Part shown: one piece after another, positions 1-64,000 of the stretch
Numbering within the stretch: the stretch's first letter is position 1
How the letters are laid out: each line of letters opens with the position of its first letter
Assembly (NCBI RefSeq): GCF_025770765.1
Contig: NZ_JANZKY010000006.1
Coordinates: 124,001-188,000 of the forward strand
Length of the DNA stretch: 64,000 nucleotides
Origin: Propionivibrio soli
GTDB lineage: Bacteria; Pseudomonadota; Gammaproteobacteria; Burkholderiales; Rhodocyclaceae
Reading direction: 5' to 3'
Notes under the pieces: model-generated
What the model saw: the letters and a program-made list of their open reading frames with translations, nothing else
The model's database searches: none
Told to the model about the DNA's origin: nothing
Position numbers and translations under genes: made by a program

Positions 1-404
1 ATCTCTCGGTTGCCGATTACTCTCTGATCGGCGCAGGCCTCAAGCGCGCGATCCGGGCGTCGGGAGCAACGCGCATTGCCGACACGGCGGCCGATGCGCA
101 GGCAGTGTTTCAGCCAACGACGGAGACGAAGGAGTCGATCATACTATCACTGTCGAGCTCCGGCCGCGTGCGCGAAAAACTGCTTCGTTATCGCTACGGT
201 TACCGCGTGGCGGACAATAAGGGGCGAGACCTCGTTTCGCCTAACGTCGTCGAATTGACGCGCACAGTGACCTATGCCGACTCGGACGTCCTCGCGAAAA
301 CGCAGGAAGAGGACCTCCTCTGGCGCGATATGGAAACCGACCTCGTCCAGCAGTTGATGCGGCGTCTGGCGGCGACCAAGCCAACACCTCCGGAGCCGGA
401 GTAG
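1..404 (+). CDS. lptE: LPS-assembly lipoprotein LptE, C-terminal part (5' end outside the window)
   Basis: The open frame runs in from before base 3 and stops at 402-404, so only about 133 C-terminal residues are present. LptE is the outer-membrane lipoprotein that plugs LptD and helps place lipopolysaccharide on the cell surface. The visible part (GYRVADNKG, then VVELTRTVTYADSDVLAKTQEE and the closing LMRRLAA) fits the C-terminal half of the LptE family, and the lptE-holA order is common in proteobacteria. The signal peptide and lipobox cannot be seen. holA follows after 3 bases, implying cotranscription. Confidence 0.85.
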   Translation, partial: LSVADYSLIGAGLKRAIRASGATRIADTAADAQAVFQPTTETKESIILSLSSSGRVREKLLRYRYGYRVADNKGRDLVSPNVVELTRTVTYADSDVLAKTQEEDLLWRDMETDLVQQLMRRLAATKPTPPEPE

Positions 405-407
405 GCG

Positions 408-1406
408 ATGCAGTTGCGGGCCGAGCAATTGGCGGCTCACCTTGAGCGCGACCTCAAGCCGGTTTATGTCGTCTATGGTGACGAGCCTTTGCTCGTCATC
501 GAAGCGGCAGACGCGATCCGAGCCGCGGCTCGAGGCAGGGGCTTCGTCGAGCGGGAAGTGCTGACGGCGATTTCCGGTTTCAATTGGGCCGACCTTTACC
601 AAGCGACGGGCAACCTTTCGCTATTTGGGGATCGGAAGCTTCTCGATCTGCGCATCCCGACCGGCAAGCCAGGGCGCGAAGGGAGTGCGGCTCTGCAAGA
701 ATACTGCGCCCGGTCTCCCGAACATGCCGTATTGCTGGTGACCTTGCCAGGACTGGACTGGAGCGAGGAAAAAGCCGTTTGGCTCAAAGCCCTTACGGAA
801 GCGGGCGTTGCCATCAAGATCGTTCCGCCCGGCTTGGCGGAATTGCCCGCGTGGATCGCGGGGCGTTTGCGGCGTCAGGAACAGACGGCTGTGCCGGAGG
901 CCTTGCGCTTCATCGCCGAACGCGTTGAAGGTAACTTGCTCGCAGCGCATCAGGAAATATCGAAACTGCGATTGCTGTATCCGGCGGGTGCGTTGAGCTT
1001 GGATCAAGTACAGTCCGCCGTACTTAACGTCGCCCGCTACGATCTCGATGGGTTGCGTGAAGCGTTGTTGGTGGGGGACATCGCTCGTTTGACACGCACG
1101 TTGGACGGGCTTGAGCAGGAAGGCGAAGCGCCTCCGCTTGTACTTTGGGCTCTGACCGAGGAAGTGCGCGCGCTGGCCACCGCGAAAGCCTGCTTGACAG
1201 CCCGTCAGTCTCTCGATGCGGCGCTGAAGGAAGCCCGGGTTTGGGGTCCGCGTCAGTCGCTGTTCAAACGTGCATTGCAGCGGGTCGAAATCCCGGCCAT
1301 CAACACAGCACTAGAGAGCGCGGCACGCATTGATCGCCTCGTCAAGGGAATCGGGGTGGGGAACGTTTGGAATGAATTCTTGCGGCTCGGCCTTGCGCTT
1401 TCGTAA
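408..1406 (+). CDS. holA: DNA polymerase III subunit delta
   Basis: This 332-residue protein is the delta subunit of the clamp loader, which opens the beta clamp and loads it on DNA. The N-terminus (VYVVYGDEPLLVIEAADAIR, residues about 19-38) and the overall length match the family. Delta lacks a working ATP site, and none is seen. It starts with ATG three bases after the lptE stop. Identification rests on family resemblance plus the conserved lptE-holA neighbourhood. Confidence 0.93.
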   Translation: MQLRAEQLAAHLERDLKPVYVVYGDEPLLVIEAADAIRAAARGRGFVEREVLTAISGFNWADLYQATGNLSLFGDRKLLDLRIPTGKPGREGSAALQEYCARSPEHAVLLVTLPGLDWSEEKAVWLKALTEAGVAIKIVPPGLAELPAWIAGRLRRQEQTAVPEALRFIAERVEGNLLAAHQEISKLRLLYPAGALSLDQVQSAVLNVARYDLDGLREALLVGDIARLTRTLDGLEQEGEAPPLVLWALTEEVRALATAKACLTARQSLDAALKEARVWGPRQSLFKRALQRVEIPAINTALESAARIDRLVKGIGVGNVWNEFLRLGLALS

Positions 1407-1424
1407 GCCGAATCCATGATGGTG

Positions 1425-1440
1425 GCGGCGGTTTCGCCGC
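1425..1440 (+). terminator. Hairpin after holA, possible terminator
   Basis: Arms GCGGCG and CGCCGC enclose a GTTT loop 19 bases after the holA stop. No strong T run follows, so termination is only a possibility. It lies between convergent genes. Confidence 0.35.
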
Positions 1441-1450
1441 TATTGCGCTA

Positions 1451-1690
1451 CTACTTCTTTTCTTCGTCGGGAGGAGTGTCGGGGGCAAGATGTTCCCAGA
1501 GGCAATCGTCCCGCCATTCGAACTCATCGTTCAGGCCCTGGCAGCACTTCCCTTGAACCAGGCACTCGCCTTTGCATCCGTCTGCCACTACGACCACCCG
1601 CAGTTCCGGATCGATCTTGCGCTCACCGTCCCAATAGCTGCACGTCGCGCAAATCTTTACTTCAGCGGGAATGATCAATTTCTCGTTCAT
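1451..1690 (-). CDS. Small cysteine-rich hypothetical protein
   Basis: A 79-residue acidic protein with seven Cys in spaced positions: CATC near residue 14, CKGEC near 40, CC near 49, and one in the C-terminal DDCLWEHL. The layout suggests metal binding or disulfides, but I recognise no family. It has an ATG start, sits convergent to holA, and is divergent from proA with about 118 bases between the starts. It has no obvious signal peptide. The patterned cysteines and the lack of a competing frame argue that it is real. Confidence 0.6.
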   Translation of the reverse strand: MNEKLIIPAEVKICATCSYWDGERKIDPELRVVVVADGCKGECLVQGKCCQGLNDEFEWRDDCLWEHLAPDTPPDEEKK

Positions 1691-1772
1691 GGCTCATAAG
1701 GAACAGAATCTGTAGCACTAAGAGTGTATCGCTTTCCGATGGTTCCATTAAGGGTTTTGTTACCTTGCTGGC

Positions 1773-1778
1773 TATAAT
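1773..1778 (+). promoter_or_regulatory. Probable -10 element of the proA promoter
   Basis: A perfect TATAAT sits 31 bases before the chosen proA ATG, with no convincing -35 at 17 bases. Transcription would start near 1785, which falls on an in-frame TTG. That favours the ATG at 1809 as the true proA start. Confidence 0.5.
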
Positions 1779-1808
1779 CCCGTTTTGACCACGCTTGAGC
1801 AAGCTCGT

Positions 1809-3065
1809 ATGGAGATCCGGGAATACGTCGAAACAGTCGGCCGGCGGGCGCGCGAAGCTTCGCGGTATATCGCTCGCGCGGACAGCAATGCAAAGAACCA
1901 AGCGTTGAGAAGCATAGCGCAATCAATCCGCCGAGAAGCCGGCGTGTTGATTGAGGCGAACCAGCGGGACCTTGCGGCCGCGCGGGCAGCCGGGTTGGAA
2001 TCCGCCATGCTGGACAGGTTGACTCTGTCGGAAAAAGGTATCGCGGCTATGGCGGAAGGTGTCGATCAGATAGCGACCTTACCCGACCCGGTCGGCGAAA
2101 TCAGCGAACTCAAGATACGGCCGAGTGGAATCCAGGTGGGAAAGATGCGCGTTCCGCTGGGCGTCGTCGGCATCATCTATGAAGCGCGGCCGAACGTTAC
2201 GGCCGACGCCGCCGCGCTATGCCTCAAGTCCGGCAACGCAGCAATTCTGCGCGGGGGTTCCGAAGCCATCGAATGCAATCGCGCGATTGCGCGGCTTGTG
2301 CATGAAGGATTGCAGTCGGCCGGCTTGCCGGCGGACGTCGTGCAGGTGATCGATACGACCGATCGCGCCGCGGTCGGCCATCTCGTCACAATGCGCCAAT
2401 ATGTTGACGTCATCGTGCCGCGCGGTGGCAAGGGGCTGATCTCTCGGTTGCTTGCCGAAGCTCGTGTGCCGATGATTCAGCACCTCGATGGCAACTGCCA
2501 CGTTTATCTCGACGACGATGCCGATGCCGATAAGGCGTTACGGATCGTTGAGAACGCGAAGACGCAGCGCTATGGCACCTGCAACACCGCGGAGTCGCTT
2601 CTTGTCGCGCGCTCGGTGGCCGTGCGCTTGTTACCGCCGGTCGCGTCCATGCTGACGAGCAAAGGCGTCGAATTGCGCGGTTGCCCAGAGACGTTGCTTT
2701 TGGTGAGCGGTGCCAAGCCGGCAACTGAAGAGGACTACGCCGCCGAGTTCCTCGCCCCGGTCATCTCCGTGAAGGTCGTGGCGGGGCTTGACGAAGCAAT
2801 TGGCCACATCAACCACTACGGCTCCCATCACACGGAAACCATCGTCACCGAGAACTACTCGAACGCGATGCGTTTCTTGCGCGAGGTGGACTCGGCCAGC
2901 GTGATGGTCAATGCTTCCACGCGCTTTGCGGACGGCTTCGAGTACGGGCTGGGTGCCGAGATCGGTATTTCCACCGACAAGATTCACGCCCGCGGCCCCG
3001 TGGGTCTGGAAGGGCTAACCAGCCAGAAATGGATCGTGCTTGGGAACGGGCAAGTCCGATCATGA
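1809..3065 (+). CDS. proA: Glutamate-5-semialdehyde dehydrogenase (gamma-glutamyl phosphate reductase)
   Basis: ProA reduces gamma-glutamyl phosphate to glutamate-5-semialdehyde with NADPH, the second step of proline synthesis. The protein has 418 residues from this ATG, the usual length. Family landmarks are the N-terminus [19 protein letters not shown], the segment [20 protein letters not shown], the active-site Cys in [14 protein letters not shown], and the C-terminal [18 protein letters not shown]. An in-frame TTG at 1785 would add eight residues but lies at the predicted transcription start. No proB is nearby. Confidence 0.95.
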
Positions 3066-3081
3066 CGTGAGGAGGGTTCCG

Positions 3082-3558
3082 ATGAGGTTGTCGACGTCCG
3101 GGTATCAGGCGATTGTCGCTGCTCCTTGCTTCAGTGTAGGCGTCGTTTGCGACGAAGCGGAAGTTCTCAGGCTTGATTACCTTGAACCCCGTCCAGAGGC
3201 CGACCCGGTTAACGCTCTTGCGGCGGAAACGGTCCGCCAGTTGCACGCCTACCTGACCGACCCAGATTTTTCGTTCGGACTCCCTTTGCGTCCCTCCGGC
3301 ACTGCCTTCCAGCGGCGCGTGTGGGATGAAATCGCGCGTATCCCGAGCCGGCAGACGCGTAGCTACGGCGACGTTGCTCGGGCGTTGCATAACGCACCCC
3401 GTGCCGTGGGACAGGCGTGCGGTGCCAATCCATTCCCTCTTGTCGTTCCCTGCCATCGGGTCATCGCGGCCGGAGGTGGGTTGGGTGGTTTCTCCCGTAA
3501 CGGCAGCGGCTTCATGCTCGACGTGAAGCGGTGGCTGTTGGCGCATGAAGGGCACTGA
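3082..3558 (+). CDS. ogt: Methylated-DNA--[protein]-cysteine S-methyltransferase
   Basis: This suicide enzyme moves the alkyl group from O6-alkylguanine in DNA to its own cysteine. The acceptor motif PCHRVIAAGGGLGGFS is intact, preceded by the typical PxRAVGxAxGxNPFPLVVPCHR context and the helix-turn-helix segment RQTRSYGDVARAL. The ATG at 3082 has GGAGGG five bases upstream, better than the longer alternative at 3040. The protein has 158 residues, with no Ada regulatory domain. Its end overlaps the start of xerD by 14 bases, so the two are probably cotranscribed. Confidence 0.93.
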   Translation: MRLSTSGYQAIVAAPCFSVGVVCDEAEVLRLDYLEPRPEADPVNALAAETVRQLHAYLTDPDFSFGLPLRPSGTAFQRRVWDEIARIPSRQTRSYGDVARALHNAPRAVGQACGANPFPLVVPCHRVIAAGGGLGGFSRNGSGFMLDVKRWLLAHEGH

Positions 3559-4468
3559 GGTCGCGGCTGCGGTAGCCGCCGACATTGCCGAGATCGATAC
3601 CTTCTGCGATAGCCTCTGGCTGGAAGATGGACTCTCGAAAACATCATTGGCGAGTTACCGCAGCGATCTCGTGCGTCTTGCGAGTTGGCTTGCCCAAAAT
3701 GCTCGCTGTTCGCTCGTAACCACCGATGAGTCGGTGCTGATGGCTTTTGTCGCATCACTGTCGAGGACGCTACGAGCCTCGTCGCAAGCGCGGTACATCT
3801 CGACGCTTCGGCGGTTTTATCGCTATCTGCTGGCCAACCGGCGCATATCTATCGATCCGACCTTGAAGATCGATATGCCGGCCAAGCCGTCGCGACTGCC
3901 GAAAGTCCTTTCTGAGAAGCAGGTCGAGGCGCTGCTTGCCGCCCCGTCAAACGATGATGCTCGTGGGCTGCGGGACCGAGCCATGCTCGAGGCGCTATAC
4001 GCGACTGGCTTACGCGTTTCGGAACTCGTAGGATTGCGCCTGCACGAGGTTAACTTCGACATGGGCGTCGTGCGTGTTTTTGGCAAGGGCAGCAAGGAAC
4101 GTTTGATTCCGCTCGGCGAGGAAGCCATCGACGCGTTGCGCCGTTACCTGGAGGAAGGTCGGCCAGCGTTGCTGGCTGGGAAGCCGTGCGACGATCTCTT
4201 CGTCACTTCGCGCGGCGGCGCCATGACGCGACAGGCATTCTGGCAACTGATCAAGCGTTACGCTGTCCTGGCGGATATTGACCCGGCGCGTTTGTCACCG
4301 CACGTATTGCGGCACGCGTTCGCTACCCATCTCCTGAATCATGGCGCCGATCTGCGGGTCGTCCAATTGCTGCTGGGGCATTCCGATATTTCGACGACAC
4401 AGATTTACACCCACGTGGCACGTGAGCGCTTGAAGTCGCTGCATGCCAAACACCACCCACGCGGTTGA
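3545..4468 (+). CDS. xerD: Site-specific tyrosine recombinase XerD
   Basis: XerD with XerC resolves chromosome dimers at dif during division. The 307-residue protein has the N-terminal SAM-like DNA-binding domain (FCDSLWLEDGLSKTSLASYR) and the C-terminal catalytic domain. Visible catalytic residues are Arg in TGLRVSEL, His-x-x-Arg in HVLRHAFATHLL, His in LLGHSDISTTQ and Tyr in IYTHV. The wording of the N-terminus favours XerD over XerC. The start overlaps the end of ogt. Confidence 0.93.
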   Translation: MKGTEVAAAVAADIAEIDTFCDSLWLEDGLSKTSLASYRSDLVRLASWLAQNARCSLVTTDESVLMAFVASLSRTLRASSQARYISTLRRFYRYLLANRRISIDPTLKIDMPAKPSRLPKVLSEKQVEALLAAPSNDDARGLRDRAMLEALYATGLRVSELVGLRLHEVNFDMGVVRVFGKGSKERLIPLGEEAIDALRRYLEEGRPALLAGKPCDDLFVTSRGGAMTRQAFWQLIKRYAVLADIDPARLSPHVLRHAFATHLLNHGADLRVVQLLLGHSDISTTQIYTHVARERLKSLHAKHHPRG

Positions 4469-4528
4469 GCGAACATCCAAAACCTTCTGCTATGCTGATT
4501 GCAATCCACGACTTGCAACGGATTTGAC

Positions 4529-5017
4529 ATGAGACCTGAGCACGCGCCCGAGACGCCCGCAACGAAGTTCCTGCGTCAGCACGGCATCGCCCACTCGAAC
4601 CACTTGTATGAGTACGAGGAGCACGGTGGAACACGGGTTTCGTCGCGAGAGCTCAATGTTGATGAGCATGCGGTGATCAAGACGCTGGTGATGGAGGACG
4701 AAACCGCCAAGCCCTTGATCGTCCTTATGCACGGCGACTGCAAAGTGTCGACGAAAGAGCTGGCGCGACAACTCGGCTGCAAGAAGGTGGAACCATGCAA
4801 GCCCGAAGTAGCCAATCGGCATACGGGATTTCTGGTTGGCGGAACGAGTCCGTTCGGGACCAAGAAAACGATGCCGATATGTGTTGAGAAGTCGATACTC
4901 GACCTGCCGCTCATCTACATCAACGGTGGGCGCCGTGGCTTCCTTGTCGGCATCCATCCGCACGATCTCGTCCGTGCACTGTCCCCCAAAGTTGTCGAGG
5001 TCGCTCTCAAGGGCTGA
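4529..5017 (+). CDS. ybaK: Cys-tRNA(Pro)/aminoacyl-tRNA deacylase YbaK
   Basis: YbaK-type proteins hydrolyse Cys-tRNA(Pro) made by mistake, acting in trans to prolyl-tRNA synthetase. The 162-residue protein begins MRPEHAPETPATKFLRQHGI and carries the family segments EDETAKPLIVLMHGDCKVSTKELARQLGCKKV, then GGTSPFGTKK and the INGGRRGFLVG turn. The invariant Lys lies in KVSTKEL. An in-frame TTG at 4499 would give a 10-residue extension, but the ATG is preferred. Confidence 0.92.
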   Translation: MRPEHAPETPATKFLRQHGIAHSNHLYEYEEHGGTRVSSRELNVDEHAVIKTLVMEDETAKPLIVLMHGDCKVSTKELARQLGCKKVEPCKPEVANRHTGFLVGGTSPFGTKKTMPICVEKSILDLPLIYINGGRRGFLVGIHPHDLVRALSPKVVEVALKG

Positions 5018-5027
5018 ATGGAAACGT

Positions 5028-5387
5028 TCAGCCTTGTTTGGTGCCGCGTTCGATCACGACGCCCACGCGGCGGACGCCGTTCATCATGCCGAGCTTGGCG
5101 ATTGAGACACGCACCCACTTTGCGCCGAAATCGGCGAGCAGCACTGCGGCGACATGCTCGGCTAGCCGTTCCAAAAGGCTGAAGTGCTTGGTTTCGAGCT
5201 CGTGGCGGAGGCGTTCTACGACCGACGCATAATCAATTGTGTCGCCGAGATCATCGCTGACACCGGCTTCTGCTGTCGACGTCCCGATCTGCAAGGAAAG
5301 CTCTATTGTTTGCGGAACCGTGCGCTCGCGTGGATAAACCCCAATTAGCGTCGAGAGGCGAAGGTCGTCGATAAAAATGAGGTCCAT
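5028..5387 (-). CDS. folB: Dihydroneopterin aldolase
   Basis: FolB splits dihydroneopterin in folate synthesis. The 119-residue protein starts MDLIFIDDLRLSTLIGVYPRER, the typical FolB N-terminus with the GVYxxER signature, and contains TIDYASVVERL and SLLERLAEHVA (catalytic-site Glu) and a C-terminal VRVSIAKLG with the conserved Lys. The frame is open for 28 codons upstream, but this ATG matches the family start. It is divergent from plsY with 105 bases between the starts, the usual arrangement in betaproteobacteria. Confidence 0.93.
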   Translation of the reverse strand: MDLIFIDDLRLSTLIGVYPRERTVPQTIELSLQIGTSTAEAGVSDDLGDTIDYASVVERLRHELETKHFSLLERLAEHVAAVLLADFGAKWVRVSIAKLGMMNGVRRVGVVIERGTKQG

Positions 5388-5492
5388 GCGGCGGTGAGGG
5401 GCTCGGTGTAGAATCGCGGCCGGGCGCACGGCTGCGCCCGAATAGAGCCGGAATTCTAACTCAGACATCAACCAACATTACCGGATCATCTC

Positions 5493-6110
5493 ATGCCAAA
5501 TAGCGTCGTTGCCCTACTTGCTATCCTCGCCGCGTATCTGTTGGGGTCGGTTCCCTTCGCCGTCGTTTGCAGCCGTCTTTTTGGACTCGCCGACCCCCGG
5601 AGTTACGGCTCGAAAAACCCCGGTGCTACGAATGTCTTGCGTAGTGGCAACAAGGCCGCTGCCGCCGCTACCTTGTTCGGCGATATGGCGAAGGGTTGGC
5701 TAGCCGTCTTTCTCGCTGAAAGATTCGGTCCGTCGTTTGGCTTGGGTACGGCGGTTGTCGGCGGGGTCGCGCTAGCGGCCTTTTTCGGGCACCTGTTCCC
5801 AGTGTTTCTCAAATTCAAGGGCGGCAAGGGGGTAGCAACGGCAGCCGGAGTCCTGCTCGCCATCGACCCATGGCTCGGCCTCGCGACCCTTGGTACGTGG
5901 CTAGCCGTCGCCTTCACCTTGCGCTATTCGTCATTGGCGGCGTTGATCGCGGCCGTTGCGGCCCCCGCGTATGCTTTCCTTCTGTGGGGAAGGGACTGGA
6001 TGATCCTCGTCGTTTCCATACTGGCCTTTGCGCTCATTCTCAAACACTGGGCGAACTTGCAGCGCTTGATGAGCGGCTCGGAGCCTCGGATCGGCGGCAA
6101 GAAATCCTGA
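5493..6110 (+). CDS. plsY: Glycerol-3-phosphate acyltransferase PlsY
   Basis: PlsY transfers the acyl group from acyl-phosphate to glycerol-3-phosphate at the inner membrane, the first step of phospholipid synthesis. The 205-residue protein has five hydrophobic segments and the family motifs LLGSVPFAVVCSR, SKNPGATNVLR and KFKGGKGVATAAGV on the cytoplasmic loops. It starts with ATG, and its stop directly abuts the stop of tsaD on the other strand. Confidence 0.95.
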   Translation: MPNSVVALLAILAAYLLGSVPFAVVCSRLFGLADPRSYGSKNPGATNVLRSGNKAAAAATLFGDMAKGWLAVFLAERFGPSFGLGTAVVGGVALAAFFGHLFPVFLKFKGGKGVATAAGVLLAIDPWLGLATLGTWLAVAFTLRYSSLAALIAAVAAPAYAFLLWGRDWMILVVSILAFALILKHWANLQRLMSGSEPRIGGKKS

Positions 6111-7142
6111 TCAGCCGCGGCCGTTGAGTTCGGTGAGCGGCCAGCGCGGCCGTACGGCGAAAGCCCCTGCCGTCTTGATCGACAGACCAGCCTGAAAGCG
6201 CAGAGCGCCGGCTAGAGCGATCATCGCGCCGTTGTCGGTGCAGAATTCAAGTTCGGGGTAGAAAACGGAAACGCGGACCTTGGCGGCGCGTGCGTCGAGT
6301 TGCCGCCGCAGTTCACGATTGGCTCCCACGCCACCGGCAACAACCAGTTGTTTCAGCCCCGTTTCCTTCATCGCCCGCATCGATTTCTTGACCAGGACGT
6401 CGACGATGGCCTCCTGGAAGCCACGAGCAATGTCCGCACGCTGCTGATCCTCCAGTTCGCCGAGTTCCCGAACCGCGGTGAGAACGGCCGTCTTCAGGCC
6501 GCTGAAACTGAAGTTGAGGTCCCCGGAGTTCAGCATCGGCCGCGGTAAGGTGACCGTTTCGGGACGGCCCTTCTCAGCCAATTCGGCAAGCGCAGGTCCT
6601 CCGGGGTAGGGCAGACCAAGCAACTTCGCCGTTTTGTCGAATGCTTCGCCTGCCGCATCGTCGAGCGTTTCCCCGAGGAGTTCGTATTGCCCGACCCCAG
6701 AGACGCGCATTAGCTGGCTGTGCCCTCCCGAAACGAGCAGCGCGATGAATGGAAACGTGGGGGGGCGTCGGGACAGCAGCGGCGAGAGCAAGTGTCCCTC
6801 GAGATGATGAACCGGAACAGTCGGTATGCCGAGCGAACTCGCCAGTCCTTCAGCGAATGCAGCCCCGACGAGTAGAGCTCCTGCTAAACCGGGGCCCTGG
6901 GTGTACGCGATGGCCTTGACGCTGCTCAACGCGCACCCGCTGTCCGCCAGTACTTTTCGCAACAGAGGGGCGGTGCGTCGGATGTGGTCGCGCGAAGCAA
7001 GTTCGGGGACAACCCCTCCATATTCTGCGTGCAAGGCGACTTGGGAGTGGAGGGCGTGCGAAACCAGCTTTCCGCCTGCCTCGGTGTCATAGAGGGCAAC
7101 GCCGGTTTCGTCGCAGGAAGACTCAATTCCGAGAATCAGCAT
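6111..7142 (-). CDS. tsaD: tRNA N6-adenosine threonylcarbamoyltransferase TsaD
   Basis: TsaD makes the t6A37 modification on ANN-decoding tRNAs with TsaB, TsaC and TsaE. The 343-residue protein begins [19 protein letters not shown], has the metal-binding [11 protein letters not shown], the nucleotide motif [14 protein letters not shown], and the C-terminal [16 protein letters not shown]. Two possible upstream starts in the same frame are rejected because this ATG gives the canonical N-terminus. It is divergent from rpsU, a widespread arrangement around the macromolecular-synthesis operon. Confidence 0.96.
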
Positions 7143-7206
7143 GGGCGCCATTCTACCTTGCGGTACCAATGGTCGCCGGCCGAACTTTTACCGGAACACG
7201 AGGGGC

Positions 7207-7236
7207 TTGGAAAGCGAGAGTGTTTTTGTTTATAAT
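7207..7236 (+). promoter_or_regulatory. Sigma-70 promoter of rpsU
   Basis: TTGGAA (7207-7212) and a perfect TATAAT (7231-7236) are 18 bases apart. The predicted start near 7243 leaves a leader of about 45 bases before rpsU. This probably serves the rpsU-yqeY-dnaG cluster. Confidence 0.75.
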
Positions 7237-7287
7237 GCCCGGCTCAGTTGTAATCTGTCGTCGAATTCTGAAACTAGGAAACAGTTA

Positions 7288-7500
7288 ATGCCAGCCATCC
7301 GCCTGAAGGAAAACGAGCCGTTCGAAGTAGCGATTCGCCGTTTCAAGCGCACCGTCGAAAAAACCGGTCTGCTCACCGAGCTTCGTGCACGCGAGTTTTA
7401 CGAGAAGCCTACTGCCGAGCGCAAGCGCAAGCTGGCGGCGGCGGTGAAGCGCCATCACAAGCGCATGCGCAGCCAAACCCTGCCTCCCAAGCTCTACTAG
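7288..7500 (+). CDS. rpsU: 30S ribosomal protein S21
   Basis: A 70-residue, strongly basic protein of the S21 family, which binds the 30S platform and helps initiation. The sequence [27 protein letters not shown] and the Arg/Lys-rich C-terminus ending LPPKLY are characteristic. AGGAA lies nine bases before this ATG; the frame is open further upstream but that part is not protein-like. It is the first gene of the rpsU-yqeY-dnaG-rpoD cluster. Confidence 0.97.
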
Positions 7501-7522
7501 TCCCGGTCTACCGATTATGGAA

Positions 7523-7550
7523 TAGCCGCCTGTCTGTGGATAGGCGGCTA
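7523..7550 (+). terminator. Hairpin between rpsU and yqeY
   Basis: Nine-base arms TAGCCGCCT and AGGCGGCTA enclose a 10-base loop 22 bases after rpsU, followed by TTTGCG. The weak T run suggests partial termination or processing, which would let rpsU be made in excess of dnaG, as in the Escherichia coli operon. Confidence 0.65.
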
Positions 7551-7633
7551 TTTGCGCTTCTGCTCCTTGGTTAGATTGCGCCTACGACCCGGGGAACTCA
7601 ATTGGCCGCGCCACACGGCGCAAGGAGTTGACC

Positions 7634-8080
7634 ATGACGCTGAAAGAACGCATCAACGAAGATATGAAGGCCGCAATGCGGGCGCGTGAAACGGCCCGAT
7701 TGGGTGCGATTCGACTCCTGCTGGCAGCGATCAAGCAGAAAGAAGTCGACGAGAGGATTACGCTCGATGACGCGGCCGTCGTGACCGTGATCGAGAAGAT
7801 GCTGAAACAGCGCCGTGATTCAATCGCCCAATACCAAGCCGGCGGACGACAGGACCTCGTCGACGCCGAGCAACGGGAAGTTGACGTTTTGTCGGCGTAC
7901 ATGCCTGTCGGATTGAGTCGCGAAGAGATCGGCGCGGCTGTGGCATATGCTGTTGCGGAACTCGGCGCCAAGGGGCCGGCCGATATGGGCAAGGTAATGG
8001 GGGTCCTCAAGACCCGGCTCGCGGGCAAGGCCGACATGGCTGAAGTGTCGAAGCTCGTCAAGACAGCCCTGAGCCAATAG
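7634..8080 (+). CDS. GatB/YqeY domain protein
   Basis: A 148-residue YqeY-family protein, related to the tail domain of the amidotransferase subunit GatB. Motifs are MTLKERINEDMKAAMRARE, LGAIRLLLAAIKQKEVDER and the C-terminal GKVMGVLKTRLAGKADMAEVSKLVK. Its role is not settled; tRNA binding is inferred from the GatB tail. AAGGAG sits six bases before the ATG. It lies between rpsU and dnaG, a standard place for this gene in many bacteria. Confidence 0.93.
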   Translation: MTLKERINEDMKAAMRARETARLGAIRLLLAAIKQKEVDERITLDDAAVVTVIEKMLKQRRDSIAQYQAGGRQDLVDAEQREVDVLSAYMPVGLSREEIGAAVAYAVAELGAKGPADMGKVMGVLKTRLAGKADMAEVSKLVKTALSQ

Positions 8081-8147
8081 TCCCTTGGGCCGGGCTATCA
8101 GGTCCCAAACGGGCCGAACAGCGCCAAGTACCACCTAGTTTGCGCCG

Positions 8148-9899
8148 ATGATCCCAGAGTCCTTCATCCAGGAACTCCTGCATCGCGTGGACATCGTTGA
8201 CCTGGTGGACGCCTACGTCCCGCTCAAGAAGGCTGGGGCAAATTACGCCGCCTGTTGTCCTTTCCATAACGAGAAGACGCCTTCGTTTACCGTCAGCCCC
8301 GCTAAGCAGTTCTATCACTGCTTCGGCTGCGGTGCGCACGGTACGGCGATCGGGTTTCTCATGGAGTATTCGGGTGTCGGTTTCGTCGACGCCGTCAAAG
8401 AACTTGCGTCGAGGACTGGGCTGCAGGTCCCTGATGACGATCATCGACAGAAAGAAGGGGGCCCGCGCACGGTCGGGCTTACCGAAATCATGGCGCGCGC
8501 TGCCAAGTACTACTACGAACAGCTGAAACGGTCTCCCAAGGCGATTGAGTACCTCAAGCAACGTGGGCTCAGCGGGGAGGTGGCACAAAAGTTCGGGATT
8601 GGTTATGCCCCCGACGGATGGCAAAACCTGGAAGCCGCCTTCGACAACTACGCGAACGCCGAACTGCAGACCGCCGGCTTGGTCATTCGCAACGATCAGG
8701 GGCGCTTGTACGATCGTTTCCGCGACCGGGTGATGTTCCCGATCGTCAATCAAAAAGGCGAAGTGATCGCCTTCGGCGGCCGAGTTCTCGGTGCCGGCGA
8801 ACCGAAATACCTGAATTCCCCGGAAACCCCGCTTTTTGAAAAAGGGCGAGAGGTGTTCGGTTTACCGCAGGCCCGCGCGGCCCTACGCGACAAGGACGCG
8901 GTGGTCGTCGTCGAGGGCTACATGGACGTCGTCGCCCTTGCCCAGCACGGTGTCGGCAACGCCGTTGCCACGCTTGGCACGGCGACGACGGCCATGCACG
9001 TGCAAAAACTTCTGCGTCAAGTGAGCCGCATCGTCTATTGCTTCGATGGCGATGCTGCCGGCCGCAAGGCGGCATGGCGTGCGCTGGAGAATAGCCTGGA
9101 AGCGCTGCCTGAGCAGAAGAGCATCGGCTTCGTTTTCCTTCCGCCGGAGGACGACCCTGACAGCTTCGTTCGTCGGGAAGGGGCGCCAGCTTTCGAACGA
9201 CTGATCGTTGAAGCGATGCCGCTGTCCGAGTTTCTGTTGCGTGAACTGGCTTCGCACTGCGACATGACGAGCGCCGAGGGGCGCGCGCGGCTCGTGTCCG
9301 AAGCGAAACCGCTGCTTGGCCGCTTGCAAACGCCGTTATTGCGACTACAGTTGGTCAAGCGACTGGCTGAAGCGAGCGGGTTCTCGCAGGCGGAAGTTGA
9401 GCGCCTATGTGAGTTGCGGCCCGTTGCGAGGCCGGCTCCGGCGAAAGCGCCGAGGCGTGCACCTTCCTTGTTGCGCCCACTGCTGCGGATGCTTCTGCAA
9501 AAGCCTGAACTCGCACAATTGCTGCCGCTCAACGTGCTGCCCGAAGACACGGCGGACGCGCGAGCTGTCCGCCGACTTTGTGACGAGATTTTGGCGGCAG
9601 GGGAGCCGACCCCGTCATACGCGGCTCTCTTGGAGCGATTGCGTGGATCGGAGGACGAGACAGTCTTGCGTGAAGCGGCGGCCGAACTAATGCAAGAGCC
9701 TTTTGCCGAAGACGATATAGAAGCCGAATTCAAAGGTGCGGTACAGCGCCTGATCGAGGGGGAACACAGACGCGCATTTGCTATGTTGCAGGCAAAGGTT
9801 CAAAAGTTGGGGGTGGCCGGTCTGTCAAGCGAGGAAAAGCAGGCTTATTTGGAAGCTCTCAATACCCGCAGCGCTCGGGCGGGTACACCTAACCTGTGA
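8148..9899 (+). CDS. dnaG: DNA primase
   Basis: DnaG makes RNA primers at the replication fork. The 583-residue protein has an N-terminal CHC2 zinc domain with ligands Cys37, His40, Cys58 and Cys61. The catalytic core carries the basic motif KYLNSPETPLFEKG and a TOPRIM segment with VVVVEGYMDVVAL and FDGDAAGRKA, supplying the metal-binding Glu and DxD residues. The C-terminal part would bind DnaB helicase. It starts with ATG, has the usual length, and is in its conserved place before rpoD. Confidence 0.97.
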   Translation: MIPESFIQELLHRVDIVDLVDAYVPLKKAGANYAACCPFHNEKTPSFTVSPAKQFYHCFGCGAHGTAIGFLMEYSGVGFVDAVKELASRTGLQVPDDDHRQKEGGPRTVGLTEIMARAAKYYYEQLKRSPKAIEYLKQRGLSGEVAQKFGIGYAPDGWQNLEAAFDNYANAELQTAGLVIRNDQGRLYDRFRDRVMFPIVNQKGEVIAFGGRVLGAGEPKYLNSPETPLFEKGREVFGLPQARAALRDKDAVVVVEGYMDVVALAQHGVGNAVATLGTATTAMHVQKLLRQVSRIVYCFDGDAAGRKAAWRALENSLEALPEQKSIGFVFLPPEDDPDSFVRREGAPAFERLIVEAMPLSEFLLRELASHCDMTSAEGRARLVSEAKPLLGRLQTPLLRLQLVKRLAEASGFSQAEVERLCELRPVARPAPAKAPRRAPSLLRPLLRMLLQKPELAQLLPLNVLPEDTADARAVRRLCDEILAAGEPTPSYAALLERLRGSEDETVLREAAAELMQEPFAEDDIEAEFKGAVQRLIEGEHRRAFAMLQAKVQKLGVAGLSSEEKQAYLEALNTRSARAGTPNL

Positions 9900-9905
9900 T
9901 ATAAT
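9897..9905 (+). promoter_or_regulatory. Extended -10 promoter upstream of rpoD
   Basis: The sequence TGATATAAT is a perfect extended -10 (TGnTATAAT) that begins just inside the dnaG stop. Start would be near 9912, about 32 bases before rpoD. No good -35 is seen, which is tolerated with an extended -10. It would allow rpoD expression separate from dnaG. Confidence 0.6.
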
Positions 9906-9943
9906 TTAATGTTTTCCAGTTCAAAGCTTAGCGGGAAGTGTCC

Positions 9944-11890
<1,947 letters not shown>

Positions 11891-11898
11891 CCGTTTCC

Positions 11899-11975
11899 GG
11901 GCCTGTAGCTCAGTCGGTTAGAGCAGAGGACTCATAATCCTTTGGTCCAGGGTTCGAGTCCCTGCGGGCCCACCA
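11899..11975 (+). tRNA. tRNA with anticodon CAU (tRNA-Ile2 or elongator tRNA-Met), integration target
   Basis: A complete 77-base cloverleaf including encoded CCA: acceptor GGGCCTG pairs with CGGGCCC (one G-U), and the D arm, the anticodon loop CTCATAA and the TpsiC loop GTTCGAG are in place. The CAU anticodon in this non-initiator tRNA means either elongator Met or the lysidine-modified Ile2; I lean to Ile2. The 3' 46 bases are repeated at 40294-40339, so insertion of the element restored a full gene. Confidence 0.95.
11930..11975 (+). repeat. Left attachment site (attL), 46-bp direct repeat
   Basis: From the A before the anticodon-loop CTCATAA through CCA, these 46 bases are identical to 40294-40339. 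Tyrosine integrases commonly use the anticodon or TpsiC part of a tRNA gene as attB, and here the repeat starts at the anticodon loop. Confidence 0.95.
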
Positions 11976-11982
11976 ACACGAG

Positions 11983-12014
11983 AGCCCCTGTCCGCAAGGA
12001 TCAGGGGCTTTTTC
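11983..12014 (+). terminator. Element-borne terminator after the tRNA gene
   Basis: Arms AGCCCCTG (11983-11990) and CAGGGGCT (12002-12009) extend to a TCC/GGA inner stem with a GCAA loop, followed by five T. It lies inside the element and replaces the native terminator now found beyond attR, which has the same outer arms but a TTCG loop. Confidence 0.85.
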
Positions 12015-12106
12015 TTGTGCTCTTGAATTGCGATTGAGAATGCCATAAACAAGCTTTCGGTACAATGTCGGTACAGTGATCAATTCCGCAGGGAGTCCGA
12101 GGCACT

Positions 12107-13180
12107 ATGGCAACCATCGTCAAGACGCCATCTGGCACTTGGAAAGCCGTCATCCGGAAGGCCGGCTTTCCCACCACCATAAAGACCTTCAGGCTCAAAA
12201 AAGATGCCGAAGACTGGGCGCGCCGTTCAGAGGACGAAATGGTTCGTGGCCTGTTTATTCAGCGCGGGCCATCTGAACAGCTCACGTTCGAGAAGGCTAT
12301 CAAACGCTATTTGGCGGAAGTCACGCCCCACAAACGCCCTTTGACTCAAAGGAGCGAGGTGAGACGATCCGTTCCTTTAATCGAGTTCTTTGGCAAATAT
12401 TCCCTTGCGGCCATTACGGCTGAGTTGGTCGCTCAGTATCGTGACAAACGGCTTGCTGGCGAGGATAGATCGGACAAAGCAGGAGCCCCTGTCCCGAGGG
12501 CCGGAAATACGGTGCGCCTTGAACTAGCATTGCTCGGTCACCTTTTCACCATTGCGCTGAAAGAATGGGGCCTTGGCCTTACCTATAATCCGGTTCTGAA
12601 TGTCCGTAGGCCTGCGCCCGGGCCAGGGCGTAATCGACGCCTTGATGCGGATGAAGAGGGTAGGCTGCTTGAGGCAGTAGATTCGCACTCTAACCCGATG
12701 CTTGGGTGGATCGTACGCATTGCGATTGAGACCGGGATGCGTTCGACCGAGATTGCATCGCTTCGTCGTAGTCAAGTGGACTTGGAGAGACGAATAGTGC
12801 GCCTTATAAAAACGAAGAACACATTACCGCGTACCGTACCGCTTACATCACGAGCCACCGCGCTATTTCAAAAGGCGCTCTCTCACCCTGTACGCCCCAT
12901 TGACACTGACCTGATTTTCTTTGGGGAGCCAGGTAAGGACGGGCAACGTCGGCCGTATAACTTTAATAAAGTTTGGCTCGACTTGAAGCGTTCTGTCGGG
13001 TGTGCGGACCTCCATTTTCATGATCTTCGACACGAGGCCGTCAGTCGCTTCGTCGAGGCGGGGCTCAGCGATCAAGAGGTGTCAGCTATCAGCGGGCACA
13101 AGTCCATGCAAATGCTGAAGCGGTACACTCATTTGCGAGCAGAGGATCTTGTCGCGAAGCTAGATAGGGTCAAACGCTAG
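12107..13180 (+). CDS. Tyrosine-type site-specific integrase of the element
   Basis: A 357-residue phage-type integrase. The N-terminal residues 1-60 form an Arm-binding-like domain (GTWKAVIRKAGFPTTIKTFRLKKDAEDWAR), a core-binding SAM-like domain spans about 65-170, and the catalytic domain carries Arg in ETGMRSTEI, His-x-x-Arg in HDLRHEAVSRF, His in SGHKSMQML and the nucleophile Tyr in RYTHL. It starts 131 bases inside attL and reads away from the tRNA gene, the usual geometry. All catalytic residues are present, so excision may still be possible; no excisionase was identified with confidence. Confidence 0.93.
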   Translation: MATIVKTPSGTWKAVIRKAGFPTTIKTFRLKKDAEDWARRSEDEMVRGLFIQRGPSEQLTFEKAIKRYLAEVTPHKRPLTQRSEVRRSVPLIEFFGKYSLAAITAELVAQYRDKRLAGEDRSDKAGAPVPRAGNTVRLELALLGHLFTIALKEWGLGLTYNPVLNVRRPAPGPGRNRRLDADEEGRLLEAVDSHSNPMLGWIVRIAIETGMRSTEIASLRRSQVDLERRIVRLIKTKNTLPRTVPLTSRATALFQKALSHPVRPIDTDLIFFGEPGKDGQRRPYNFNKVWLDLKRSVGCADLHFHDLRHEAVSRFVEAGLSDQEVSAISGHKSMQMLKRYTHLRAEDLVAKLDRVKR

Positions 13181-13281
13181 CAGCTCGAACTATTCCGAGG
13201 CGTATCTGCCCCGCTGTTCCTGATTCAAATTGGGCATCTACACCCTCAAGCCGCGGTGCGCGGTCGCCTCCCATGGCGAAC

Positions 13282-13299
13282 GGCGTGGAATGCCACGCC
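13282..13299 (+). terminator. Hairpin after the integrase
   Basis: Perfect 7-base arms GGCGTGG and CCACGCC around AATG, followed by a moderately T-rich stretch (TTTCATATCTT). A plausible terminator about 100 bases after int. Confidence 0.5.
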
Positions 13300-13402
13300 T
13301 TTCATATCTTGATCGTTTTTGGCGTTGTGCTTGCGCCCTTGCTCGTTCTGGAATCCGCCCGGTTGTTCCTGCGGTTTTCCACAGAATTTGTGGATGGCGC
13401 TT

Positions 13403-13436
13403 GCCTGTATACTGTATTGATATACAGTATACAGGC
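13403..13436. promoter_or_regulatory. LexA-like SOS box inside a 34-bp palindrome
   Basis: The core TACTGTAT-TGAT-ATACAGTA (13410-13429) fits the gammaproteobacterial and betaproteobacterial LexA consensus CTGT-N8-ACAG with the AT-rich middle. The symmetry extends outward as GCCTGTA and TACAGGC, giving nested CTGT/ACAG pairs. It sits 27 bases before the ATG of the next gene, overlapping where its promoter should be (TATACT at 13408-13413 is a candidate -10). The element may therefore respond to DNA damage. Confidence 0.8.
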
Positions 13437-13462
13437 ATGTCAAAACTGGACTTCTTTCCCCC

Positions 13463-13858
13463 ATGTATTACGTTTGCCAGCTCATGTTCGACAAAGGGAA
13501 GCGTATGCCCCTTTGGCAGACCGCTTTCGGGCATCGGTACGCCGGCTTGCTCACCATTGCTTATGAACACATGGACGAGGGGTTTAAGCTGCCCGTGGCG
13601 CGGCTGCAGCGGCTTCCGGGTCAGGCCCAAACCGACACCTGGCCCAAACCCTTGTACGGCGTCTCTACGTTGGAGGAAGACCGCGAGGCTCGTTATGTGA
13701 CCGGATCAGAACTCAACCATTCGCCTACAGCCGACCGCTATTTGACGCAGGTATGGAAGCTCACGCCGTTGACGGTCGATCAGTGGCGGGAGGTGACTGA
13801 GTACGAGGCCGCGCAGGCGCGGCGCGAGAGCGAGGCGCTGAACAATCAGCGGCGGTAG
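13463..13858 (+). CDS. Hypothetical protein under a LexA-like operator
   Basis: A 131-residue protein of unknown function, beginning MYYVCQLMFDKGKRMPLWQT and rich in aromatic residues, with no signal peptide, membrane segment or motif that I recognise. The SOS-like palindrome directly upstream is the best clue and suggests induction after DNA damage. There is no clear ribosome-binding site before the ATG, and a different-frame ATG at 13437 opens an unlikely protein; the start may be mis-set. It is followed convergently by the gene at 13868. Confidence 0.65.
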   Translation: MYYVCQLMFDKGKRMPLWQTAFGHRYAGLLTIAYEHMDEGFKLPVARLQRLPGQAQTDTWPKPLYGVSTLEEDREARYVTGSELNHSPTADRYLTQVWKLTPLTVDQWREVTEYEAAQARRESEALNNQRR

Positions 13859-13867
13859 TTGCAGAAT

Positions 13868-14800
13868 CTACGGAAACTGTTTTACAGGTTCCTGTGCGGC
13901 GGAAGATCGTGACGCATGTTCCACTCCTTCGATTGGCTCGATACCGAGGCGCTTTCTAACAACAGCGTCGGCGGTTGCGACACGCTTTTGACGTTTAATT
14001 GCGGCCGAAACAGCTTGCCGCGAGATGCCGAGTTGCTTTGCCATTGCCGTTCGACTGGTTTCGCCTTTTTCTTGCAGCTCGACAATCGAACGCGTGGGTG
14101 GCATTTTCATTTTTTGAAGCTGGTGGTAGGCCTCACGTCTCACATAGGCATGGGCCTCTATGTCAGATGTAGGAAGTTCTCCTGCCCGGACCATCCAGAT
14201 TGCCTTAATCAACGCACCGAACTCGGCTTGAAATCGTCGATCTCGCTGATATGCCCGGCGTGCTTCGTCGCTGCGCCTTGGGTTGTGGCACTCACAATAG
14301 AGTTTGCTAGGTCTTGGGGTGGTTTTGAGCTGCCCCGGTAGCCTAGTAGCGCTCAATAGGTCTCCCCGTCGTGCCCAAGCGGCGTTTAGCAACGTGCGTT
14401 CCGCTTGATCGCGGAATGCTTCGATTGAGCGGTCCCCTCGCATGTCGATCGGGTCGCAGTATGTAGCCAGAAGCATTCCATATTCCGAAGGACCACGCTT
14501 ACCTGCCAACGCCTCTTTAAAGCGCAGAACCACCGCATCTACATCCTTGCGAACCTCTTCGCGCATTGAGTCCGTTATCGGCACAGGCTTCGCAATCACC
14601 TTATTTACCCGCTTATAAACGACGCGGGCCTCGGTTGCGATAGCAAATTCAGTAACCCTCCAGCATAACTCGCAAAAGCTCTGTTCGTATGGATGCCTGA
14701 GTTTTTGCCGAAATCGACTAGATGACGTCTCCTGCTCCTCGAGGAAGCGACCTTGCTTTGCGTCGAAGATCAGCTTTCGCGCTTCTTTCGCTCGGACCAT
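13868..14800 (-). CDS. Hypothetical protein with zinc-ligand-like cysteines and C-terminal helix-turn-helix
   Basis: A 310-residue basic protein. Cys pairs occur as FCELCW (about residues 42-46) and CECH (about 168-171), which could form a metal site. Near residues 242-262 the segment TAMAKQLGISRQAVSAAIKR is a convincing helix-turn-helix. The whole therefore looks like a DNA-binding regulator or replication accessory protein, but I recognise no family. It is divergent from the small gene at 14896, and the shared intergenic region holds a perfect inverted repeat that could be its operator. Confidence 0.7.
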   Translation of the reverse strand: MVRAKEARKLIFDAKQGRFLEEQETSSSRFRQKLRHPYEQSFCELCWRVTEFAIATEARVVYKRVNKVIAKPVPITDSMREEVRKDVDAVVLRFKEALAGKRGPSEYGMLLATYCDPIDMRGDRSIEAFRDQAERTLLNAAWARRGDLLSATRLPGQLKTTPRPSKLYCECHNPRRSDEARRAYQRDRRFQAEFGALIKAIWMVRAGELPTSDIEAHAYVRREAYHQLQKMKMPPTRSIVELQEKGETSRTAMAKQLGISRQAVSAAIKRQKRVATADAVVRKRLGIEPIEGVEHASRSSAAQEPVKQFP

Positions 14801-14850
14801 CTTGTCAACTATGTTCTAACTATTTCCGACGATCATAGTGCATTTGCGCG

Positions 14851-14888
14851 GCATCCTTCAATCACTCACTTACGTACTTGAAGGATGC
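14851..14888. promoter_or_regulatory. Perfect 11-bp inverted repeat between divergent genes
   Basis: GCATCCTTCAA (14851-14861) and TTGAAGGATGC (14878-14888) are separated by 16 bases, in the 95-base gap between the starts of the genes at 14800 (minus) and 14896 (plus). The right arm overlaps the ribosome-binding site AAGGA of the rightward gene. It is a likely operator; a translational hairpin is the alternative. Confidence 0.6.
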
Positions 14889-14895
14889 ACAGCGT

Positions 14896-15126
14896 ATGCA
14901 AATCGAAGATGCACTTACGACTCAGTTTGGCCCTCTGCTTAGCGTCGCTCAGTTGGCAAAAGTGCTCGACCGCTCGGCGGAAGGGTTGCGTATTAGTTTG
15001 CGCGCGAACTCGGATTGGACGAGAGAAATCAACGCAGCTAGGCTGAAGTTAGGTCGGCGAGTCTACTTTAGGACAGCGGACATAGCGAAGGTCCTGACCG
15101 ACCGGGCAGACTCATCTGAGGGTTAA
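14896..15126 (+). CDS. Small probable DNA-binding protein upstream of repA
   Basis: A 76-residue protein starting MQIEDALTTQFGPLLSVAQLAKVLDRS; the segment PLLSVAQLAKVLDRSAEGLRISLR resembles a winged helix-turn-helix of the excisionase or plasmid-regulator kind, and the later RRVYFRTADIAKVL resembles its wing. AAGGA lies 10 bases before the ATG; a TTG at 14878 would add six residues. repA begins four bases after its stop, so it may be a copy-control partner. Excisionase is an alternative. Confidence 0.65.
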   Translation: MQIEDALTTQFGPLLSVAQLAKVLDRSAEGLRISLRANSDWTREINAARLKLGRRVYFRTADIAKVLTDRADSSEG

Positions 15127-15129
15127 GGT

Positions 15130-16038
15130 TTGTCTGCGCTCGCTCTATCAAGACAAGAGATCAAGTTGCTCGACCGAGCAATCAGGATCTCAACGACCGA
15201 ACCTCAGAGCAATGACATCGTATATATGCACTCAACGATGTGCCAGCTCGCATTGCCGCGGTCCGAGCAGGCAGACTATGTATTCGAACGCCAGTGCGGT
15301 AACTCGTCATTACGCATCGCAGCCGGTAGTCTGTGGGATGGCAAGGAATGGGTGCAGCAACCTCTACCTTATGGGCCGATGGCCCGAATGATTCTGGCTT
15401 TCGTTAACACCTACGCTATACGAAACCAAACTCCCGAGGTTGTTGGCGGAGGAAGCAAAGCAGAATGCCTCCGCATGATGGGGAAGACGTCCACAGGCGG
15501 TAAAAAGGGCAACAACAGAATGTTTGAAAAACAGTTGCTGGCAATGGCTGCGTGCGAAATGTCGTTTGGCTTTAGGCGGGGCGAACGGATTAGCACGTGC
15601 AATGAGCGACCAATCAAGAAATTCGATCGTTGGGTGATGCGACCTGGAACTCAAGATCTCAGCGCCCAAAAGAGCAAGTTCGTTTTGTCGACGGACTATT
15701 TTAGTTCGTTGCGCGAACACGCTGTCCCCTGCAACATCCATGCTGTTTTCGCGTTGTCTTACTCCGCGCTAGCTTTGGATGTGTACTTCATGCTTGCCGA
15801 AAGGTTGCATCGCGTGCCCGAGAAGCCCGTTTTTTTGCGCTGGGCAAATCTGTATGGTCAATTTGGGCAAGAGTACCGCGGAAAACATGCCGCAAGAGAC
15901 TTCAAAAGGGCTTACACCAAGGCGCTGCACGCGGCCCTCCACGTTTATCCAGACGCCAAGGTGGACATATGTGCCGATGGAATACGGTTGCATCGTTCAC
16001 CGCCGCCGATCCCGCGACGTAGGCCATTGATTGCATAA
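15130..16038 (+). CDS. repA: Plasmid-type replication initiator, RepA family
   Basis: A 302-residue protein resembling the plasmid-encoded RepA family. The central block LPYGPMARMILAFVNTYAIR and the following MMGKTSTGGKKGNNRMFEKQLLAMAACEM are its hallmark, with a later winged-helix region. Initiators of this type bind iterons and open the origin. The start is TTG with GAGGG seven bases before, four bases after the previous stop, so translational coupling is likely. Iterons and DnaA boxes directly follow the gene. Its presence says the element descends from, or can become, a replicating plasmid. Confidence 0.85.
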   Translation: MSALALSRQEIKLLDRAIRISTTEPQSNDIVYMHSTMCQLALPRSEQADYVFERQCGNSSLRIAAGSLWDGKEWVQQPLPYGPMARMILAFVNTYAIRNQTPEVVGGGSKAECLRMMGKTSTGGKKGNNRMFEKQLLAMAACEMSFGFRRGERISTCNERPIKKFDRWVMRPGTQDLSAQKSKFVLSTDYFSSLREHAVPCNIHAVFALSYSALALDVYFMLAERLHRVPEKPVFLRWANLYGQFGQEYRGKHAARDFKRAYTKALHAALHVYPDAKVDICADGIRLHRSPPPIPRRRPLIA

Positions 16039-16041
16039 CCT

Positions 16042-16241
16042 TGTGGATAACGTAAGTTGTCCACGCATACTTACCCTCCTCGGTGCGCATACTTACCCCC
16101 CTTCCGTACGCATACTTGCCCCTCCATCCGTGCGCATACTTACCCCCCCCCTATCCTATAGCTGTTGTCCTTTAGGTTTATCCATATATATCTCCCCGTT
16201 AATGGATGCGATTGGCTGGGGATAATTTATAGGTAAGTATG
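16042..16241. other. Probable plasmid origin of replication (oriV)
   Basis: Just after repA: a perfect DnaA box (TGTGGATAA, 16042-16050, complement TTATCCACA), four direct iterons, then two one-mismatch DnaA boxes, TTATCCATA (16178-16186) and TGGGGATAA (16217-16225), in AT-rich sequence, and an inverted iteron core GGTAAGTATG at 16232-16241. No gene is evident from here to 16454. This layout is that of iteron plasmid origins. Confidence 0.82.
16065..16146 (+). repeat. Four iterons, core GCATACTTACC
   Basis: Core copies begin at 16065, 16087, 16110 and 16134, so spacing is 22, 23 and 24 bases. Each is followed by a C-rich tail; the third has one change (TTGCC). Spacing near two helical turns fits cooperative RepA binding. 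Confidence 0.85.
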
Positions 16242-16454
16242 AGTACCGAAAGTAAGTTCGTCCTTTTGCAGCTTTCCTACCGCCCGTTACCGCCGTTGTC
16301 CAAGTCGGAACGTACGCTGTTGTTCCTCCTGCATTCCAAGAATTCAATGGAATGTGCTAGCAATCGAGAACAAAGTAACAATGCTGAAAGCATACTTTGT
16401 GTCGTTTTATGGTCAAGCAACGGAGTCCCTCATCGCTTCCCAAGAACGAAATGG

Positions 16455-17411
16455 TCATGCCGCGAGCTTGTGCTCGTAGTAGGGCCGCTCGCGCGCATCG
16501 AGGATGGCGTAGGCACGTTGCCGATCGCCGTTCGGGGTAAGCCAATCATGCACGTTGTCGCGTGTGATCGGGATGATGCATCGATCGTGGCCGGCCGCCG
16601 CCACTTCGGGTGGGGGCGCATCGGTGATCGCCGCGAAGGAGAGAAGATCCGGTTCTTCGGGTCCGCTCCAGCGGGACCACAGGCAGGCGATGTGCATGAG
16701 CGTCCCCGGGGGTGGCTCGAACTTCAGGACAACGTTTTCCGGGGCTTCGCCTTCAGCGAGTTCTCGGCCTTCGAGACGATGGCGGCTCACGTTTTCGAAG
16801 AAGCACGTGGCGACGACCAGCGCGTGCGTATGGCCGAACTGACCTTTCCAGAACCCTTCGAGGTTGTCACGGCGGGCATTGTAGGTGCCGGGGAATTTCC
16901 GGTCGTACAGCGCCGGCTTGCCTTGCGGTCGGCACTGATAACGCATGGGCTTGAGGACGAGCTGACCGCCTTCTTCCACCATCACCGGCGCGTAGTACCC
17001 CGGGTAGATGCGATGGTCGCGTTCTTGCGGTTCGGTGCGGCGTAAATCGTTCAGCCGACCGAGGAGCTGCGCAACCTTCGCCTGACTGATGCGTCGATCC
17101 TCTTCAGCCTTCTTGGTCGTCTTCACCTTCAACTGACGCTCGGCGTCGGCGAGCCGTGTCCGTTGCTTGAACAACTCGGTTTCGAGACGAGCGGCCTCGG
17201 CCTCGTTGAACTCGTCGATCAAGGTTTTGATCTCGCGCTCCTGCGCGTTGACCGGTTCCATGAACGCGTCGGCCATGCCTTTGGGGATGAGGAGACGGCT
17301 GCCGTCCCGACGCCGCTTGAAGAGGCGGACGAATTCGTCGATGGAAATGTGTGCCCCGTAGCGCCTGATGTAGGAGTGGTAGTCTTCCCAGAGCATGGCG
17401 GAGTAACACAT
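16455..17411 (-). CDS. SRAP-family (YedK/HMCES-like) abasic-site protein with a coiled-coil insertion
   Basis: SRAP proteins crosslink to abasic sites in single-stranded DNA through Cys2. Here the mature N-terminus is Cys (MCYSAM), and later blocks match the fold: YNARRDNL, the catalytic Glu in ATCFFENV (for GFYEW) and the His in GHDRCIIPI (for the usual HxRMP). The protein has 318 residues against about 220 for YedK; the extra is a charged, Glu/Arg/Lys-rich stretch, roughly residues 60-125, predicted coiled coil. An upstream in-frame start is rejected because Cys must be residue 2. Confidence 0.88.
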   Translation of the reverse strand: MCYSAMLWEDYHSYIRRYGAHISIDEFVRLFKRRRDGSRLLIPKGMADAFMEPVNAQEREIKTLIDEFNEAEAARLETELFKQRTRLADAERQLKVKTTKKAEEDRRISQAKVAQLLGRLNDLRRTEPQERDHRIYPGYYAPVMVEEGGQLVLKPMRYQCRPQGKPALYDRKFPGTYNARRDNLEGFWKGQFGHTHALVVATCFFENVSRHRLEGRELAEGEAPENVVLKFEPPPGTLMHIACLWSRWSGPEEPDLLSFAAITDAPPPEVAAAGHDRCIIPITRDNVHDWLTPNGDRQRAYAILDARERPYYEHKLAA

Positions 17412-17606
17412 GGCGGGCTCTCGTTGATTACTGCGGTGGGCCAACGGGCCGACTCTCGGGGTAGGAATCGACACCTGCCTTTCATTGACTGCAACGCGCG
17501 ACAGGGGTTCGCGTGCGCACGGCGCCGGTTAAAGCGAAGTGCGCGGGGATTTTGGTAGGGCGTTCTTCTGTCAGAGACGTACTCGGGTAGTAGGAAGGAA
17601 GACGCT

Positions 17607-17975
17607 ATGAGTATCGGGAAAGTCATGGACGGTTATCGTGGGCTCCATTCGATCATTGCCTACAGCGGCCGACATCATCCGGCGAATCGTCCGCAGGGCC
17701 GTTGGGTGTCGGAGGGCGAAAACCTTGAAACGGCGTGGTACGCGGGCGCGCGTATGACGGTCTTTAAGGAAGATGAGGGGTGTTATGCGCTGCTTTACCT
17801 GGGTATGACCGACGGCATGCACTTCCCTACGATGGAGCAAGCCAAGGAAATAGCACCTGACTTTGCCCGCGCGGTTCTGTTGGGCATGCTGGCCGATGTA
17901 GCCGTGGGGGAGGCGGAACCGGAACTGACGAATTGCCTTAGAGCCTTCGGCTTTTTGGAAAACGAGACAAATTAG
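17607..17975 (+). CDS. Hypothetical protein
   Basis: A 122-residue soluble protein beginning MSIGKVMDGYRGLHSIIAYS. No domain is recognised. AAGGAAG sits shortly before the ATG, and no competing frame exists. It is divergent from the SRAP gene with about 195 bases between the starts. Confidence 0.6.
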   Translation: MSIGKVMDGYRGLHSIIAYSGRHHPANRPQGRWVSEGENLETAWYAGARMTVFKEDEGCYALLYLGMTDGMHFPTMEQAKEIAPDFARAVLLGMLADVAVGEAEPELTNCLRAFGFLENETN

Positions 17976-18117
17976 CTTGTCTGATGACACCTTGCCGGTA
18001 GCATGAGCTCCAACGTCATTAATACCTGATCTCTTGCGGCCCTGTCAGTTCCTACGTTGGCGCGGTCTGTTAGGCTAATGGCTTCGATGAAACGACATCG
18101 AACGGGGGGAAGGAAAA

Positions 18118-18315
18118 ATGCGTTTGTTGATTGCTTTGATTCTGCCGTGGCTCACGTTCTTCACGATCGGCCGGCCGATCGCGGGCATCGTTTGTCTGAT
18201 TCTCCAAATCACGGTCATCGGCTGGCTGCCGGCGACCATTTGGGCCGTGTATGCCCTCGGCCAATACAAGACTGACAAGAAAATCGAGAAAGCTCTTTCC
18301 CAAAGGAACGGGTAG
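18118..18315 (+). CDS. YqaE/Pmp3-family small membrane protein
   Basis: A 65-residue protein with two hydrophobic helices and the Pmp3/YqaE signature ILPWLTFFTIGRPIAGIVCL followed by WLPATIWAVYAL. Family members are stress-linked inner-membrane proteins thought to affect membrane potential. A strong GGGGGGAAGG leader precedes the ATG. The gene is monocistronic here, about 140 bases after the previous stop. Confidence 0.85.
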   Translation: MRLLIALILPWLTFFTIGRPIAGIVCLILQITVIGWLPATIWAVYALGQYKTDKKIEKALSQRNG

Positions 18316-18387
18316 ACCACTCCGGCTTTCCACGGCCGTGACTATATGAGTACATGAGTATATGAACATGCGAAGGAAACCCGACCG

Positions 18388-18831
18388 GTGGTGACGCCTG
18401 CGGCGGTTGCACTTTGTCTGGTGGTGGCCATTACCGACGGCGACACGGTAAAGACGCGATGCGCTACGGCGGGACGTTACGAGCAGATCACCATTCGACT
18501 GGCCGAGATTGACGCGCCAGAGAAGCGGCAGCCGTTCGGGGAGAAGTCGCGTCAGTCCTTGGCCGAATTGTGTTTTGGGGTGGAAGCGGAAATCCGGGCG
18601 CAGACCACCGACCGTTACGGCCGCACGGTGGCTCGGATCGTATGCCGGGGACGCGACGCCAACGCGGAGCAGGTTCGGCGTGGTATGGCCTGGGTCTATG
18701 ACCGGTATGTGACTGATCGCGGCCTCTACGGGCTGCAGGAGGCGGCGCAGCGCTCGCGCGTGGGTCTTTGGCGTGAGGCGGACCCGATGCCGCCATGGGA
18801 ATGGCGGCGCGAAAGGAGAAAGCCGACATGA
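18388..18831 (+). CDS. Thermonuclease (staphylococcal nuclease-like) family protein
   Basis: A 147-residue SNase-fold protein. Motifs are VVAITDGDTVKTRC with the calcium-binding Asp residues, RLAEIDAPEKRQPFG with catalytic Arg and Asp, and DRYGRTVARIVC with the second Arg. A short hydrophobic start (TPAAVALCLVVAI) could be a signal peptide, but the best start is GTG at 18388 and the N-terminus is uncertain. Its stop overlaps the next ATG (ATGA). Such nucleases are common on conjugative elements. Confidence 0.85.
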   Translation: MVTPAAVALCLVVAITDGDTVKTRCATAGRYEQITIRLAEIDAPEKRQPFGEKSRQSLAELCFGVEAEIRAQTTDRYGRTVARIVCRGRDANAEQVRRGMAWVYDRYVTDRGLYGLQEAAQRSRVGLWREADPMPPWEWRRERRKPT

Positions 18832-19040
18832 AAGAGGACGTTGTTTTACAGATCTTCCGCAGTGGGCCAGGCATCTTTGGGGGTCGAATTCTGCGCAACG
18901 GAGTCGAGGACGGGCGCGTGGACGGGTGCCATTCCCACGCGGAAGTTCGAGGCCAAGCGGCTGATGCGGGGATTCGCCTCGATCGCGTGGAAGTGCTCGA
19001 CCATATGCCTGCAAAACCCACCCCAGGAACCCGCCGGTAG
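18828..19040 (+). CDS. Small hypothetical protein coupled to the nuclease gene
   Basis: A 70-residue protein starting MKEDVVLQIFRSGPGIFGG; no family recognised. AAGGAG lies nine bases before the ATG and the start overlaps the nuclease stop by four bases, which supports real translation. The His/Asp-rich middle (DGRVDGCHSHAEVRG) is unexplained. Confidence 0.55.
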   Translation: MKEDVVLQIFRSGPGIFGGRILRNGVEDGRVDGCHSHAEVRGQAADAGIRLDRVEVLDHMPAKPTPGTRR

Positions 19041-19125
19041 CTCGAATGCGGCGCTAGGTTGGCGCGCGGGATGAGACAATCGGTTAAGTGCGTATCCCGC
19101 GTTCTGCCTTCGTCTCTGCCGCGCC

Positions 19126-20502
19126 ATGAACTACCTTGAACTGCCGCTGGCCTTTGTCGACCTGGAGACAACCGGCACCCTGGCCACACGGGATCGCATC
19201 ACCGAAATCGCGATCGTCTCTTGGGATGGAATCGGCGAGCCCGCGACGTGGAGTCATCTCGTTAATCCCGAAACGCGGATTCCGCCGGCGATTGAAGCGT
19301 TCACGGGCATCTCGAACCACCTGGTGGCCGAGGCGCCCGCCTTTTCCGGGCTCGCGGCCGAGGTCGGTGAGCGGCTGGCCGGTCACTTGTTCGTTGCGCA
19401 TAACGCGCGGTTCGACTTTGCGTTCCTAAAAAACGAATTCCGACGCGTCGGATTCGACTTTCGTCCGCCGCAGCTATGTACCGTTCGCCTGTCGCGCCAG
19501 GTGTTTCCAGAGTTCGCCCACCATGGACTGGATGCCCTGATTGAACGCCATGGCTTGACCGTTCCCGGCCGACACCGGGCGCTTCCCGATGCATTGGCGC
19601 TCTATGCCTTCTGGCAGACAGTGCGCCGCACGGTGCCTGCCGAAGCGCTAAGCGTTCTTGTGCAAAAGCTCGTATCACGCCTGAGCCTGCCCGCACACGT
19701 CGACGCAGCGAGCGTGGATGCCCTGCCCACGGGACACGGCGTGTACATCTTCTACGGACAAACCGGGCTGCCGATCTATGTGGGCAAGAGCCGCCACGTA
19801 CGAACGCGGGTGCTCTCGCATTTCGCGGCCGACCATTCCGACGCCAAGGAAATGAGCCTGTCGCAACAAGTGCGCCGCATTGAAGGCATCGCCTGCGCGG
19901 GCGAGGTCGACGCCCTGCTTACCGAGGCGCGTCTCGTCAAGGAGCTGCAGCCGACGCTCAACCGTCAATTGCGGCGTAATCGCGAGCTGTGTTCATGGCG
20001 CTTGAGCGACCAGGGGTTGGGTTACTGCCGCGCTGAGCTGAGTTATGCCCGGGATCTCGATTTCGGGCGCCAGCCGAACCTCTACGGTCTGTTCCGTAAC
20101 CGGCGGGCCGCGACGACGGCGATGGAGGAGATCGCGCGAACCGAGGGCTTGTGTCTGGTGGCGCTCGGGCTTGAACGCGGAGCGCTCGGCAAGCCGTGTT
20201 TTCGGAGCCAGTTGGGTCGCTGTCGCGGGGCGTGCCACGGCGCGGAGTCGCTTGAAACCCACAGTGCGCGCCTACGGACGGCGCTTTCCGACCTGGCGCT
20301 CACGACTTGGCCATTCCCCGGGCCCGCGTTCCTGGCCGAAGGGGAGGGGGCGCACGTCATTGATGCGTGGTGCTACCTCGGGTATGCCCGCTCGGACGAG
20401 GACAGGCAGGCGCTCCTGGCGAGTGGCAAACCGAGTTTTGACAAGGACACGTACCGGATTCTCGCCAAGGAAGTGAGCAGGATGACGACGGTTGTGCCGT
20501 AG
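19126..20502 (+). CDS. DnaQ-like 3'-5' exonuclease fused to a UvrC-type GIY-YIG nuclease domain
   Basis: A 458-residue protein. The N-terminal DEDDh exonuclease (residues about 1-165) has ExoI FVDLETTG, ExoII HNARFDFAFLKNEF and ExoIII HRALPDAL. Next comes a GIY-YIG domain (about 200-285) with GHGVYIFYGQTGLPIYVGKS and the Glu in TEARLVKELQPTLNRQLR, as in UvrC and Cho, and a C-terminal part with CFRSQLGRCRGAC. This fusion is widespread in proteobacteria and is usually annotated as a polymerase III epsilon/Cho-like repair nuclease. It probably acts in DNA repair or on foreign DNA. Confidence 0.9.
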   Translation: MNYLELPLAFVDLETTGTLATRDRITEIAIVSWDGIGEPATWSHLVNPETRIPPAIEAFTGISNHLVAEAPAFSGLAAEVGERLAGHLFVAHNARFDFAFLKNEFRRVGFDFRPPQLCTVRLSRQVFPEFAHHGLDALIERHGLTVPGRHRALPDALALYAFWQTVRRTVPAEALSVLVQKLVSRLSLPAHVDAASVDALPTGHGVYIFYGQTGLPIYVGKSRHVRTRVLSHFAADHSDAKEMSLSQQVRRIEGIACAGEVDALLTEARLVKELQPTLNRQLRRNRELCSWRLSDQGLGYCRAELSYARDLDFGRQPNLYGLFRNRRAATTAMEEIARTEGLCLVALGLERGALGKPCFRSQLGRCRGACHGAESLETHSARLRTALSDLALTTWPFPGPAFLAEGEGAHVIDAWCYLGYARSDEDRQALLASGKPSFDKDTYRILAKEVSRMTTVVP

Positions 20503-20514
20503 CGAGGCAAAAAA

Positions 20515-20541
20515 AATCCCGCGCCAGTGTGGCACGGGATT
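20515..20541 (+). terminator. Terminator-like hairpin after the exonuclease fusion
   Basis: Arms AATCCCG and CGGGATT with an inner CCA/TGG stem and GTG loop begin 12 bases after the stop, preceded by eight A. It lacks a T run on the plus strand, so it may work for leftward transcripts. Confidence 0.5.
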
Positions 20542-20972
20542 GAAAGTCTCATCTTTGCGATGAGTCAGGGAGGGTCAAACTGTTGCCAGCGGGGGGCGCT
20601 GAAGCAACGATTGCAGTCTAGGGCGATTACCCGAGTGCGTCTGTAGGTCTTTCGGAGGCTTTGTGTAACGAGCTGTACCTGAGCAAGGACCGGAAACGTT
20701 CGTTACAGCTGGTCCAGGGGACTCCTGACGCCGTGTGTTACCTCGACGACGTACGTAACTGGCCCCATAACCTTCACTCCTATAGCAGACGACAAAAGAT
20801 TGAGAATAATGCGAAATGGGTCGATACTTGACCGCGCCTCCTTCTCGTCAACCAGCGATCGAAAGGAGAGAATAAAGAAATGCTAAAAACTCAACGGTTT
20901 AGGACGTTACCGGCCCGTTCCTCAGGATGATAAATAGGCGGACCGGCGGGCCGCCTATTAACTGTTAGGGGC
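20542..20972. other. 430-base region without a clear gene, leading into the cassette cluster
   Basis: No protein of credible length is seen. There is an inverted repeat TGTAACGA/TCGTTACA (20664-20671, 20700-20707). A good ribosome-binding site (AAAGGAGAG) precedes an ATG at 20880 that opens only 16 codons (MLKTQRF...), perhaps the cut-off start of a gene. A GC-rich hairpin follows (AATAGGCGG 20933-20941, CCGCCTATT 20951-20959), then GTTAGGG (20964-20970), which resembles a cassette recombination core. This may be an attachment site into which the cassettes were inserted. Confidence 0.5.
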
Positions 20973-21506
20973 ATGATGACTTCAATGACCTCAACCACTG
21001 ATGCCAATCGAGAATTGACTGACGTGCTTTATCGCGTTAAGCGTGGTCTTGCTAGTTATGTAAGCTATCTCGCGGCGTGCGAAATGAATCAAGCATTCAG
21101 CGAATACGTCTTATACGAACCAATACTCCGCATACTGACGGCGCGTGGTTTTGAGGTTCGATGCGAATATCCTTGCCCTGGCGCTGAGCATGCTCCGAGT
21201 GGCGATAAGAAGCGCCTTGATTTCGCCGCTACAAAGAATTCCCTCAAACTAGCCATAGAGGTCAAGTGGATAAGGTCTCCATCCCCAAACGTTGATAATG
21301 ACGTCGCGAAACTTGAGTCTGTTCTTTCGGTACGGCCAGAGGCTGCGTCACTACTTTGCATCTTTGGTCGCAAGAGTCACCTGGACAAACTGAAACTTCC
21401 TGCACAACTCTCGGAGCGAGGGAAGCCTATGGTGGCCGACCTAGGGAAAACAAAATACGGGTGTCGCATCTTTCAACTCATACCGTCGAAGAGGACGAAA
21501 AAGTGA
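20973..21506 (+). CDS. PD-(D/E)XK nuclease-like protein in a gene cassette
   Basis: A 177-residue protein. The segment KKRLDFAATKNSLKLAIEVKW (about residues 74-94) has the order Asp, then Glu-x-Lys, of the PD-(D/E)XK nuclease core, following a predicted helix. The family was not identified further; restriction-like or defence use is inference. It begins two bases after the GTTAGGG core and ends just before attC, filling one cassette. Its base composition is more AT-rich than flanking backbone genes. Confidence 0.7.
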   Translation: MMTSMTSTTDANRELTDVLYRVKRGLASYVSYLAACEMNQAFSEYVLYEPILRILTARGFEVRCEYPCPGAEHAPSGDKKRLDFAATKNSLKLAIEVKWIRSPSPNVDNDVAKLESVLSVRPEAASLLCIFGRKSHLDKLKLPAQLSERGKPMVADLGKTKYGCRIFQLIPSKRTKK

Positions 21507-21507
21507 T

Positions 21508-21576
21508 GCCCAACCTAGCAGTCGAGCGGACCTCGCGCGAAAAGCCGCGCGAGACCGGTCAACTCAAACGTCAGCC
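21508..21576 (+). repeat. attC site 1 (gene-cassette recombination site)
   Basis: It begins GCCCAAC (21508-21514), an exact RYYYAAC core, and ends GTCAGCC (21570-21576), a degenerate GTTRRRY. Between them are CAGTCGAGCGGACC, a perfect hairpin CTCGCGCG/CGCGCGAG with an AAAAGC loop, and GACCGGTCAACTCAAAC. This is the classical 60-70 base attC layout. If read as protein it gives MPNLAVERTSREK, a common artefact of such sites. Confidence 0.85.
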
Positions 21577-21580
21577 TTTT

Positions 21581-22072
21581 ATGGCCTCTACGACTGAACG
21601 TACAGCAGTTTGGGACGCAATGCTCGAAGCCGACTACCAAAGACGATATTGGCATGCCAAAGGAGCAAGCTTTGTTTTTCTCGATAGGTGCTCACAAATT
21701 GCGCTTGCAGTACTCTCGTCTGCTGCAGTTTTGTCTGCGCTTGGTGATCTGAAGCTACTGGATATATGGAAGTGGCTCTCGGCAATTACAGCAGTTATTG
21801 CAACGGCACTGCCATTCATGAGCTACACCCGAAGATCAGTCGCAATGACAGATTTAAGTGCGAGATGGCACGCGCTTGAAATTGAGTACTCGTCGATCTG
21901 GAGAGAGATCGACAAGGTTGAATTTTCTGAACCTAAATTTAAAAAGTTAAAAGAGACCGAGGTCGAGCTTGGGAGAATGACGTCCGACTTGCCAACCGAC
22001 GACAAGAAGCTGCAAAGAGAGTGTTACGAGCAAGTTCTAATTTCCAGGGGTATTAAAAATGGGTCTAACTGA
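21581..22072 (+). CDS. SLATT-like two-helix membrane protein in a gene cassette
   Basis: A 163-residue protein with two adjacent transmembrane helices (about residues 32-80: IALAVLSSAAVLSAL, then WLSAITAVIATALPF), flanked by a soluble N-terminal helix with ADYQRRYWHAK and a long C-terminal helical part. This is the architecture of SLATT domains, predicted pore-forming effectors of nucleotide-linked defence systems. The ATG at 21581 follows the attC right core by four bases; starting at 21506 would translate the attC itself. Assignment to SLATT is by architecture. Confidence 0.65.
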   Translation: MASTTERTAVWDAMLEADYQRRYWHAKGASFVFLDRCSQIALAVLSSAAVLSALGDLKLLDIWKWLSAITAVIATALPFMSYTRRSVAMTDLSARWHALEIEYSSIWREIDKVEFSEPKFKKLKETEVELGRMTSDLPTDDKKLQRECYEQVLISRGIKNGSN

Positions 22073-22175
22073 AGTAGGTCACAGGGACGAGCGTGGAAGT
22101 GTGCCCAAGCCTGCACCGTGGCCAGCTCCGCCCCCTCCACCCGCGCCAGCAAGACCGAGTTGCCATGCAAACCCC

Positions 22176-22265
22176 GACTAACCCTGCAGTTGCGCGGGAC
22201 AGACAAAAGGTGCGCTTGCGGTGCCGTAAGCTTCGCTCCGGCTGCCCCGCACTTCCGCGTTAGGT
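22176..22265 (+). repeat. attC site 2
   Basis: It starts GACTAAC (22176-22182; one mismatch to RYYYAAC) and ends GTTAGGT (22259-22265; exact GTTRRRY). The inner arms TGCGCGGGACAG and CTGCCCCGCA pair with an unpaired extra base, as in attC sites, around a longer structured loop. It closes the SLATT cassette, 104 bases after that gene's stop. Confidence 0.75.
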
Positions 22266-22280
22266 TCCATACCCACCGAG

Positions 22281-22967
22281 ATGATCATGGAAGAAGAGGC
22301 CAAAGCCGTACAGGAGGTTGCGAAGACAACTGGCAAGGCGATCGATGCAGCACGTGAGGCCGGTGGATTCATTGCAACGTTTATTGCTGGCCCCATCGAG
22401 CAAGGAATCGGAATTTTTGAGGATCGCCTGAGATACATGCGCTGGGAGCGGCAAATACGGCTCATGCAACGCGCACAAGATTTCCTCCGGGCCGCTGGTC
22501 TGCCTGCGCCTACGCGCCCCGTACCTTTGAAGCTCCTCATTCCCATCATGCAGGGCGCCAGCTTGGAAGAAAACGACGACCTTCAAGACCGATGGGCTGC
22601 GCTTCTGGTTAACGCTGCAAATGCAAACTTCCATAGCGAAGTGCGCCGTTCCTACGCTGTAATTCTTGAGCAGCTAACGCCATTGGACGCGCAAATTCTC
22701 GACGTCTTGTATGCGCTTCCGTTCGAAAAGAGTCAACACGATGGCATAACGACTGCTGATTTGCCCGTGCACGCCCGTATCAAGGAAGAAAAGGAGCTGC
22801 AGTTTGCGCTTCCTAGCGACGAAGTCGTCATTTCGCTTAGTAACCTTGCTCGCCTAGGATGTTTGCGGCCCGGCATGACCTGGGGCGGAGGAGAAAGTTT
22901 TGGCCGAGTTAATCCCACGGTCGCTGGTAAAGCGTTCGTTGAAGCTTGTCGCGCATATGGAACCTGA
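22281..22967 (+). CDS. Abi-alpha (DUF4393)-like abortive-infection protein
   Basis: A 228-residue protein with an N-terminal helical, partly hydrophobic section (GGFIATFIAGPIEQGIGIFED) and the family-typical block PLKLLIPIMQGASLEENDDLQ followed by DRWAALLVNAA, then a C-terminal winged-helix-like part (VVISLSNLARLGCLRP). Abi-alpha proteins are found in defence contexts and the mechanism is not settled. It starts 15 bases after attC site 2, so it looks like a third cassette gene, although no attC is seen downstream. Confidence 0.75.
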   Translation: MIMEEEAKAVQEVAKTTGKAIDAAREAGGFIATFIAGPIEQGIGIFEDRLRYMRWERQIRLMQRAQDFLRAAGLPAPTRPVPLKLLIPIMQGASLEENDDLQDRWAALLVNAANANFHSEVRRSYAVILEQLTPLDAQILDVLYALPFEKSQHDGITTADLPVHARIKEEKELQFALPSDEVVISLSNLARLGCLRPGMTWGGGESFGRVNPTVAGKAFVEACRAYGT

Positions 22968-23046
22968 CTTTGGGGACTATCGGAACTCGCGCGCGAACCT
23001 GCGCAAGTCCAGTGACCTCAACGCCACTTACATACGGAGAAGGTGC

Positions 23047-23790
23047 ATGCGTTTCCTTGTCGCAGCCGTTGTTTCAATTTTCCTAATGACTGGCGCAATT
23101 GCGCAGCAGCTCTCGGCTACGGACCCGAGGGCGTGGGAAGTACAAGCCAATAAGCTTCGTGCCGCGAATAACTGGTCGGGCCTCTTGGAACACGCGGACC
23201 GCTGGATCAAACTGCTTCCCTCAACTGCGGAAGCTTGGAACGCAAAGAGCGAAGCGCATCTTCAAATGGGCCAGCCCCTGTTGGCGGAAGCACCGGCAAA
23301 GGAAGCAATCCGGCTGAAACCAGATCTTGGGGAGGCTTGGGCAAACTTGGCATATTTTCAAGCCACCTATTCGGACCTGTTGTTTAGCTATGTGGAAACG
23401 ACGAGAACAGCCAGAGAAGCCATACGACTGAAGAGAGAGTGCCCCGTCGCTTGGTTGGCGCTCGGAATCGCAGAGCACCGAGGGCGACACAAGGAGGCTG
23501 CCGTTGAAGCGTTGCAAGAGGCTATTCGCCTAGATCCGAACTATGCCCCAGCATGGCGGCAGTTGGCGATCCAGTTCCGTCTCCTGAAGCGCTACGACGA
23601 AGCGATTGGTGCGTTCCATCATGCGACTGCGCTTCGTCCCGACGATGTCCGTGCAATCTACGGGCTCGGAATTACCTATGCAGAGATCGGCCAGCGAAAG
23701 AGGGTTGAGGAAATCTATGAGCGGCTTACCGCGGTCGATCCTCAGCTTGCAAATCAGTTCTATGAGGATGTAGTGCTTCACCCGCAATGA
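23047..23790 (+). CDS. Exported tetratricopeptide-repeat protein
   Basis: A 247-residue protein with a signal peptide (MRFLVAAVVSIFLMTGAIAQ, cleavage near AIA/AQ). At least four TPR units follow; the clearest repeats end in EAIRLKPDLGEAWANLAYFQ, EAIRLKRECPVAWLALGIAE and EAIRLDPNYAPAWRQLAIQF. TPRs mediate protein binding, here probably in the periplasm. GGAGAAGG precedes the ATG. Function on the element is unknown. Confidence 0.8.
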   Translation: MRFLVAAVVSIFLMTGAIAQQLSATDPRAWEVQANKLRAANNWSGLLEHADRWIKLLPSTAEAWNAKSEAHLQMGQPLLAEAPAKEAIRLKPDLGEAWANLAYFQATYSDLLFSYVETTRTAREAIRLKRECPVAWLALGIAEHRGRHKEAAVEALQEAIRLDPNYAPAWRQLAIQFRLLKRYDEAIGAFHHATALRPDDVRAIYGLGITYAEIGQRKRVEEIYERLTAVDPQLANQFYEDVVLHPQ

Positions 23791-23854
23791 GCTGAGAGGA
23801 TCTGACTTACCGCATCTCCTGCGACGTCCGGTGTCCGTCCGGTACCCCCCAGAC

Positions 23855-23905
23855 TTTTGCAGCAAAACTCCTTGCGGCGATTTGAGGAGAACTTTTGCAG
23901 CAAAA
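23855..23905. promoter_or_regulatory. Two copies of a 13-bp palindrome TTTTGCAGCAAAA
   Basis: Copies at 23855-23867 and 23893-23905 share a longer context (ACTTTTGCAGCAAAAC, then CTTG four to seven bases on). They lie between the convergent ends of the TPR gene and trbL. The odd-length symmetry resembles the IncP KorB operator TTTAGCSGCTAAA, so KorB/ParB-type binding is a reasonable guess. Confidence 0.6.
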
Positions 23906-23954
23906 CCGCTTGGACAAACGACCGGTAACATTCTTCCTGCGTCGTTCTTGCCGG

Positions 23955-25409
23955 TCAGTCGTGGTGCATGTTGATGCTTACCTGGGTCGTGGCTCGTTCC
24001 TGCGCTAAGTGATGATTGAGCCTACCAATCCGCTCGCGGAGATCGTTACTCGGCATCGCTTGTGCACTTTCCCCGCCAATGCTCCCGCCTTTGGCTGCCT
24101 TCATGGCCTTTGCTTCTCGCCTCGCTTTGCGGGCCGCATCCCGTTCGGGGTCGCGTTGCTTCTCGTAGGCAATCGGATTTGGAGTTCCTTGATATCCCAA
24201 GTTGCTGTTTCGTTGTCCGTTGCTTCCCTCTCCGGCGTCGGGGACAGGACTCGCATTTGTACGCGCCATGCTTTTCTCGGGCGTCTCACTTAGCGACAAG
24301 CTAGGCAATTCGGGCTTGGTAGCCAAAGGTGCATGGTCCCCAGCGCCCGTGTCCGAGGCATCGCTTAACCCTATGCCACCAAACTCTCGTTTAATCCAGT
24401 CGCTCATCCCTTCGACTGGACTCGTACTTGCTGTCGCCATACCGCTAACGACCGACGCGGCGGCAGCACCTGCGGCTGCGGCGGCGGAAATGTCCCCAGT
24501 ACCTAGGCTTGTCGAACCGCTTGATAAATTCGCGGCGATGGCATCCGATTTGAACAAAAGCCCAAACAAAACGACGTATGCTACCGTTCCAGAGATCAAT
24601 ACCTCGGCGAGGTCTGCGCCGGAGGAGAGCACAGTTTTCAGGCTGGTCATATCGCCGGCCGTGTACTTTTGTGCCACCAGCGCCATCGCGTTCCCGACCT
24701 CAGAGAACGCACCAAACAAGATTCCGTAAATCACAATCCGGAACATTAGCGTCATCAGCGATTTAAATGGCGCAATCCCGTTGTCCTTGAGGGCATTCAG
24801 ACCCAAGAACGAGAAATTAAAGGGCGCCATCATGACCGTAATGCCGAGTTCGAGCATGAGCAGGTAAAGCTTGAGCGCGAAAAAAAGTCCAATGCCCAGA
24901 ATCGCGAGCACGACATAGAGAATCGCTTGGCCGATAATCGTGCTGCCGACACCAACGGCCGCCGCGAGGATTACGAGCGCGGACGAGGTACCGATTGACG
25001 ACAAGATTATGGTCGACGGCGATGGAATGCTCGGAGCGAAGTCGCGGAAGAACTGATTGCCCACAGCATTAATGAAAGCTGGTCCTTCGGTCATGCAATA
25101 CCAGCAGAAGGCAAACCAAAGCACGCTGCCGCACGTCTTTGCGATGGCCGTATGTATTTCGGCGCCTTCCAACAGCAGCTTGTAGTTCGTTATTGCGTAT
25201 TGCGCCAACATGAAGAATGAGAGCCATTTGGCGGCTTGCGTAACGATCTTCTCGGTCGTCAAACGCATTGCAGTGGTCACGATATCGATGATTTTCGAGT
25301 CGGTTGGGATTGCCCCGAGTGTCTCTGCATGCGCTGACGCTGTCGCAATGGCAAGAGAAACCAGTAGGAGGGCAAGCGTGACTTTCATAGGTTTCACGGT
25401 AATTTCCAT
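23955..25409 (-). CDS. trbL: TrbL/VirB6-family conjugation membrane protein
   Basis: A 484-residue polytopic inner-membrane protein of the P-type mating-pair apparatus. A signal-like first helix is followed by about six hydrophobic segments (for example FFMLAQYAITNYKLLLEG, ILYVVLAILGIGLFFALKL, YVVLFGLLF), then a long soluble tail rich in Ala, Gly, Ser and charged residues, typical of TrbL. The ATG overlaps the trbK stop as TAATG, which implies coupling. An internal ATG at 25388 gives the same protein less seven residues. Confidence 0.88.
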   Translation of the reverse strand: MEITVKPMKVTLALLLVSLAIATASAHAETLGAIPTDSKIIDIVTTAMRLTTEKIVTQAAKWLSFFMLAQYAITNYKLLLEGAEIHTAIAKTCGSVLWFAFCWYCMTEGPAFINAVGNQFFRDFAPSIPSPSTIILSSIGTSSALVILAAAVGVGSTIIGQAILYVVLAILGIGLFFALKLYLLMLELGITVMMAPFNFSFLGLNALKDNGIAPFKSLMTLMFRIVIYGILFGAFSEVGNAMALVAQKYTAGDMTSLKTVLSSGADLAEVLISGTVAYVVLFGLLFKSDAIAANLSSGSTSLGTGDISAAAAAGAAAASVVSGMATASTSPVEGMSDWIKREFGGIGLSDASDTGAGDHAPLATKPELPSLSLSETPEKSMARTNASPVPDAGEGSNGQRNSNLGYQGTPNPIAYEKQRDPERDAARKARREAKAMKAAKGGSIGGESAQAMPSNDLRERIGRLNHHLAQERATTQVSINMHHD

Positions 25410-25630
25410 TATTTTGATTTCGCACTCGCGTTTGAAGACCAGTTCTTAGTTTTCATCTTCTCGTCGCCAATAAGCGGAATCTCTCTGTCATAAGGCTTAA
25501 TTAGGACAGTTTGCAGATCCTTGTCTTGTTGTTGCTGTGCCGATTCGGGTTGCAGACGCAAGTCTTTCGGTTCGCTGCACGCGCCTATAAGGACGGCGGA
25601 AATCAGTAGGGCAATAGTTGAGCCGTTCAT
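25409..25630 (-). CDS. trbK: TrbK-like entry-exclusion lipoprotein
   Basis: A 73-residue lipoprotein with lipobox LIGAC (Cys18) after a short hydrophobic signal. It occupies exactly the trbJ-trbK-trbL position of IncP plasmids, where TrbK is a small lipoprotein that blocks entry of related plasmids. Its C-terminus (VLIKPYDREIP, then EKMKTKNW) closely parallels the C-terminus of the adjacent TrbJ (VLLQPYSKKIP, EKTPTRNW), so part of it may come from duplication. Confidence 0.75.
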   Translation of the reverse strand: MNGSTIALLISAVLIGACSEPKDLRLQPESAQQQQDKDLQTVLIKPYDREIPLIGDEKMKTKNWSSNASAKSK

Positions 25631-25639
25631 GGCAGCCTT

Positions 25640-26380
25640 TCAGTTTGTTGCAGTCCAATTTCGAGTCGGCGTCTTTTCGGAACTAATCGTCGGGATTTTC
25701 TTGCTGTAGGGTTGCAGCAAGACGTTTACGTCGTCTTGCTTGGCTTGGTCTTTTGCGTTTTGAGCCGCCAGATACGTGTTCTGGGCGACCTGTTGTTGGG
25801 AGACCAGATCGCGCAATTTCATCGACTCTTGGATTTGTGCGGCGTTGAGGCTGCCAAGCGCCTGCAAAGCGGCAAGATTCCCTTGCGACTGCGCGACGCT
25901 TTGCGTCATAGCCTGCAAGGCCGCATTGTCGTCCTTGAACTGCTCTCGCTGCAGGCCTGCGTTACGCAGAGAGGCGCGCAACGCGTCGTTGCTGGCATCC
26001 GTCCACTGCGCAAATTTCGCCCCAAATGAAGCCGCGGTCGGGTTATTAAAGGTGCTGGCAAAATTCGCGTCGACGCGCGCCATGCTCGAGGCAATGTCCT
26101 TGCCAACCGCCATGATCCGGGACGCGTTGGACGCCATTCTCGTTAGGTCCGGCGCCAATACCCCGGCCGGATTCTCCATGAGATTGCGCGTCATGGTCTC
26201 ATATTGCTTCAGCTCGACGGCATACTGCTCAACCTGTTGTGCATACGACATAATCAACTGGGTCATGTTGATGATCTGCGTTACCTCAGTCGCGCCCCCT
26301 CCCATCCCGCCGCCTGCGAACGCCGTACTATTCGCTAGCCACAGGATCGCCACCGCCGTGGCAATCTCGCGCCGATTCAT
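25640..26380 (-). CDS. trbJ: P-type conjugative transfer protein TrbJ (VirB5-like)
   Basis: A 246-residue exported protein with signal peptide MNRREIATAVAILWLANSTAFA, a Gly-rich start (GGGMGGGATEVTQIINM) typical of TrbJ, and long amphipathic helices. VirB5-type proteins sit at the pilus tip or outer surface. Its start overlaps the end of the upstream small membrane-protein gene by four bases, and trbK follows after nine bases. Confidence 0.87.
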   Translation of the reverse strand: MNRREIATAVAILWLANSTAFAGGGMGGGATEVTQIINMTQLIMSYAQQVEQYAVELKQYETMTRNLMENPAGVLAPDLTRMASNASRIMAVGKDIASSMARVDANFASTFNNPTAASFGAKFAQWTDASNDALRASLRNAGLQREQFKDDNAALQAMTQSVAQSQGNLAALQALGSLNAAQIQESMKLRDLVSQQQVAQNTYLAAQNAKDQAKQDDVNVLLQPYSKKIPTISSEKTPTRNWTATN

Positions 26381-26598
26381 CGTGTCCCCGCTTTCAGTTG
26401 CCGCTGGAGTCGCTGCTTGCGCTCGTAATACCAGGCCGCAGCGAACACGGCTTCTAGCGTCAACAAAATCGCCAAAGGAGCATCAACGCCCAGTGCCGCT
26501 CCCACTCGGCCGCCGATGAGAGCCAATGCGCCAAGAATGAGCGGCCGGTCCCAAAATCCCTTCCAAAACCTCGCCCACGTAAAGGCTCTCAAATTCAT
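26377..26598 (-). CDS. Small two-helix membrane protein upstream of trbJ
   Basis: A 73-residue protein (MNLRAFTWARFWKGFWDRPL) with two hydrophobic helices, LILGALALIGGRVGAAL and APLAILLTLEAVFAAAW, and a basic tail. AAGGGG precedes the ATG at a suitable distance. It is coupled to trbJ by a four-base overlap. It could be a mating-pair accessory; it is not clearly TrbC, TrbD or VirB3. Confidence 0.7.
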   Translation of the reverse strand: MNLRAFTWARFWKGFWDRPLILGALALIGGRVGAALGVDAPLAILLTLEAVFAAAWYYERKQRLQRQLKAGTR

Positions 26599-26879
26599 TT
26601 GTTTCCCCTTTGTGGTGGTAATTGACTGGTAACACTTTTGCTGCAAAAGTTGAGACCACGCAGTGATGCCATCTCGAGCGATACAATCGCGTTGCTGTTT
26701 GTCGCCGATGCTTGGCCGAACGCATCCCCGTATCGCGCCATGAAGGTATTGCGTTGCCGCTCAATCAGAAGGGCGCGTTTACCTGCTCGGGTTTGAGCTA
26801 GCAACGCCGCACGGTCCACGTCGGACAACGAGTACTCTGCTTTTTGCGCTAGTGATACTGCTAAAATCGTGTCAGCCAT
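26595..26879 (-). CDS. Hypothetical protein of the transfer operon
   Basis: A 94-residue protein starting MADTILAVSLAQKAEYSLSD; helical, no family recognised. The frame is open upstream, but this ATG gives the sensible N-terminus. Its end overlaps the next gene by four bases, and a KorB-like palindrome lies within its last codons. Confidence 0.6.
   Translation of the reverse strand: MADTILAVSLAQKAEYSLSDVDRAALLAQTRAGKRALLIERQRNTFMARYGDAFGQASATNSNAIVSLEMASLRGLNFCSKSVTSQLPPQRGNK
26634..26650. promoter_or_regulatory. Third copy of the TTTTGCWGCAAAA palindrome
   Basis: ACTTTTGCTGCAAAAGT is a 17-base perfect palindrome about a central T. It lies 36 bases before the small membrane-protein/trbJ-K-L genes, within the coding end of the gene before. 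That is a suitable place to repress an internal promoter for trbJ-K-L. Confidence 0.6.
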
Positions 26880-26944
26880 GTCAGACTCCAGATAGTCGTT
26901 TTGGTTAGCTGTACCAGGACGTTGTCGCGTCCTAGTACAGCGCT

Positions 26945-27520
26945 CTACTTGGTAAGGAACGTTGTTAACACGCCGACCGCGACGCCTGTTAATGAACAAG
27001 CTCCGATCATCGCAACCCCCGCGTTTTTCCAACTCGATCCGCTCGTGGCGCCTTTTGTTATCTGCCGCTCGTAATCTTTCAAAACACTTGAGACCCGCGC
27101 CTCAACGCCGCTGATCATTATGCTCAATGCATCTTGATATTGTTTCGCCGAATCCTCGAAGAGTTTTTCGCCCTTGCTTTTCGAAGCCGCCCAGCCGTTA
27201 TTGACCGCCTTGGCGATTGCGCCTTCCAACATATGCATCGCTTGTTCGCGAGCGAGTTTGCTTGCAGTCCGACCTGCGAAGTCAATTTCCTTGATCGCTT
27301 TCAACAAGCGCGCGTCAAGAACCGTCTGCCCGCTGTAGCGTGGCTCATTTACGCCTGCCTCCAACCCTTGCGCGATGAGTGATAGCGTTTTCGCATGGTT
27401 CTGCTCAATGCGAGTCGCAACGGCGTTGAGCATCGCAAGTGCTGCATAGAACGGATCGCCCGGCTCGATATTAATGCCCGTGCGTCTGAAAACATCGACG
27501 CGAATCTCATCGAGATCCAT
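26945..27520 (-). CDS. traM: TraM-like conjugal transfer protein
   Basis: A 191-residue protein, mostly helical (MDLDEIRVDVFRRTGINIEPGDPFYAALAM), ending in one hydrophobic helix (VAMIGACSLTGVAVGVLTTFL) that should anchor it in the inner membrane. It is third in the order traK-traL-traM read away from oriT, as in RP4, and starts one base after the traL stop. The name rests on position plus general character. Confidence 0.75.
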   Translation of the reverse strand: MDLDEIRVDVFRRTGINIEPGDPFYAALAMLNAVATRIEQNHAKTLSLIAQGLEAGVNEPRYSGQTVLDARLLKAIKEIDFAGRTASKLAREQAMHMLEGAIAKAVNNGWAASKSKGEKLFEDSAKQYQDALSIMISGVEARVSSVLKDYERQITKGATSGSSWKNAGVAMIGACSLTGVAVGVLTTFLTK

Positions 27521-27521
27521 G

Positions 27522-28265
27522 TCAGAACGTCACTTTGTCCAGTTGCTCGAATACATCCTTCGCGAACACACGGAGACGTTGTTTCTCCATCAGCGTGAAT
27601 GCACTCGACGACATCACTTCGTCCAAGGTGAGACGGGCCTTCGTCATCTTCTTGATGTCTTCGCCATACGTCTGGGGATTTCGTTTGTGCAGCATGACTG
27701 CTCCCGCGACATGTGATCGGTGCTTCTTGAAGTTCTCAGATGTCACGAATGGCTGGCCGTTGCTGTCTGCGAGATCGCCGAAGTGCTCGTTGAGCCAGAG
27801 CACCACGGGCGTATCCGAATTCACAACCAGGTCTGTAAACCCCTTACTTGTGCTTTGGTAGTTGTCTCCGCCGCCGATCACACCATGGAGATAGACTTTC
27901 CGGCCAGCTTCTTTCAGGAGATTGAGGCCGTCGTTCTCGACTAGGTAACCGAGAAGCGGCGTGAATGTGTTTGCTCCATTGTCCACGACGAACACGCCGT
28001 CTTCAGTCAAAAGGGCTTCCATAAACGCATCGAACTTCTTCTGGTCGATGGTCGTCTTTCCGGCCATCACATCGACGTACCGCACTGGGAGACTCTTGTA
28101 AGCGAAGAAATCGCGGTTTTCTTGATCAGTGTCGAACCCTTTCATATCCAGTCCACGGCTTGCAAAATACTGCGCAAGCAGTGTCGCGATGAACGTCTTA
28201 CCGCAGCCACCCTTCGCCATCAGCACAAAGTGAACTGCATTCTCGGCCTGCTTTTCTTTGTTCAT
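27522..28265 (-). CDS. traL: TraL-like ParA/MinD-type ATPase
   Basis: A 247-residue P-loop protein with a deviant Walker A, MAKGGCGKTFIA (about residues 16-27), and a Walker B-like FVVDNGA. IncP TraL and the StbB/MobD ATPases encoded beside oriT have this form and support mobilization or segregation. It overlaps traK by four bases. Plasmid-partition ParA is the alternative, but no ParB partner adjoins. Confidence 0.85.
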   Translation of the reverse strand: MNKEKQAENAVHFVLMAKGGCGKTFIATLLAQYFASRGLDMKGFDTDQENRDFFAYKSLPVRYVDVMAGKTTIDQKKFDAFMEALLTEDGVFVVDNGANTFTPLLGYLVENDGLNLLKEAGRKVYLHGVIGGGDNYQSTSKGFTDLVVNSDTPVVLWLNEHFGDLADSNGQPFVTSENFKKHRSHVAGAVMLHKRNPQTYGEDIKKMTKARLTLDEVMSSSAFTLMEKQRLRVFAKDVFEQLDKVTF

Positions 28266-28702
28266 TTTTTCTCGCTCTCATCATCAATAGCCCGTCTAAA
28301 AGCGGCCGGTTTTTTGAAATCTAGGAAATCCAAGCTCCTTACTGTGCTGCTTTCAGTCGACGACTTTTCTGGACTACAGGAAGAAACGACGACTCCCGGT
28401 CTCTCGCGTCCTTTTGTTTTGATCCAGTGGTTTCTTGCGAGGTATTCCTCGTAGATCTCGCGCCCAATGTTCCGCACAACGTACTTGCGCAACGTATTCA
28501 AAACGATCTGCTCGCCGTGCTTGTTCTTCAACCAGCGAAGAATGTGAGATAGCTGCACGTCCTGCTGCATGAGCTTCACGATGCTCTCTCGATATTTTTC
28601 GAGCGAGACGTACTTCACCGACTTCCCGCCTCGCGCTTTTCTAGCTATGCGAACGACATCCGCCAGTTCGTCATCGCTGATTTGATTGACTTGCACGTTC
28701 AT
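28262..28702 (-). CDS. traK: TraK-like oriT-binding protein
   Basis: A 146-residue protein, first of the leftward transfer operon and next to oriT. The N-terminal part (LADVVRIARKARGGKSVKYV, then a helical block to NTLRKYVVRNIG) fits small basic relaxosome proteins such as IncP TraK, which wrap the oriT region. The C-terminus is low complexity (SSCSPEKSSTESST). Confidence 0.75.
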   Translation of the reverse strand: MNVQVNQISDDELADVVRIARKARGGKSVKYVSLEKYRESIVKLMQQDVQLSHILRWLKNKHGEQIVLNTLRKYVVRNIGREIYEEYLARNHWIKTKGRERPGVVVSSCSPEKSSTESSTVRSLDFLDFKKPAAFRRAIDDESEKK

Positions 28703-29228
28703 CTTTCCGCGATCAGAAATGCCATGCAGTTACATTGAAGTGATCGGGCTTATCTGTCAATGCCTGAAGTGATTATAAGTCTTTGATTAATTACCACTTT
28801 ATTACCAGTTTGCCGGACAAGCGATGTCCAGAAAATCATGAGGTTGTCGTCCAAGAGAGGCTCGCGGATGAGCAAGGATAATTTCTGTAACGAGTTGTAA
28901 CCGCTTTGTATGGGCAGCGAAGTGCGTAGCTATTTCCGAGATTGCCATGTTGGTGTCAGCAAGCTCTCTCTAATGTCATGCGCGTGACAACGCGTGCCAA
29001 TCAGTTTGCAAGGCAGATGCACGAAATCAACACGAATGACGAGACATCAGTAGGCTTGTGCTAACCGGAACAACGGGCAGGACGGAGGGCGGTGATACCG
29101 CCCTGCAACACACTCGACGGCTGCGCCTTACTCATGATGTTGGTCCTGCGCCTGGCGGCGAGTTGAAGGCTGTCGGTTCAATGAAGTGGGCAGGAAGCTG
29201 AAGATTTACGCTGTATGAAGGGGTAAGG
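28703..29228. other. Intergenic transfer-origin region between divergent tra operons
   Basis: These 526 bases contain no credible gene. They hold two copies of TGAAGTGAT (about 28 bases apart, near traK), a TGTAACGAGTTGTAAC motif (28886-28901) similar to one at 20664, a near-palindrome GCGCGT...ACGCGT (about 28980-28995) and the nic/inverted-repeat core. TraK-binding sites and divergent promoters are expected here. Confidence 0.7.
29074..29103 (-). other. oriT core: RP4-like nic site and TraJ-type inverted repeat
   Basis: On the minus strand the sequence reads TCCTG^CCCG (29074-29082), identical to the RP4 nic core, with cleavage predicted between 29078 and 29077. Next to it lies a perfect inverted repeat GGGCGGT-GAT-ACCGCCC (29087-29103), where IncP has the TraJ-binding repeat. 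traJ starts 125 bases away. Confidence 0.87.
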
Positions 29229-29591
29229 ATGTCTACACGTTCGGAGTCGCGTCAAAAGACCAAACTCATCCAGGTACGCGCCACACCCGAAGAAAAAGAA
29301 CGCCTGCGCGCTCGTGCATCGGCGTTTGGTATCTCGATGGGCGAGTTGTGTCGCCAGACAATTCTCGCGGCCACGCCGCGATCGACAACTGACCAAGCGG
29401 CGATTGCTGAGCTTGCCGCCACGCGTGCTGACCTGGGCCGACTTGGAGGCCTACTAAAAGGCTGGCTATCCGGCGCTTTTGAAAAACCCGTTCCTCCCTT
29501 GCATGCGCGTGGTGAGATCGTGGTTCTGCTGCGTGAGATTGATGCGACTCAAGCGGTCATAAAGGAGACCGCTAAGAAGGTGGCCAGGTGA
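29229..29591 (+). CDS. traJ: TraJ/MobC-like relaxosome protein
   Basis: A 120-residue protein with an N-terminal ribbon-helix-helix-like segment (KLIQVRATPEEKERLRARAS, then GISMGELCRQTIL) and a helical C-terminus, as in IncP TraJ and MobC. It would bind the oriT inverted repeat and bring the relaxase to nic. A good AAGGGGTAAGG leader precedes the ATG, and the stop overlaps the traI start. Confidence 0.85.
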   Translation: MSTRSESRQKTKLIQVRATPEEKERLRARASAFGISMGELCRQTILAATPRSTTDQAAIAELAATRADLGRLGGLLKGWLSGAFEKPVPPLHARGEIVVLLREIDATQAVIKETAKKVAR

Positions 29592-31723
29592 TCTCCAAAC
29601 GCGTTGCGGGACGGAGAGACGGTCGATCATCGTGTAGCGACTCGCTGCGCTACGGTGAAGGATTGACGCCTGACCGGATGACGGAAGAACTCTTAGGCAA
29701 ATCCCACCGCACGCGATTTGGCGGTTTTGGCTTGGTCGATAACGGCGTTTACGCTGCGCGTAACTCTGACGAAATGGCTGAGCTGATCGCACTTGCCGCC
29801 CTCGAAATGCAAGCGAATTGTGACAGCAACACCCGCGTTGGCGTCGATCAGAAGCTCGCCCATTTTGTCGCGTCTTTCGGTAAAGCCAAGCCCAGCGAAG
29901 CTGTTCTCCTGGACACTGAAGATTCCATGCTGTCCGCTCTCGAGCTTGCCAATCACCACTTTGCGACCTTTCTTCACGACGACAACGGTTACTGGCACCT
30001 CCATATCTTCGCGAGCCGTATCGAGAAGGGGCCACGGCACCGTGGCATTTCGTTGTGGCATGACCGTATCAAACGTGACAGGGTATGTCGTGAGATCGAG
30101 CGCCGTCACGGACTCACCCGTGACATTGGAATGCATCGCGTTGACGAGCTGGGGCAGATCGTCGAAATTCCGCGGGCAGAACGCCTTGCCTTGCGTGCTC
30201 TCAAGGAGGCAGAACAGCCCGGCGTAAGTGATCGTGCTCGTAGGAAGGAGATCTACTCTGGCGAGAAATCCTTTCAGACATGGGCTACGGAAATCCGCAT
30301 CGGAGACCGCCTCAAGCACGCGAAAAGTTGGATCGAGTTACACCAGGCAGCAGCGGCTTACGGCTGCTCCGTGCAGCCCAAAGGCGCCGGGTTCATACTC
30401 TGCCCGTTGGGCGAGAAGGGCGCCATCCAGTTATCCAAACTCGGCCTCAAGAAGCTGCAGGAAACCTTCGGGGCATTCATCGCCCCATCCGTCCATCCGG
30501 CGGCCGGCCCGCACGTTCAAGAAGCGCGTTACGCGCCAGCCCCAACACGTGCGCAGGGCGATGGGCCCTACGCCAAATGGCGAGCCGCGAGAAAGGCATT
30601 CGCACCGTTTAAAGCAGCGGCAATCGAGGTTCAACGAGAACGCCATAGGACCCTCCGCGCCGCCTTGCGTGCGCGCCAGAAAGCTGAGGTACAGCAGATC
30701 CGCCACACGAAGCACGGGCCGCCACGCCACGCGGCCATATCGATCGCGAAGATGGAACACGTTCTCGCCGCGACTGCGCTTACCACGCAGTTTGCCAACG
30801 AGCGGCAAGCCCTACGCCGGAAGCTGAATGCGGACGGACCGGGTAACACATTTCGCGAATTTCTTGTGGTCGAGGCTGAGAAAGGCGACAGCGTAGCCCT
30901 ATCGCTCGCTCGCAAATACGGTGTCGATGAAGCGAATGACGTGCTCCGTCAGCGCGAGGTCACCGCATTCGGAATCGTTGCTGGCGTCACCGGCAGCGAA
31001 GACCGTCTCGCGCCGCGTCTGGTCGCACACCATCAGGTCTTGAGGAACGGAACGGTTGTCTATGATCTTGGAGGCGCTCGTACTCTCACTGATAGCGCCA
31101 TATCGAAGCAAGTCCAGCTAAATGGAGCTGCCGCAGGCAATGCTGAGGCCGTTGGCGTCGCATTACGGTTTGCCTCCGCGAAGTTCGGCAACACGCTTAC
31201 GCTGACTGGTACGCCTGAATTTCAGCGCCTGGCGGTTGAAACCGCCGTTCTGAACCGTCTGTCGGTCCGGTTTGCCGATCCGGCCCTTGATGCCTATCGT
31301 GTCAATCTGGTCTGGGCTGAAAATGCCAAGAAGCTACAAAAGGGAGCCGTGCGCGTCCTGGCTCAAAACCTACAACTCAGAACCCCTTACGATCGCGTCT
31401 TCAACCTTGACGTACATGTAGCAAGACTGGCGGCTGAGAAAACCGGCCGCGTGCATGAAATGCCCGACAGCCGTTTAGCTGCAGCTGCCGTTGAAACGGC
31501 GCGACGATTACCAGCGGACGCCGAACATGCGCGCTTGGTCTTCGACGAAAAATGGAAAGAGGCGCCCGCTGCTACATGCGAGGATTTGCGCTTCGGTACG
31601 CTGATCGAGCGGTGCGAGGATCGCGCTGTATACCACACCGGCCGAGGTCGACATGTAATCGGACCGGTGCCCGGCACACCGGAACGAGCGCCGACGGTCA
31701 GCAAGGGGCGCGGTGGCCGTTGA
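29588..31723 (+). CDS. traI: TraI-type (MOBP) relaxase with LPD7-like domain
   Basis: A 711-residue relaxase (RP4 TraI has 732). Tyr22 is at the same position as the RP4 catalytic tyrosine. The metal motif is LHDDNGYWHLHIF, with His130, His137 and His139. After the relaxase domain (to about 240) comes a basic helical linker, then residues about 480-590 resemble the LPD7 domain (LTDSAISKQVQLNGAAAGNA; ALRFASAKFGNTLTLTG). The start is GTG overlapping the traJ stop. The enzyme looks intact. Confidence 0.9.
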   Translation: MISKRVAGRRDGRSSCSDSLRYGEGLTPDRMTEELLGKSHRTRFGGFGLVDNGVYAARNSDEMAELIALAALEMQANCDSNTRVGVDQKLAHFVASFGKAKPSEAVLLDTEDSMLSALELANHHFATFLHDDNGYWHLHIFASRIEKGPRHRGISLWHDRIKRDRVCREIERRHGLTRDIGMHRVDELGQIVEIPRAERLALRALKEAEQPGVSDRARRKEIYSGEKSFQTWATEIRIGDRLKHAKSWIELHQAAAAYGCSVQPKGAGFILCPLGEKGAIQLSKLGLKKLQETFGAFIAPSVHPAAGPHVQEARYAPAPTRAQGDGPYAKWRAARKAFAPFKAAAIEVQRERHRTLRAALRARQKAEVQQIRHTKHGPPRHAAISIAKMEHVLAATALTTQFANERQALRRKLNADGPGNTFREFLVVEAEKGDSVALSLARKYGVDEANDVLRQREVTAFGIVAGVTGSEDRLAPRLVAHHQVLRNGTVVYDLGGARTLTDSAISKQVQLNGAAAGNAEAVGVALRFASAKFGNTLTLTGTPEFQRLAVETAVLNRLSVRFADPALDAYRVNLVWAENAKKLQKGAVRVLAQNLQLRTPYDRVFNLDVHVARLAAEKTGRVHEMPDSRLAAAAVETARRLPADAEHARLVFDEKWKEAPAATCEDLRFGTLIERCEDRAVYHTGRGRHVIGPVPGTPERAPTVSKGRGGR

Positions 31724-31746
31724 TGTGAAGAACAGTAAGGAAGAGA

Positions 31747-31917
31747 ATGTTACACAAACCGCCGCCACCCTTTCGTCCGCCGACAAGCGGGCTTCGCTCG
31801 TTGACGTTCTTTTTCCCACCCGATCGGGTTGCGATCCATCGCCTGTCGGACGATGGCTTTAAGCTTGCCCGTATGCTGCGGGGCGTGCGGATCGCGCCCG
31901 ACAACGGGAAGCGATAA
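31747..31917 (+). CDS. Small hypothetical protein after traI
   Basis: A 56-residue protein, Pro-rich at the start (MLHKPPPPFRPPTSG) and basic at the end (FKLARMLRGVRIAPDNGKR). AAGGAAGAG lies just before the ATG. It follows traI by 23 bases, so it is probably in the same transcript. No family recognised. Confidence 0.5.
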   Translation: MLHKPPPPFRPPTSGLRSLTFFFPPDRVAIHRLSDDGFKLARMLRGVRIAPDNGKR

Positions 31918-31976
31918 CCTGCATTCCATGCGCTGGTGTCACTGCCCAGATCGGGAAAGAGCGAAAGGTTGCGAAT

Positions 31977-32369
31977 TCAACTCGCGTTCCCGAGCGTTTC
32001 CGCCAACTTGGGTAAGCGGTCCGACAGTTTCTCCCGCAATATTGCGATGAGCGCCGGCGAGAATGGTTCGTAAATATCCTCTATGCCGAGGACGTAGATT
32101 GGCTTGCCTTCTGCGTGCATGAACTCGCGTACCGCTGCGGCGTGATGCTCTTCCATGCAGACGATGTAATCCGAGATGCGAATCAGGCTGTCGTTAATCG
32201 GCACAACCGCGTCGCTGTCGGTGCCGCAGCTGCGCGCATCCAGCCCCCCCCTGATTGCGAGAACCTCGGCCGTTCGTGACCGTATCGCCCCCTGTGAGCA
32301 CACAAACAATACCTGCCGTATGGCTGTTGGCCCGATTTGGTTCGCGGTATTCGGAGCGGTCATTACCAT
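31977..32369 (-). CDS. Low-molecular-weight protein-tyrosine-phosphatase-like protein
   Basis: A 130-residue protein with the P-loop CSQGAIRSR (C-x5-R, Cys24 to Arg30) after the strand QVLFVC, and a late acidic helix. The pattern fits predicted tyrosine phosphatases of the small, LMW-like kind. The general-acid DPY motif is not obvious. A second ATG two codons later is possible. It is convergent to the end of the tra operon. Regulation of the neighbouring defence genes is only a guess. Confidence 0.7.
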   Translation of the reverse strand: MVMTAPNTANQIGPTAIRQVLFVCSQGAIRSRTAEVLAIRGGLDARSCGTDSDAVVPINDSLIRISDYIVCMEEHHAAAVREFMHAEGKPIYVLGIEDIYEPFSPALIAILREKLSDRLPKLAETLGNAS

Positions 32370-32420
32370 ATGCCTCCCGTTGGAGTCTTGTGAACAACGC
32401 GATATGTCCCGGAGAAGATC

Positions 32421-32564
32421 ATGCCGGTCAAATTAGCCCCACGACTATCCAGCTCTGTGATCGGTCAACAACGATTCAAGTTCTATCACAAAATGGGGAA
32501 CTCGATTCCGAAAGACATTCAACCGCAGGTACTTAATGCGAAGTCTTGGTTAGAACGGATTTGA
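32421..32564 (+). CDS. Small basic protein upstream of the SIR2 gene
   Basis: A 47-residue protein (MPVKLAPRLSSSVIGQQRFK), ending AKSWLERI, with GGAGAA seven bases before the ATG. It precedes the SIR2 gene on the same strand by 114 bases. No family recognised; it could be a leader or an accessory peptide. Confidence 0.45.
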   Translation: MPVKLAPRLSSSVIGQQRFKFYHKMGNSIPKDIQPQVLNAKSWLERI

Positions 32565-32678
32565 ATAGCTGTATCGATCGCAATCGATATGGCCACCATA
32601 AACAAATATTTGGCGGCATGAGTTTAGTGGCATGATTAAAGAATCCAGCATCTTGTCATTAGACTGGAAGCAAAGCGA

Positions 32679-35600
32679 ATGCAGTTCATCACCCGGGGCC
32701 CCGACATTCCAGATGCACTCTTGCAGGCGCACGAGGAAGGCCGCGTAGTTTTCTTCTGCGGTGCAGGCATTTCCTACCCCGCCGGTTTGCCAGGTTTCAA
32801 GGGGTTGGTGGAACAGATCTACCAGCTGAATGGCACAACACTCACAGACATTGAGCGAGACGCATTCGAGCACGGGCAGTTCGATGCCACGCTCGATCTG
32901 CTGGAGAGACGCCTGCCAGGCCAGCGTCTGGCAGTCCGTCGCGCACTGGCACAGGCCCTAAAGCCGAAGCTCCGCCGCAAGGGTGCTACCGATACGCAGG
33001 CGGCGCTGTTGCGGTTGGCACGTAGCCGCGAAGGCGCGCTGCGGCTAGTCACCACCAACTTCGACCGAATCTTTCATGTGGCAGCTAAACGCACAGGCCA
33101 AGCGTTCCAAGCCTACGCTGCACCGATGCTACCCGTCCCCAAGAACAGCCGTTGGAACGGGTTGGTCTACCTTCACGGCTTGCTACCCGAAAAGGTGGAC
33201 GACACAGCTCTGAATCGTCTGGTGATCACCAGTGGAGATTTCGGTTTGGCGTATCTGACCGAACGCTGGGCGGCGCGCTTTGTGAGCGAGCTGTTCCGCA
33301 ATTACGTGGTCTGCTTTGTGGGCTACAGCATAAACGACCCTGTGCTGCGCTACATGATGGATGCGCTGGCGGCTGACCGGATGCTGGGCGAAGTCACACC
33401 TCAGGCCTGGGCACTGGGTGATTGCGAACCGGGGCAAGAACACCGGAAGACCATCGAATGGGAAGCCAAGGGCGTGACGCCCATTCTCTATAGCGTATCT
33501 GCTGGCAGCTACGACCATTCGGCGCTCCACCAGACTCTGCATGCGTGGGCAGAAACGTACCGTGACGGCGTGCAGGGAAAAGAGGCCATCGTTGTCAAAC
33601 ACGCTCTGACGCGCCCACAGGAGAGCACGCAGCAGGACGATTTCGTCGGGCGGATGCTTTGGGCCTTGTCGGACCCATCGGGCTTGCCGGCAAAACGCTT
33701 TGCCGACTTCAATCCCGCCCCTTCACTGGACTGGCTGCTGGAGCCCTTCGCGCACGAGCACTTCGGGTACGGCGATCTGACCCGCTTTGGCGTGCCGCCC
33801 CACCACGAAGTAGACACCAAGCTGCGCCTCAGCCTGATTCGGAGGCCTGCGCCCTATGACCGTGCACCGCCGATGCTGCTTGCCTCCGGTGGTGTCATTT
33901 GCAGCCAGTGGGATGACGTGATGTTCCATTTGGCTCGATGGCTGGTGCGCCACCTAGATGACCCCAGACTAGTTATCTGGATTGCGGAACGAGGCGGGCA
34001 GTTGCACGACCGTTGGCCGTGGCTGATTGAACACGAGCTGGATCGATTTGATTCACTTGAACGTGAGGGCAAAACCTCCGAGCTGAATGAAATCCGCTTG
34101 CACGCACCCAATGCCATTCCCGGTCCTTTGATGCGCACGTTGTGGCGCCTTCTGCTTAGTGGCCGGGTGAAATCACCGTGGCACGAGCCTGATTTGTATC
34201 GGTGGAAAGGACGCCTTAAGCGGGAGGGCCTGACCGCCACATTGCGTCTGGAATTACGTGACTTGCTCGCCCCCAGGGTTGTCTTGAAGAAGCCATTCCA
34301 CTGGGGGGACGAAGACACGAGTAGCGTTGACGAGCCCACGCGGATCAAACAACTGGTGGACTGGGAACTCGCGCTGGTCACTAATCACGCGTATTCCGCC
34401 CTGCGAGATTTGGCTGGAGAGCACTGGACGTCGGCCCTACCGCTTCTGCTGGATGATTTTCAACAGCTATTGCGTGATGCACTGGACTTGCTACGTGAAA
34501 TGGGCGCGGCCGACGACCGTTGCGACCGATCGCATTGGGATCTGCCCTCAATTACGCCCCACTGGCAGAACAGGGGGTTCCGCGACTGGGTGAGCCTGAT
34601 CGAACTACTGCGTGATGCGTGGCTGGCGGTTCACGCCAAAGATAGCGCGCGCGCCACGCGCATCGCTCAGGCTTGGTTTGAGTTGCCGTATCCCACCTTC
34701 AAACGACTGGCGCTTTTTGCCGCCAGTCAGGATGATGTCATTCCACCTGATCGGTGGGTGAAGTGGCTGTTGTCCGAAGGCGCGTGGTGGCTGTGGTCCA
34801 GAGATACGGGGCGAGAGCTGTTCAGGCTGTTCGTTCTGCAGGGGCGGCATTTGGAAGGAGCCGCACAGGAACACCTCGAGGCAGCCATTTTGGCGGGTCC
34901 GCCGCGCGAGATGTATCTGGACGATCTGGAGGAAGATCGGTGGCAATACTTGGTGGCCCGATCCGTCTGGCTGCATCTGGCCAAACTGAACATATCGGGC
35001 CTCGCACTGGGCGCGCCAGCTGCGGCACGCTTAGAGGAGATTTCCACTACCTACTCGCAATGGCAGTTGGCGACCAACGAGCGTGATGAGTTCTCGCACT
35101 GGATGAGTGGCACTGGTGATCCAGACTACGATGACAGCCGCGACGTCGACATTGCTCCCCGAAAGCGGCGAGAGCTGACGCAATGGCTCACCAAGCCTAT
35201 GCCGGAGCGGCGACCTTTTTACGAAGATACTTGGCGTGACGTTTGCCGCACGCGCTTCTTTCACAGCCTGTCCGCGTTATGTGATCTCGCACAAGATGGT
35301 GTGTGGCCCGCTGGCCGATGGCGCGAAGCTCTACAGGCTTGGGCTGAAGAAGGCATTGTGTTGCGCTCCTGGCGATACGCCGCGCCGCTGGTGCAGACCA
35401 TGCCCGATGCCGTATTTCAGGAGATTGACCACGCTGTCACCTGGTGGATGGAGTCCGCATCCAAGTCGATCAACTGCCATGAGGGCATCCTGCTGAGCCT
35501 GTGCCGCCGTGTACTGGTCTTGTCGCTAGAAGAAGGCTCGGGTTATCGCATCATCCGAAATGGCGTCGAAACCTACGACCCCGTTGGCTCTGCAATCAAC

Positions 35601-36512
35601 CACCCCATTGGGCATGTCACGCAAGCCCTCATCAATCTTTGGTTTAAGCAGAACCCGAACGACAACGATCTACTTCCAGCTGACCTCAAGTCTATCTTCA
35701 CCACACTGTGTGACGTGCAAGTGGAGCGATTCCACCACGGTCGGGTGCTGCTAGGTTCGCGGATGATCGCTTTTTTCCGTGTGGACCGCCCATGGACCGA
35801 ACAGCACCTTTTGCCGTTGTTGAGCTGGGCCAACCCCGTCGAAGCAAAAGCCGTGTGGGAAGGCTTCCTCTGGTCGCCGCGCTTGTACCAGCCGTTGTTA
35901 ACAGTCTTCAAGTCGCCGTTCCTGGATAGCGCAAACCATTATGACGATCTTGGTGAACACCGTCAGCAGTTCGCGACATTCCTGACTTACGCAGCATTAG
36001 GCCCAACCGAGGGATACACTGTAGAGGAGTTCCGCTCTGCGATTGGCGCCCTCCCACAAGAAGGCTTGGAAGAGTCAGCACAAGCACTTTATCAGGCCCT
36101 TGAAGGTGCAGCCGATCAGCGTGAGGATTATTGGAAGAACCGTGCTCAACCGTTCTGGCAACAAATCTGGCCAAAATCCCGTGACCTGGCCACCCATCGA
36201 ATCGCCGAGTCTTTGACTCGCATGGTGATTGCAGCCAGAGGTGAATTCCCGGCTGCCTTGGTTGCGGTGCAGGATTGGCTGCAACCAATTGAACACCCGG
36301 ACTATGTCGTACATTTGCTCCACGAATCAGGTCTGTGTAAACGATTCCCGGCAGACGTGCTGCGACTGCTAAATACTGTGATTGCCGACCAACAGTGGGC
36401 ACCACGAGAGTTGGGGCAGTGTTTGGAAGAAATTACTCAAATTGCGCCGCAACTTGCGCAAGATGGCCGTTATCTACGGCTCCGCGAGTATTTTCGCAGA
36501 CGGGGAATGTGA
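32679..36512 (+). CDS. Defence-associated SIR2 protein, Dsr1 type
   Basis: A 1277-residue protein. The N-terminal SIR2-like NADase domain has the nucleotide motif CGAGIS (residues 27-32), the Asn of TTNFD (125-129) and the catalytic-type His in YLHG (His166). The remaining 1000 residues form a long helical region resembling the DUF4020 part of large defence sirtuins. In such systems phage proteins trigger NAD+ loss and growth arrest. The reading frame is uninterrupted and key residues are present. The ribosome-binding site is weak. Confidence 0.85.
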   Translation: MQFITRGPDIPDALLQAHEEGRVVFFCGAGISYPAGLPGFKGLVEQIYQLNGTTLTDIERDAFEHGQFDATLDLLERRLPGQRLAVRRALAQALKPKLRRKGATDTQAALLRLARSREGALRLVTTNFDRIFHVAAKRTGQAFQAYAAPMLPVPKNSRWNGLVYLHGLLPEKVDDTALNRLVITSGDFGLAYLTERWAARFVSELFRNYVVCFVGYSINDPVLRYMMDALAADRMLGEVTPQAWALGDCEPGQEHRKTIEWEAKGVTPILYSVSAGSYDHSALHQTLHAWAETYRDGVQGKEAIVVKHALTRPQESTQQDDFVGRMLWALSDPSGLPAKRFADFNPAPSLDWLLEPFAHEHFGYGDLTRFGVPPHHEVDTKLRLSLIRRPAPYDRAPPMLLASGGVICSQWDDVMFHLARWLVRHLDDPRLVIWIAERGGQLHDRWPWLIEHELDRFDSLEREGKTSELNEIRLHAPNAIPGPLMRTLWRLLLSGRVKSPWHEPDLYRWKGRLKREGLTATLRLELRDLLAPRVVLKKPFHWGDEDTSSVDEPTRIKQLVDWELALVTNHAYSALRDLAGEHWTSALPLLLDDFQQLLRDALDLLREMGAADDRCDRSHWDLPSITPHWQNRGFRDWVSLIELLRDAWLAVHAKDSARATRIAQAWFELPYPTFKRLALFAASQDDVIPPDRWVKWLLSEGAWWLWSRDTGRELFRLFVLQGRHLEGAAQEHLEAAILAGPPREMYLDDLEEDRWQYLVARSVWLHLAKLNISGLALGAPAAARLEEISTTYSQWQLATNERDEFSHWMSGTGDPDYDDSRDVDIAPRKRRELTQWLTKPMPERRPFYEDTWRDVCRTRFFHSLSALCDLAQDGVWPAGRWREALQAWAEEGIVLRSWRYAAPLVQTMPDAVFQEIDHAVTWWMESASKSINCHEGILLSLCRRVLVLSLEEGSGYRIIRNGVETYDPVGSAINHPIGHVTQALINLWFKQNPNDNDLLPADLKSIFTTLCDVQVERFHHGRVLLGSRMIAFFRVDRPWTEQHLLPLLSWANPVEAKAVWEGFLWSPRLYQPLLTVFKSPFLDSANHYDDLGEHRQQFATFLTYAALGPTEGYTVEEFRSAIGALPQEGLEESAQALYQALEGAADQREDYWKNRAQPFWQQIWPKSRDLATHRIAESLTRMVIAARGEFPAALVAVQDWLQPIEHPDYVVHLLHESGLCKRFPADVLRLLNTVIADQQWAPRELGQCLEEITQIAPQLAQDGRYLRLREYFRRRGM

Positions 36513-36666
36513 TGCCAGCATCAACGACATCCCGAACCAAGCCGCTGGTGACCAGCGGATAGCTTCCGAATTTCGAACCATGGCCGAAAGACCGCTCAGG
36601 CCGAAGATCTGTCGATTACTTGCGACAGCAGCTCAGCCCGTATAAAAGACATAAAACGGTTGTTGC

Positions 36667-37332
36667 CTAAATACCTAGGCTAAGCTGGACCTCGGCAGAA
36701 AATGTCGCCCTTCGCCATAGCCAGGCGTCGAACTCACGCCGCGGGAGCATGAGCAAGTCGGCGGCGCAACAGAACGACTTTCGCAGAAAGAAGTAGTCGT
36801 CGTTCTCAACCCCAACCGTCTTCGCGAATGAGCGCACATGCCGATCGACTGCGATAGAGTCAATACCAACAAGGCAGGCCATGTAATCCACGGTCTTGGG
36901 ACCGACCCCGTTAATAGTCTGTATTGCGTCACGGAACTGTTCGGCGGCCAAGTTGGTTCGCAAATCCTGAACCCCCTCGATACCCCACTCCCCCAAAAAG
37001 TTGACCAATGTCTCGAAGCGAGTCACTTTCTCATGATGGCGCCAGTTCAGGAACTCGCCAGTTCTTCGCTCCTGAATTAGCTTTAGTAGGGCCGAAATCG
37101 TATCTGCTTTCGGATAGGTCCGCAGAATGGCTAACACTCGCGGTCGAACAACGTTGGCATAGTTAAGCCCTGCCTGGAGTACTGAGTCGGCAAGAACCGC
37201 TCCCAAGTGCTCACATGTGGCTCGCGGGACTTTCTGCTCCCAAAGCGCACCTTCACCTTTTGCGTGATCAGCAATACGACGCGCTGCAAGCAGAATCTCA
37301 ATCGATCCCCCTTTCGCTCCAGCCCGGCTCAT
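36667..37332 (-). CDS. HhH-GPD DNA glycosylase/lyase-like protein (OGG-like)
   Basis: A 221-residue protein with the helix-hairpin-helix INGVGPKTVDYMACLVG, whose Lys is where bifunctional glycosylases have their lyase lysine, followed by AVDRHVRSF with the catalytic Asp. It lacks the Cys cluster of endonuclease III. The start ATG overlaps the queC-like stop (ATGA), so it is the last gene of the four-gene operon. OGG-like HhH proteins occur beside QueC-like proteins in type IV CBASS; here the substrate is unknown. Confidence 0.82.
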   Translation of the reverse strand: MSRAGAKGGSIEILLAARRIADHAKGEGALWEQKVPRATCEHLGAVLADSVLQAGLNYANVVRPRVLAILRTYPKADTISALLKLIQERRTGEFLNWRHHEKVTRFETLVNFLGEWGIEGVQDLRTNLAAEQFRDAIQTINGVGPKTVDYMACLVGIDSIAVDRHVRSFAKTVGVENDDYFFLRKSFCCAADLLMLPRREFDAWLWRRATFSAEVQLSLGI

Positions 37333-37949
37333 ACCAGCTCCGCCTCTTTCAAAGCGTTGAGTCGCTCTACGCAGTTGGGACATGCTCCGCATGGAAACTG
37401 CCCTGCAGCCTGACACGAATAGGTTCGTCCAATTGGCACTCCAAGTTCGACTGCCGCGCGTGCGACATCGGCCTTAGATGAGTAGCGAAATGGCGAATGG
37501 AAACGAACGGCACCGATGCTCGATGTAAGCCCGTCAAGATCGTTCATAAACGCGGCAGTACAATCGATTTCTTTGGCATGGTTACTGTTAATGAAGCCGG
37601 TGTAGACGTCCAGGACTCCGATGGTCTGGGCACGAGCCGCGGCGGCCGCAAAGAACAACATCGTCCTGTAAGGGATGTATAAATCGTCATCCTTGACTTC
37701 TTCATTCCAAAGGTCTGCCTCGCGGATTAAACGCGACTGCGAGCCCCTGAAAATATCCGATATGTCATATCTTTCGGGTCGGTGCATATTCGCTGGCAAC
37801 ACTTCGTTAACGCGGCTCCACTCAACTTCGACGCAATGCTGCCCGTAGTCAAAAAATATGGGTATGACTTCAACGCTTTCTGACACGAGCTGGTATCCAA
37901 CAGTCGTTGAGTCTAGCCCACCTGACGCCAGGAGAAGTGCTTTTCTCAT
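37329..37949 (-). CDS. QueC-like enzyme (7-cyano-7-deazaguanine synthase family)
   Basis: A 206-residue protein with the PP-loop SGGLDS (residues 9-14) and a zinc site SCQAAGQFPCGACPNC (Cys179, 187, 190, 193). Housekeeping QueC makes preQ0 from 7-carboxy-7-deazaguanine with ATP and ammonia for queuosine. No other queuosine genes are near; instead it is coupled by four-base overlaps to the PfkB-NDT gene before and the glycosylase after. QueC-like proteins are known components of Qat and type IV CBASS, so a defence role is the better inference. Confidence 0.85.
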   Translation of the reverse strand: MRKALLLASGGLDSTTVGYQLVSESVEVIPIFFDYGQHCVEVEWSRVNEVLPANMHRPERYDISDIFRGSQSRLIREADLWNEEVKDDDLYIPYRTMLFFAAAAARAQTIGVLDVYTGFINSNHAKEIDCTAAFMNDLDGLTSSIGAVRFHSPFRYSSKADVARAAVELGVPIGRTYSCQAAGQFPCGACPNCVERLNALKEAELV

Positions 37950-39271
37950 GTCGGGTTAGCTCTCAATCTAGCTATTGCGTCGAAGGTACCATTCAGGCAC
38001 TCATCAAGGTTCGCTGAGTATACAGAACTTCCGACAACGAGCATTGTGTTGTTGTTCTCGTTCCGTGGGTCAAAGGTGATAACCGGCTTGCCCAATGCGA
38101 TTGCGATACCAATCTCAACCAAGGTACCGGGGTCACGACCGAGTGGAATGGCAAAGACGGCTTCACACTCCTTCAACAACTGATAGTCCATGTGGTAGGT
38201 GCGAATTAGGTCAACCTGACTGGCCGGTCGCTGAAGCTCTCCGTTTTCCATAATGGGGCGTCGCACATTGAAGTTGTGGTATGCGAGGCTCTCAGCCGCG
38301 CGGTCGACTTCCGTCTTATCGACATACGAGAAGTCGGGGCCGGCAAGGTAAATAGCAAACTGCTGACGCTCATGCCACGGCAAGATAGTGCCACCTAGCG
38401 CGCGCAGCGCCTCAACCGATAGATTGAAGTCTCGCTGCAAGTCGCGCTTCAGGTCGTCAGGATAAGTGGTCTGCGAATAAATCGTCGCAGCTTGACATCC
38501 ACGCCACGCAGCCTCGATCCAGCCTTTTTCTGACATGCCGGCCATGACAGCCGTGTAGACATCGCCCACGCCGACCGAGTTGACCGTCTTCCCAAGCCTC
38601 GCAGGAATTTCTTCAACGCTACCGTCCATCAAGTTGAAGAGTCGGCTTCCGCCGCGGTTCTCCTTTAATAAGAAGACTTCGGGTGAAATAGTCTTAACTT
38701 CAGCAATCAAATCCTCGACATTCTTCTTACCCAAAAAAAGTGGAGACGATGTCGAGATAATGATCGCCTGCGTGCGCCCTCGGAAAGCTCGAAGCGAAGA
38801 AAGGTCATTAACGTCATACGCGACATCGAACGTAAACTTCGCTTCGGAAGAAAATCTTTCCAGCAACGCGTTGATATCGAACTTGCCGGGGAAGACAACC
38901 ACCTTTTGGTAGCCCTCCAGATTCGGGAATGGGTCGCGGAGCTTGATTTGCTTGCAATCTCTCAGCAAGTCCTCATAACCTTGATTGGAGACCTCTGTCG
39001 GGTCACTAATAACGATGACGTTCGGCGATCCTACTATGTCACCCAGCCAAGCGAACTCTTTACATCCGTGCGAAGCAAGGTAGCGCCCCGCCTCTTCGGC
39101 AAGATATTGCGGACAGAAAGCGGCAACGGAGTATTCCTGTTCTGCCGCCCAGAGACCTCTTGCTGCATGAACGATGCCGCCCAATCGTAGCTTGCAGTCG
39201 GCACCATCTTGGGGAAGCGTGAAGTCAACGACCACTTCCCCTACAATCAAGACTGCCTCTGTCTTGGCCAT
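37946..39271 (-). CDS. PfkB-type kinase fused to nucleoside 2-deoxyribosyltransferase
   Basis: A 441-residue two-domain protein. Residues 1-290 form a ribokinase-like domain with LGGIVHAARGLWAAE near 30-44 and NSVGVGDVYTAVM near 229, which keeps the GxGD catalytic Asp but has Asn for the usual leading Asp. Residues about 303-441 match nucleoside 2-deoxyribosyltransferases: IYLAGPDFSYVDKTE and GRDPGTLVEIGIAIALGK with the Glu nucleophile. It could exchange or release bases of deoxynucleosides and phosphorylate a nucleoside or sugar. It starts two bases after the upstream stop. Confidence 0.82.
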   Translation of the reverse strand: MAKTEAVLIVGEVVVDFTLPQDGADCKLRLGGIVHAARGLWAAEQEYSVAAFCPQYLAEEAGRYLASHGCKEFAWLGDIVGSPNVIVISDPTEVSNQGYEDLLRDCKQIKLRDPFPNLEGYQKVVVFPGKFDINALLERFSSEAKFTFDVAYDVNDLSSLRAFRGRTQAIIISTSSPLFLGKKNVEDLIAEVKTISPEVFLLKENRGGSRLFNLMDGSVEEIPARLGKTVNSVGVGDVYTAVMAGMSEKGWIEAAWRGCQAATIYSQTTYPDDLKRDLQRDFNLSVEALRALGGTILPWHERQQFAIYLAGPDFSYVDKTEVDRAAESLAYHNFNVRRPIMENGELQRPASQVDLIRTYHMDYQLLKECEAVFAIPLGRDPGTLVEIGIAIALGKPVITFDPRNENNNTMLVVGSSVYSANLDECLNGTFDAIARLRANPT

Positions 39272-39273
39272 GG

Positions 39274-39651
39274 TTATTGTGGGGCGAAGTCGGCTTCAAC
39301 TGTAGGCACTGGTGCAACTGTCGAAGATCTGACGACCCCAGCGTACCTAACCCCACTTGCAAGGCATGAGGCAAGATAATTTAATGATGTGGGAAGTGCA
39401 CCAACCTTGATTCCATTGGCATCCACGGCGAAGATACGTTTATCGAACACAATGCTGAACTCAGAGCCAGGAGCAGGAACCGCTTTCGACTGCGCGTAAT
39501 AGGCGCACTGAGCCACTTCCTCCAAAACGCATGAGAATGCTTGTTGGCATTTATCGACGCCGCTCGAACCACCTCCGGCACCCTGACCCGCGCTATCGTT
39601 CTTTTTTGACCCAGAATAGTCGGAAAAGTGGCCAGAACCTGTGCTTCCCAT
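39274..39651 (-). CDS. Gly/Ser-rich MGSTGSG protein, first gene of the QueC operon
   Basis: A 125-residue protein starting MGSTGSGHFSDYSGSKKND, with a flexible Gly/Ser-rich first 35 residues, a middle helix containing CQQAFSCVLEEVAQCAYY, and a beta-rich C-terminal half (FSIVFDKRIFAVDANG; YAGVVRSSTVAPVP). The AAAGGGGGG leader four bases before the ATG fixes the start, although the frame is open further upstream. No family is recognised. Removal of Met would expose an N-terminal glycine, which may matter for the QueC-like partner. Confidence 0.75.
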   Translation of the reverse strand: MGSTGSGHFSDYSGSKKNDSAGQGAGGGSSGVDKCQQAFSCVLEEVAQCAYYAQSKAVPAPGSEFSIVFDKRIFAVDANGIKVGALPTSLNYLASCLASGVRYAGVVRSSTVAPVPTVEADFAPQ

Positions 39652-40293
39652 AGTACCCCCCTTTGTACAGTTGGCGAAGTATCCACAGACCATGTGAATG
39701 GCATGCTCGCGTGGGAGTATAACAAAGGCCCAGCGTTGGTTTACATCATCGCTCGCTTGGCATCGAGCATACAACTCGTCGTTTTCGGTCAGAAGCCAAT
39801 GTTCGTCGCTGGAGACGGGCTGATGGCCAGTAATCTCCGGCTGTCGCCGCCGGCATAGCGATGGTAAGCCGCATGCCACTCGGACTAGACGGCATGCTGC
39901 GCCGCCTCCAGCGGCGCCTATCCTGTACAGACCAAACTCTGCAGCTTCACTTCTAAATGGTCCTTCCTTATGGCGCTGTCCGTTCCTTTCCACGGTCGCA
40001 ATTTGAGATTGCCGAGACGCCGGGATGTCCGTCTAGGGCCAAGGCCACGATGCGGTCTAGCTCGTGGTCCGACATCTGGCATGCTCAAGGGCTGAGAGAT
40101 GCTCGAAGCTTCGGCCGCCTGTCGTTGTGATCGGCCCTAATCCGTGATCTCGTGCGGTACAGCTACGGTACAGTCATCATGTTTGGACGCCTTCGCCAAA
40201 GTACGATAAGTTACTGTCACGTATATACGTTCCGTTTTCATTGATTGCGCTCGCATTTGCTTGTTTTGCCTAGGCACAGCGCATTAGTAGCAA
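39652..40293. other. Right-end region of the element without a convincing gene
   Basis: About 640 bases before attR. The leftward frame of the MGSTGSG gene stays open to 39993 but has no protein-like start; a leftward ATG at 40075 opens only 34 codons. A leftward promoter for the four-gene operon is expected here; TTATACT on the minus strand near 39720 is a weak -10 candidate. Decayed genes or integrase arm sites are possible, and I see no strong structure. Confidence 0.4.
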
Positions 40294-40339
40294 ACTCATA
40301 ATCCTTTGGTCCAGGGTTCGAGTCCCTGCGGGCCCACCA
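40294..40339 (+). repeat. Right attachment site (attR), copy of the tRNA 3' end
   Basis: 46 bases identical to 11930-11975, from the anticodon loop through CCA. The sequence before it does not form the 5' half of a tRNA, so this is a remnant and not a second gene. Confidence 0.95.
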
Positions 40340-40345
40340 TGCAAA

Positions 40346-40378
40346 AAAAGCCCCTGATTCTTCGGAATAGGGGCTTTT
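40346..40378 (+). terminator. Native tRNA terminator displaced beyond attR
   Basis: Ten-base arms AAAAGCCCCT and AGGGGCTTTT extend into an ATTC/GAAT stem with a TTCG loop. With A and T tracts on the two sides it can act in both directions. It lies seven bases after attR and was presumably the original terminator of the tRNA gene. Confidence 0.85.
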
Positions 40379-40497
40379 CCATTATGTCGGTTCATGTGTC
40401 AGGGCAACGGTGGTAGGGAAAGAGTCAGTGTTCGGCGAAGCATCCGGCAGGCGAAAGATCGCGGGGCAACAGGTATCATCGCTCCTTCTGCCACTTA

Positions 40498-40785
40498 ATG
40501 GCGCTGCCGTTCTTCGCAAAAGACATGATGCCCACGCTGCAACACATTCTGGTCGACCAGCGAACACTGATGGCGGCTGGAGTCGACTTCGAAAAATATA
40601 AGGAGCGCCTGCTTGCCGCCTTTGCTCCGCGTCGCCCCCGGGTTCTGCTCGTTCCCTCCACTGGGGACGAGTCGCCATATCCATGGGCGATCCGAAGCTA
40701 CCTTCTTCCGAGCAAAGGGTTGGAAAACGAGTCGGTCAAGCAACTGTTTGCCGAGGCCTGGGCTTCAGTGACCGGGTCTCAGTGA
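40498..40785 (+). CDS. Small hypothetical protein
   Basis: A 95-residue protein; the part from MMPTLQHILVDQRTLMAAGV onward looks protein-like, with a helical FEKYKERLLAAFAPRRPRVLL and a C-terminal helix. Internal ATG codons at 40525 or 40528 are alternative starts. No family recognised. It is convergent with the AEC transporter gene. Confidence 0.45.
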   Translation: MALPFFAKDMMPTLQHILVDQRTLMAAGVDFEKYKERLLAAFAPRRPRVLLVPSTGDESPYPWAIRSYLLPSKGLENESVKQLFAEAWASVTGSQ

Positions 40786-40817
40786 GTGGTGAAGCACGCA
40801 TTGCGCCTTCGATGGCG

Positions 40818-41696
40818 TCAAAGAGACAGGTAAAGGGCGACGGGTACGAACAGGATCGAGGCGATATTTCCGACAACGACGATCGCCGAAACCAGCCCCG
40901 GATCCTGCTGATAACGGTCCGCAAAGATGTAGTTCATCACCGCCGGGGGTAGTGCCGAGTAAAGGATCAGAACGCCCTGCATCGGCTTGGAGAGACCAAG
41001 CACTTGCGCTAACGGCCAAGCAATGATGAGGCCGGAAATTGGGCAGAGGACAGCGCCGACGAGGCCGATACTCCAACGTTCGACACGGAAGGACGCGAAA
41101 CCGACGCCGACGGTAAAGAGTCCGAGCGGGATTGCCGCATCGCCGAGCATCCGAGTGCTGGCGGCGAGCCATTCGGGCAATGAAAAGCCGACCAGGCTTG
41201 ATGCAACACCGCCGATCATTGCCCACAGCATAGGCCCACGAAGAATCCCCTTCACGCTGGCGTGCGGCGCGCAGATGCGAATGCCGATGGTGAAATGCAC
41301 GAGGCTGAAGATCATGAATAGCGAGACGGCCGCGGGCAGCATCTCCTGCCCGAAGGCAAACAAGGTCAGCGGCAAGCCCATGTTCGCCACGTTGGTGAAT
41401 ACCATTGACGGGATGAAGGCGTGGGGATTGTAGTTGAGCAACCGGGCGATCCACCATGCCAGCAGCCCGGACCCGGCCATGACTAAGAGTGCGCCTCCGA
41501 TAAGCGGGAGATAGGTGACGATGTGGAAGTCCTTTGACGCCATCGCCGTATAGATCAGCAAGGGGTACAGAAGGTCGGTACTCAGACGGTTCACCCACGT
41601 CATATCCGGTCGGCTGATGCGCGCATAGGCGTATCCCATCGCAGAAATAATAAGTACCGGGGTGATAATTCCGATGATGCGCGCAACGAGTTCCAT
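40818..41696 (-). CDS. AEC (auxin efflux carrier) family transporter
   Basis: A 292-residue inner-membrane protein with about ten hydrophobic helices, starting MELVARIIGIITPVLIISAM. Conserved features are the N-terminal GYAYARI segment, the unwound FTNVANMGLPLTL motif in the first half, and its later counterpart PPAVMNYIFADRY. Bacterial members export or import organic acids or malonate-like compounds; the substrate cannot be told. It is divergent from the oxidoreductase gene. Confidence 0.88.
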   Translation of the reverse strand: MELVARIIGIITPVLIISAMGYAYARISRPDMTWVNRLSTDLLYPLLIYTAMASKDFHIVTYLPLIGGALLVMAGSGLLAWWIARLLNYNPHAFIPSMVFTNVANMGLPLTLFAFGQEMLPAAVSLFMIFSLVHFTIGIRICAPHASVKGILRGPMLWAMIGGVASSLVGFSLPEWLAASTRMLGDAAIPLGLFTVGVGFASFRVERWSIGLVGAVLCPISGLIIAWPLAQVLGLSKPMQGVLILYSALPPAVMNYIFADRYQQDPGLVSAIVVVGNIASILFVPVALYLSL

Positions 41697-41899
41697 GGCT
41701 TATTCTTGGTGTTTGGATCGGCCAGATTGCCAGTCCAGTAATGACGGGCGAGGACGAGAAAAGGCCGCGAACCGCGGCAACCCGCAAGTCTAGCGGATTG
41801 GCGGAGTCTCCGGGTTGCGGTATGCGAAAAACGCATCGCTTGCCAAGGAAAAGCGTGCTTCCTACGATGGTCGGCTTCTTGCAGGAAAGGTGATTGGTG

Positions 41900-42958
41900 A
41901 TGGAGAAATTAAAAGGGCAGATTGGTTTTGGTCTCGTTGGAACGGGCGTCATTGCTCATAACCATGCGGCGGCCATTACGGCGCTTGCCAAGTCGCACGA
42001 CGTGAAAGTGGTGAGTGTCCTCGGACGCAGTGAAGAAAAAGCGCGCGAATTCGCCGCGATGCACGGAATCCCGGTAGCGACGGCGGATCCGGCGGAGTTC
42101 TTCGCACGCCGCGATATGCAGGTCGTCTGCATTCTTACGCCGAGCGGCGCGCACCTTGAGCCAGCACTTCAGGCGATCGAAGCTGGCAAGCATCTGCTCG
42201 TCGAGAAACCTTTGGAGATCAGTCTTCCGCGTGTCGACGCGATGCTAGAGGCGGCGAAACGAGCTGGAGTGGCGGTCGAATGCATCTTCCAGGCGCGCTT
42301 TACCGAAGGCGTCAAGCACCTGAAGCAAGCTCTCGACGCCGGGCGCTTTGGGCGGTTATGCCTCTGCAGCGCCTACATCAAGTGGCACCGCAGTGCTCAG
42401 TACTACTCGGGTTGGAAAGGGACGTTGGCCATCGACGGCGGCGGTGCCGTAATCAACCAATCGATTCATGCCGTCGATCTACTGCAATGGCTCGCCGGAA
42501 TGCCGGCCGAAATCTTCGCGTGGAAAACGCGGCGTGTGCATCAGGGGATCGAGGCCGAGGACACCGCCTGTGCCGCGCTTCGCTTTCCGGACGGAGCTCT
42601 GGGAACGATCGAGGCGACGACCGCTGCCTTCCCGGGTTGGGAGCGTCGCATTGAAATCTGTGGCGAACTGGGGTCGGTGGCTTTGGAAGACGAGAAGGTC
42701 GTCCGTTGGGAGTTTCGGGACCGCCTTCCGGAAGACGCCGAAATCCTCGCCAGTGCCGCGAAGAACACGGCGGCGACGGGAGCCGGAGCGTCGAATATCA
42801 TCGGTTTCGAAGGGCACCAGCGGCAGATCGAGCAGATGATCGTCGCCTTACGCACTGGCTCGCCGATGCCGATCGGAGGCGATGCGGCACGCAACGCCGT
42901 TGCGCTTGTTCGCGCACTTTACGAGTCGGCGGAGCAGGGCAAGCCGATCGCGCTCTAG
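41900..42958 (+). CDS. Gfo/Idh/MocA family NAD(P)-dependent oxidoreductase
   Basis: A 352-residue protein with an N-terminal Rossmann motif GLVGTGVIAHNHA, the family EKPLEI (Lys as in the EKP motif) at about residue 98, and the C-terminal beta domain with GGGAVINQSIHAVDLLQWLAG, holding the catalytic His. Substrates in the family are sugars, inositols and similar compounds; not determinable here. The ATG at 41900 is chosen over an in-frame TTG two codons earlier. Confidence 0.88.
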   Translation: MEKLKGQIGFGLVGTGVIAHNHAAAITALAKSHDVKVVSVLGRSEEKAREFAAMHGIPVATADPAEFFARRDMQVVCILTPSGAHLEPALQAIEAGKHLLVEKPLEISLPRVDAMLEAAKRAGVAVECIFQARFTEGVKHLKQALDAGRFGRLCLCSAYIKWHRSAQYYSGWKGTLAIDGGGAVINQSIHAVDLLQWLAGMPAEIFAWKTRRVHQGIEAEDTACAALRFPDGALGTIEATTAAFPGWERRIEICGELGSVALEDEKVVRWEFRDRLPEDAEILASAAKNTAATGAGASNIIGFEGHQRQIEQMIVALRTGSPMPIGGDAARNAVALVRALYESAEQGKPIAL

Positions 42959-43088
42959 CCTATCCGAGCGAGTCTCTCCGGGGACCGCGTTACATGAGGA
43001 AACGGCACCAACGCGGCTCCGACGCGCGACAGCGTATCGTTCCCGCGTCGGCGTTGAGGTGCCCTTTCTGCCGCTTCCCTTGAGCCAG

Positions 43089-43913
43089 CTACCGATAGCG
43101 ATTGATCAGGTCGCGGGTTTCTTGCGCCGCACGCCGGGCATCGTTGGCGAACGTCTCGGTCTTCCCCGCGTACAGAATCGCTCGCGACGAATTGATTATC
43201 AGACCGGTGCCTGCGGCAGTACGGCCTGCATATACCGTGGCCTCGACATCGCCTCCTTGAGCGCCGATGCCGGGCACGAGGAGCGGCATGTCGCTGACGA
43301 TTTCTCGCACGCGGGCGATTTCTCCAGGGAAGGTGGCCCCGACGACGAGCGCACATTGTCCGTGGGGATTCCACTCAGTCGACACGAGCCGCGCGACCCG
43401 TTCGTATAGCTTCTCTGGCTTGCTCGGCGTCCCGACGTCGAGAAACTGCAAATCGCTGCCGCCAGGGTTCGATGTCCGGCACAGAAGAATGACGCCTTTG
43501 TCCCGGTGCGCCAGGTACGGCTCGACCGAGTCGCGGCCCATGTACGGGTTGACGGTGATCGCATCCGCCTTATAGCGTTCGAAAACCTCTTTGGCATACT
43601 GTTCCGCCGTGCTGCCGATATCGCCACGCTTGGCGTCAAGGATGACCGGCACGCCGGGATGCCTGGCGTGGATATGGCTAATCAGCGCTTCAAGCTGGTC
43701 TTCCGCCCGATGAGCCGCGAAGTAAGCGATTTGCGGTTTGAAACAACAGACAAGATCCGCGGTGGCATCGGCGATCGCCTTGCAGAACTCGAAGATCGCG
43801 TCGGGTTTTCCTTTCAGATGAGCGGGAAACTTGGCTGGATCAGGATCAAGCCCGACGCAGAGCAGCGAATTGTTAATGTTCCAGGCGGCGCTCAGCGATT
43901 CGATGAAGGTCAT
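43089..43913 (-). CDS. pyrF: Orotidine 5'-phosphate decarboxylase
   Basis: PyrF converts OMP to UMP, the last step of pyrimidine synthesis. The 274-residue protein is of the longer type 2 class: [11 protein letters not shown] near the start, the catalytic [16 protein letters not shown] (Lys and Asp), and the phosphate-binding [11 protein letters not shown]. The frame is open 32 codons upstream, but [11 protein letters not shown] is the expected start. Confidence 0.95.
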
Positions 43914-44166
43914 GGTTTTCCTCGGATATGTTTGTGCGTATTGCGTCCAGCCGGGCATGTCCCCAGGTCTGCGGTCCCGATCGGCTGATCCCTCGGCACT
44001 CGTCTTCACTGTGCGCCATATGGTCGGACGAAAACGGTTACGTTTTTCTCTGCAGAAGATGCGGCTACGGCGGAATTATGCCAGACCGCCCTAGGAAGAA
44101 AGGCCGAACGTAGTGCGACCCAAAGTGCTCCAAGCGTAAGCTCGTTCTTTCGGTTAGGAGGATATC

Positions 44167-44502
44167 GTGGGATTCTCAACTGAATTTGTCGGCGCGGAAC
44201 CGAGTCGCGCTGAAATTGATGGGCAGCCCGGGCCGCTGGTCATCGAGTTCGGCGCGCCATGGTGCGGCTATTGTCTTGCCGCGCGGCCTTTGGTGGAGGA
44301 GGCGTTCTCTGCCTTTCCGCAGGTTTGCCATATCAAGGTGGAAGATGGACGTGGCCGTCCGCTCGGCCGGTCCTTTCGCATCAAGCTCTGGCCGACACTC
44401 GTCTTCCTGCGCGACGGACGGGAAATCGCGCGCGTAGTTCGCCCTGAAGGTTCGGCGGCCATCGCTTCCGCCCTGTCGGAAATAGTACGTCCCGAGCACT
44501 AG
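44167..44502 (+). CDS. Thioredoxin-family protein
   Basis: A 111-residue thioredoxin fold protein with active site APWCGYCLAARP (the classical motif is CGPC; Tyr replaces Pro) and the cis-proline region KLWPTLVFLRDG. No signal peptide, so it is cytosolic. GTG start with AGGAGG five bases upstream. It may serve as a protein disulfide reductase. Confidence 0.88.
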   Translation: MGFSTEFVGAEPSRAEIDGQPGPLVIEFGAPWCGYCLAARPLVEEAFSAFPQVCHIKVEDGRGRPLGRSFRIKLWPTLVFLRDGREIARVVRPEGSAAIASALSEIVRPEH

Positions 44503-44734
44503 AGGCAGCGGGCAAAGAGAGGCCAGGCTGCGTTGACGAAGAGCGGTCGGCTAAGGATACTGGCCGCATCGCATGACTTCACCGCGTGTCGTTGGAGGGT
44601 CGCGCGCGGCGGGCTACGGTCCCGACGAAGTTGCGTTGGGGGTACGCGAGCGCTTCAGCGCGGTCTTCACAAACCGCAGGCGTTCGTCGACGTCCTTGGT
44701 TCCGAGAACCTTCGCATCGATCCCGGCGGTGTGG

Positions 44735-45679
44735 ATGACCAAGTTCAAAAGCCTTCTTCTCGTTTTTCCCGACAGCACGCCGGCAGCGCGAACTGCTGTA
44801 CGCCAATTTGCCGATAGGGTGGCGACTCGCACGGACGGCCAAGTGACGATCGCCACGTTGCCCATCAACAAGCTGGTCAACCAACCCGCGCTCGTCAGTA
44901 CCGTCATGGAAGGCAAAGCCGATATGGCCTTGCCGGCACACGACCGATTGAACCATTGCTCGCCATGGTTCGGGTGCGTGGGCTCACCGTTCGCCTTCGA
45001 CGATCATGCGCATGCCGACCGGGTTCTCGATGGGGAATTCTCGGACAAGGTGCGGCCCGCGCTCGGCCGGCTTGGCATCAGCTACCTTGGGTCGTGGGAG
45101 TGGGGTTTCCGGCAGATATCGAATTCGCGGCATCCTATCCTCCGGCCGGATGATATGCGGGGTTTGAAGATCCGGGTGCCGACGACGCCGCTGTGCCAAG
45201 AGTCGATTCTGGCGCTGGGGGCCACTCCCGCGCTCGTCGAGTATGAGCAGCTCTCGCGCGCCATCCGGTACTCGCTGATTGACGGCCAGGAAAACCCGGT
45301 GGCGGTGATTCATGCGCTCGGTCTGTTTCGTTCGCAGAAGTATCTCAGCCTTCTCAACTACACGTACGGGACGATCGTCCATATCGTGAGGACTAGTTCT
45401 CTCGAAAGCTTGTCGCTGGATCATCAGGAAATCTTGCGCGATGAGTCGCGGCGGGCGGCTCTCCTGATGCGCCAACTGGTTCGCGAGCAAGAGACGCAAC
45501 AGCTCGCGGAGTTCTCCGCGCACGGAATGGAAATCTCCCGTCCTGATCCGAAGCCCTTCAGGGATTTGCTCGAGCCTGTCTATCAAGGCTTATGCCGATC
45601 GTTCGGGAGGGAGATCGAATACGCGTTTCTCGATATGGTCGAGCGTCAGCGCCGGCCGGGACAGCAGGTGTCGCTATGA
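44735..45679 (+). CDS. TRAP/DctP-type solute-binding-like protein without a signal peptide
   Basis: A 314-residue protein resembling DctP substrate-binding proteins: FADRVATRTDGQVTIATLP, MEGKADMALPAHDRL, and the central LRPDDMRGLKIRVPTTPLCQESILALGA with the ligand-binding Arg. The frame is open from 44573, but those 54 residues are Arg-rich and not a signal sequence, so neither start gives an exported protein. No TRAP permease genes adjoin. Its stop overlaps the histidine-kinase ATG, suggesting a sensor role. Confidence 0.7.
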   Translation: MTKFKSLLLVFPDSTPAARTAVRQFADRVATRTDGQVTIATLPINKLVNQPALVSTVMEGKADMALPAHDRLNHCSPWFGCVGSPFAFDDHAHADRVLDGEFSDKVRPALGRLGISYLGSWEWGFRQISNSRHPILRPDDMRGLKIRVPTTPLCQESILALGATPALVEYEQLSRAIRYSLIDGQENPVAVIHALGLFRSQKYLSLLNYTYGTIVHIVRTSSLESLSLDHQEILRDESRRAALLMRQLVREQETQQLAEFSAHGMEISRPDPKPFRDLLEPVYQGLCRSFGREIEYAFLDMVERQRRPGQQVSL

Positions 45680-46950
45680 TCATGGACGAGTCTCGTAGGC
45701 CGATCGGCCAGCATGCCGCCGCCTTGGCATTGGATACGATGTCCGAGGGCGTTCTCGGCATCGACGGCGATCGGAACATTACCTACGCCAACCCCGCCGC
45801 GCTCGTGATCCTCGGCTACAGGTATGACGAACTGGCGGGCCGTAACATCCACGACCTCTTGCAGCCGAAACGACGTGATGGACGGCCGTACCCGGGTAAC
45901 GAGAGCCAACTCGCTTGGCTCGACAAAGGGGGGGCGATTTACTTCGTCGAAGACGTTTTTTGGAACAAGGACGGAAACCCGATCGACGTCGAGATGTCGG
46001 CGGTTCCGCTGCCCGAACCTGAGGACGGCACGAGTGCGATTGTCGTCGTGCGCGACGTTTCGGAACGCAAGGAGAACCGCGCGGCGCTGCTCAAGGCCTT
46101 TGAGGACCTTGAGGTACTGAACAAGAATCTCGAAACGGCGCATAGCCAGCTGTTGCAGTCCGAAAAGATGGCATCCATCGGCCAGCTTGCCGCGGGCGTG
46201 GCGCACGAGATCAATAACCCGATCGGCTTCGTCAATTCAAACCTGGGGTCGCTGAAATCCCAGGTTCACGCGCTGCTGGCTGTGATCTCAGTTTACGAAC
46301 GAGCGGAGCGGGTTCTTTCTGGCTATCCGGATTTGTTGGAAACCATTCGGCAAACGAAATCCGAGGTGGATTTCACGTTCCTGCAAAAGGATATCCAGGA
46401 ATTGATCGCCGAGTCGCTCGAAGGTGTCGGGCGTGTGAAGAAGATCGTCGACAACCTGCGCGATTTTTCTCGAGCAGACCGATCCGAATGGCATGTGGCC
46501 AATCTCGAGAGCGGCCTGGAAAGCACGCTCAATATCGTCTGGAACGAACTCAAGTACAAAGCCGAAGTCAGGAGGGAATACGCCGGTGTGCCTGAAATCG
46601 AATGCATCGCCTCGCAATTGAATCAGGTCTTCATGAACCTGCTCATCAATGCGGCGCAAGCGATCGAGGAGCGCGGCGTCATAACGGTGCGCACGGGGTT
46701 TGATGCGAATGCGGTGTGGGTGGAGGTCGAAGACACCGGCAAGGGCATCAAGGCGGAGCATATGCACCGCATATTCGAGCCTTTCTTCACCACGAAGCCG
46801 GTGGGTAAGGGAACCGGGCTTGGCTTGTCGCTTGCCTACGGCATCGTGCAGCAGCACAAGGGAAAGCTCGACGTGAAAAGCGAGGAGGGCAAGGGGACGG
46901 TGTTCCGCGTCACCTTGCCGCGCGAGCGCAATCCAGCCGGGGAAAGCTAA
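45676..46950 (+). CDS. Cytosolic PAS-domain sensor histidine kinase
   Basis: A 424-residue kinase without membrane helices. The PAS domain (about 10-130) includes MSEGVLGIDGDRNITYANPAA. A helical link leads to the H-box GVAHEINNPIGFVNSNL (phosphorylated His), an N-box NLLINAAQAIEERG, and G boxes VEDTGKGIKAEH and GKGTGLGLSLAYGIVQQHKG. It is of the HisKA/NtrB-like class. No response regulator is adjacent. It is coupled to the solute-binding-like gene by ATGA. Confidence 0.9.
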   Translation: MIMDESRRPIGQHAAALALDTMSEGVLGIDGDRNITYANPAALVILGYRYDELAGRNIHDLLQPKRRDGRPYPGNESQLAWLDKGGAIYFVEDVFWNKDGNPIDVEMSAVPLPEPEDGTSAIVVVRDVSERKENRAALLKAFEDLEVLNKNLETAHSQLLQSEKMASIGQLAAGVAHEINNPIGFVNSNLGSLKSQVHALLAVISVYERAERVLSGYPDLLETIRQTKSEVDFTFLQKDIQELIAESLEGVGRVKKIVDNLRDFSRADRSEWHVANLESGLESTLNIVWNELKYKAEVRREYAGVPEIECIASQLNQVFMNLLINAAQAIEERGVITVRTGFDANAVWVEVEDTGKGIKAEHMHRIFEPFFTTKPVGKGTGLGLSLAYGIVQQHKGKLDVKSEEGKGTVFRVTLPRERNPAGES

Positions 46951-47010
46951 GGGGCGCTAATCCCCTCGTCCCTGGCGAGACGGCCGCGCCACTTCGTTCC
47001 TCACGCGTCG

Positions 47011-48816
47011 CTACTTTGCGCCTTTCCCCCAGGAATCCTTGAGTGTCACCGTCCTGTTGAACACCGGGGAGCCATCTTTCGAGTCGAACCGGTCGGCAAC
47101 GAAGTAGCCATGACGTTCGAACTGGAACCGCTCTTCCGGCTTGGCGGCCTTCAATGCCGGCTCGAGTTGGGCCGTAATGAGCTTGACGCTGTCCGGGTTG
47201 AGATCGTCCAGGAAGTTACGGTCGCCGGACCCAGGCGACGGGCTGGCGAAGAGGCGATCGTATAGGCGCACTTCGGCAGGGTAGGCATGTTCCACCGAAA
47301 CCCAGTGCAAGTTGCCCTTGACCTTTACGCTGTCGGCGCCGGGGGTGCCGCTCTTGGTATCGGGCAGGTACTCGCAATGAACGGCCGTGACGTTGCCGCT
47401 CGCATCCTTGTCGCAGCCGATGCATTTGACCACGTAGCCATGGCGAAGCCGGGCCATGTTGCCGGGGAATAGGCGGCGATAGCCCTTGCTTGGCTCTTCC
47501 ATGAAGTCTTCGCGTTCGATCCACAGTTCGCGGCTGAACGGCATAACGCGCGTCCCGAGTTCCGGCTTGAACGGGTGGTTATGAACGACGCACTCCTCGC
47601 TCTGGCCGGCGGGGTAGTTGTCGATAATCAGTTTCAGCGGGGCAAGCACGGCGACGCGGCGTTCTGCTGATTCGTTGAGTACTTCACGCATCGCGTCTTC
47701 GAACAGCACGTAGTCGATCAACGAGTCGGCTTTGGAAACGCCGATGCGTTCGGCAAAGAGATGGAAGCCCTCGGGCGTGTAGCCACGGCGTCGGGCGCCG
47801 ACCAGCGTCGGCATGCGCGGGTCATCCCAACCGGAGACGTGCTTCTCTTCCACGAGCTGAATGAGCTTACGCTTGGACAGTACCACGTAGGTGAGGTTGA
47901 GCCGCGAGAACTCGATCTGTTGCGGAACCGGACGTTGCAGGAGTCCGCCTTCGGCAAGGTGGTCCAGCAGCCAGTCATAGAACGGTCGCTGATCCTCGAA
48001 TTCGAGCGTGCAGATCGAGTGCGTGATGTTCTCGAGCGCGTCTTCGATCGGGTGGGCGAAGGTGTACATCGGGTAGACACACCATTTGTCGCCGGTGTTG
48101 TGATGCGTTGCGTGGCGAATGCGGTAGATGGCTGGGTCGCGCAAATTGATGTTGGGCGAGGCCATATCGATCTTGGCGCGGAGAATGTGCGCGCCGTCGG
48201 GAAACTCGCCGTCCCTCATCCGATGAAACAGTGCGCGGTTCTCTTCGACTGAGCGGCTGCGATAAGGCGAGTCTTTACCTGGCTCGGTGAGCGTGCCACG
48301 ATTGGCGCGCATTTCGTCGGCGCTTTGGCTGTCTACGTAGGCCAAGCCGGCTTCGATCAGGTATTCGGCGCAGGCGAACATCCAGTCGAAGTAGTCGGAA
48401 GCGTAGTAGAGGTTGTTCTCCTTGTCGTCGCTCCACGAAAAACCGAGCCAACGCACGGCGTCGACGATCGAATCGACGTATTCCTTCTCCTCTTTTTCCG
48501 GGTTCGTATCGTCGAAACGCAAGTGGCAGCGGCCAGCGTAATCCCGCGCCAAGCCGAAGTTCAGGCAGATTGACTTGGCGTGTCCGAAATGCAGATAGCC
48601 GTTCGGCTCGGGCGGGAAGCGCGTCCTGATCTTGGCCGGATCGAGCGGGCCGGCCAACTGTTGCGCCGCCAAGCCCGGTTTGCCCGACCAGCGACGCTGG
48701 ACGTGTTTGCCGGCCGCGAGGTCGGCGTCGACGATGTTGCGGATGAAATTGGTCGCCGTCGCGGCGCTGGAATCCCCTGCGGACATAGCGGGTTTATCTT
48801 TTTCGGCCTTACTCAC
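47011..48816 (-). CDS. glnS: Glutaminyl-tRNA synthetase
   Basis: A 601-residue class I synthetase that charges tRNA-Gln. The HIGH motif is HFGHAKS within PPEPNGYLHFGHAKSICLNF, and the KMSKS counterpart is VLSKRKL. The C-terminal anticodon-binding beta barrels end at FNRTVTLKDSWGKGAK. An N-terminal extension of about 25 residues precedes the usual start FIRNIVDADL. Direct charging of Gln fits beta- and gammaproteobacteria. Confidence 0.96.
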   Translation of the reverse strand: MSKAEKDKPAMSAGDSSAATATNFIRNIVDADLAAGKHVQRRWSGKPGLAAQQLAGPLDPAKIRTRFPPEPNGYLHFGHAKSICLNFGLARDYAGRCHLRFDDTNPEKEEKEYVDSIVDAVRWLGFSWSDDKENNLYYASDYFDWMFACAEYLIEAGLAYVDSQSADEMRANRGTLTEPGKDSPYRSRSVEENRALFHRMRDGEFPDGAHILRAKIDMASPNINLRDPAIYRIRHATHHNTGDKWCVYPMYTFAHPIEDALENITHSICTLEFEDQRPFYDWLLDHLAEGGLLQRPVPQQIEFSRLNLTYVVLSKRKLIQLVEEKHVSGWDDPRMPTLVGARRRGYTPEGFHLFAERIGVSKADSLIDYVLFEDAMREVLNESAERRVAVLAPLKLIIDNYPAGQSEECVVHNHPFKPELGTRVMPFSRELWIEREDFMEEPSKGYRRLFPGNMARLRHGYVVKCIGCDKDASGNVTAVHCEYLPDTKSGTPGADSVKVKGNLHWVSVEHAYPAEVRLYDRLFASPSPGSGDRNFLDDLNPDSVKLITAQLEPALKAAKPEERFQFERHGYFVADRFDSKDGSPVFNRTVTLKDSWGKGAK

Positions 48817-48979
48817 GGTACTATCCTATGTTCGGAAGAGAACTATTTTACCCGTTCGATACGGCAATACCGCCAGAGAGAGACCGAAAACGTATTCCAG
48901 TCGCAGTTAGCAGGCAAAAACTGCCCAGGAAAGGAGGGTGTGGTGTCGAAAGCCATGAACCTCCGGCATCGATTCTTGC

Positions 48980-50593
48980 ATGCCGGCACGGCTGCTCCGG
49001 ATGATCGCGCGCCAGTATTCTGACGACATGGCGCGGCGCGGCTTCCTGCTTTCCATCCTCTCCCGGGCCGTTCTCACCCAAGGCCTGTTGTTATCGGCCT
49101 GCCGTGCGGTTGGGGCGGAAGACCTAAGTGTAGCCGCGGGCTTGCCGGCCTTCGACGGCAGCCTGACACCGGCGCTCCTCGGCCTGGCCACCGGTCTTTT
49201 GATTGCTCTTGTCTTGCATTGGCGCTTGCGGCGGGAGGTCGCGCGCCGGCGCGACGTGGAATTTGCCGCGGTCGAGGAGCGAAGCCGACTGAACGCCATC
49301 CTCAACAATGCCGGCGTCGGTGTCCTCCTGGCCGATCGTGCTTCGCTGCATGTCGACGTCAACCGCCATTGGTGTCGCATGTTCGGATACCGCCGCCAGG
49401 AAGTGCGCGGCCGATTGAAGGCCCGCGACATCGCGCATCCCGACGAGGCGGACTCGCTCGAAGCGCTGTTTCGCGCGCTATTGAACGGCGATATCACGTC
49501 GCATACGCAGGAGCGGCGGTTCGTGCGCAAGGATGGCCGCATGTTCTGGGGTCTTATGGCGACGTCGACCGTCGAAGACAAGGACGGTCGGCAAATGTGG
49601 GTCGTTGGCATGATTACCGACATCGACGCGCAAAAACGTGTCGAGAAAGCGCTGCGTGAAAGCGAACAGCGTCTTCGCTTCATTACCGAGAGCACGCAGG
49701 ATGTCGTCTGGCAGGTGGACCGCGAGCTTAGGTTCACATACGTGAACCGCGCCGACGAGCGCATGCGCGGCTACGCCCGCGAAGAGGTCATCGGACGGCC
49801 ATTCAGGGAGCTTATCGCGCCGTCCGGGCTCCCGGCTCTTGAACGGGCGATGCCGCTGTTGCCGCATCTTGCCGGCGGTGAAAAGGCGACAAGCTTCGAA
49901 GTCGAGATGGTTTGCAAGGACGGCGGCCTCGTCTGGGTTGAGATCAATTCCACCCCAATCCACGACCACTCCGGGCAGATTGCCGGCTACATCGGCGTCA
50001 CCCGAGACGCGACTGAGCGTCGCCAGAACCAGGAGATGCTGCGCGAACAGACGATCCGCGATCCATTGACCGGACTCTTCAACCGGCGCTATCTCGATGA
50101 GTCGCTGGAACGCGAGCTTTCACGTGCGCGGCGCGAAAGTCTGCCGCTGTCGCTGGTGATGATCGATATCGACCGCTTCAAGCAATTGAACGACACGCAC
50201 GGCCACCCCGCCGGCGATGAGGTTATCAAGCGCATCGGCGACTTGATCCGTAAAGGCGCGCGTAGCGCCGACCTGCCGTGCCGCTACGGCGGGGAAGAAT
50301 TCCTGCTCGTCTTGCCCAATATGCCGCTCGACAAAGCCGTGGAGCGCGCCGAGCAGTGGCGTGTGGCGTTTGCCGAAGAGCGCATCGTGTACGGCGGCAC
50401 GGTGCTGGCCGCGACGTTGTCCGCCGGTGTCGCCACCTTCCCCGCGCACGGTGGCACGTGCGGCGCATTGATCGCCGCTGCCGACCAAGCGCTCTATTCC
50501 GCCAAGCAGGCTGGGCGTGACCGAGTCGCGGTGGCGTCCAGGTTTATAGGTGAATACTCCGAGAAAGATTGCCGCGAAGATTTAATTTGTTAA
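48980..50593 (+). CDS. Membrane-anchored diguanylate cyclase with two PAS domains
   Basis: A 537-residue protein. A signal- or anchor-like hydrophobic start (RRGFLLSILSRAVLTQGLLL) and a second helix (LGLATGLLIALVLHWRL) enclose a short periplasmic loop. Two PAS/PAC units (about 105-225 and 235-355) precede a GGDEF domain with DPLTGLFNRRYLDE and the catalytic RYGGEEF. An RxxD inhibitory site is not obvious. It should make cyclic-di-GMP. ATG codons at 49004 and 49028 are alternative starts. Confidence 0.9.
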   Translation: MPARLLRMIARQYSDDMARRGFLLSILSRAVLTQGLLLSACRAVGAEDLSVAAGLPAFDGSLTPALLGLATGLLIALVLHWRLRREVARRRDVEFAAVEERSRLNAILNNAGVGVLLADRASLHVDVNRHWCRMFGYRRQEVRGRLKARDIAHPDEADSLEALFRALLNGDITSHTQERRFVRKDGRMFWGLMATSTVEDKDGRQMWVVGMITDIDAQKRVEKALRESEQRLRFITESTQDVVWQVDRELRFTYVNRADERMRGYAREEVIGRPFRELIAPSGLPALERAMPLLPHLAGGEKATSFEVEMVCKDGGLVWVEINSTPIHDHSGQIAGYIGVTRDATERRQNQEMLREQTIRDPLTGLFNRRYLDESLERELSRARRESLPLSLVMIDIDRFKQLNDTHGHPAGDEVIKRIGDLIRKGARSADLPCRYGGEEFLLVLPNMPLDKAVERAEQWRVAFAEERIVYGGTVLAATLSAGVATFPAHGGTCGALIAAADQALYSAKQAGRDRVAVASRFIGEYSEKDCREDLIC

Positions 50594-50625
50594 AATAAAA
50601 CGGCAATTTTTTATTGGAGAGTGCT

Positions 50626-51189
50626 ATGAACACTGCTGTTCGGCAAAGGCCGGGCATGACGCGTGGCGCATTACCTGTGTCTGCTCGGCGCCTATCCCGT
50701 TTCGCATTCTTGTTGGCCGCAACGATTCCACTCGCGGTCATCGTACAGTTCGCGTTTTTCGATGCCTCCCTGCTCCCGGTTCCCAATAATATGGGCAACG
50801 CCCTTGCCAATGTCGCTTGGAACGGGCAGCAGCGCGTGTTGGGAGCCATCGTTGCGCTTCTGCCCACGAGCGGTGTGGCGGTAGCGTTGCTCTGCGTGGC
50901 CGCGATTTGTCGGGAATACGCTCGAGGCGGGTTGTTCACCGAAACCGTCCTTGTCGCCTACCGCCGCCTCGGGCTCACCCTGGCGGTTACGACGGCGCTC
51001 AATTGGTTGCATTCCACGCTTCTCGGTTTGGCCCTGGCTATAACGTTACCGCCGGGAAAGCGCTTCATCACCGTCGGTATCAGCTCGGACGATCTGCTGA
51101 TGGTCCTCGTCACCGGCATCGTTTTCATGCTCGGTTCGGTAATGCGGGTAGCCCAGAAGATGCAGGCCGAGAACGCGGAGATCGTTTAG
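50626..51189 (+). CDS. DUF2975 membrane protein
   Basis: A 187-residue protein with four hydrophobic helices (FAFLLAATIPLAVIVQFAFF; VALLPTSGVAVALLCVAAIC; a third near LGLTLAVTTAL; LMVLVTGIVFMLGSVMRV) and the family phrase YARGGLFTE. DUF2975 proteins are typically encoded with a YozG-like HTH protein, which follows here after three bases. GGAGAG lies seven bases before this ATG. The function is unknown, possibly a membrane sensor pairing with the regulator. Confidence 0.85.
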   Translation: MNTAVRQRPGMTRGALPVSARRLSRFAFLLAATIPLAVIVQFAFFDASLLPVPNNMGNALANVAWNGQQRVLGAIVALLPTSGVAVALLCVAAICREYARGGLFTETVLVAYRRLGLTLAVTTALNWLHSTLLGLALAITLPPGKRFITVGISSDDLLMVLVTGIVFMLGSVMRVAQKMQAENAEIV

Positions 51190-51192
51190 CCC

Positions 51193-51426
51193 ATGCCGAT
51201 CATCGTCAATCTAGACGTCATGCTGGCGCGGCGCAAGATGCGTTCAAAGGAGCTGGCGGAAAAAGTCGGCATCACCGAACAGAACCTTTCGTTGCTTAAG
51301 AGCGGCAAGGTCAAAGGCGTACGTTTCTCGACACTCGAAGCGATTTGCCTCCATCTGCGCTGCCAGCCAGGAGAGCTTCTCGAATACGTTCCGGCCGAGG
51401 GTGCCGGAAATGACGAGTCGGCCTGA
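51193..51426 (+). CDS. XRE-family helix-turn-helix regulator, YozG type
   Basis: A 77-residue Cro/CI-like protein: MLARRKMRSKELAEKVGITE leads into the recognition helix QNLSLLKSGKVKGVRFSTLE, then LRCQPGELLEYV. It is the usual partner of DUF2975 genes and probably controls the pair. It overlaps the next gene by 17 bases. Confidence 0.9.
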   Translation: MPIIVNLDVMLARRKMRSKELAEKVGITEQNLSLLKSGKVKGVRFSTLEAICLHLRCQPGELLEYVPAEGAGNDESA

Positions 51427-52123
51427 CGGCGCTGCATGGATCACGGCGGCGACCACAGCAGCTCATGACGCGCGAACTGGCGGTTTCAGCGCTTTCCGCT
51501 ATGCGCTCGCCGCATCGCTTCTGATCCACGGTGCTGCGCTGTTCGTGACTCAGCGGGCTGCTCCGGGACGCCCGGCGGCTCCGACCCCAGCCCTTCGCCT
51601 ACGGTTGATACCTGCTCCGACGCAGACCAAGCCGGTTGCGGAATCGAAGCCGGTATCCTTCGAGCGCGCAAAGGCCGCCCGGAACCCTAGTCAGGGCGTA
51701 GCTCCTCGCGCCAAGGGCGAGCTGCGAAACCAAGCGAGGCAAATCACGGCGAATCCCTCACTTTCGGCGCCGGCAAGCGAGCCGGGTGCGGAGGTGCCGC
51801 CAAGCGGGCCGCATTTCGATATGGATGAGCTGCGGCGCCAGGCGAGGTCATTGGGCACGTCCAGCGAGCATCGCGGTCCGTCAGTCGTCCCGACGCCGGT
51901 TCCGGTGCCGGACGACTCGGACCGCCCCGTACTGCAAGCGCTTGCCAAGCGGCTCGGGCATCCCGAAGACGGATTCCGCGAAGAAACGCTGACGGACGGC
52001 ACCCGCGTCGTGCGTTTTCGCGACGGCGTCTGTCTGCGTGTTCCCCGCCATTTGCCGATTGGTGCAGAGAATCCGATCGGTCCGACCATCATCGTTCCAA
52101 TGACCTGTCCGCGTAGCAGGTAA
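51410..52123 (+). CDS. Hypothetical inner-membrane-anchored, proline-rich protein
   Basis: A 237-residue protein with one N-terminal helix (FRYALAASLLIHGAALFVTQ), a Pro/Ala-rich periplasmic linker, and a C-terminal small domain (DGTRVVRFRDGVCLRVPRHL). The layout and N-terminus resemble TonB-like or energy-transducer proteins, but the TonB C-terminal signature is not seen. The start is within the preceding HTH gene. Confidence 0.65.
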   Translation: MTSRPDGAAWITAATTAAHDARTGGFSAFRYALAASLLIHGAALFVTQRAAPGRPAAPTPALRLRLIPAPTQTKPVAESKPVSFERAKAARNPSQGVAPRAKGELRNQARQITANPSLSAPASEPGAEVPPSGPHFDMDELRRQARSLGTSSEHRGPSVVPTPVPVPDDSDRPVLQALAKRLGHPEDGFREETLTDGTRVVRFRDGVCLRVPRHLPIGAENPIGPTIIVPMTCPRSR

Positions 52124-52225
52124 TTCGATGCCGGTACAAAGGCATGGGCGGTCCCAGGCTGGTTTGCTAGAATCGATAGCTTGATTCATCCCTCATCCGC
52201 GGCCTTCAAGCCGCCCTCGTAGCCC

Positions 52226-55200
52226 TTGACGCGAAAACCGGAGTTTGCCGATTGCCTGGCTGCTGATCAGCGCCGCTTGCGTTCGTTGGCGCGCGACCTG
52301 CGTCATCTGTTCGGCGCGCGGAAGGATGCGGCGCAAACCGAGTTAGAGCGGCTCATCGAGAAGTCGCGTGCGGCGGTTGCTGTACGGCGTGAAAATCTTC
52401 CTCGTCCGAAGTTCCCTGCTGAGCTTCCGGTCAACGAGCGCCGAGGCGAGATCGCCGAGTTGATCGAGAAGCATCAGGTGGTGATCGTTTGCGGTGAGAC
52501 GGGATCGGGCAAAACGACGCAGTTGCCGAAGATCTGCCTCGAGCTTGGGCGCGGCACGACGGGCCAGATCGGTCACACGCAACCGCGGCGTATCGCGGCG
52601 CGTTCGACGGCGGCGCGCATCGCACAGGAACTGGAAAGCGAACTCGGCCGGCTCGTGGGATACAAGATTCGCTTTACCGATCGCACCTCGCCGCAGTCGT
52701 ACGTAAAATTAATGACGGACGGCATTCTGCTGGCGGAGACGCAGGGCGATCCCTTTCTTGCGCAGTACGACACGCTGATCATCGACGAGGCGCACGAGCG
52801 GAGCCTGAACATCGATTTCCTGCTCGGGTACCTCAAACAGTTGCTGCCGAAGCGTCCGGACTTGAAAGTCGTCATCACCTCGGCGACGATCGATGCCGAA
52901 CGCTTCGCGCAGCACTTCGCCAGCAATGGAAAAACCGCCCCGGTGATCGAGGTCTCCGGTCGCCTGTACCCGGTGGAAGTCCGCTATCGCCCAGTACAGA
53001 CGGAGGAAGCAGAGGAGGACGACGAGCGCGATCTTTATGACGCGATCGTCGATGCTTGCGACGAGCTCAATCGCATCGGACCCGGTGACATCCTCGTCTT
53101 CCTGCCTGGCGAGCGTGAAATCCGCGATGCGGCCGAAGCTCTGCGCAAGCATACGTTCGGCCGGGGTGGCGGTGCCCACACGCCGACAGAAATCCTGCCG
53201 TTGTTCGCCCGGCTTTCCGCGGAAGAGCAATCGCGTATCTTCAGGTCGCATCAAGGACGGCGCATCGTGCTGGCAACCAACGTTGCCGAAACCTCGTTGA
53301 CCGTCCCCGGCATCCGTTACGTAGTCGATTCGGGACTAGCGCGCGTCAAGCGCTATTCCTATCGCAACAAGGTCGAGCAGTTGCAGGTCGAGAAGGTTGC
53401 ACAGGCGTCCGCCAATCAACGTGCAGGGCGCTGTGGACGGGTGGCCGCGGGGGTGTGCATTCGCCTTTACGACGAAGAAGACTTCGCGCGCAGGCCCGCA
53501 TATTCAGACCCGGAGATCCTGCGTTCGTCGCTTGCGGGCGTCATCCTGCGCATGAAGTCGCTACGGCTCGGCGACGTTGAGTCATTCCCATTCATCGAAC
53601 CACCACCGCCCAAGGCGATTACCGACGGGTACCAGTTGTTGCTGGAACTGGGCGCGGTGACCGAAGAGCGGGCACTAACACCGGTCGGGCAGGAACTCGC
53701 CAAGCTGCCGCTGGACCCGCGCGTAGCGCGCATGATCGTTGCTGCGCGGGAGGAAGACTGCCTCTCCGAGCTGCTGGTCATCGCTGCCGCGCTCACCGTT
53801 CAAGATCCGCGCGAGCGCCCCCAGGAAAAGCAGGGTACGGCCGACGCGGCGCACAAGAAATTCGCCGACGAGAAATCCGAGTTCCTGTCCTGGTTGAAAC
53901 TCTGGCAATGGTACGAAGGTGAGCTGGAGCACAAAAAATCGCAACGTAAGCTAGTGCAGGCTTGCCATGCCAACTTCCTGTCGGCGCTGCGTATGCGCGA
54001 GTGGCACGACGTCCACACTCAGTTGCATGCCGTGGCAACCGAACACGGCTGGATCAAAGGCTTGGGGCCGGACGTGTCTGCCCAAAAGAAGGTGGCTCCG
54101 GCACGTTCCGGGAACTCGGCACATAGTGAGCCTTCCGACTTGGCACGACCCCGCCTGGCGCCCGCTAGCCCGGCCACCTACGATGCTATCCACCGCGCCT
54201 TGCTCTCAGGCTTGCTCGGCAACATTGGCTGCAAATCGGAGGACTCCGGGCATTATCTTGGCGCGCGCGGGATTAAATTCCTGATCCACCCAGGATCGGC
54301 GCTCGTCAAGAAAGCCGGCAAGTGGATCGCCGCCGCCGAGATCACCGAGACGACCAAACTTTTCGCGCGCTGCGTTGCCCGTATCGAACCCGAGTGGCTG
54401 GAGAAGGTCGGGGCGCACCTGATCAAGAAGAGCTACTTCGATCCGCATTGGGAGAAGAAGGCGATGCAGGCCGTGGCCTTCGAGCGCTCCACGCTTTACG
54501 GCATCGTCGTCAATCCGAGAAAGCGCGTGAATTACGGTCCGATGAATCTGGCCGAAGCGCGCGAACTCTTCATACGGGAAGGGCTGGTCGGCGGCGAGAT
54601 CGCCGATGAGTATGCGCGCCGGTGGGGGTTCTACACCCACAATCATCAGCTGATGCTCGACATCGAGACGCTGGAGCACAAGTCGCGCCGGCCCGACGTG
54701 CTGGTCGACGATGAGCTGATCGTCGCCTTCTATGACCGGATCATTCCCGAGGGCGTCACGAACGGTGTCGATTTCGACAAGTGGCGCAAGGAAGCCGAAC
54801 GCGATAACCCGAAGCTGCTGTATCTCAAGCGTGAAGACCTGATGCGGCACGAGGCCGCCGGAGTCACGACCGACGCCTTTCCGCCGCACATCAAGCTCGG
54901 CGGCGTCGACTTCGAGCTCTCGTATCACTTCGAGCCGGGATCGCCGAAAGACGGCGTAACAGTGACCGTGCCGCTCGCCCAACTCAATCAGATTCCGCTG
55001 TGCCGCTGCGAGTGGTTGGTCCCAGGCCTGCTCAAGGAAAAGGTCGTGCAACTCGTCAAGACCTTGCCGCAGAAGATACGCTCCAAACTTGTTCCCGTTC
55101 CTGAATTTGCCGCCGAGTTCGTTGCTGCTGTACCGGCTTCGGACAAAGGGCTGGTTCCGGTGTTGGTCCACTACATCCTGCAAACGCGTGGCCTCAATGC

Positions 55201-56239
55201 GCGGGGTTGGGAAATCACGCCGGATGCCTTTCGCCCGGATGCTTTGCCGGCGCATTTCGCTTTCAACTTCAAGCTCGTTGATGAACACGGGCGGCAACTC
55301 GGCATGAGTCGCAATCTGGGCGAGCTGCGTGCGGAGTGGGGCGGACAGGCCAAGCAGGAGTTCTCTGACCTGCACGAGACGCCGTCCGAATACGCGGGCA
55401 TGACGGACTGGACCTTCGGCGAGCTGCCGGAACTCATGGAGGTGGAAGTCGCGGGCCAACGCGTGATCGGGTATCCGGCGTTGCACGATGATCGAGACTC
55501 GGTGTCGCTACGTGTGTTCGATACGCTGGACGAGGCGCGCGAAGTTCACGGCGCCGGATTGTTGCGCTTGTTCCGATTGCAGTTCAAAGAGCAGCTCAAA
55601 TACTTCGAGAAGAACCTGCCGAATCTCACGCAGATGGCGATGCAGTACATGACGCTGGGGTCGCAGGACGAGTTGCGTCAGCAACTTCTCGACGTTGCCT
55701 TTGCCCGCGCCTGCCTTGCCGAACCGTGGCCGAGCGATGCCGCGAGCTTCCGTCAGCGCTGCGCCGAGTCCAAGCCGCGCCTCGGCTTGCTGGCGCAGGA
55801 GATTTCACGGCTGATCGGCCAGATTCTCGGCGAGTGGCTATCCGTTCAAAAGAAGCTGACGGCATTCAAGATGCATGCGGCCGCCGTGCAGGACATTGAA
55901 AAGCAGCTTGCGCGGCTGGTGAGCAAGCGTTTTGTCACCGGTACGCCGTTTGAGCGCTTGCAACACTTTCCGCGCTATCTCAAAGCCATTGGCTTGCGCC
56001 TCGACAAGCTGAAGGCAAATCCGTCGCGCGATGCGCAGTTGATGACCGAGTATTCGCCGTTGTGGACGAACTACGAGCGCCGGGCCAACGTGCTCGCCAA
56101 GCAGGGTATTGCCAACCCGCAGGTCGAGCAGTTCCGCTGGCTGCTTGAAGAGCTGCGCGTGCAATTGTTCGCGCAGGAGCTACGTACCCCCGCACCCGTC
56201 TCCGTAAAGCGTTTGCAGAAAATGTGGGAAAGCCTCTAG
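52226..56239 (+). CDS. hrpA: ATP-dependent RNA helicase HrpA
   Basis: A 1337-residue DEAH helicase; HrpA in Escherichia coli has about 1300. Walker A is CGETGSGKTTQLPK, the DEAH box is DEAHERS, motif III is SATIDAERF, and motif VI is QRAGRCGRVAAG. The C-terminal HrpA-specific region (DUF3418-like) is complete. HrpA handles stalled ribosomes and mRNA processing. The first in-frame start after a stop at 52220 is TTG at 52226; there is no good ribosome-binding site, so translation may be weak. Confidence 0.95.
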   Translation: MTRKPEFADCLAADQRRLRSLARDLRHLFGARKDAAQTELERLIEKSRAAVAVRRENLPRPKFPAELPVNERRGEIAELIEKHQVVIVCGETGSGKTTQLPKICLELGRGTTGQIGHTQPRRIAARSTAARIAQELESELGRLVGYKIRFTDRTSPQSYVKLMTDGILLAETQGDPFLAQYDTLIIDEAHERSLNIDFLLGYLKQLLPKRPDLKVVITSATIDAERFAQHFASNGKTAPVIEVSGRLYPVEVRYRPVQTEEAEEDDERDLYDAIVDACDELNRIGPGDILVFLPGEREIRDAAEALRKHTFGRGGGAHTPTEILPLFARLSAEEQSRIFRSHQGRRIVLATNVAETSLTVPGIRYVVDSGLARVKRYSYRNKVEQLQVEKVAQASANQRAGRCGRVAAGVCIRLYDEEDFARRPAYSDPEILRSSLAGVILRMKSLRLGDVESFPFIEPPPPKAITDGYQLLLELGAVTEERALTPVGQELAKLPLDPRVARMIVAAREEDCLSELLVIAAALTVQDPRERPQEKQGTADAAHKKFADEKSEFLSWLKLWQWYEGELEHKKSQRKLVQACHANFLSALRMREWHDVHTQLHAVATEHGWIKGLGPDVSAQKKVAPARSGNSAHSEPSDLARPRLAPASPATYDAIHRALLSGLLGNIGCKSEDSGHYLGARGIKFLIHPGSALVKKAGKWIAAAEITETTKLFARCVARIEPEWLEKVGAHLIKKSYFDPHWEKKAMQAVAFERSTLYGIVVNPRKRVNYGPMNLAEARELFIREGLVGGEIADEYARRWGFYTHNHQLMLDIETLEHKSRRPDVLVDDELIVAFYDRIIPEGVTNGVDFDKWRKEAERDNPKLLYLKREDLMRHEAAGVTTDAFPPHIKLGGVDFELSYHFEPGSPKDGVTVTVPLAQLNQIPLCRCEWLVPGLLKEKVVQLVKTLPQKIRSKLVPVPEFAAEFVAAVPASDKGLVPVLVHYILQTRGLNARGWEITPDAFRPDALPAHFAFNFKLVDEHGRQLGMSRNLGELRAEWGGQAKQEFSDLHETPSEYAGMTDWTFGELPELMEVEVAGQRVIGYPALHDDRDSVSLRVFDTLDEAREVHGAGLLRLFRLQFKEQLKYFEKNLPNLTQMAMQYMTLGSQDELRQQLLDVAFARACLAEPWPSDAASFRQRCAESKPRLGLLAQEISRLIGQILGEWLSVQKKLTAFKMHAAAVQDIEKQLARLVSKRFVTGTPFERLQHFPRYLKAIGLRLDKLKANPSRDAQLMTEYSPLWTNYERRANVLAKQGIANPQVEQFRWLLEELRVQLFAQELRTPAPVSVKRLQKMWESL

Positions 56240-56345
56240 CCGCGATAGAAGCGCCCGGCTTTACGGACTCGCGGCCTAGCCTTGCCGTTCCTGGTGCAGG
56301 CTTGCTGTACCCGTGACTCTGATGCCAGGTTGGCCGAGCATCTGG

Positions 56346-56954
56346 TCAGCGAGACGATGCGGCGACCCGAGCTGCAAGCGCCAGCAAGGCAACGCCGATC
56401 GCGCGTTCAAACCATTTGAGATAACGCCGGAGATAAGCGAGGACGGTTTGCGCGGAGAAGAGGCTGGCGACGACAGTAAACCAGAGCATCGATTCGGCAA
56501 CGAGAACGCTCCAGAGAATCGCTCCATCGGTGAGTGAAAGATCGGCGCTCAGCACCTGAGAAAGAATGCTCCCGAAATAGAGCATCGCTTTTGGATTCAG
56601 AAGATTGGTCAGCAGGCCGGTCAAAAATGCACGGCCTCCAGGAAGTGCGTTTCCAGCGTTGGGCATTTCGCCTTTCGACCGCAGGCACTGAATGCCGAGC
56701 CAGGCCAGGTAGAGAGCACCGACTACGGAGAGTATGCCGGAAACCCCGGGGAGTGCCGCCAGAACAACGGACAATCCCAGCATGCAGATCACAACGTAAA
56801 CCCCGATGCTCGTGGCTACACCAGCCGCGGCATAGATACCGGACCGTCGCCCCGACACGATCGATAGCCGGGTGATGACGGCAAAGTCGGGGCCGGGCGA
56901 GATCAGAGCGATCGCGTGGATCGTGCAAATAAAGGCCAAGGTGTGCCAAGTCAT
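56346..56954 (-). CDS. LysE/RhtB family amino-acid exporter
   Basis: A 202-residue inner-membrane protein with about six helices. The N-terminal SPGPDFAVITRLSIVSGRRSG is the family signature, followed by LYLAWLGIQCLRS and FLTGLLTNLLNPKAMLYF. It exports amino acids or homoserine lactones; the exact substrate is not known. GGAGAG lies just before this ATG, which is preferred to one 27 bases upstream. Confidence 0.92.
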   Translation of the reverse strand: MTWHTLAFICTIHAIALISPGPDFAVITRLSIVSGRRSGIYAAAGVATSIGVYVVICMLGLSVVLAALPGVSGILSVVGALYLAWLGIQCLRSKGEMPNAGNALPGGRAFLTGLLTNLLNPKAMLYFGSILSQVLSADLSLTDGAILWSVLVAESMLWFTVVASLFSAQTVLAYLRRYLKWFERAIGVALLALAARVAASSR

Positions 56955-57032
56955 GGGTCTCTCCAATAATGGCCGGGGCAAACCGCATGCGGCGCTCGGC
57001 GGTTGGTGCGCTCGTCCTGTCCGGGGTGCTTT

Positions 57033-57584
57033 TTACATTGCGCGTACGAGGCGGGCAAATGCGTCGACCGAATCCCAGTCGGTGAATTCCCTGACTGTCG
57101 CCGGGTCGGTGGGCCCTTTGGTAATCAGCATGATAAGCCGAATCATCTGCCGATCAAAAAAACCGTATCTCGGATAATCCAACTTGCCTGCAAAGACCGC
57201 GAGGTTCTTCGGCCGCCAACGAGTACGTTGCAGAAACTTGCGCATATACGGGTTCGTGTCCGGGCGATTCTTCTCGGGCTTACGCGCCACGATATTGACT
57301 GTGAAGAAAGCGTTGGGCTTGCTGTCCAGCAAAGGCAGATGGCCCTCGATGAAATCGAATACGCACGGTCTGTGCTTGCCGTAGCGGATGCTGGCGCCAA
57401 TGACGATCTTGTCGAACGATGCCAGATCAATCTGAGCGTGCTCTTCGATGGGTAGAATCGTTACACCGATTTCCGGTTGGTGTGCCCCGGATTGCTTCGC
57501 TTCTTCGATACATTCCTTGAGACGACGGCATATCTTGAGCGTATGCCCATCTGTTGTGGAATAGAGAATGAGAACGGTCGTCAT
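57033..57584 (-). CDS. hemG: Menaquinone-dependent protoporphyrinogen IX dehydrogenase (flavodoxin-like)
   Basis: A 183-residue flavodoxin-fold protein: FMN phosphate loop LILYSTTDGHTLKICRRL at the start, then IVIGASIRYGKHRP and the HemG-type long insert VARKPEKNRPDTNPYMRKF. HemG oxidises protoporphyrinogen IX in heme synthesis at the membrane. The upstream-open frame is ignored because this ATG begins the flavodoxin strand. Confidence 0.88.
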   Translation of the reverse strand: MTTVLILYSTTDGHTLKICRRLKECIEEAKQSGAHQPEIGVTILPIEEHAQIDLASFDKIVIGASIRYGKHRPCVFDFIEGHLPLLDSKPNAFFTVNIVARKPEKNRPDTNPYMRKFLQRTRWRPKNLAVFAGKLDYPRYGFFDRQMIRLIMLITKGPTDPATVREFTDWDSVDAFARLVRAM

Positions 57585-57844
57585 GCGTGGTTCGATTCCT
57601 TTGCTTTTCGCGAGTCTGGCATGTGCTTGCTCTGCCCGCATTCCGGAAAAATGCTTCTGTACTCTGTAGAGAATGTGGTGTGGATAGGCTTGCCGCTTCG
57701 TTAAATGTGTTGAATGTTGCCACCATTGCATCTACGATGCCCCGATGTCTATTGCGCGTCCGGCCTGAGCAAGGATAGGCAGTCTTTCACCGTTTAACGA
57801 TTTGCCCGCGGCGTCGGCGGTTACTCAATTATTCCGGAGGATTG

Positions 57845-59230
57845 ATGCAGTACTTGCACGAGTTCTTCAACACGGTCAATGGGATCGTTTGGGGCGTTCC
57901 GATGATTGTTCTGATCCTCGGGACGGGGTTTTATCTTCAATTGCGCCTTGGGTTCATGCCCATACTAAAGATCGGTGCCGGTTTTCGCATGATACTGCGC
58001 AGCCGAACGCCCGATGGCGAGGCCAAAGGTGATATCACACCCTTTGCCGCGCTCATGACGTGCCTTTCCGCGACAGTGGGCACAGGCAATATCGCCGGGG
58101 TGGCCACGGCCATTGCAGTGGGAGGCCCCGGAGCATTGTTCTGGATGTGGATGACCGCGCTGGTCGGCATGGCAACAAAGTACGGCGAAGTAGTTCTCGC
58201 TGTCAGGTATCGCGAGATCGACGCGCGTGGCGAATTGGCTGGCGGGCCGATGTATGCCATCAAAAACGGCCTGAGCAAAAACTGGCGCTGGCTGGCTGCT
58301 GCATTCTCGATATTCGGGGGGCTGGCAGGATTCGGCATTGGCAACATGGTCCAGGCGAACGGGATTTCCAGCGCCATGCGCGCTGCATTCGGTCTTCCGA
58401 CCTGGGTTACGGGAGTCATCCTCGTTGTGCTCACCGGCCTTGTGGTACTGGGTGGCATCAAGCGCATCGGTAAGGTTGCGGAATTCCTCGTGCCCGCGAT
58501 GTGCGTCGGGTATATCGGTTGCTGCTGCGTCGTGCTGTTTGTCTTTGCCGAGCGAATTCCGGATGCATTTGCCTTGATTTTCGCCCAAGCGTTCAGCCCA
58601 ACGGCCGCGACGGGGGGATTTGTCGGTTCCACGGTGCTCATGGCGATTCAGAAAGGCGTATCGAGAGGCATCTTTTCCAACGAAGCGGGGCTCGGGACGG
58701 CGGGCATTGCGCAGGCCGCTGGGTCTAGTGCTCAACCCGTCTACTCCGGGCTGATCGGCATGATGGGCACGTTTATCGATACGATTATCGTGTGCACTAT
58801 GACCGGCCTGATGCTTGTTGTCAGCGGTGTCTGGTCATCGGGTGCGAATGGAGCAGAACTGACGACAGCCGGATTCGAGGCCGCAATGCCCGGCTTCGGG
58901 AAATACCTCCTAGCGTTGTCCCTCGCCGTTTTCGCGTTCACAACGATTCTCGGGTGGGCGTATTACGGGGAGAAATGCTGGGAGTACCTGCTCGGTACGG
59001 TGACGGCGAAGCCGTTCCGGGTCTTGTGGACTGTCGCTGTCTTCCCGGGGGCCGTGCTTAGCCTCGATTTCGCTTGGCTGGTGGCCGATACGTTGAACGC
59101 GCTGATGGCCATTCCCAACCTCATCGTGCTCCTTCTCCTGTCTCCCCAAATTGTCTCGTTGACGCGAGCGTATTTCGCGGACGAGAACGACGAGGACGGG
59201 CAACTGATGCCAATACCGGAAAAGGACTGA
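57845..59230 (+). CDS. Alanine/sodium symporter (AGCS family)
   Basis: A 461-residue inner-membrane transporter with about eleven helices. The family signature GGPGALFWMWMTALVGMATKY is intact, as are TVGTGNIAGVATAI and SNEAGLGTA. It takes up alanine or glycine with sodium. AGGAGG-like CGGAGG precedes the ATG by about six bases. A TTG one codon earlier is disregarded. Confidence 0.93.
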   Translation: MQYLHEFFNTVNGIVWGVPMIVLILGTGFYLQLRLGFMPILKIGAGFRMILRSRTPDGEAKGDITPFAALMTCLSATVGTGNIAGVATAIAVGGPGALFWMWMTALVGMATKYGEVVLAVRYREIDARGELAGGPMYAIKNGLSKNWRWLAAAFSIFGGLAGFGIGNMVQANGISSAMRAAFGLPTWVTGVILVVLTGLVVLGGIKRIGKVAEFLVPAMCVGYIGCCCVVLFVFAERIPDAFALIFAQAFSPTAATGGFVGSTVLMAIQKGVSRGIFSNEAGLGTAGIAQAAGSSAQPVYSGLIGMMGTFIDTIIVCTMTGLMLVVSGVWSSGANGAELTTAGFEAAMPGFGKYLLALSLAVFAFTTILGWAYYGEKCWEYLLGTVTAKPFRVLWTVAVFPGAVLSLDFAWLVADTLNALMAIPNLIVLLLLSPQIVSLTRAYFADENDEDGQLMPIPEKD

Positions 59231-59280
59231 GCAACTTGATGTTCCGGTGCCGCGATGGCGCCGGAACATCAAAGACGGAA

Positions 59281-60015
59281 ATGCGCATGACCGAGATGAT
59301 TCGTGCCGTGCAACGCAGCTTGGCATCGCTCCGGCAAGGTAAGGTGTGGCTCTATATCCTGGGTCCGGCGCTGGCCGCGTTGATCCTTCTGTTCGTGCTT
59401 GGACTCGCGACGCTCGACTATCTGGTCAGTAGATTCATCGAACAGCCGCCGATGAGTTGGATGGCCGGGTGGGGCGCCGTTTGGCTGGCTAAGGTGCTCG
59501 CCTTGCTTGGCGGCTGGCTGGTATTGTTGTCGGCGAGTTATCTGGTGGCGATGTTGTTAACCGCCATCGTCGTGCTGCCACTCATGCTGAACCACGTTGC
59601 CGCGCGTGATTACCCCGACCTCGTGCGCCAAGGACGCGACAGCTTCGTGGCATCAACGTGGAACAGCGTTTGGGCGGCGGTTCTGTTCGTCATCGGGTGG
59701 GTTGCCACCATGCCGTTCTGGTTGGTGCCCGGACTCGGGCTTCTGCTCCCGCTGTTCTGGATTAGTTGGCTTAACCGGCGGACCTATGCCTACGACGCGC
59801 TAGCGGTACATGCGACCGCCGATGAATGGCGCAGGTTACGACGCGAGCACGCGCTGCCGATGCTGGGCCTCGGACTGGCGATGGCCGCTCTCAGCCATGT
59901 TCCATTGATCGGCCTGCTGGCCCCTTCGCTGGCAGCGCTCGCTTATATTCACTACGGTCTTGAGGCACTGCGCAGACTGCGCCAAGGATCGGTAGTGGCT
60001 GTCGCAAATTCCTGA
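59281..60015 (+). CDS. EI24 domain-containing membrane protein
   Basis: A 244-residue inner-membrane protein of the EI24/CysZ-like group: MTEMIRAVQRSLASLRQGKV at the start, four or more helices, and GLGLLLPLFWISWLNRRTYAYDAL near residue 160. Function in betaproteobacteria is not defined; sulfate transport (CysZ) is a remote relative. The start is uncertain among 59239, 59281 and 59287. Confidence 0.82.
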   Translation: MRMTEMIRAVQRSLASLRQGKVWLYILGPALAALILLFVLGLATLDYLVSRFIEQPPMSWMAGWGAVWLAKVLALLGGWLVLLSASYLVAMLLTAIVVLPLMLNHVAARDYPDLVRQGRDSFVASTWNSVWAAVLFVIGWVATMPFWLVPGLGLLLPLFWISWLNRRTYAYDALAVHATADEWRRLRREHALPMLGLGLAMAALSHVPLIGLLAPSLAALAYIHYGLEALRRLRQGSVVAVANS

Positions 60016-60145
60016 GTCAGCTAAGGCGTTCGCGGCCAGCGCTCCGCACCAATCAGCCGGGCATGGGCAAGATGCTGATCGACGTCTGTGGCGTCTGTGG
60101 CTCACTGGCATTGAAGCGTTCTGGCTTTACAAGATAGGAGACATC

Positions 60146-60901
60146 ATGGACTTTGGCGCACTGATCATCGGCGATGAAATTCTTTCGGGAAAGCGCACCG
60201 ATCGCCATTTTCAGAAAATGACGCAGCTGCTCTCGGAGCGGGGCCTTCGTCTGTCCTGGGTCGAGTACATTGGCGACGACCGGCCGCGCATCGCTGCCGC
60301 ACTTAGACGCAGCTTTTCGGCCGGCGATATCGTCTTCAGCTTCGGCGGTATCGGGAATACGCCGGACGACCATACGCGGCAGGCGGCGGCGGAGGCGCTC
60401 AGCGTTGAGCTCGTCCTGCATCCCGATGCCGAAGGTGAGATCCGTGCCCGCTTCGCCGACGATATCACCCCGCAGCGTCTCCTCCTCGGCACCTTCCCGC
60501 GCGGGGTGGATATCATCCCCAATCCCTTCAACCGCATTCCTGGATTCAGAGTACGCGACCATCACTTCTTGCCCGGTTTTCCGCAGATGGCCCACCCCAT
60601 GGCCGCCTGGTCGCTCGACACGTACTACTCTTCGCTGTTCAACCGGCATCCCGCAGTCGACAAGGCGTTCCTGCTCACCGGGCCGCGGGCGTACGAAAGC
60701 GCCTTGCTCGATCTGATGGATCGCGTTGTTGCCGAGTATCCGACCTTACGTTTATTCAGCTTGCCCTCGATCGGCGAGGACGGACAACGGCGACACTTGG
60801 AGCTTGGCGTCGAGGGCGAACAGGCGCTCGTGGACGAAGCGATGGAAGTGATCAGGAAAGAGGTGGAGTTCCGCGGGATTGAGTGGCGGTGGCGCGACTG
60901 A
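60146..60901 (+). CDS. Molybdopterin-binding (MoaB/CinA N-terminal-like) protein
   Basis: A 251-residue protein with the MoCF-fold motifs ALIIGDEILSGKRTD and FSFGGIGNTPDDHTRQAAAEAL, where GGIGxTxDD is the family loop. It lacks the CinA C-terminal amidohydrolase domain. A role in molybdenum cofactor handling or pyridine-nucleotide repair is possible. ATG start, monocistronic between EI24 and the lpt operon. Confidence 0.88.
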   Translation: MDFGALIIGDEILSGKRTDRHFQKMTQLLSERGLRLSWVEYIGDDRPRIAAALRRSFSAGDIVFSFGGIGNTPDDHTRQAAAEALSVELVLHPDAEGEIRARFADDITPQRLLLGTFPRGVDIIPNPFNRIPGFRVRDHHFLPGFPQMAHPMAAWSLDTYYSSLFNRHPAVDKAFLLTGPRAYESALLDLMDRVVAEYPTLRLFSLPSIGEDGQRRHLELGVEGEQALVDEAMEVIRKEVEFRGIEWRWRD

Positions 60902-61041
60902 CGCCACCGCGGGAGGCCAGCTCCGAATCGGTCGCCCTACTACGCAGGCAAAGCCAGTCCGATCACAAAGCTAGGCCGACACACGTTGCAGCATTCGCTG
61001 GTAATCGGAGTAGGCCCTTTTTCCGGCGGCGTTAGCGCAGC

Positions 61042-61641
61042 CTATTGCGGTGCGGGTGTAACCGCGGGCGAGGGCTTGAGCGACAAGGGGTCGCCGCCTG
61101 TTTCAGCCGGGGGCGCATTCTTGCCCTTCGGCTGGATGATGGCGCGTACGCGGGCTTGCGGGGCGCCGGTCGCCGTCTTGGTTTCGCCCGCGCTTGTCGC
61201 AACGTACTTTTCAGTCAATGCGTCGTATGAGATGTAAGTACCGCGGACCTCGTCCTGCCCGTTCTGGACCCATGCGCGGTTGAAGAACTCCGTTTTTTCG
61301 TTTCGCGCATCGTGCTCGATGCGCTCACCTTCGCCTTCGATATAGTCATCGCGTCCTTCTCGCTTTTGGCGGAACCGTGCCAAGCCATTGGCGCCACCGA
61401 TGGCCACGCCTTTCTGGAACCCGTCTGCGTCCTGCGTGACGACGAGCTTGTTGGTGCGGATTTGCAGGGTACCCTGCGTCAAAATGACGTTGCCTTCAAA
61501 GGTCTGAACCTTCTTGATGTCGTCCATATGAATCCGGTCGGCCTCAAGGTTGATCGGCTTCTCGCGGTCGGCACGCTCCGCGTGTACCGGTAAGGTAAGC
61601 GCCGTCAGCACGGCGAATAGAGTGGCTTGGATCGTCTTCAT
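61042..61641 (-). CDS. lptA: LPS transport periplasmic protein LptA
   Basis: LptA forms the periplasmic bridge carrying LPS from LptC to LptD. The 199-residue protein has a signal peptide (MKTIQATLFAVLTALTLPVHA) and the OstA-like beta-jellyroll with EADRIHMDDIKKVQTFEGNV and DYIEGEGERIEHDARNEKTE, plus a Pro-rich tail. Its start overlaps the lptC stop by four bases. lptB is not visible downstream. Confidence 0.93.
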   Translation of the reverse strand: MKTIQATLFAVLTALTLPVHAERADREKPINLEADRIHMDDIKKVQTFEGNVILTQGTLQIRTNKLVVTQDADGFQKGVAIGGANGLARFRQKREGRDDYIEGEGERIEHDARNEKTEFFNRAWVQNGQDEVRGTYISYDALTEKYVATSAGETKTATGAPQARVRAIIQPKGKNAPPAETGGDPLSLKPSPAVTPAPQ

Positions 61642-62228
61642 GGCTTTGACTTCTTGGCGTGCCTGCTTTCCAGCATAGCGAAAGCGTGCGATTCGAGAAT
61701 GTAGATCTGGGTGCTCGTATTGAGCTGCATCCCGATACCTTTCACCCAGGATCCCCCTTCAGTGATCAATACCGGATCCTTGGTGAACGCCCGGTCTTCG
61801 TCGGGCAGAACGGTAAGCGTGTTCGTAGTCGCCGTCATCACGTCGTACTTGCCGTCAGGCTCGCGGCGGACTTTGACGTTCTCGTAAAGATCGACTTGCC
61901 GGCCTGTTTTATCCATGTGCGCGCGTTCGGCCGTAATCCTCGTCGGCGGTTTCTTGGGGCGCAGGTATTCGAGGTCCGGTTTGGTCAGGTCCGTCGTGTC
62001 GTCATCCGGGTAGTGCCGGATGTCGGTTGCCTTCAAGGTATATTGTAGCTGCCCGGTTGGGTCAAGCTTGCGTAGTGTGGCACCGGTAATCACGTAATCC
62101 GGATCATGACGAGTCTTGCCATCGCGCCTTTCTTCCGGCAGCTCGGTTGCGTAGCGCAGCCAAAATGTCAGCGCTGCCAGAGCCAGAAGAAGACTCAGCG
62201 GAAAAAGCGCACTTCCCCAGTTCCTCAT
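61638..62228 (-). CDS. lptC: LPS export protein LptC
   Basis: LptC receives LPS from the LptBFG transporter and hands it to LptA. The 196-residue bitopic protein has one N-terminal helix (ALFPLSLLLALAALTFWLRY) and the periplasmic jellyroll (PDYVITGATLRKLDPTGQL; RITAERAHMDKTGRQVDLY). The ATG overlaps the kdsC stop by four bases. Confidence 0.92.
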   Translation of the reverse strand: MRNWGSALFPLSLLLALAALTFWLRYATELPEERRDGKTRHDPDYVITGATLRKLDPTGQLQYTLKATDIRHYPDDDTTDLTKPDLEYLRPKKPPTRITAERAHMDKTGRQVDLYENVKVRREPDGKYDVMTATTNTLTVLPDEDRAFTKDPVLITEGGSWVKGIGMQLNTSTQIYILESHAFAMLESRHAKKSKP

Positions 62229-62773
62229 CGCCGCTCTTCCGAAAGGTAAGGGGCGAGCATGGCGTCGAGTTTGCCTTGAGCCTCGAGAATGAAGTCGCAC
62301 ACTTCGCGTGCCGCGCCGCGCCCGCCGGCCCGGCTGCTGACGTAATCCGCATACTGGGCAACGCGATCGTAGCCGTCGCTCGGTGTAGCGCAAAACCCGC
62401 AGGCGCCCATGATCTTCAGGTCGACAATATCGTCTCCCATGTAGCCGGCCTCTCCCATCGGGATGTCGAGCGTGTGCGCCAGTTCGCGCATGACCTGAAG
62501 CTTGTCTTCGATGCCTTGAAACAAGAGCTCAACACCCAGGTTCTGCATGCGCCGTTCGACGCATGCGGCTTTCCTCCCGGTGATCACCGCCACCTTGAGG
62601 CCGGCACGCTGCAAAAGCTTCATACCGAGACCGTCGAGCGTATTGAAGGCTTTGATCTCGATCCCGTCGTCAGTATAGAAAAGCGACCCGTCGCTGAGCA
62701 CGCCATCCACGTCGAAAGCCATTAATTTGACCCGCGCCGCTCGCTGGCGCGCCACCTCGATCGTGGCGCTCAT
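62225..62773 (-). CDS. kdsC: 3-deoxy-D-manno-octulosonate 8-phosphate phosphatase
   Basis: KdsC removes phosphate from Kdo-8-phosphate. The 182-residue HAD-superfamily protein has the nucleophile motif MAFDVDGVLSDGSLF, the Thr motif AVITGRKA and the acidic GYMGDDIVDLKIM. It has the short, tetrameric C0-type form. Four-base overlaps on both sides place it in the kdsD-kdsC-lptC-lptA operon. Confidence 0.95.
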   Translation of the reverse strand: MSATIEVARQRAARVKLMAFDVDGVLSDGSLFYTDDGIEIKAFNTLDGLGMKLLQRAGLKVAVITGRKAACVERRMQNLGVELLFQGIEDKLQVMRELAHTLDIPMGEAGYMGDDIVDLKIMGACGFCATPSDGYDRVAQYADYVSSRAGGRGAAREVCDFILEAQGKLDAMLAPYLSEERR

Positions 62774-63753
62774 ATTGCTCGTGCCTGAAACAGATCGTGC
62801 ATGTTCAAAGCGCCGATGAGCCGGCCGTTTTCGTCGACGACGGGCAGCTGATTGATGCGGAACTTATCCATCATCTTTACTGCCTCGGCCGTGAGCTTGT
62901 CACCCGTGATTGTGCGCGGGCCCTTGGTCATCACATCGCGTACCCGTTTTGCCCGCAGATCGACGCCGCTGACGATCGCGCGCCGGAGATCGCCGTCGGT
63001 AAATATTCCGACCAGCGTTTCTCCTTCATCCACCACGACCGTCATGCCGATGCCGCCGCGAGAGATTTCTCGTGTTGCATCCGGTATGGCTGTATCCGGT
63101 CGCACGAGCGGTATCGCCTCTCCAGTCCGCATTACGTCGCGGATGCGGGTGAGGAGTTGCCGCCCAAGCGCTCCACCGGGGTGCGAGCGAGCAAAATCTT
63201 CGGCGCCGAAACCGCGCGCGTCGAGCAGGGCGACCGCCAGAGCGTCGCCGAGCGCCAGTGCGGCCGTTGTGCTCGCCGTTGGCGCGAGATTCAGCGGGCA
63301 CGCTTCTTGAGCAACCCCCGCGTTCAGATGAACGTCCGAATCCCGCCCCATTGACGACTCGGCGTTGCCGGTCATTGCGATTAGCTTGGCGCCCTGGCGT
63401 TTGATCGCCGGCAGAATATTGAGCAGCTCGGCGCTTTCACCCGAATTCGATATCGCGATTACGACGTCGTCCGACGTGATCATGCCAAGATCACCATGGC
63501 TCGCTTCCGCCGGGTGGACGAAAAAAGCCGGCGTACCGGTGCTTGCCAGCGTCGCCGCGATCTTGCGCCCGATATGCCCCGATTTGCCGATACCGCTGAC
63601 GATGACCCGGCCGCTGCAATTGAGGATCAGCGATAACGCCGCCAAGAAGGATTCGTCAATACGCTGTATCAATGCGAGCACCGCGTCGCCCTCGATGCGC
63701 AACACTTGGCGGGCAAGGTCGAGCGCCTTCGGCGATGGTTGAATTTGGCTCAT
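62770..63753 (-). CDS. kdsD: D-arabinose 5-phosphate isomerase
   Basis: KdsD makes arabinose-5-phosphate for Kdo. The 327-residue protein has an SIS domain (VIVSGIGKSGHIGRKIAATLAS; AEASHGDLGMI) and two CBS domains (from about 205, ending VVDENGRLIGALNMHDL). The ATG at 63753 is preferred to a TTG 27 bases upstream. It is the first gene of the operon and divergent from the antiporter gene. Confidence 0.95.
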   Translation of the reverse strand: MSQIQPSPKALDLARQVLRIEGDAVLALIQRIDESFLAALSLILNCSGRVIVSGIGKSGHIGRKIAATLASTGTPAFFVHPAEASHGDLGMITSDDVVIAISNSGESAELLNILPAIKRQGAKLIAMTGNAESSMGRDSDVHLNAGVAQEACPLNLAPTASTTAALALGDALAVALLDARGFGAEDFARSHPGGALGRQLLTRIRDVMRTGEAIPLVRPDTAIPDATREISRGGIGMTVVVDEGETLVGIFTDGDLRRAIVSGVDLRAKRVRDVMTKGPRTITGDKLTAEAVKMMDKFRINQLPVVDENGRLIGALNMHDLFQARAI

Positions 63754-63958
63754 GGGAAGGTAACCGTTATGATTGGGCAAGTATAGCAGAAGGCCCCTGG
63801 CGCCTGCCCGCGAGCGGAGTTTGCGGGTGCCGGCGATACCGTTGGGGAAGCACGCCGCACGGAAGCGGTAGCCCTGAACTTTGCACCGAGCGATGGAGAT
63901 CGGTTCGTTCCGCTTTCCACCTGAGCAGTTTGACGCGAGCGAATCGAACGCCTGTTAA

Positions 63959-64000
63959 ATGGAAAGCCTGCCAATCATCCTGCTGCTCTTGGGCGCTTCC
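63959..64000 (+). CDS. Start of a KefB/KefC-like cation:proton antiporter (runs off the window)
   Basis: Only 14 codons are visible (MESLPIILLLLGAS). The hydrophobic start and the place divergent from kdsD match the CPA2 antiporter gene often found there in betaproteobacteria. Confidence 0.55.
   Translation, partial: MESLPIILLLLGAS

Follow-up and report, generated by a model that had tools for sequence, protein, structure and literature searches.

A mobile four-gene operon with a QueC-like enzyme and a glycine-tailed small protein as a probable further QueC-based immune system

What does a QueC-like enzyme act on when it is encoded in a four-gene operon at the end of a mobile element? The operon lies on the minus strand at positions 36667-39651 of the window (the whole 64,000-nucleotide stretch of Propionivibrio soli DNA that was analysed) and its open reading frames encode, in order, a small protein, a PfkB-NDT fusion, a QueC-like enzyme and an HhH glycosylase-like protein. 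The four genes are packed as tightly as the initial annotation had described, with a 2-base gap followed by two 4-base overlaps. A sigma-70 scan gave zero sites, and terminator-like sites were no more frequent than at the shuffled level. The features of the operon are as follows.

39274..39651, minus strand: small protein of 125 aa and candidate acceptor, with an MGSTGSG tail, then a Gly/Ser linker that varies, and at the C terminus a conserved domain (ORF)
39610..39651, minus strand: first 14 codons of the small gene, which encode the near-invariant tail MGS[ST]GSG-x-[FL][ST]DY-x-G (57 distinct proteins)
37946..39271, minus strand: PfkB-NDT fusion of 441 aa (NDT half PF05014, E 1e-15; PfkB, E 0.075)
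37329..37949, minus strand: QueC-like (Cap9-like) enzyme of 206 aa (PF06508, E 4e-31; PADLOC QueC, E 1.4e-23)
36667..37332, minus strand: HhH glycosylase-like (OGG-like) protein of 221 aa (PADLOC OGG, E 1.2e-5)

The QueC-like enzyme contains the motifs SGGLDS, YGQ(x)5E, E127-I-D129-C130 and C(x)7CxxCxxC, and their spacing is like that of Cap9 except that a Tyr is replaced by Glu and RN by RT. This spacing and the PADLOC QueC match place it with the Cap9-type enzymes. It did not score as a canonical QueC (preQ0 synthase), since TIGR00364 gave 93.5 bits against a cut-off of 150.3 and the Tyr of the YPDC pocket is Glu127. Nor did it score as a QatC, which has N- and C-terminal extensions that the 206-aa window protein does not have; NF041925 gave 11.7 bits against a cut-off of 280. 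Asp129, the residue that reads the guanine edge, is retained in the window enzyme, whereas QatC, which is without the CDG-binding Tyr/Asp (PMC13279940), has Thr in place of this Asp. The base-stacking Tyr of QueC was Glu127 in 47 of the 47 rows of the window's family (family I), which counts against the reading that we prefer.

The small protein was the most telling part of the operon, because its invariant MG tail is, from comparison of the sequences, the likely acceptor. Homologues were present in 64 of 68 loci. Across 62 loci the small proteins comprised 57 distinct sequences, and Gly2, Ser6, Asp11 and Tyr12 were invariant in all of these; Gly2 was encoded by all four Gly codons, and the N-terminal tail was better conserved than the linker behind it. 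For each small gene a script took the start codon closest to the beginning of the profile, and the count excludes L058, whose start has been replaced close to the end of a contig, and L069, in which it is cut off. Several loci are nearly identical to one another (for example L017/L066, L040/L071, L038/L076, and L009/L057 within one genome), so that a number of loci does not equal a number of independent events; the tail was therefore counted on distinct proteins. The protein is Gly/Ser-rich, as had been noted, and the comparison adds the invariant tail: an N-terminal Gly on a Gly/Ser-rich and probably flexible segment, as N-terminal conjugation would call for. No significant match to the small protein was found in Pfam, PADLOC or NCBIfam. 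An S-layer protein, the sole match among solved structures (E 0.015), was judged to be a chance hit and rejected as a relative.

In the PfkB-NDT fusion, D237 of the GVGD motif and E386 of the NDT half were invariant in 47 rows. Its relatives among solved structures were nucleoside 2-deoxyribosyltransferases, and the PfkB half was matched weakly in Pfam. In the HhH protein, K146 and D163 were likewise invariant in 47 rows. This protein had no significant Pfam match, despite its PADLOC OGG match, and the best alignment of its profile was a weak one to the HhH motif of endonuclease III (E 0.07). From these conserved residues we infer that the HhH or NDT protein may remove or exchange a base.

A close QueC was found in 68 loci, the window included, and the order of the four genes was kept wherever the genes fell on the stretch, which excluded that the neighbourhood is unique to one genome. 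Because these genes recur in this order in Alpha-, Beta- and Gammaproteobacteria, the operon is more than a chance arrangement. It occurs sporadically, in several classes and on mobile DNA. Three loci (L009, L033 and L057) start inside the NDT gene at contig ends. L056 from Bradyrhizobium was considered as a natural system without the small protein and NDT and was rejected, since a deletion there has fused the beginning of a dGTPase gene with the final part of NDT. The PfkB-NDT protein had zero matches in phage records, and the operon DNA had zero matches in E. coli genomes searched in distant mode.

The position of the operon at the right end of an element, beside a gene initially called SIR2, was also confirmed. 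The element is 28.4 kb long and is flanked by a perfect 46-bp direct repeat of the 3' end of tRNA-Met, and the adjoining gene encodes the anti-phage sirtuin DSR1. The features of the element are as follows.

11930..11975, strand not assigned: left attachment-like repeat, a perfect 46-bp direct repeat that coincides with the 3' end of tRNA-Met (tRNA-Met at 11899-11975)
12107..13180, plus strand: tyrosine integrase of the element (PF00589, E 6e-30)
22281..22967, plus strand: Abi_alpha protein, additional defence cargo of the element (PF14337, E 6e-25; PADLOC PDC-S47, E 3e-9)
29588..31723, plus strand: MobA/VirD2-like relaxase of the element (PF03432, E 1e-12)
32679..36512, plus strand: DSR1 anti-phage sirtuin, convergent neighbour (NF041818, 2112 bits, cut-off 1400; PADLOC Dsr1)
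40294..40339, strand not assigned: right attachment-like repeat, perfect 46-bp direct repeat

The operon lies in a defence context on a mobile element, which we counted in favour of our reading. Defence enrichment around the loci was found in a PADLOC neighbour test, counted in model rows rather than proteins, reported as the 25 leading families per set and set against control regions hand-picked by coordinate, non-randomly, in 40 of the 48 genomes; the counting of rows and the choice of controls are points against our reading. The test left out the 6 of 51 loci that did not reach three ORFs of 150 aa within 5 kb. A dGTPase lay 0-886 bp from the operon in 8 of 45 loci (the dGTPase piece of L056 included) and in 0 of 40 control regions, which we counted in favour of our reading.

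The likeness to type IV CBASS and Qat that had been drawn held up. The Cap9-spaced QueC-like enzyme, the MG-tailed partner and the defence context are shared with type IV CBASS, and the OGG-like HhH protein, with its PADLOC OGG match, may be a further shared part. However, type IV CBASS has a CD-NTase, which is the tailed partner there, and the TGT-like Cap10, whereas the window operon has neither and contains a PfkB-NDT fusion and, as tailed partner, the new small protein. In Qat a QueC-family enzyme is likewise accompanied by an MG-tailed partner, QatB, whose fold is not known, but Qat includes the QatA ATPase and the QatD TatD nuclease. The absence of a CD-NTase, TGT, ATPase and TatD from the window operon was confirmed, as the four proteins gave 0 matches to these in Pfam, PADLOC and NCBIfam, for CD-NTase models at E values up to 1; a TGT match was present only in the distant family III. 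The partners of Cap9 and QatC begin with MGGS and MGTS, respectively (PMC13279940). The tail of the small protein resembles both, and this was counted for our reading.

Two further families were compared. Family II is PF06508 cluster 4 of Libby 2026 (PMC13329287), and a PfkB-NDT adjoining a divergent QueC is common to both descriptions. Families I and II were homologous in all four parts, which favours our reading. The zinc motif is C179(x)7CxxCxxC in family I and CH(x)5CxxCxGCxK in cluster 4, and the family II rows fit the latter. The tail starts with Gly in family I but with Ser in 18 of 22 family II proteins, and of the first 10 stretches of family II only 7 contained an HhH/OGG protein; both results count against our reading. 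Eleven of the family II starts were taken as given in the records, and the tails of L168-L174 were found through frames containing MSG, MGG, MGS or MSS and are not independent evidence. In five loci of family III, which comprises related plasmid operons, an MGGG-tailed protein with a ThsB_TIR domain, as in the ThsB-type TIR of Thoeris, is encoded directly after QueC, together with OGG and TIR-TGT proteins, and this was counted for our reading; the window operon has no such TIR protein. The NDT half had no Pfam match in family III, which again counts against our reading.

On balance, the data favour the operon being a further QueC-based immune system, in which the QueC-like enzyme would modify the N-terminal Gly of the small protein, probably with a 7-deazaguanine. 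It is favoured, too, by the constant gene order, by the invariance of Gly2 with all four of its codons in use and by the Cap9-like spacing with the retained Asp. The arrangement of the genes, the unvarying tail, the conserved residues of the active sites, the homology between families I and II, the MG tail on the TIR protein and the mobile and defence setting were observed, whereas we infer which reaction takes place, which base is used, what the partner proteins do and that the operon acts against phages. Removal of Met would expose Gly2 on the flexible Gly/Ser tail, and the QueC-like enzyme, with ATP, would link its N-terminal amine to a nucleobase, which is most likely a 7-deazaguanine. Once tagged, the small protein may act as an immune switch. 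The HhH and NDT-PfkB proteins would replace the TGT-like Cap10 as base- or nucleoside-handling partners that read, remove or supply the tagged base, and effectors may be among the variable neighbours, such as the dGTPase, TIR and restriction genes.

Canonical QueC and QueE were both not found in 18 of the 48 host genomes, which counts against our reading, and in 3 additional hosts, recorded as MAGs, a QueE match was missing despite a canonical QueC. CDG, the known substrate, may therefore be absent from such hosts, and the proposed use of a 7-deazaguanine is no more than likely. This use, and base removal or exchange, are the parts of the initial interpretation that stay conditional, whereas its CBASS and Qat comparison, its absences and its defence context stand. 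Since 17 of these 18 hosts have a queuosine-precursor-type transporter, preQ0 may be the base. The N-terminal amine would then add to the nitrile of preQ0 in Gat-QueC-like chemistry, with preQ0 instead of CDG, so that the system would function both where queuosine is synthesised and in importers without CDG production; NDT-PfkB may add deoxyribose and phosphate to the base to give a protein-linked nucleotide. Taken whole, with a preQ0-tagged switch protein, a nucleotide built by NDT-PfkB and an immune currency with swappable acceptors, this joint version is tentative and rather unlikely.

As is suspected for QatC, the QueC-like enzyme may instead tag the tail with a carboxylate other than a 7-deazaguanine; one example would be some other carboxylated base or nucleoside that NDT-PfkB provides. 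The replacement of the base-pocket Tyr by Glu, the hosts without canonical QueC or QueE and the QatC precedent of a pocket without Tyr/Asp are consistent with this. However, Asp129 is retained, the QueC of family III, encoded together with a TGT relative, has retained an aromatic-x-Asp pocket, and a queuosine-precursor-type transporter adjoins the operon in two near-identical family II loci on plasmids, which was counted for our reading. We regard this alternative as unlikely.

Purine or queuosine salvage is the published reading for the sister family, as Libby 2026 took the PfkB-NDT neighbour of cluster 4 to be likely purine salvage and named no acceptor, small gene or defence (PMC13329287). 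NDT and PfkB would move and phosphorylate bases, QueC would produce preQ0 or a related compound, with the small protein as a chaperone or regulator. QueC, NDT and PfkB are indeed metabolic folds, and 18 of the 48 hosts are without a canonical QueC, both of which speak for this reading. However, a canonical QueC is already present in 30 of the 48 hosts, the window's own included, and the window enzyme falls below the TIGR00364 cut-off. The conservation of the tail over the linker, the MG tail of the family III TIR protein and the sporadic, class-crossing distribution on mobile DNA also argue against salvage, and we regard it as quite improbable. A base sensor, in which HhH and NDT free modified bases from the DNA or nucleotides of phages and QueC turns the freed base into an alarm molecule with no protein conjugation, fits the invariant HhH Lys and Asp and NDT Glu and the dPreQ0, dADG and related bases described for phages (PMC6884629, PMC8306585), but it explains neither why the N-terminal tail is invariant nor why a TIR protein carries a tail, and is very improbable.

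Deazaguanylation has to date been shown in one immune system and is suspected in a second. Activity of QatC has so far resisted reconstitution (PMC13279940), and the 206-aa QueC with its 125-aa partner is therefore an attractive pair with which to work out the chemistry; which base is used becomes a sharp, testable question through the hosts in which no CDG pathway is visible. If the preferred reading is true, N-terminal nucleobase tagging would gain two more acceptors, a ThsB-like TIR and the new family of small proteins, and would become a general means of immune control. If the preQ0 version is also true, tail tagging by QueC would be a general immune currency, with the CD-NTase, QatB, the small protein and the TIR protein as its acceptors.

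The initial annotation placed a four-gene leftward operon in the window, and all four minus-strand open reading frames were found there, beside a further defence gene:

39651-39274, minus strand, small protein (open reading frame)
39271-37946, minus strand, PfkB-NDT fusion (Pfam NDT, E 1e-15; PfkB weak, E 0.075)
37949-37329, minus strand, QueC-like protein (Pfam QueC, E 4e-31; PADLOC QueC, E 1.4e-23)
37332-36667, minus strand, HhH glycosylase-like protein (PADLOC OGG, E 1.2e-5)
32679-36512, DSR1, operon neighbour (PADLOC and profile match)

By their coordinates, the operon genes are spaced by one 2-base gap and then two 4-base overlaps. Alignments of family I, the window operon and its close relatives, showed that HhH K146 and D163, NDT E386 and PfkB D237, which we take from their families to be catalytic, were invariant in all 47 rows.

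A perfect 46-bp repeat was found, in which the 3' end of tRNA-Met (11930-11975) matched 40294-40339. The G+C content of the element was 0.51 to 0.61, mostly below 0.60, in 2-kb windows, and mostly near 0.60 outside it. Between the repeats lay genes for an integrase and a relaxase, and an Abi_alpha gene. No further clear gene group separates the operon from the right repeat, which agrees with its reported position at the element's right end, and it is therefore cargo of an integrated mobile element. The SIR2 defence gene said to adjoin it proved to be DSR1. Three 22-nt direct repeats, spaced by 23-24 nt, were also seen at 16080-16148, just ahead of an open reading frame at 16239.

The search for the same neighbourhood elsewhere, which the initial annotation had proposed, showed that the operon is not unique to Propionivibrio soli. 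A QueC-alignment search of genome contigs gave 56 loci, 52 of them (L009-L060) at at least 58% identity over most of the protein; viral contigs gave 49 loci, 12 at at least 68% identity; and among plasmids four records had full-length close relatives (Cupriavidus, Neotabrizicola and two Proteus). Family I thus comprised 68 loci with a close QueC, including some near copies (52 genome, 12 viral, three plasmid and the window), and the order small gene, PfkB-NDT, QueC, HhH was constant wherever the genes were present on the stretch. Of the 68 loci, 64 had a recognisable small gene; in three of the others the stretch begins within NDT, where the contig ends, and L056, the fourth, has a deletion. 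Any PfkB-NDT match was found in only 3 of 99 relatives, counting the window's own genome, and the other two were weak. Among 370 genomes of the class, full-strength family I occurred only in the window's own genome, with five more weak matches, the two best of which belonged to family II, a sister family. A tree of 49 concatenated rows required 9 changes of class label, assigned by hand from record titles, against a minimum of 4, and grouped the window row with Collimonas, among beta and gamma rows and a single delta row. The operon is transferred between classes.

The start of the small protein was compared in 57 distinct proteins from 62 loci, two loci with damaged starts being excluded. Gly2, Ser6, Asp11 and Tyr12 were each present in all 57, Ser3 and Gly7 in 56, and Gly5 in 53. 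All four Gly codons were used at position 2 (20, 18, 14 and 5 times), so it is the protein that is constrained. Behind this tail, the linker varied from 10 to 22 residues, residues 2-32 averaged 55% Gly plus Ser, and the small proteins were 42-74% identical to that of the window (47 rows). In type IV CBASS, according to the available passages, QueC-like Cap9 attaches CDG to a CD-NTase that starts MGGS, at its N-terminal Gly (PMC13279940; PMC11996544); in those of PMC13279940, QatB starts MGTS and requires its N-terminal Gly, and QatC, the QueC-family enzyme of Qat, has a remodelled base pocket.

The 47 family I rows were checked against the QueC motifs in the available passages of PMC13329287. 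The window QueC retained SGGLDS, Y35-x-Q37-(x)5-E43, D129-C130-xxx-F134, PF(x)4K and C179-(x)7-CxxCxxC. By the motifs in those passages, this zinc motif has the Cap9 spacing, CE(x)6CxxCxxC, and differs from the canonical C(x)8CxxCxxC, and the RN motif has become RT. In the HMMER alignment with E. coli QueC, the Tyr of the YPDC pocket was replaced by E127 and the Asp was kept as D129, both invariant. The solved relatives at E 0.01 were only QueC 2pg3, Cap9 9nto and QueC 3bl5.

Family II (22 loci with tails read) has a zinc motif that fits cluster 4 as described in the available passages of PMC13329287, which treat its PfkB-NDT neighbour as likely purine salvage and mention neither a small gene nor defence for that cluster. 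In each of the 22 loci, PfkB-NDT and QueC are preceded by a small gene, with residue 2 of its product being Ser in 18, Gly in 3 and Cys in 1 (8, 2 and 1 in the 11 loci with the start as recorded). An OGG relative was present in 7 of the 10 stretches examined first. Comparison of the two families by hhalign (small protein E 8e-10, PfkB-NDT 3e-24, HhH 2e-8, QueC 7e-20) shows that they are homologous part by part. Three haloarchaeal small proteins (L119:2901-3536, L177:3345-4004, L178:2916-4004) start MGGGG, MCGGG and MGGGS, and their C-terminal domain is apparently present twice. Two Rhodobacterales plasmids (L114:5967-6542, L181:6504-7043) have, next to the family II operon, a VUT family gene annotated as queuosine salvage; Multiubiquitin, ThiF and DUF6527 genes adjoin two family II operons (L120:120-2928, L121:6096-8393); and on a viral contig QueC is flanked on both sides by PfkB-NDT-like frames (L173:3688-7149).

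Family III was found at five loci, on Rhizobium and Agrobacterium plasmids:

L175:5995-10359, family III operon
L176:4995-9395, family III operon
L183:5953-10364, family III operon
L184:5995-10389, family III operon
L185, family III operon

Its members are Rhizobium etli pB, Agrobacterium leguminum pTi, Agrobacterium sp. MA01, Neorhizobium and L185. Domain scans, which covered L175 and L176, showed a PfkB protein whose NDT half had no Pfam match, a TIR-TGT fusion (PADLOC TGT, E 9e-21) and an Ogg-HhH protein; the TIR-TGT gene of L175 is split over two frames. The QueC pocket is F-P-D. A ThsB_TIR protein immediately following QueC had an MGGG start in all five loci (the open frame of L185 reads MMGGG), and here the MG tail is carried by a TIR protein. 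These operons may be a separate system between Thoeris and type IV CBASS.

We compared the three longest neighbours at each of 45 loci (135 proteins) with 120 proteins from 40 control regions. PADLOC family rows at E 1e-15 were 233 and 52 for operon neighbours and 51 and 4 for controls; rows are models, many of which can match one protein, so the difference is smaller than the ratio implies. Matches to the mad3 model occurred in both sets. Matches near the operon included dGTPase (7 proteins), type I and III restriction-modification, AriA/GajA/PtuA/Old-like ATPases and HEC-06, and those of the controls were mainly type II methylases, with MzaE and DpdF rows. A separate search found dGTPase at a distance of 0-886 bp in 8 of 45 loci versus 0 of 40 controls (p 0.006); of the 22 family II stretches, 3 also had one. 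The adjoining dGTPase genes are divergent (L011, L020, L024, L028, L039, L045, L056, L059; L115, L118, L121) and could possibly be linked to deoxyguanosine supply or dNTP depletion. Several sister loci were flanked by TIR or restriction genes.

The base was considered in 48 host genomes, namely those of 47 of the 52 genome loci and the window's own. In 18 of these, no PF06508 match was better than 1e-50, leaving the operon's own and weak ones; QueE (TIGR04508) was not matched in the 18, and PF01242 was not matched in 14. Some QueE absences may be misses, because three MAGs (G120, G122, G135) also had no QueE match despite a canonical QueC. Of the same 18 hosts, 17 kept tRNA TGT (absent in G117) and 17 had a Vut_1 (PF02592) transporter (exception G108); Vut_1 passed the cut-off in 18 of 29 other hosts and was not found in the window's own genome. 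YhhQ, of the same family, is tied to preQ0 transport in the available passages of PMC5372724, and other members may carry different precursors. CDG, the known substrate of Cap9-type QueC, thus seems to be lacking in roughly one third of hosts, for want of a synthesis pathway, and 47 of the 48 could obtain preQ0 by synthesis or import. E127 and D129 were identical in hosts with and without canonical QueC, which suggests a single substrate. This makes preQ0 or another base likelier than CDG and argues against the chemistry being simply that of Cap9. Gat-QueC acts on the preQ0 nitrile, and literature passages agree.

From these sequence comparisons, we consider it rather probable that QueC modifies the N-terminal Gly of the small protein as part of phage defence. 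HhH, NDT and PfkB would read, erase or supply the base. A literature search that lacked bioRxiv preprints and covered few subscription papers listed no account of the operon, nor of PfkB-NDT together with a small acceptor, and one may exist elsewhere. QueC-based modification of immune proteins is already known; what would be new here is the acceptor and the partner enzyme.
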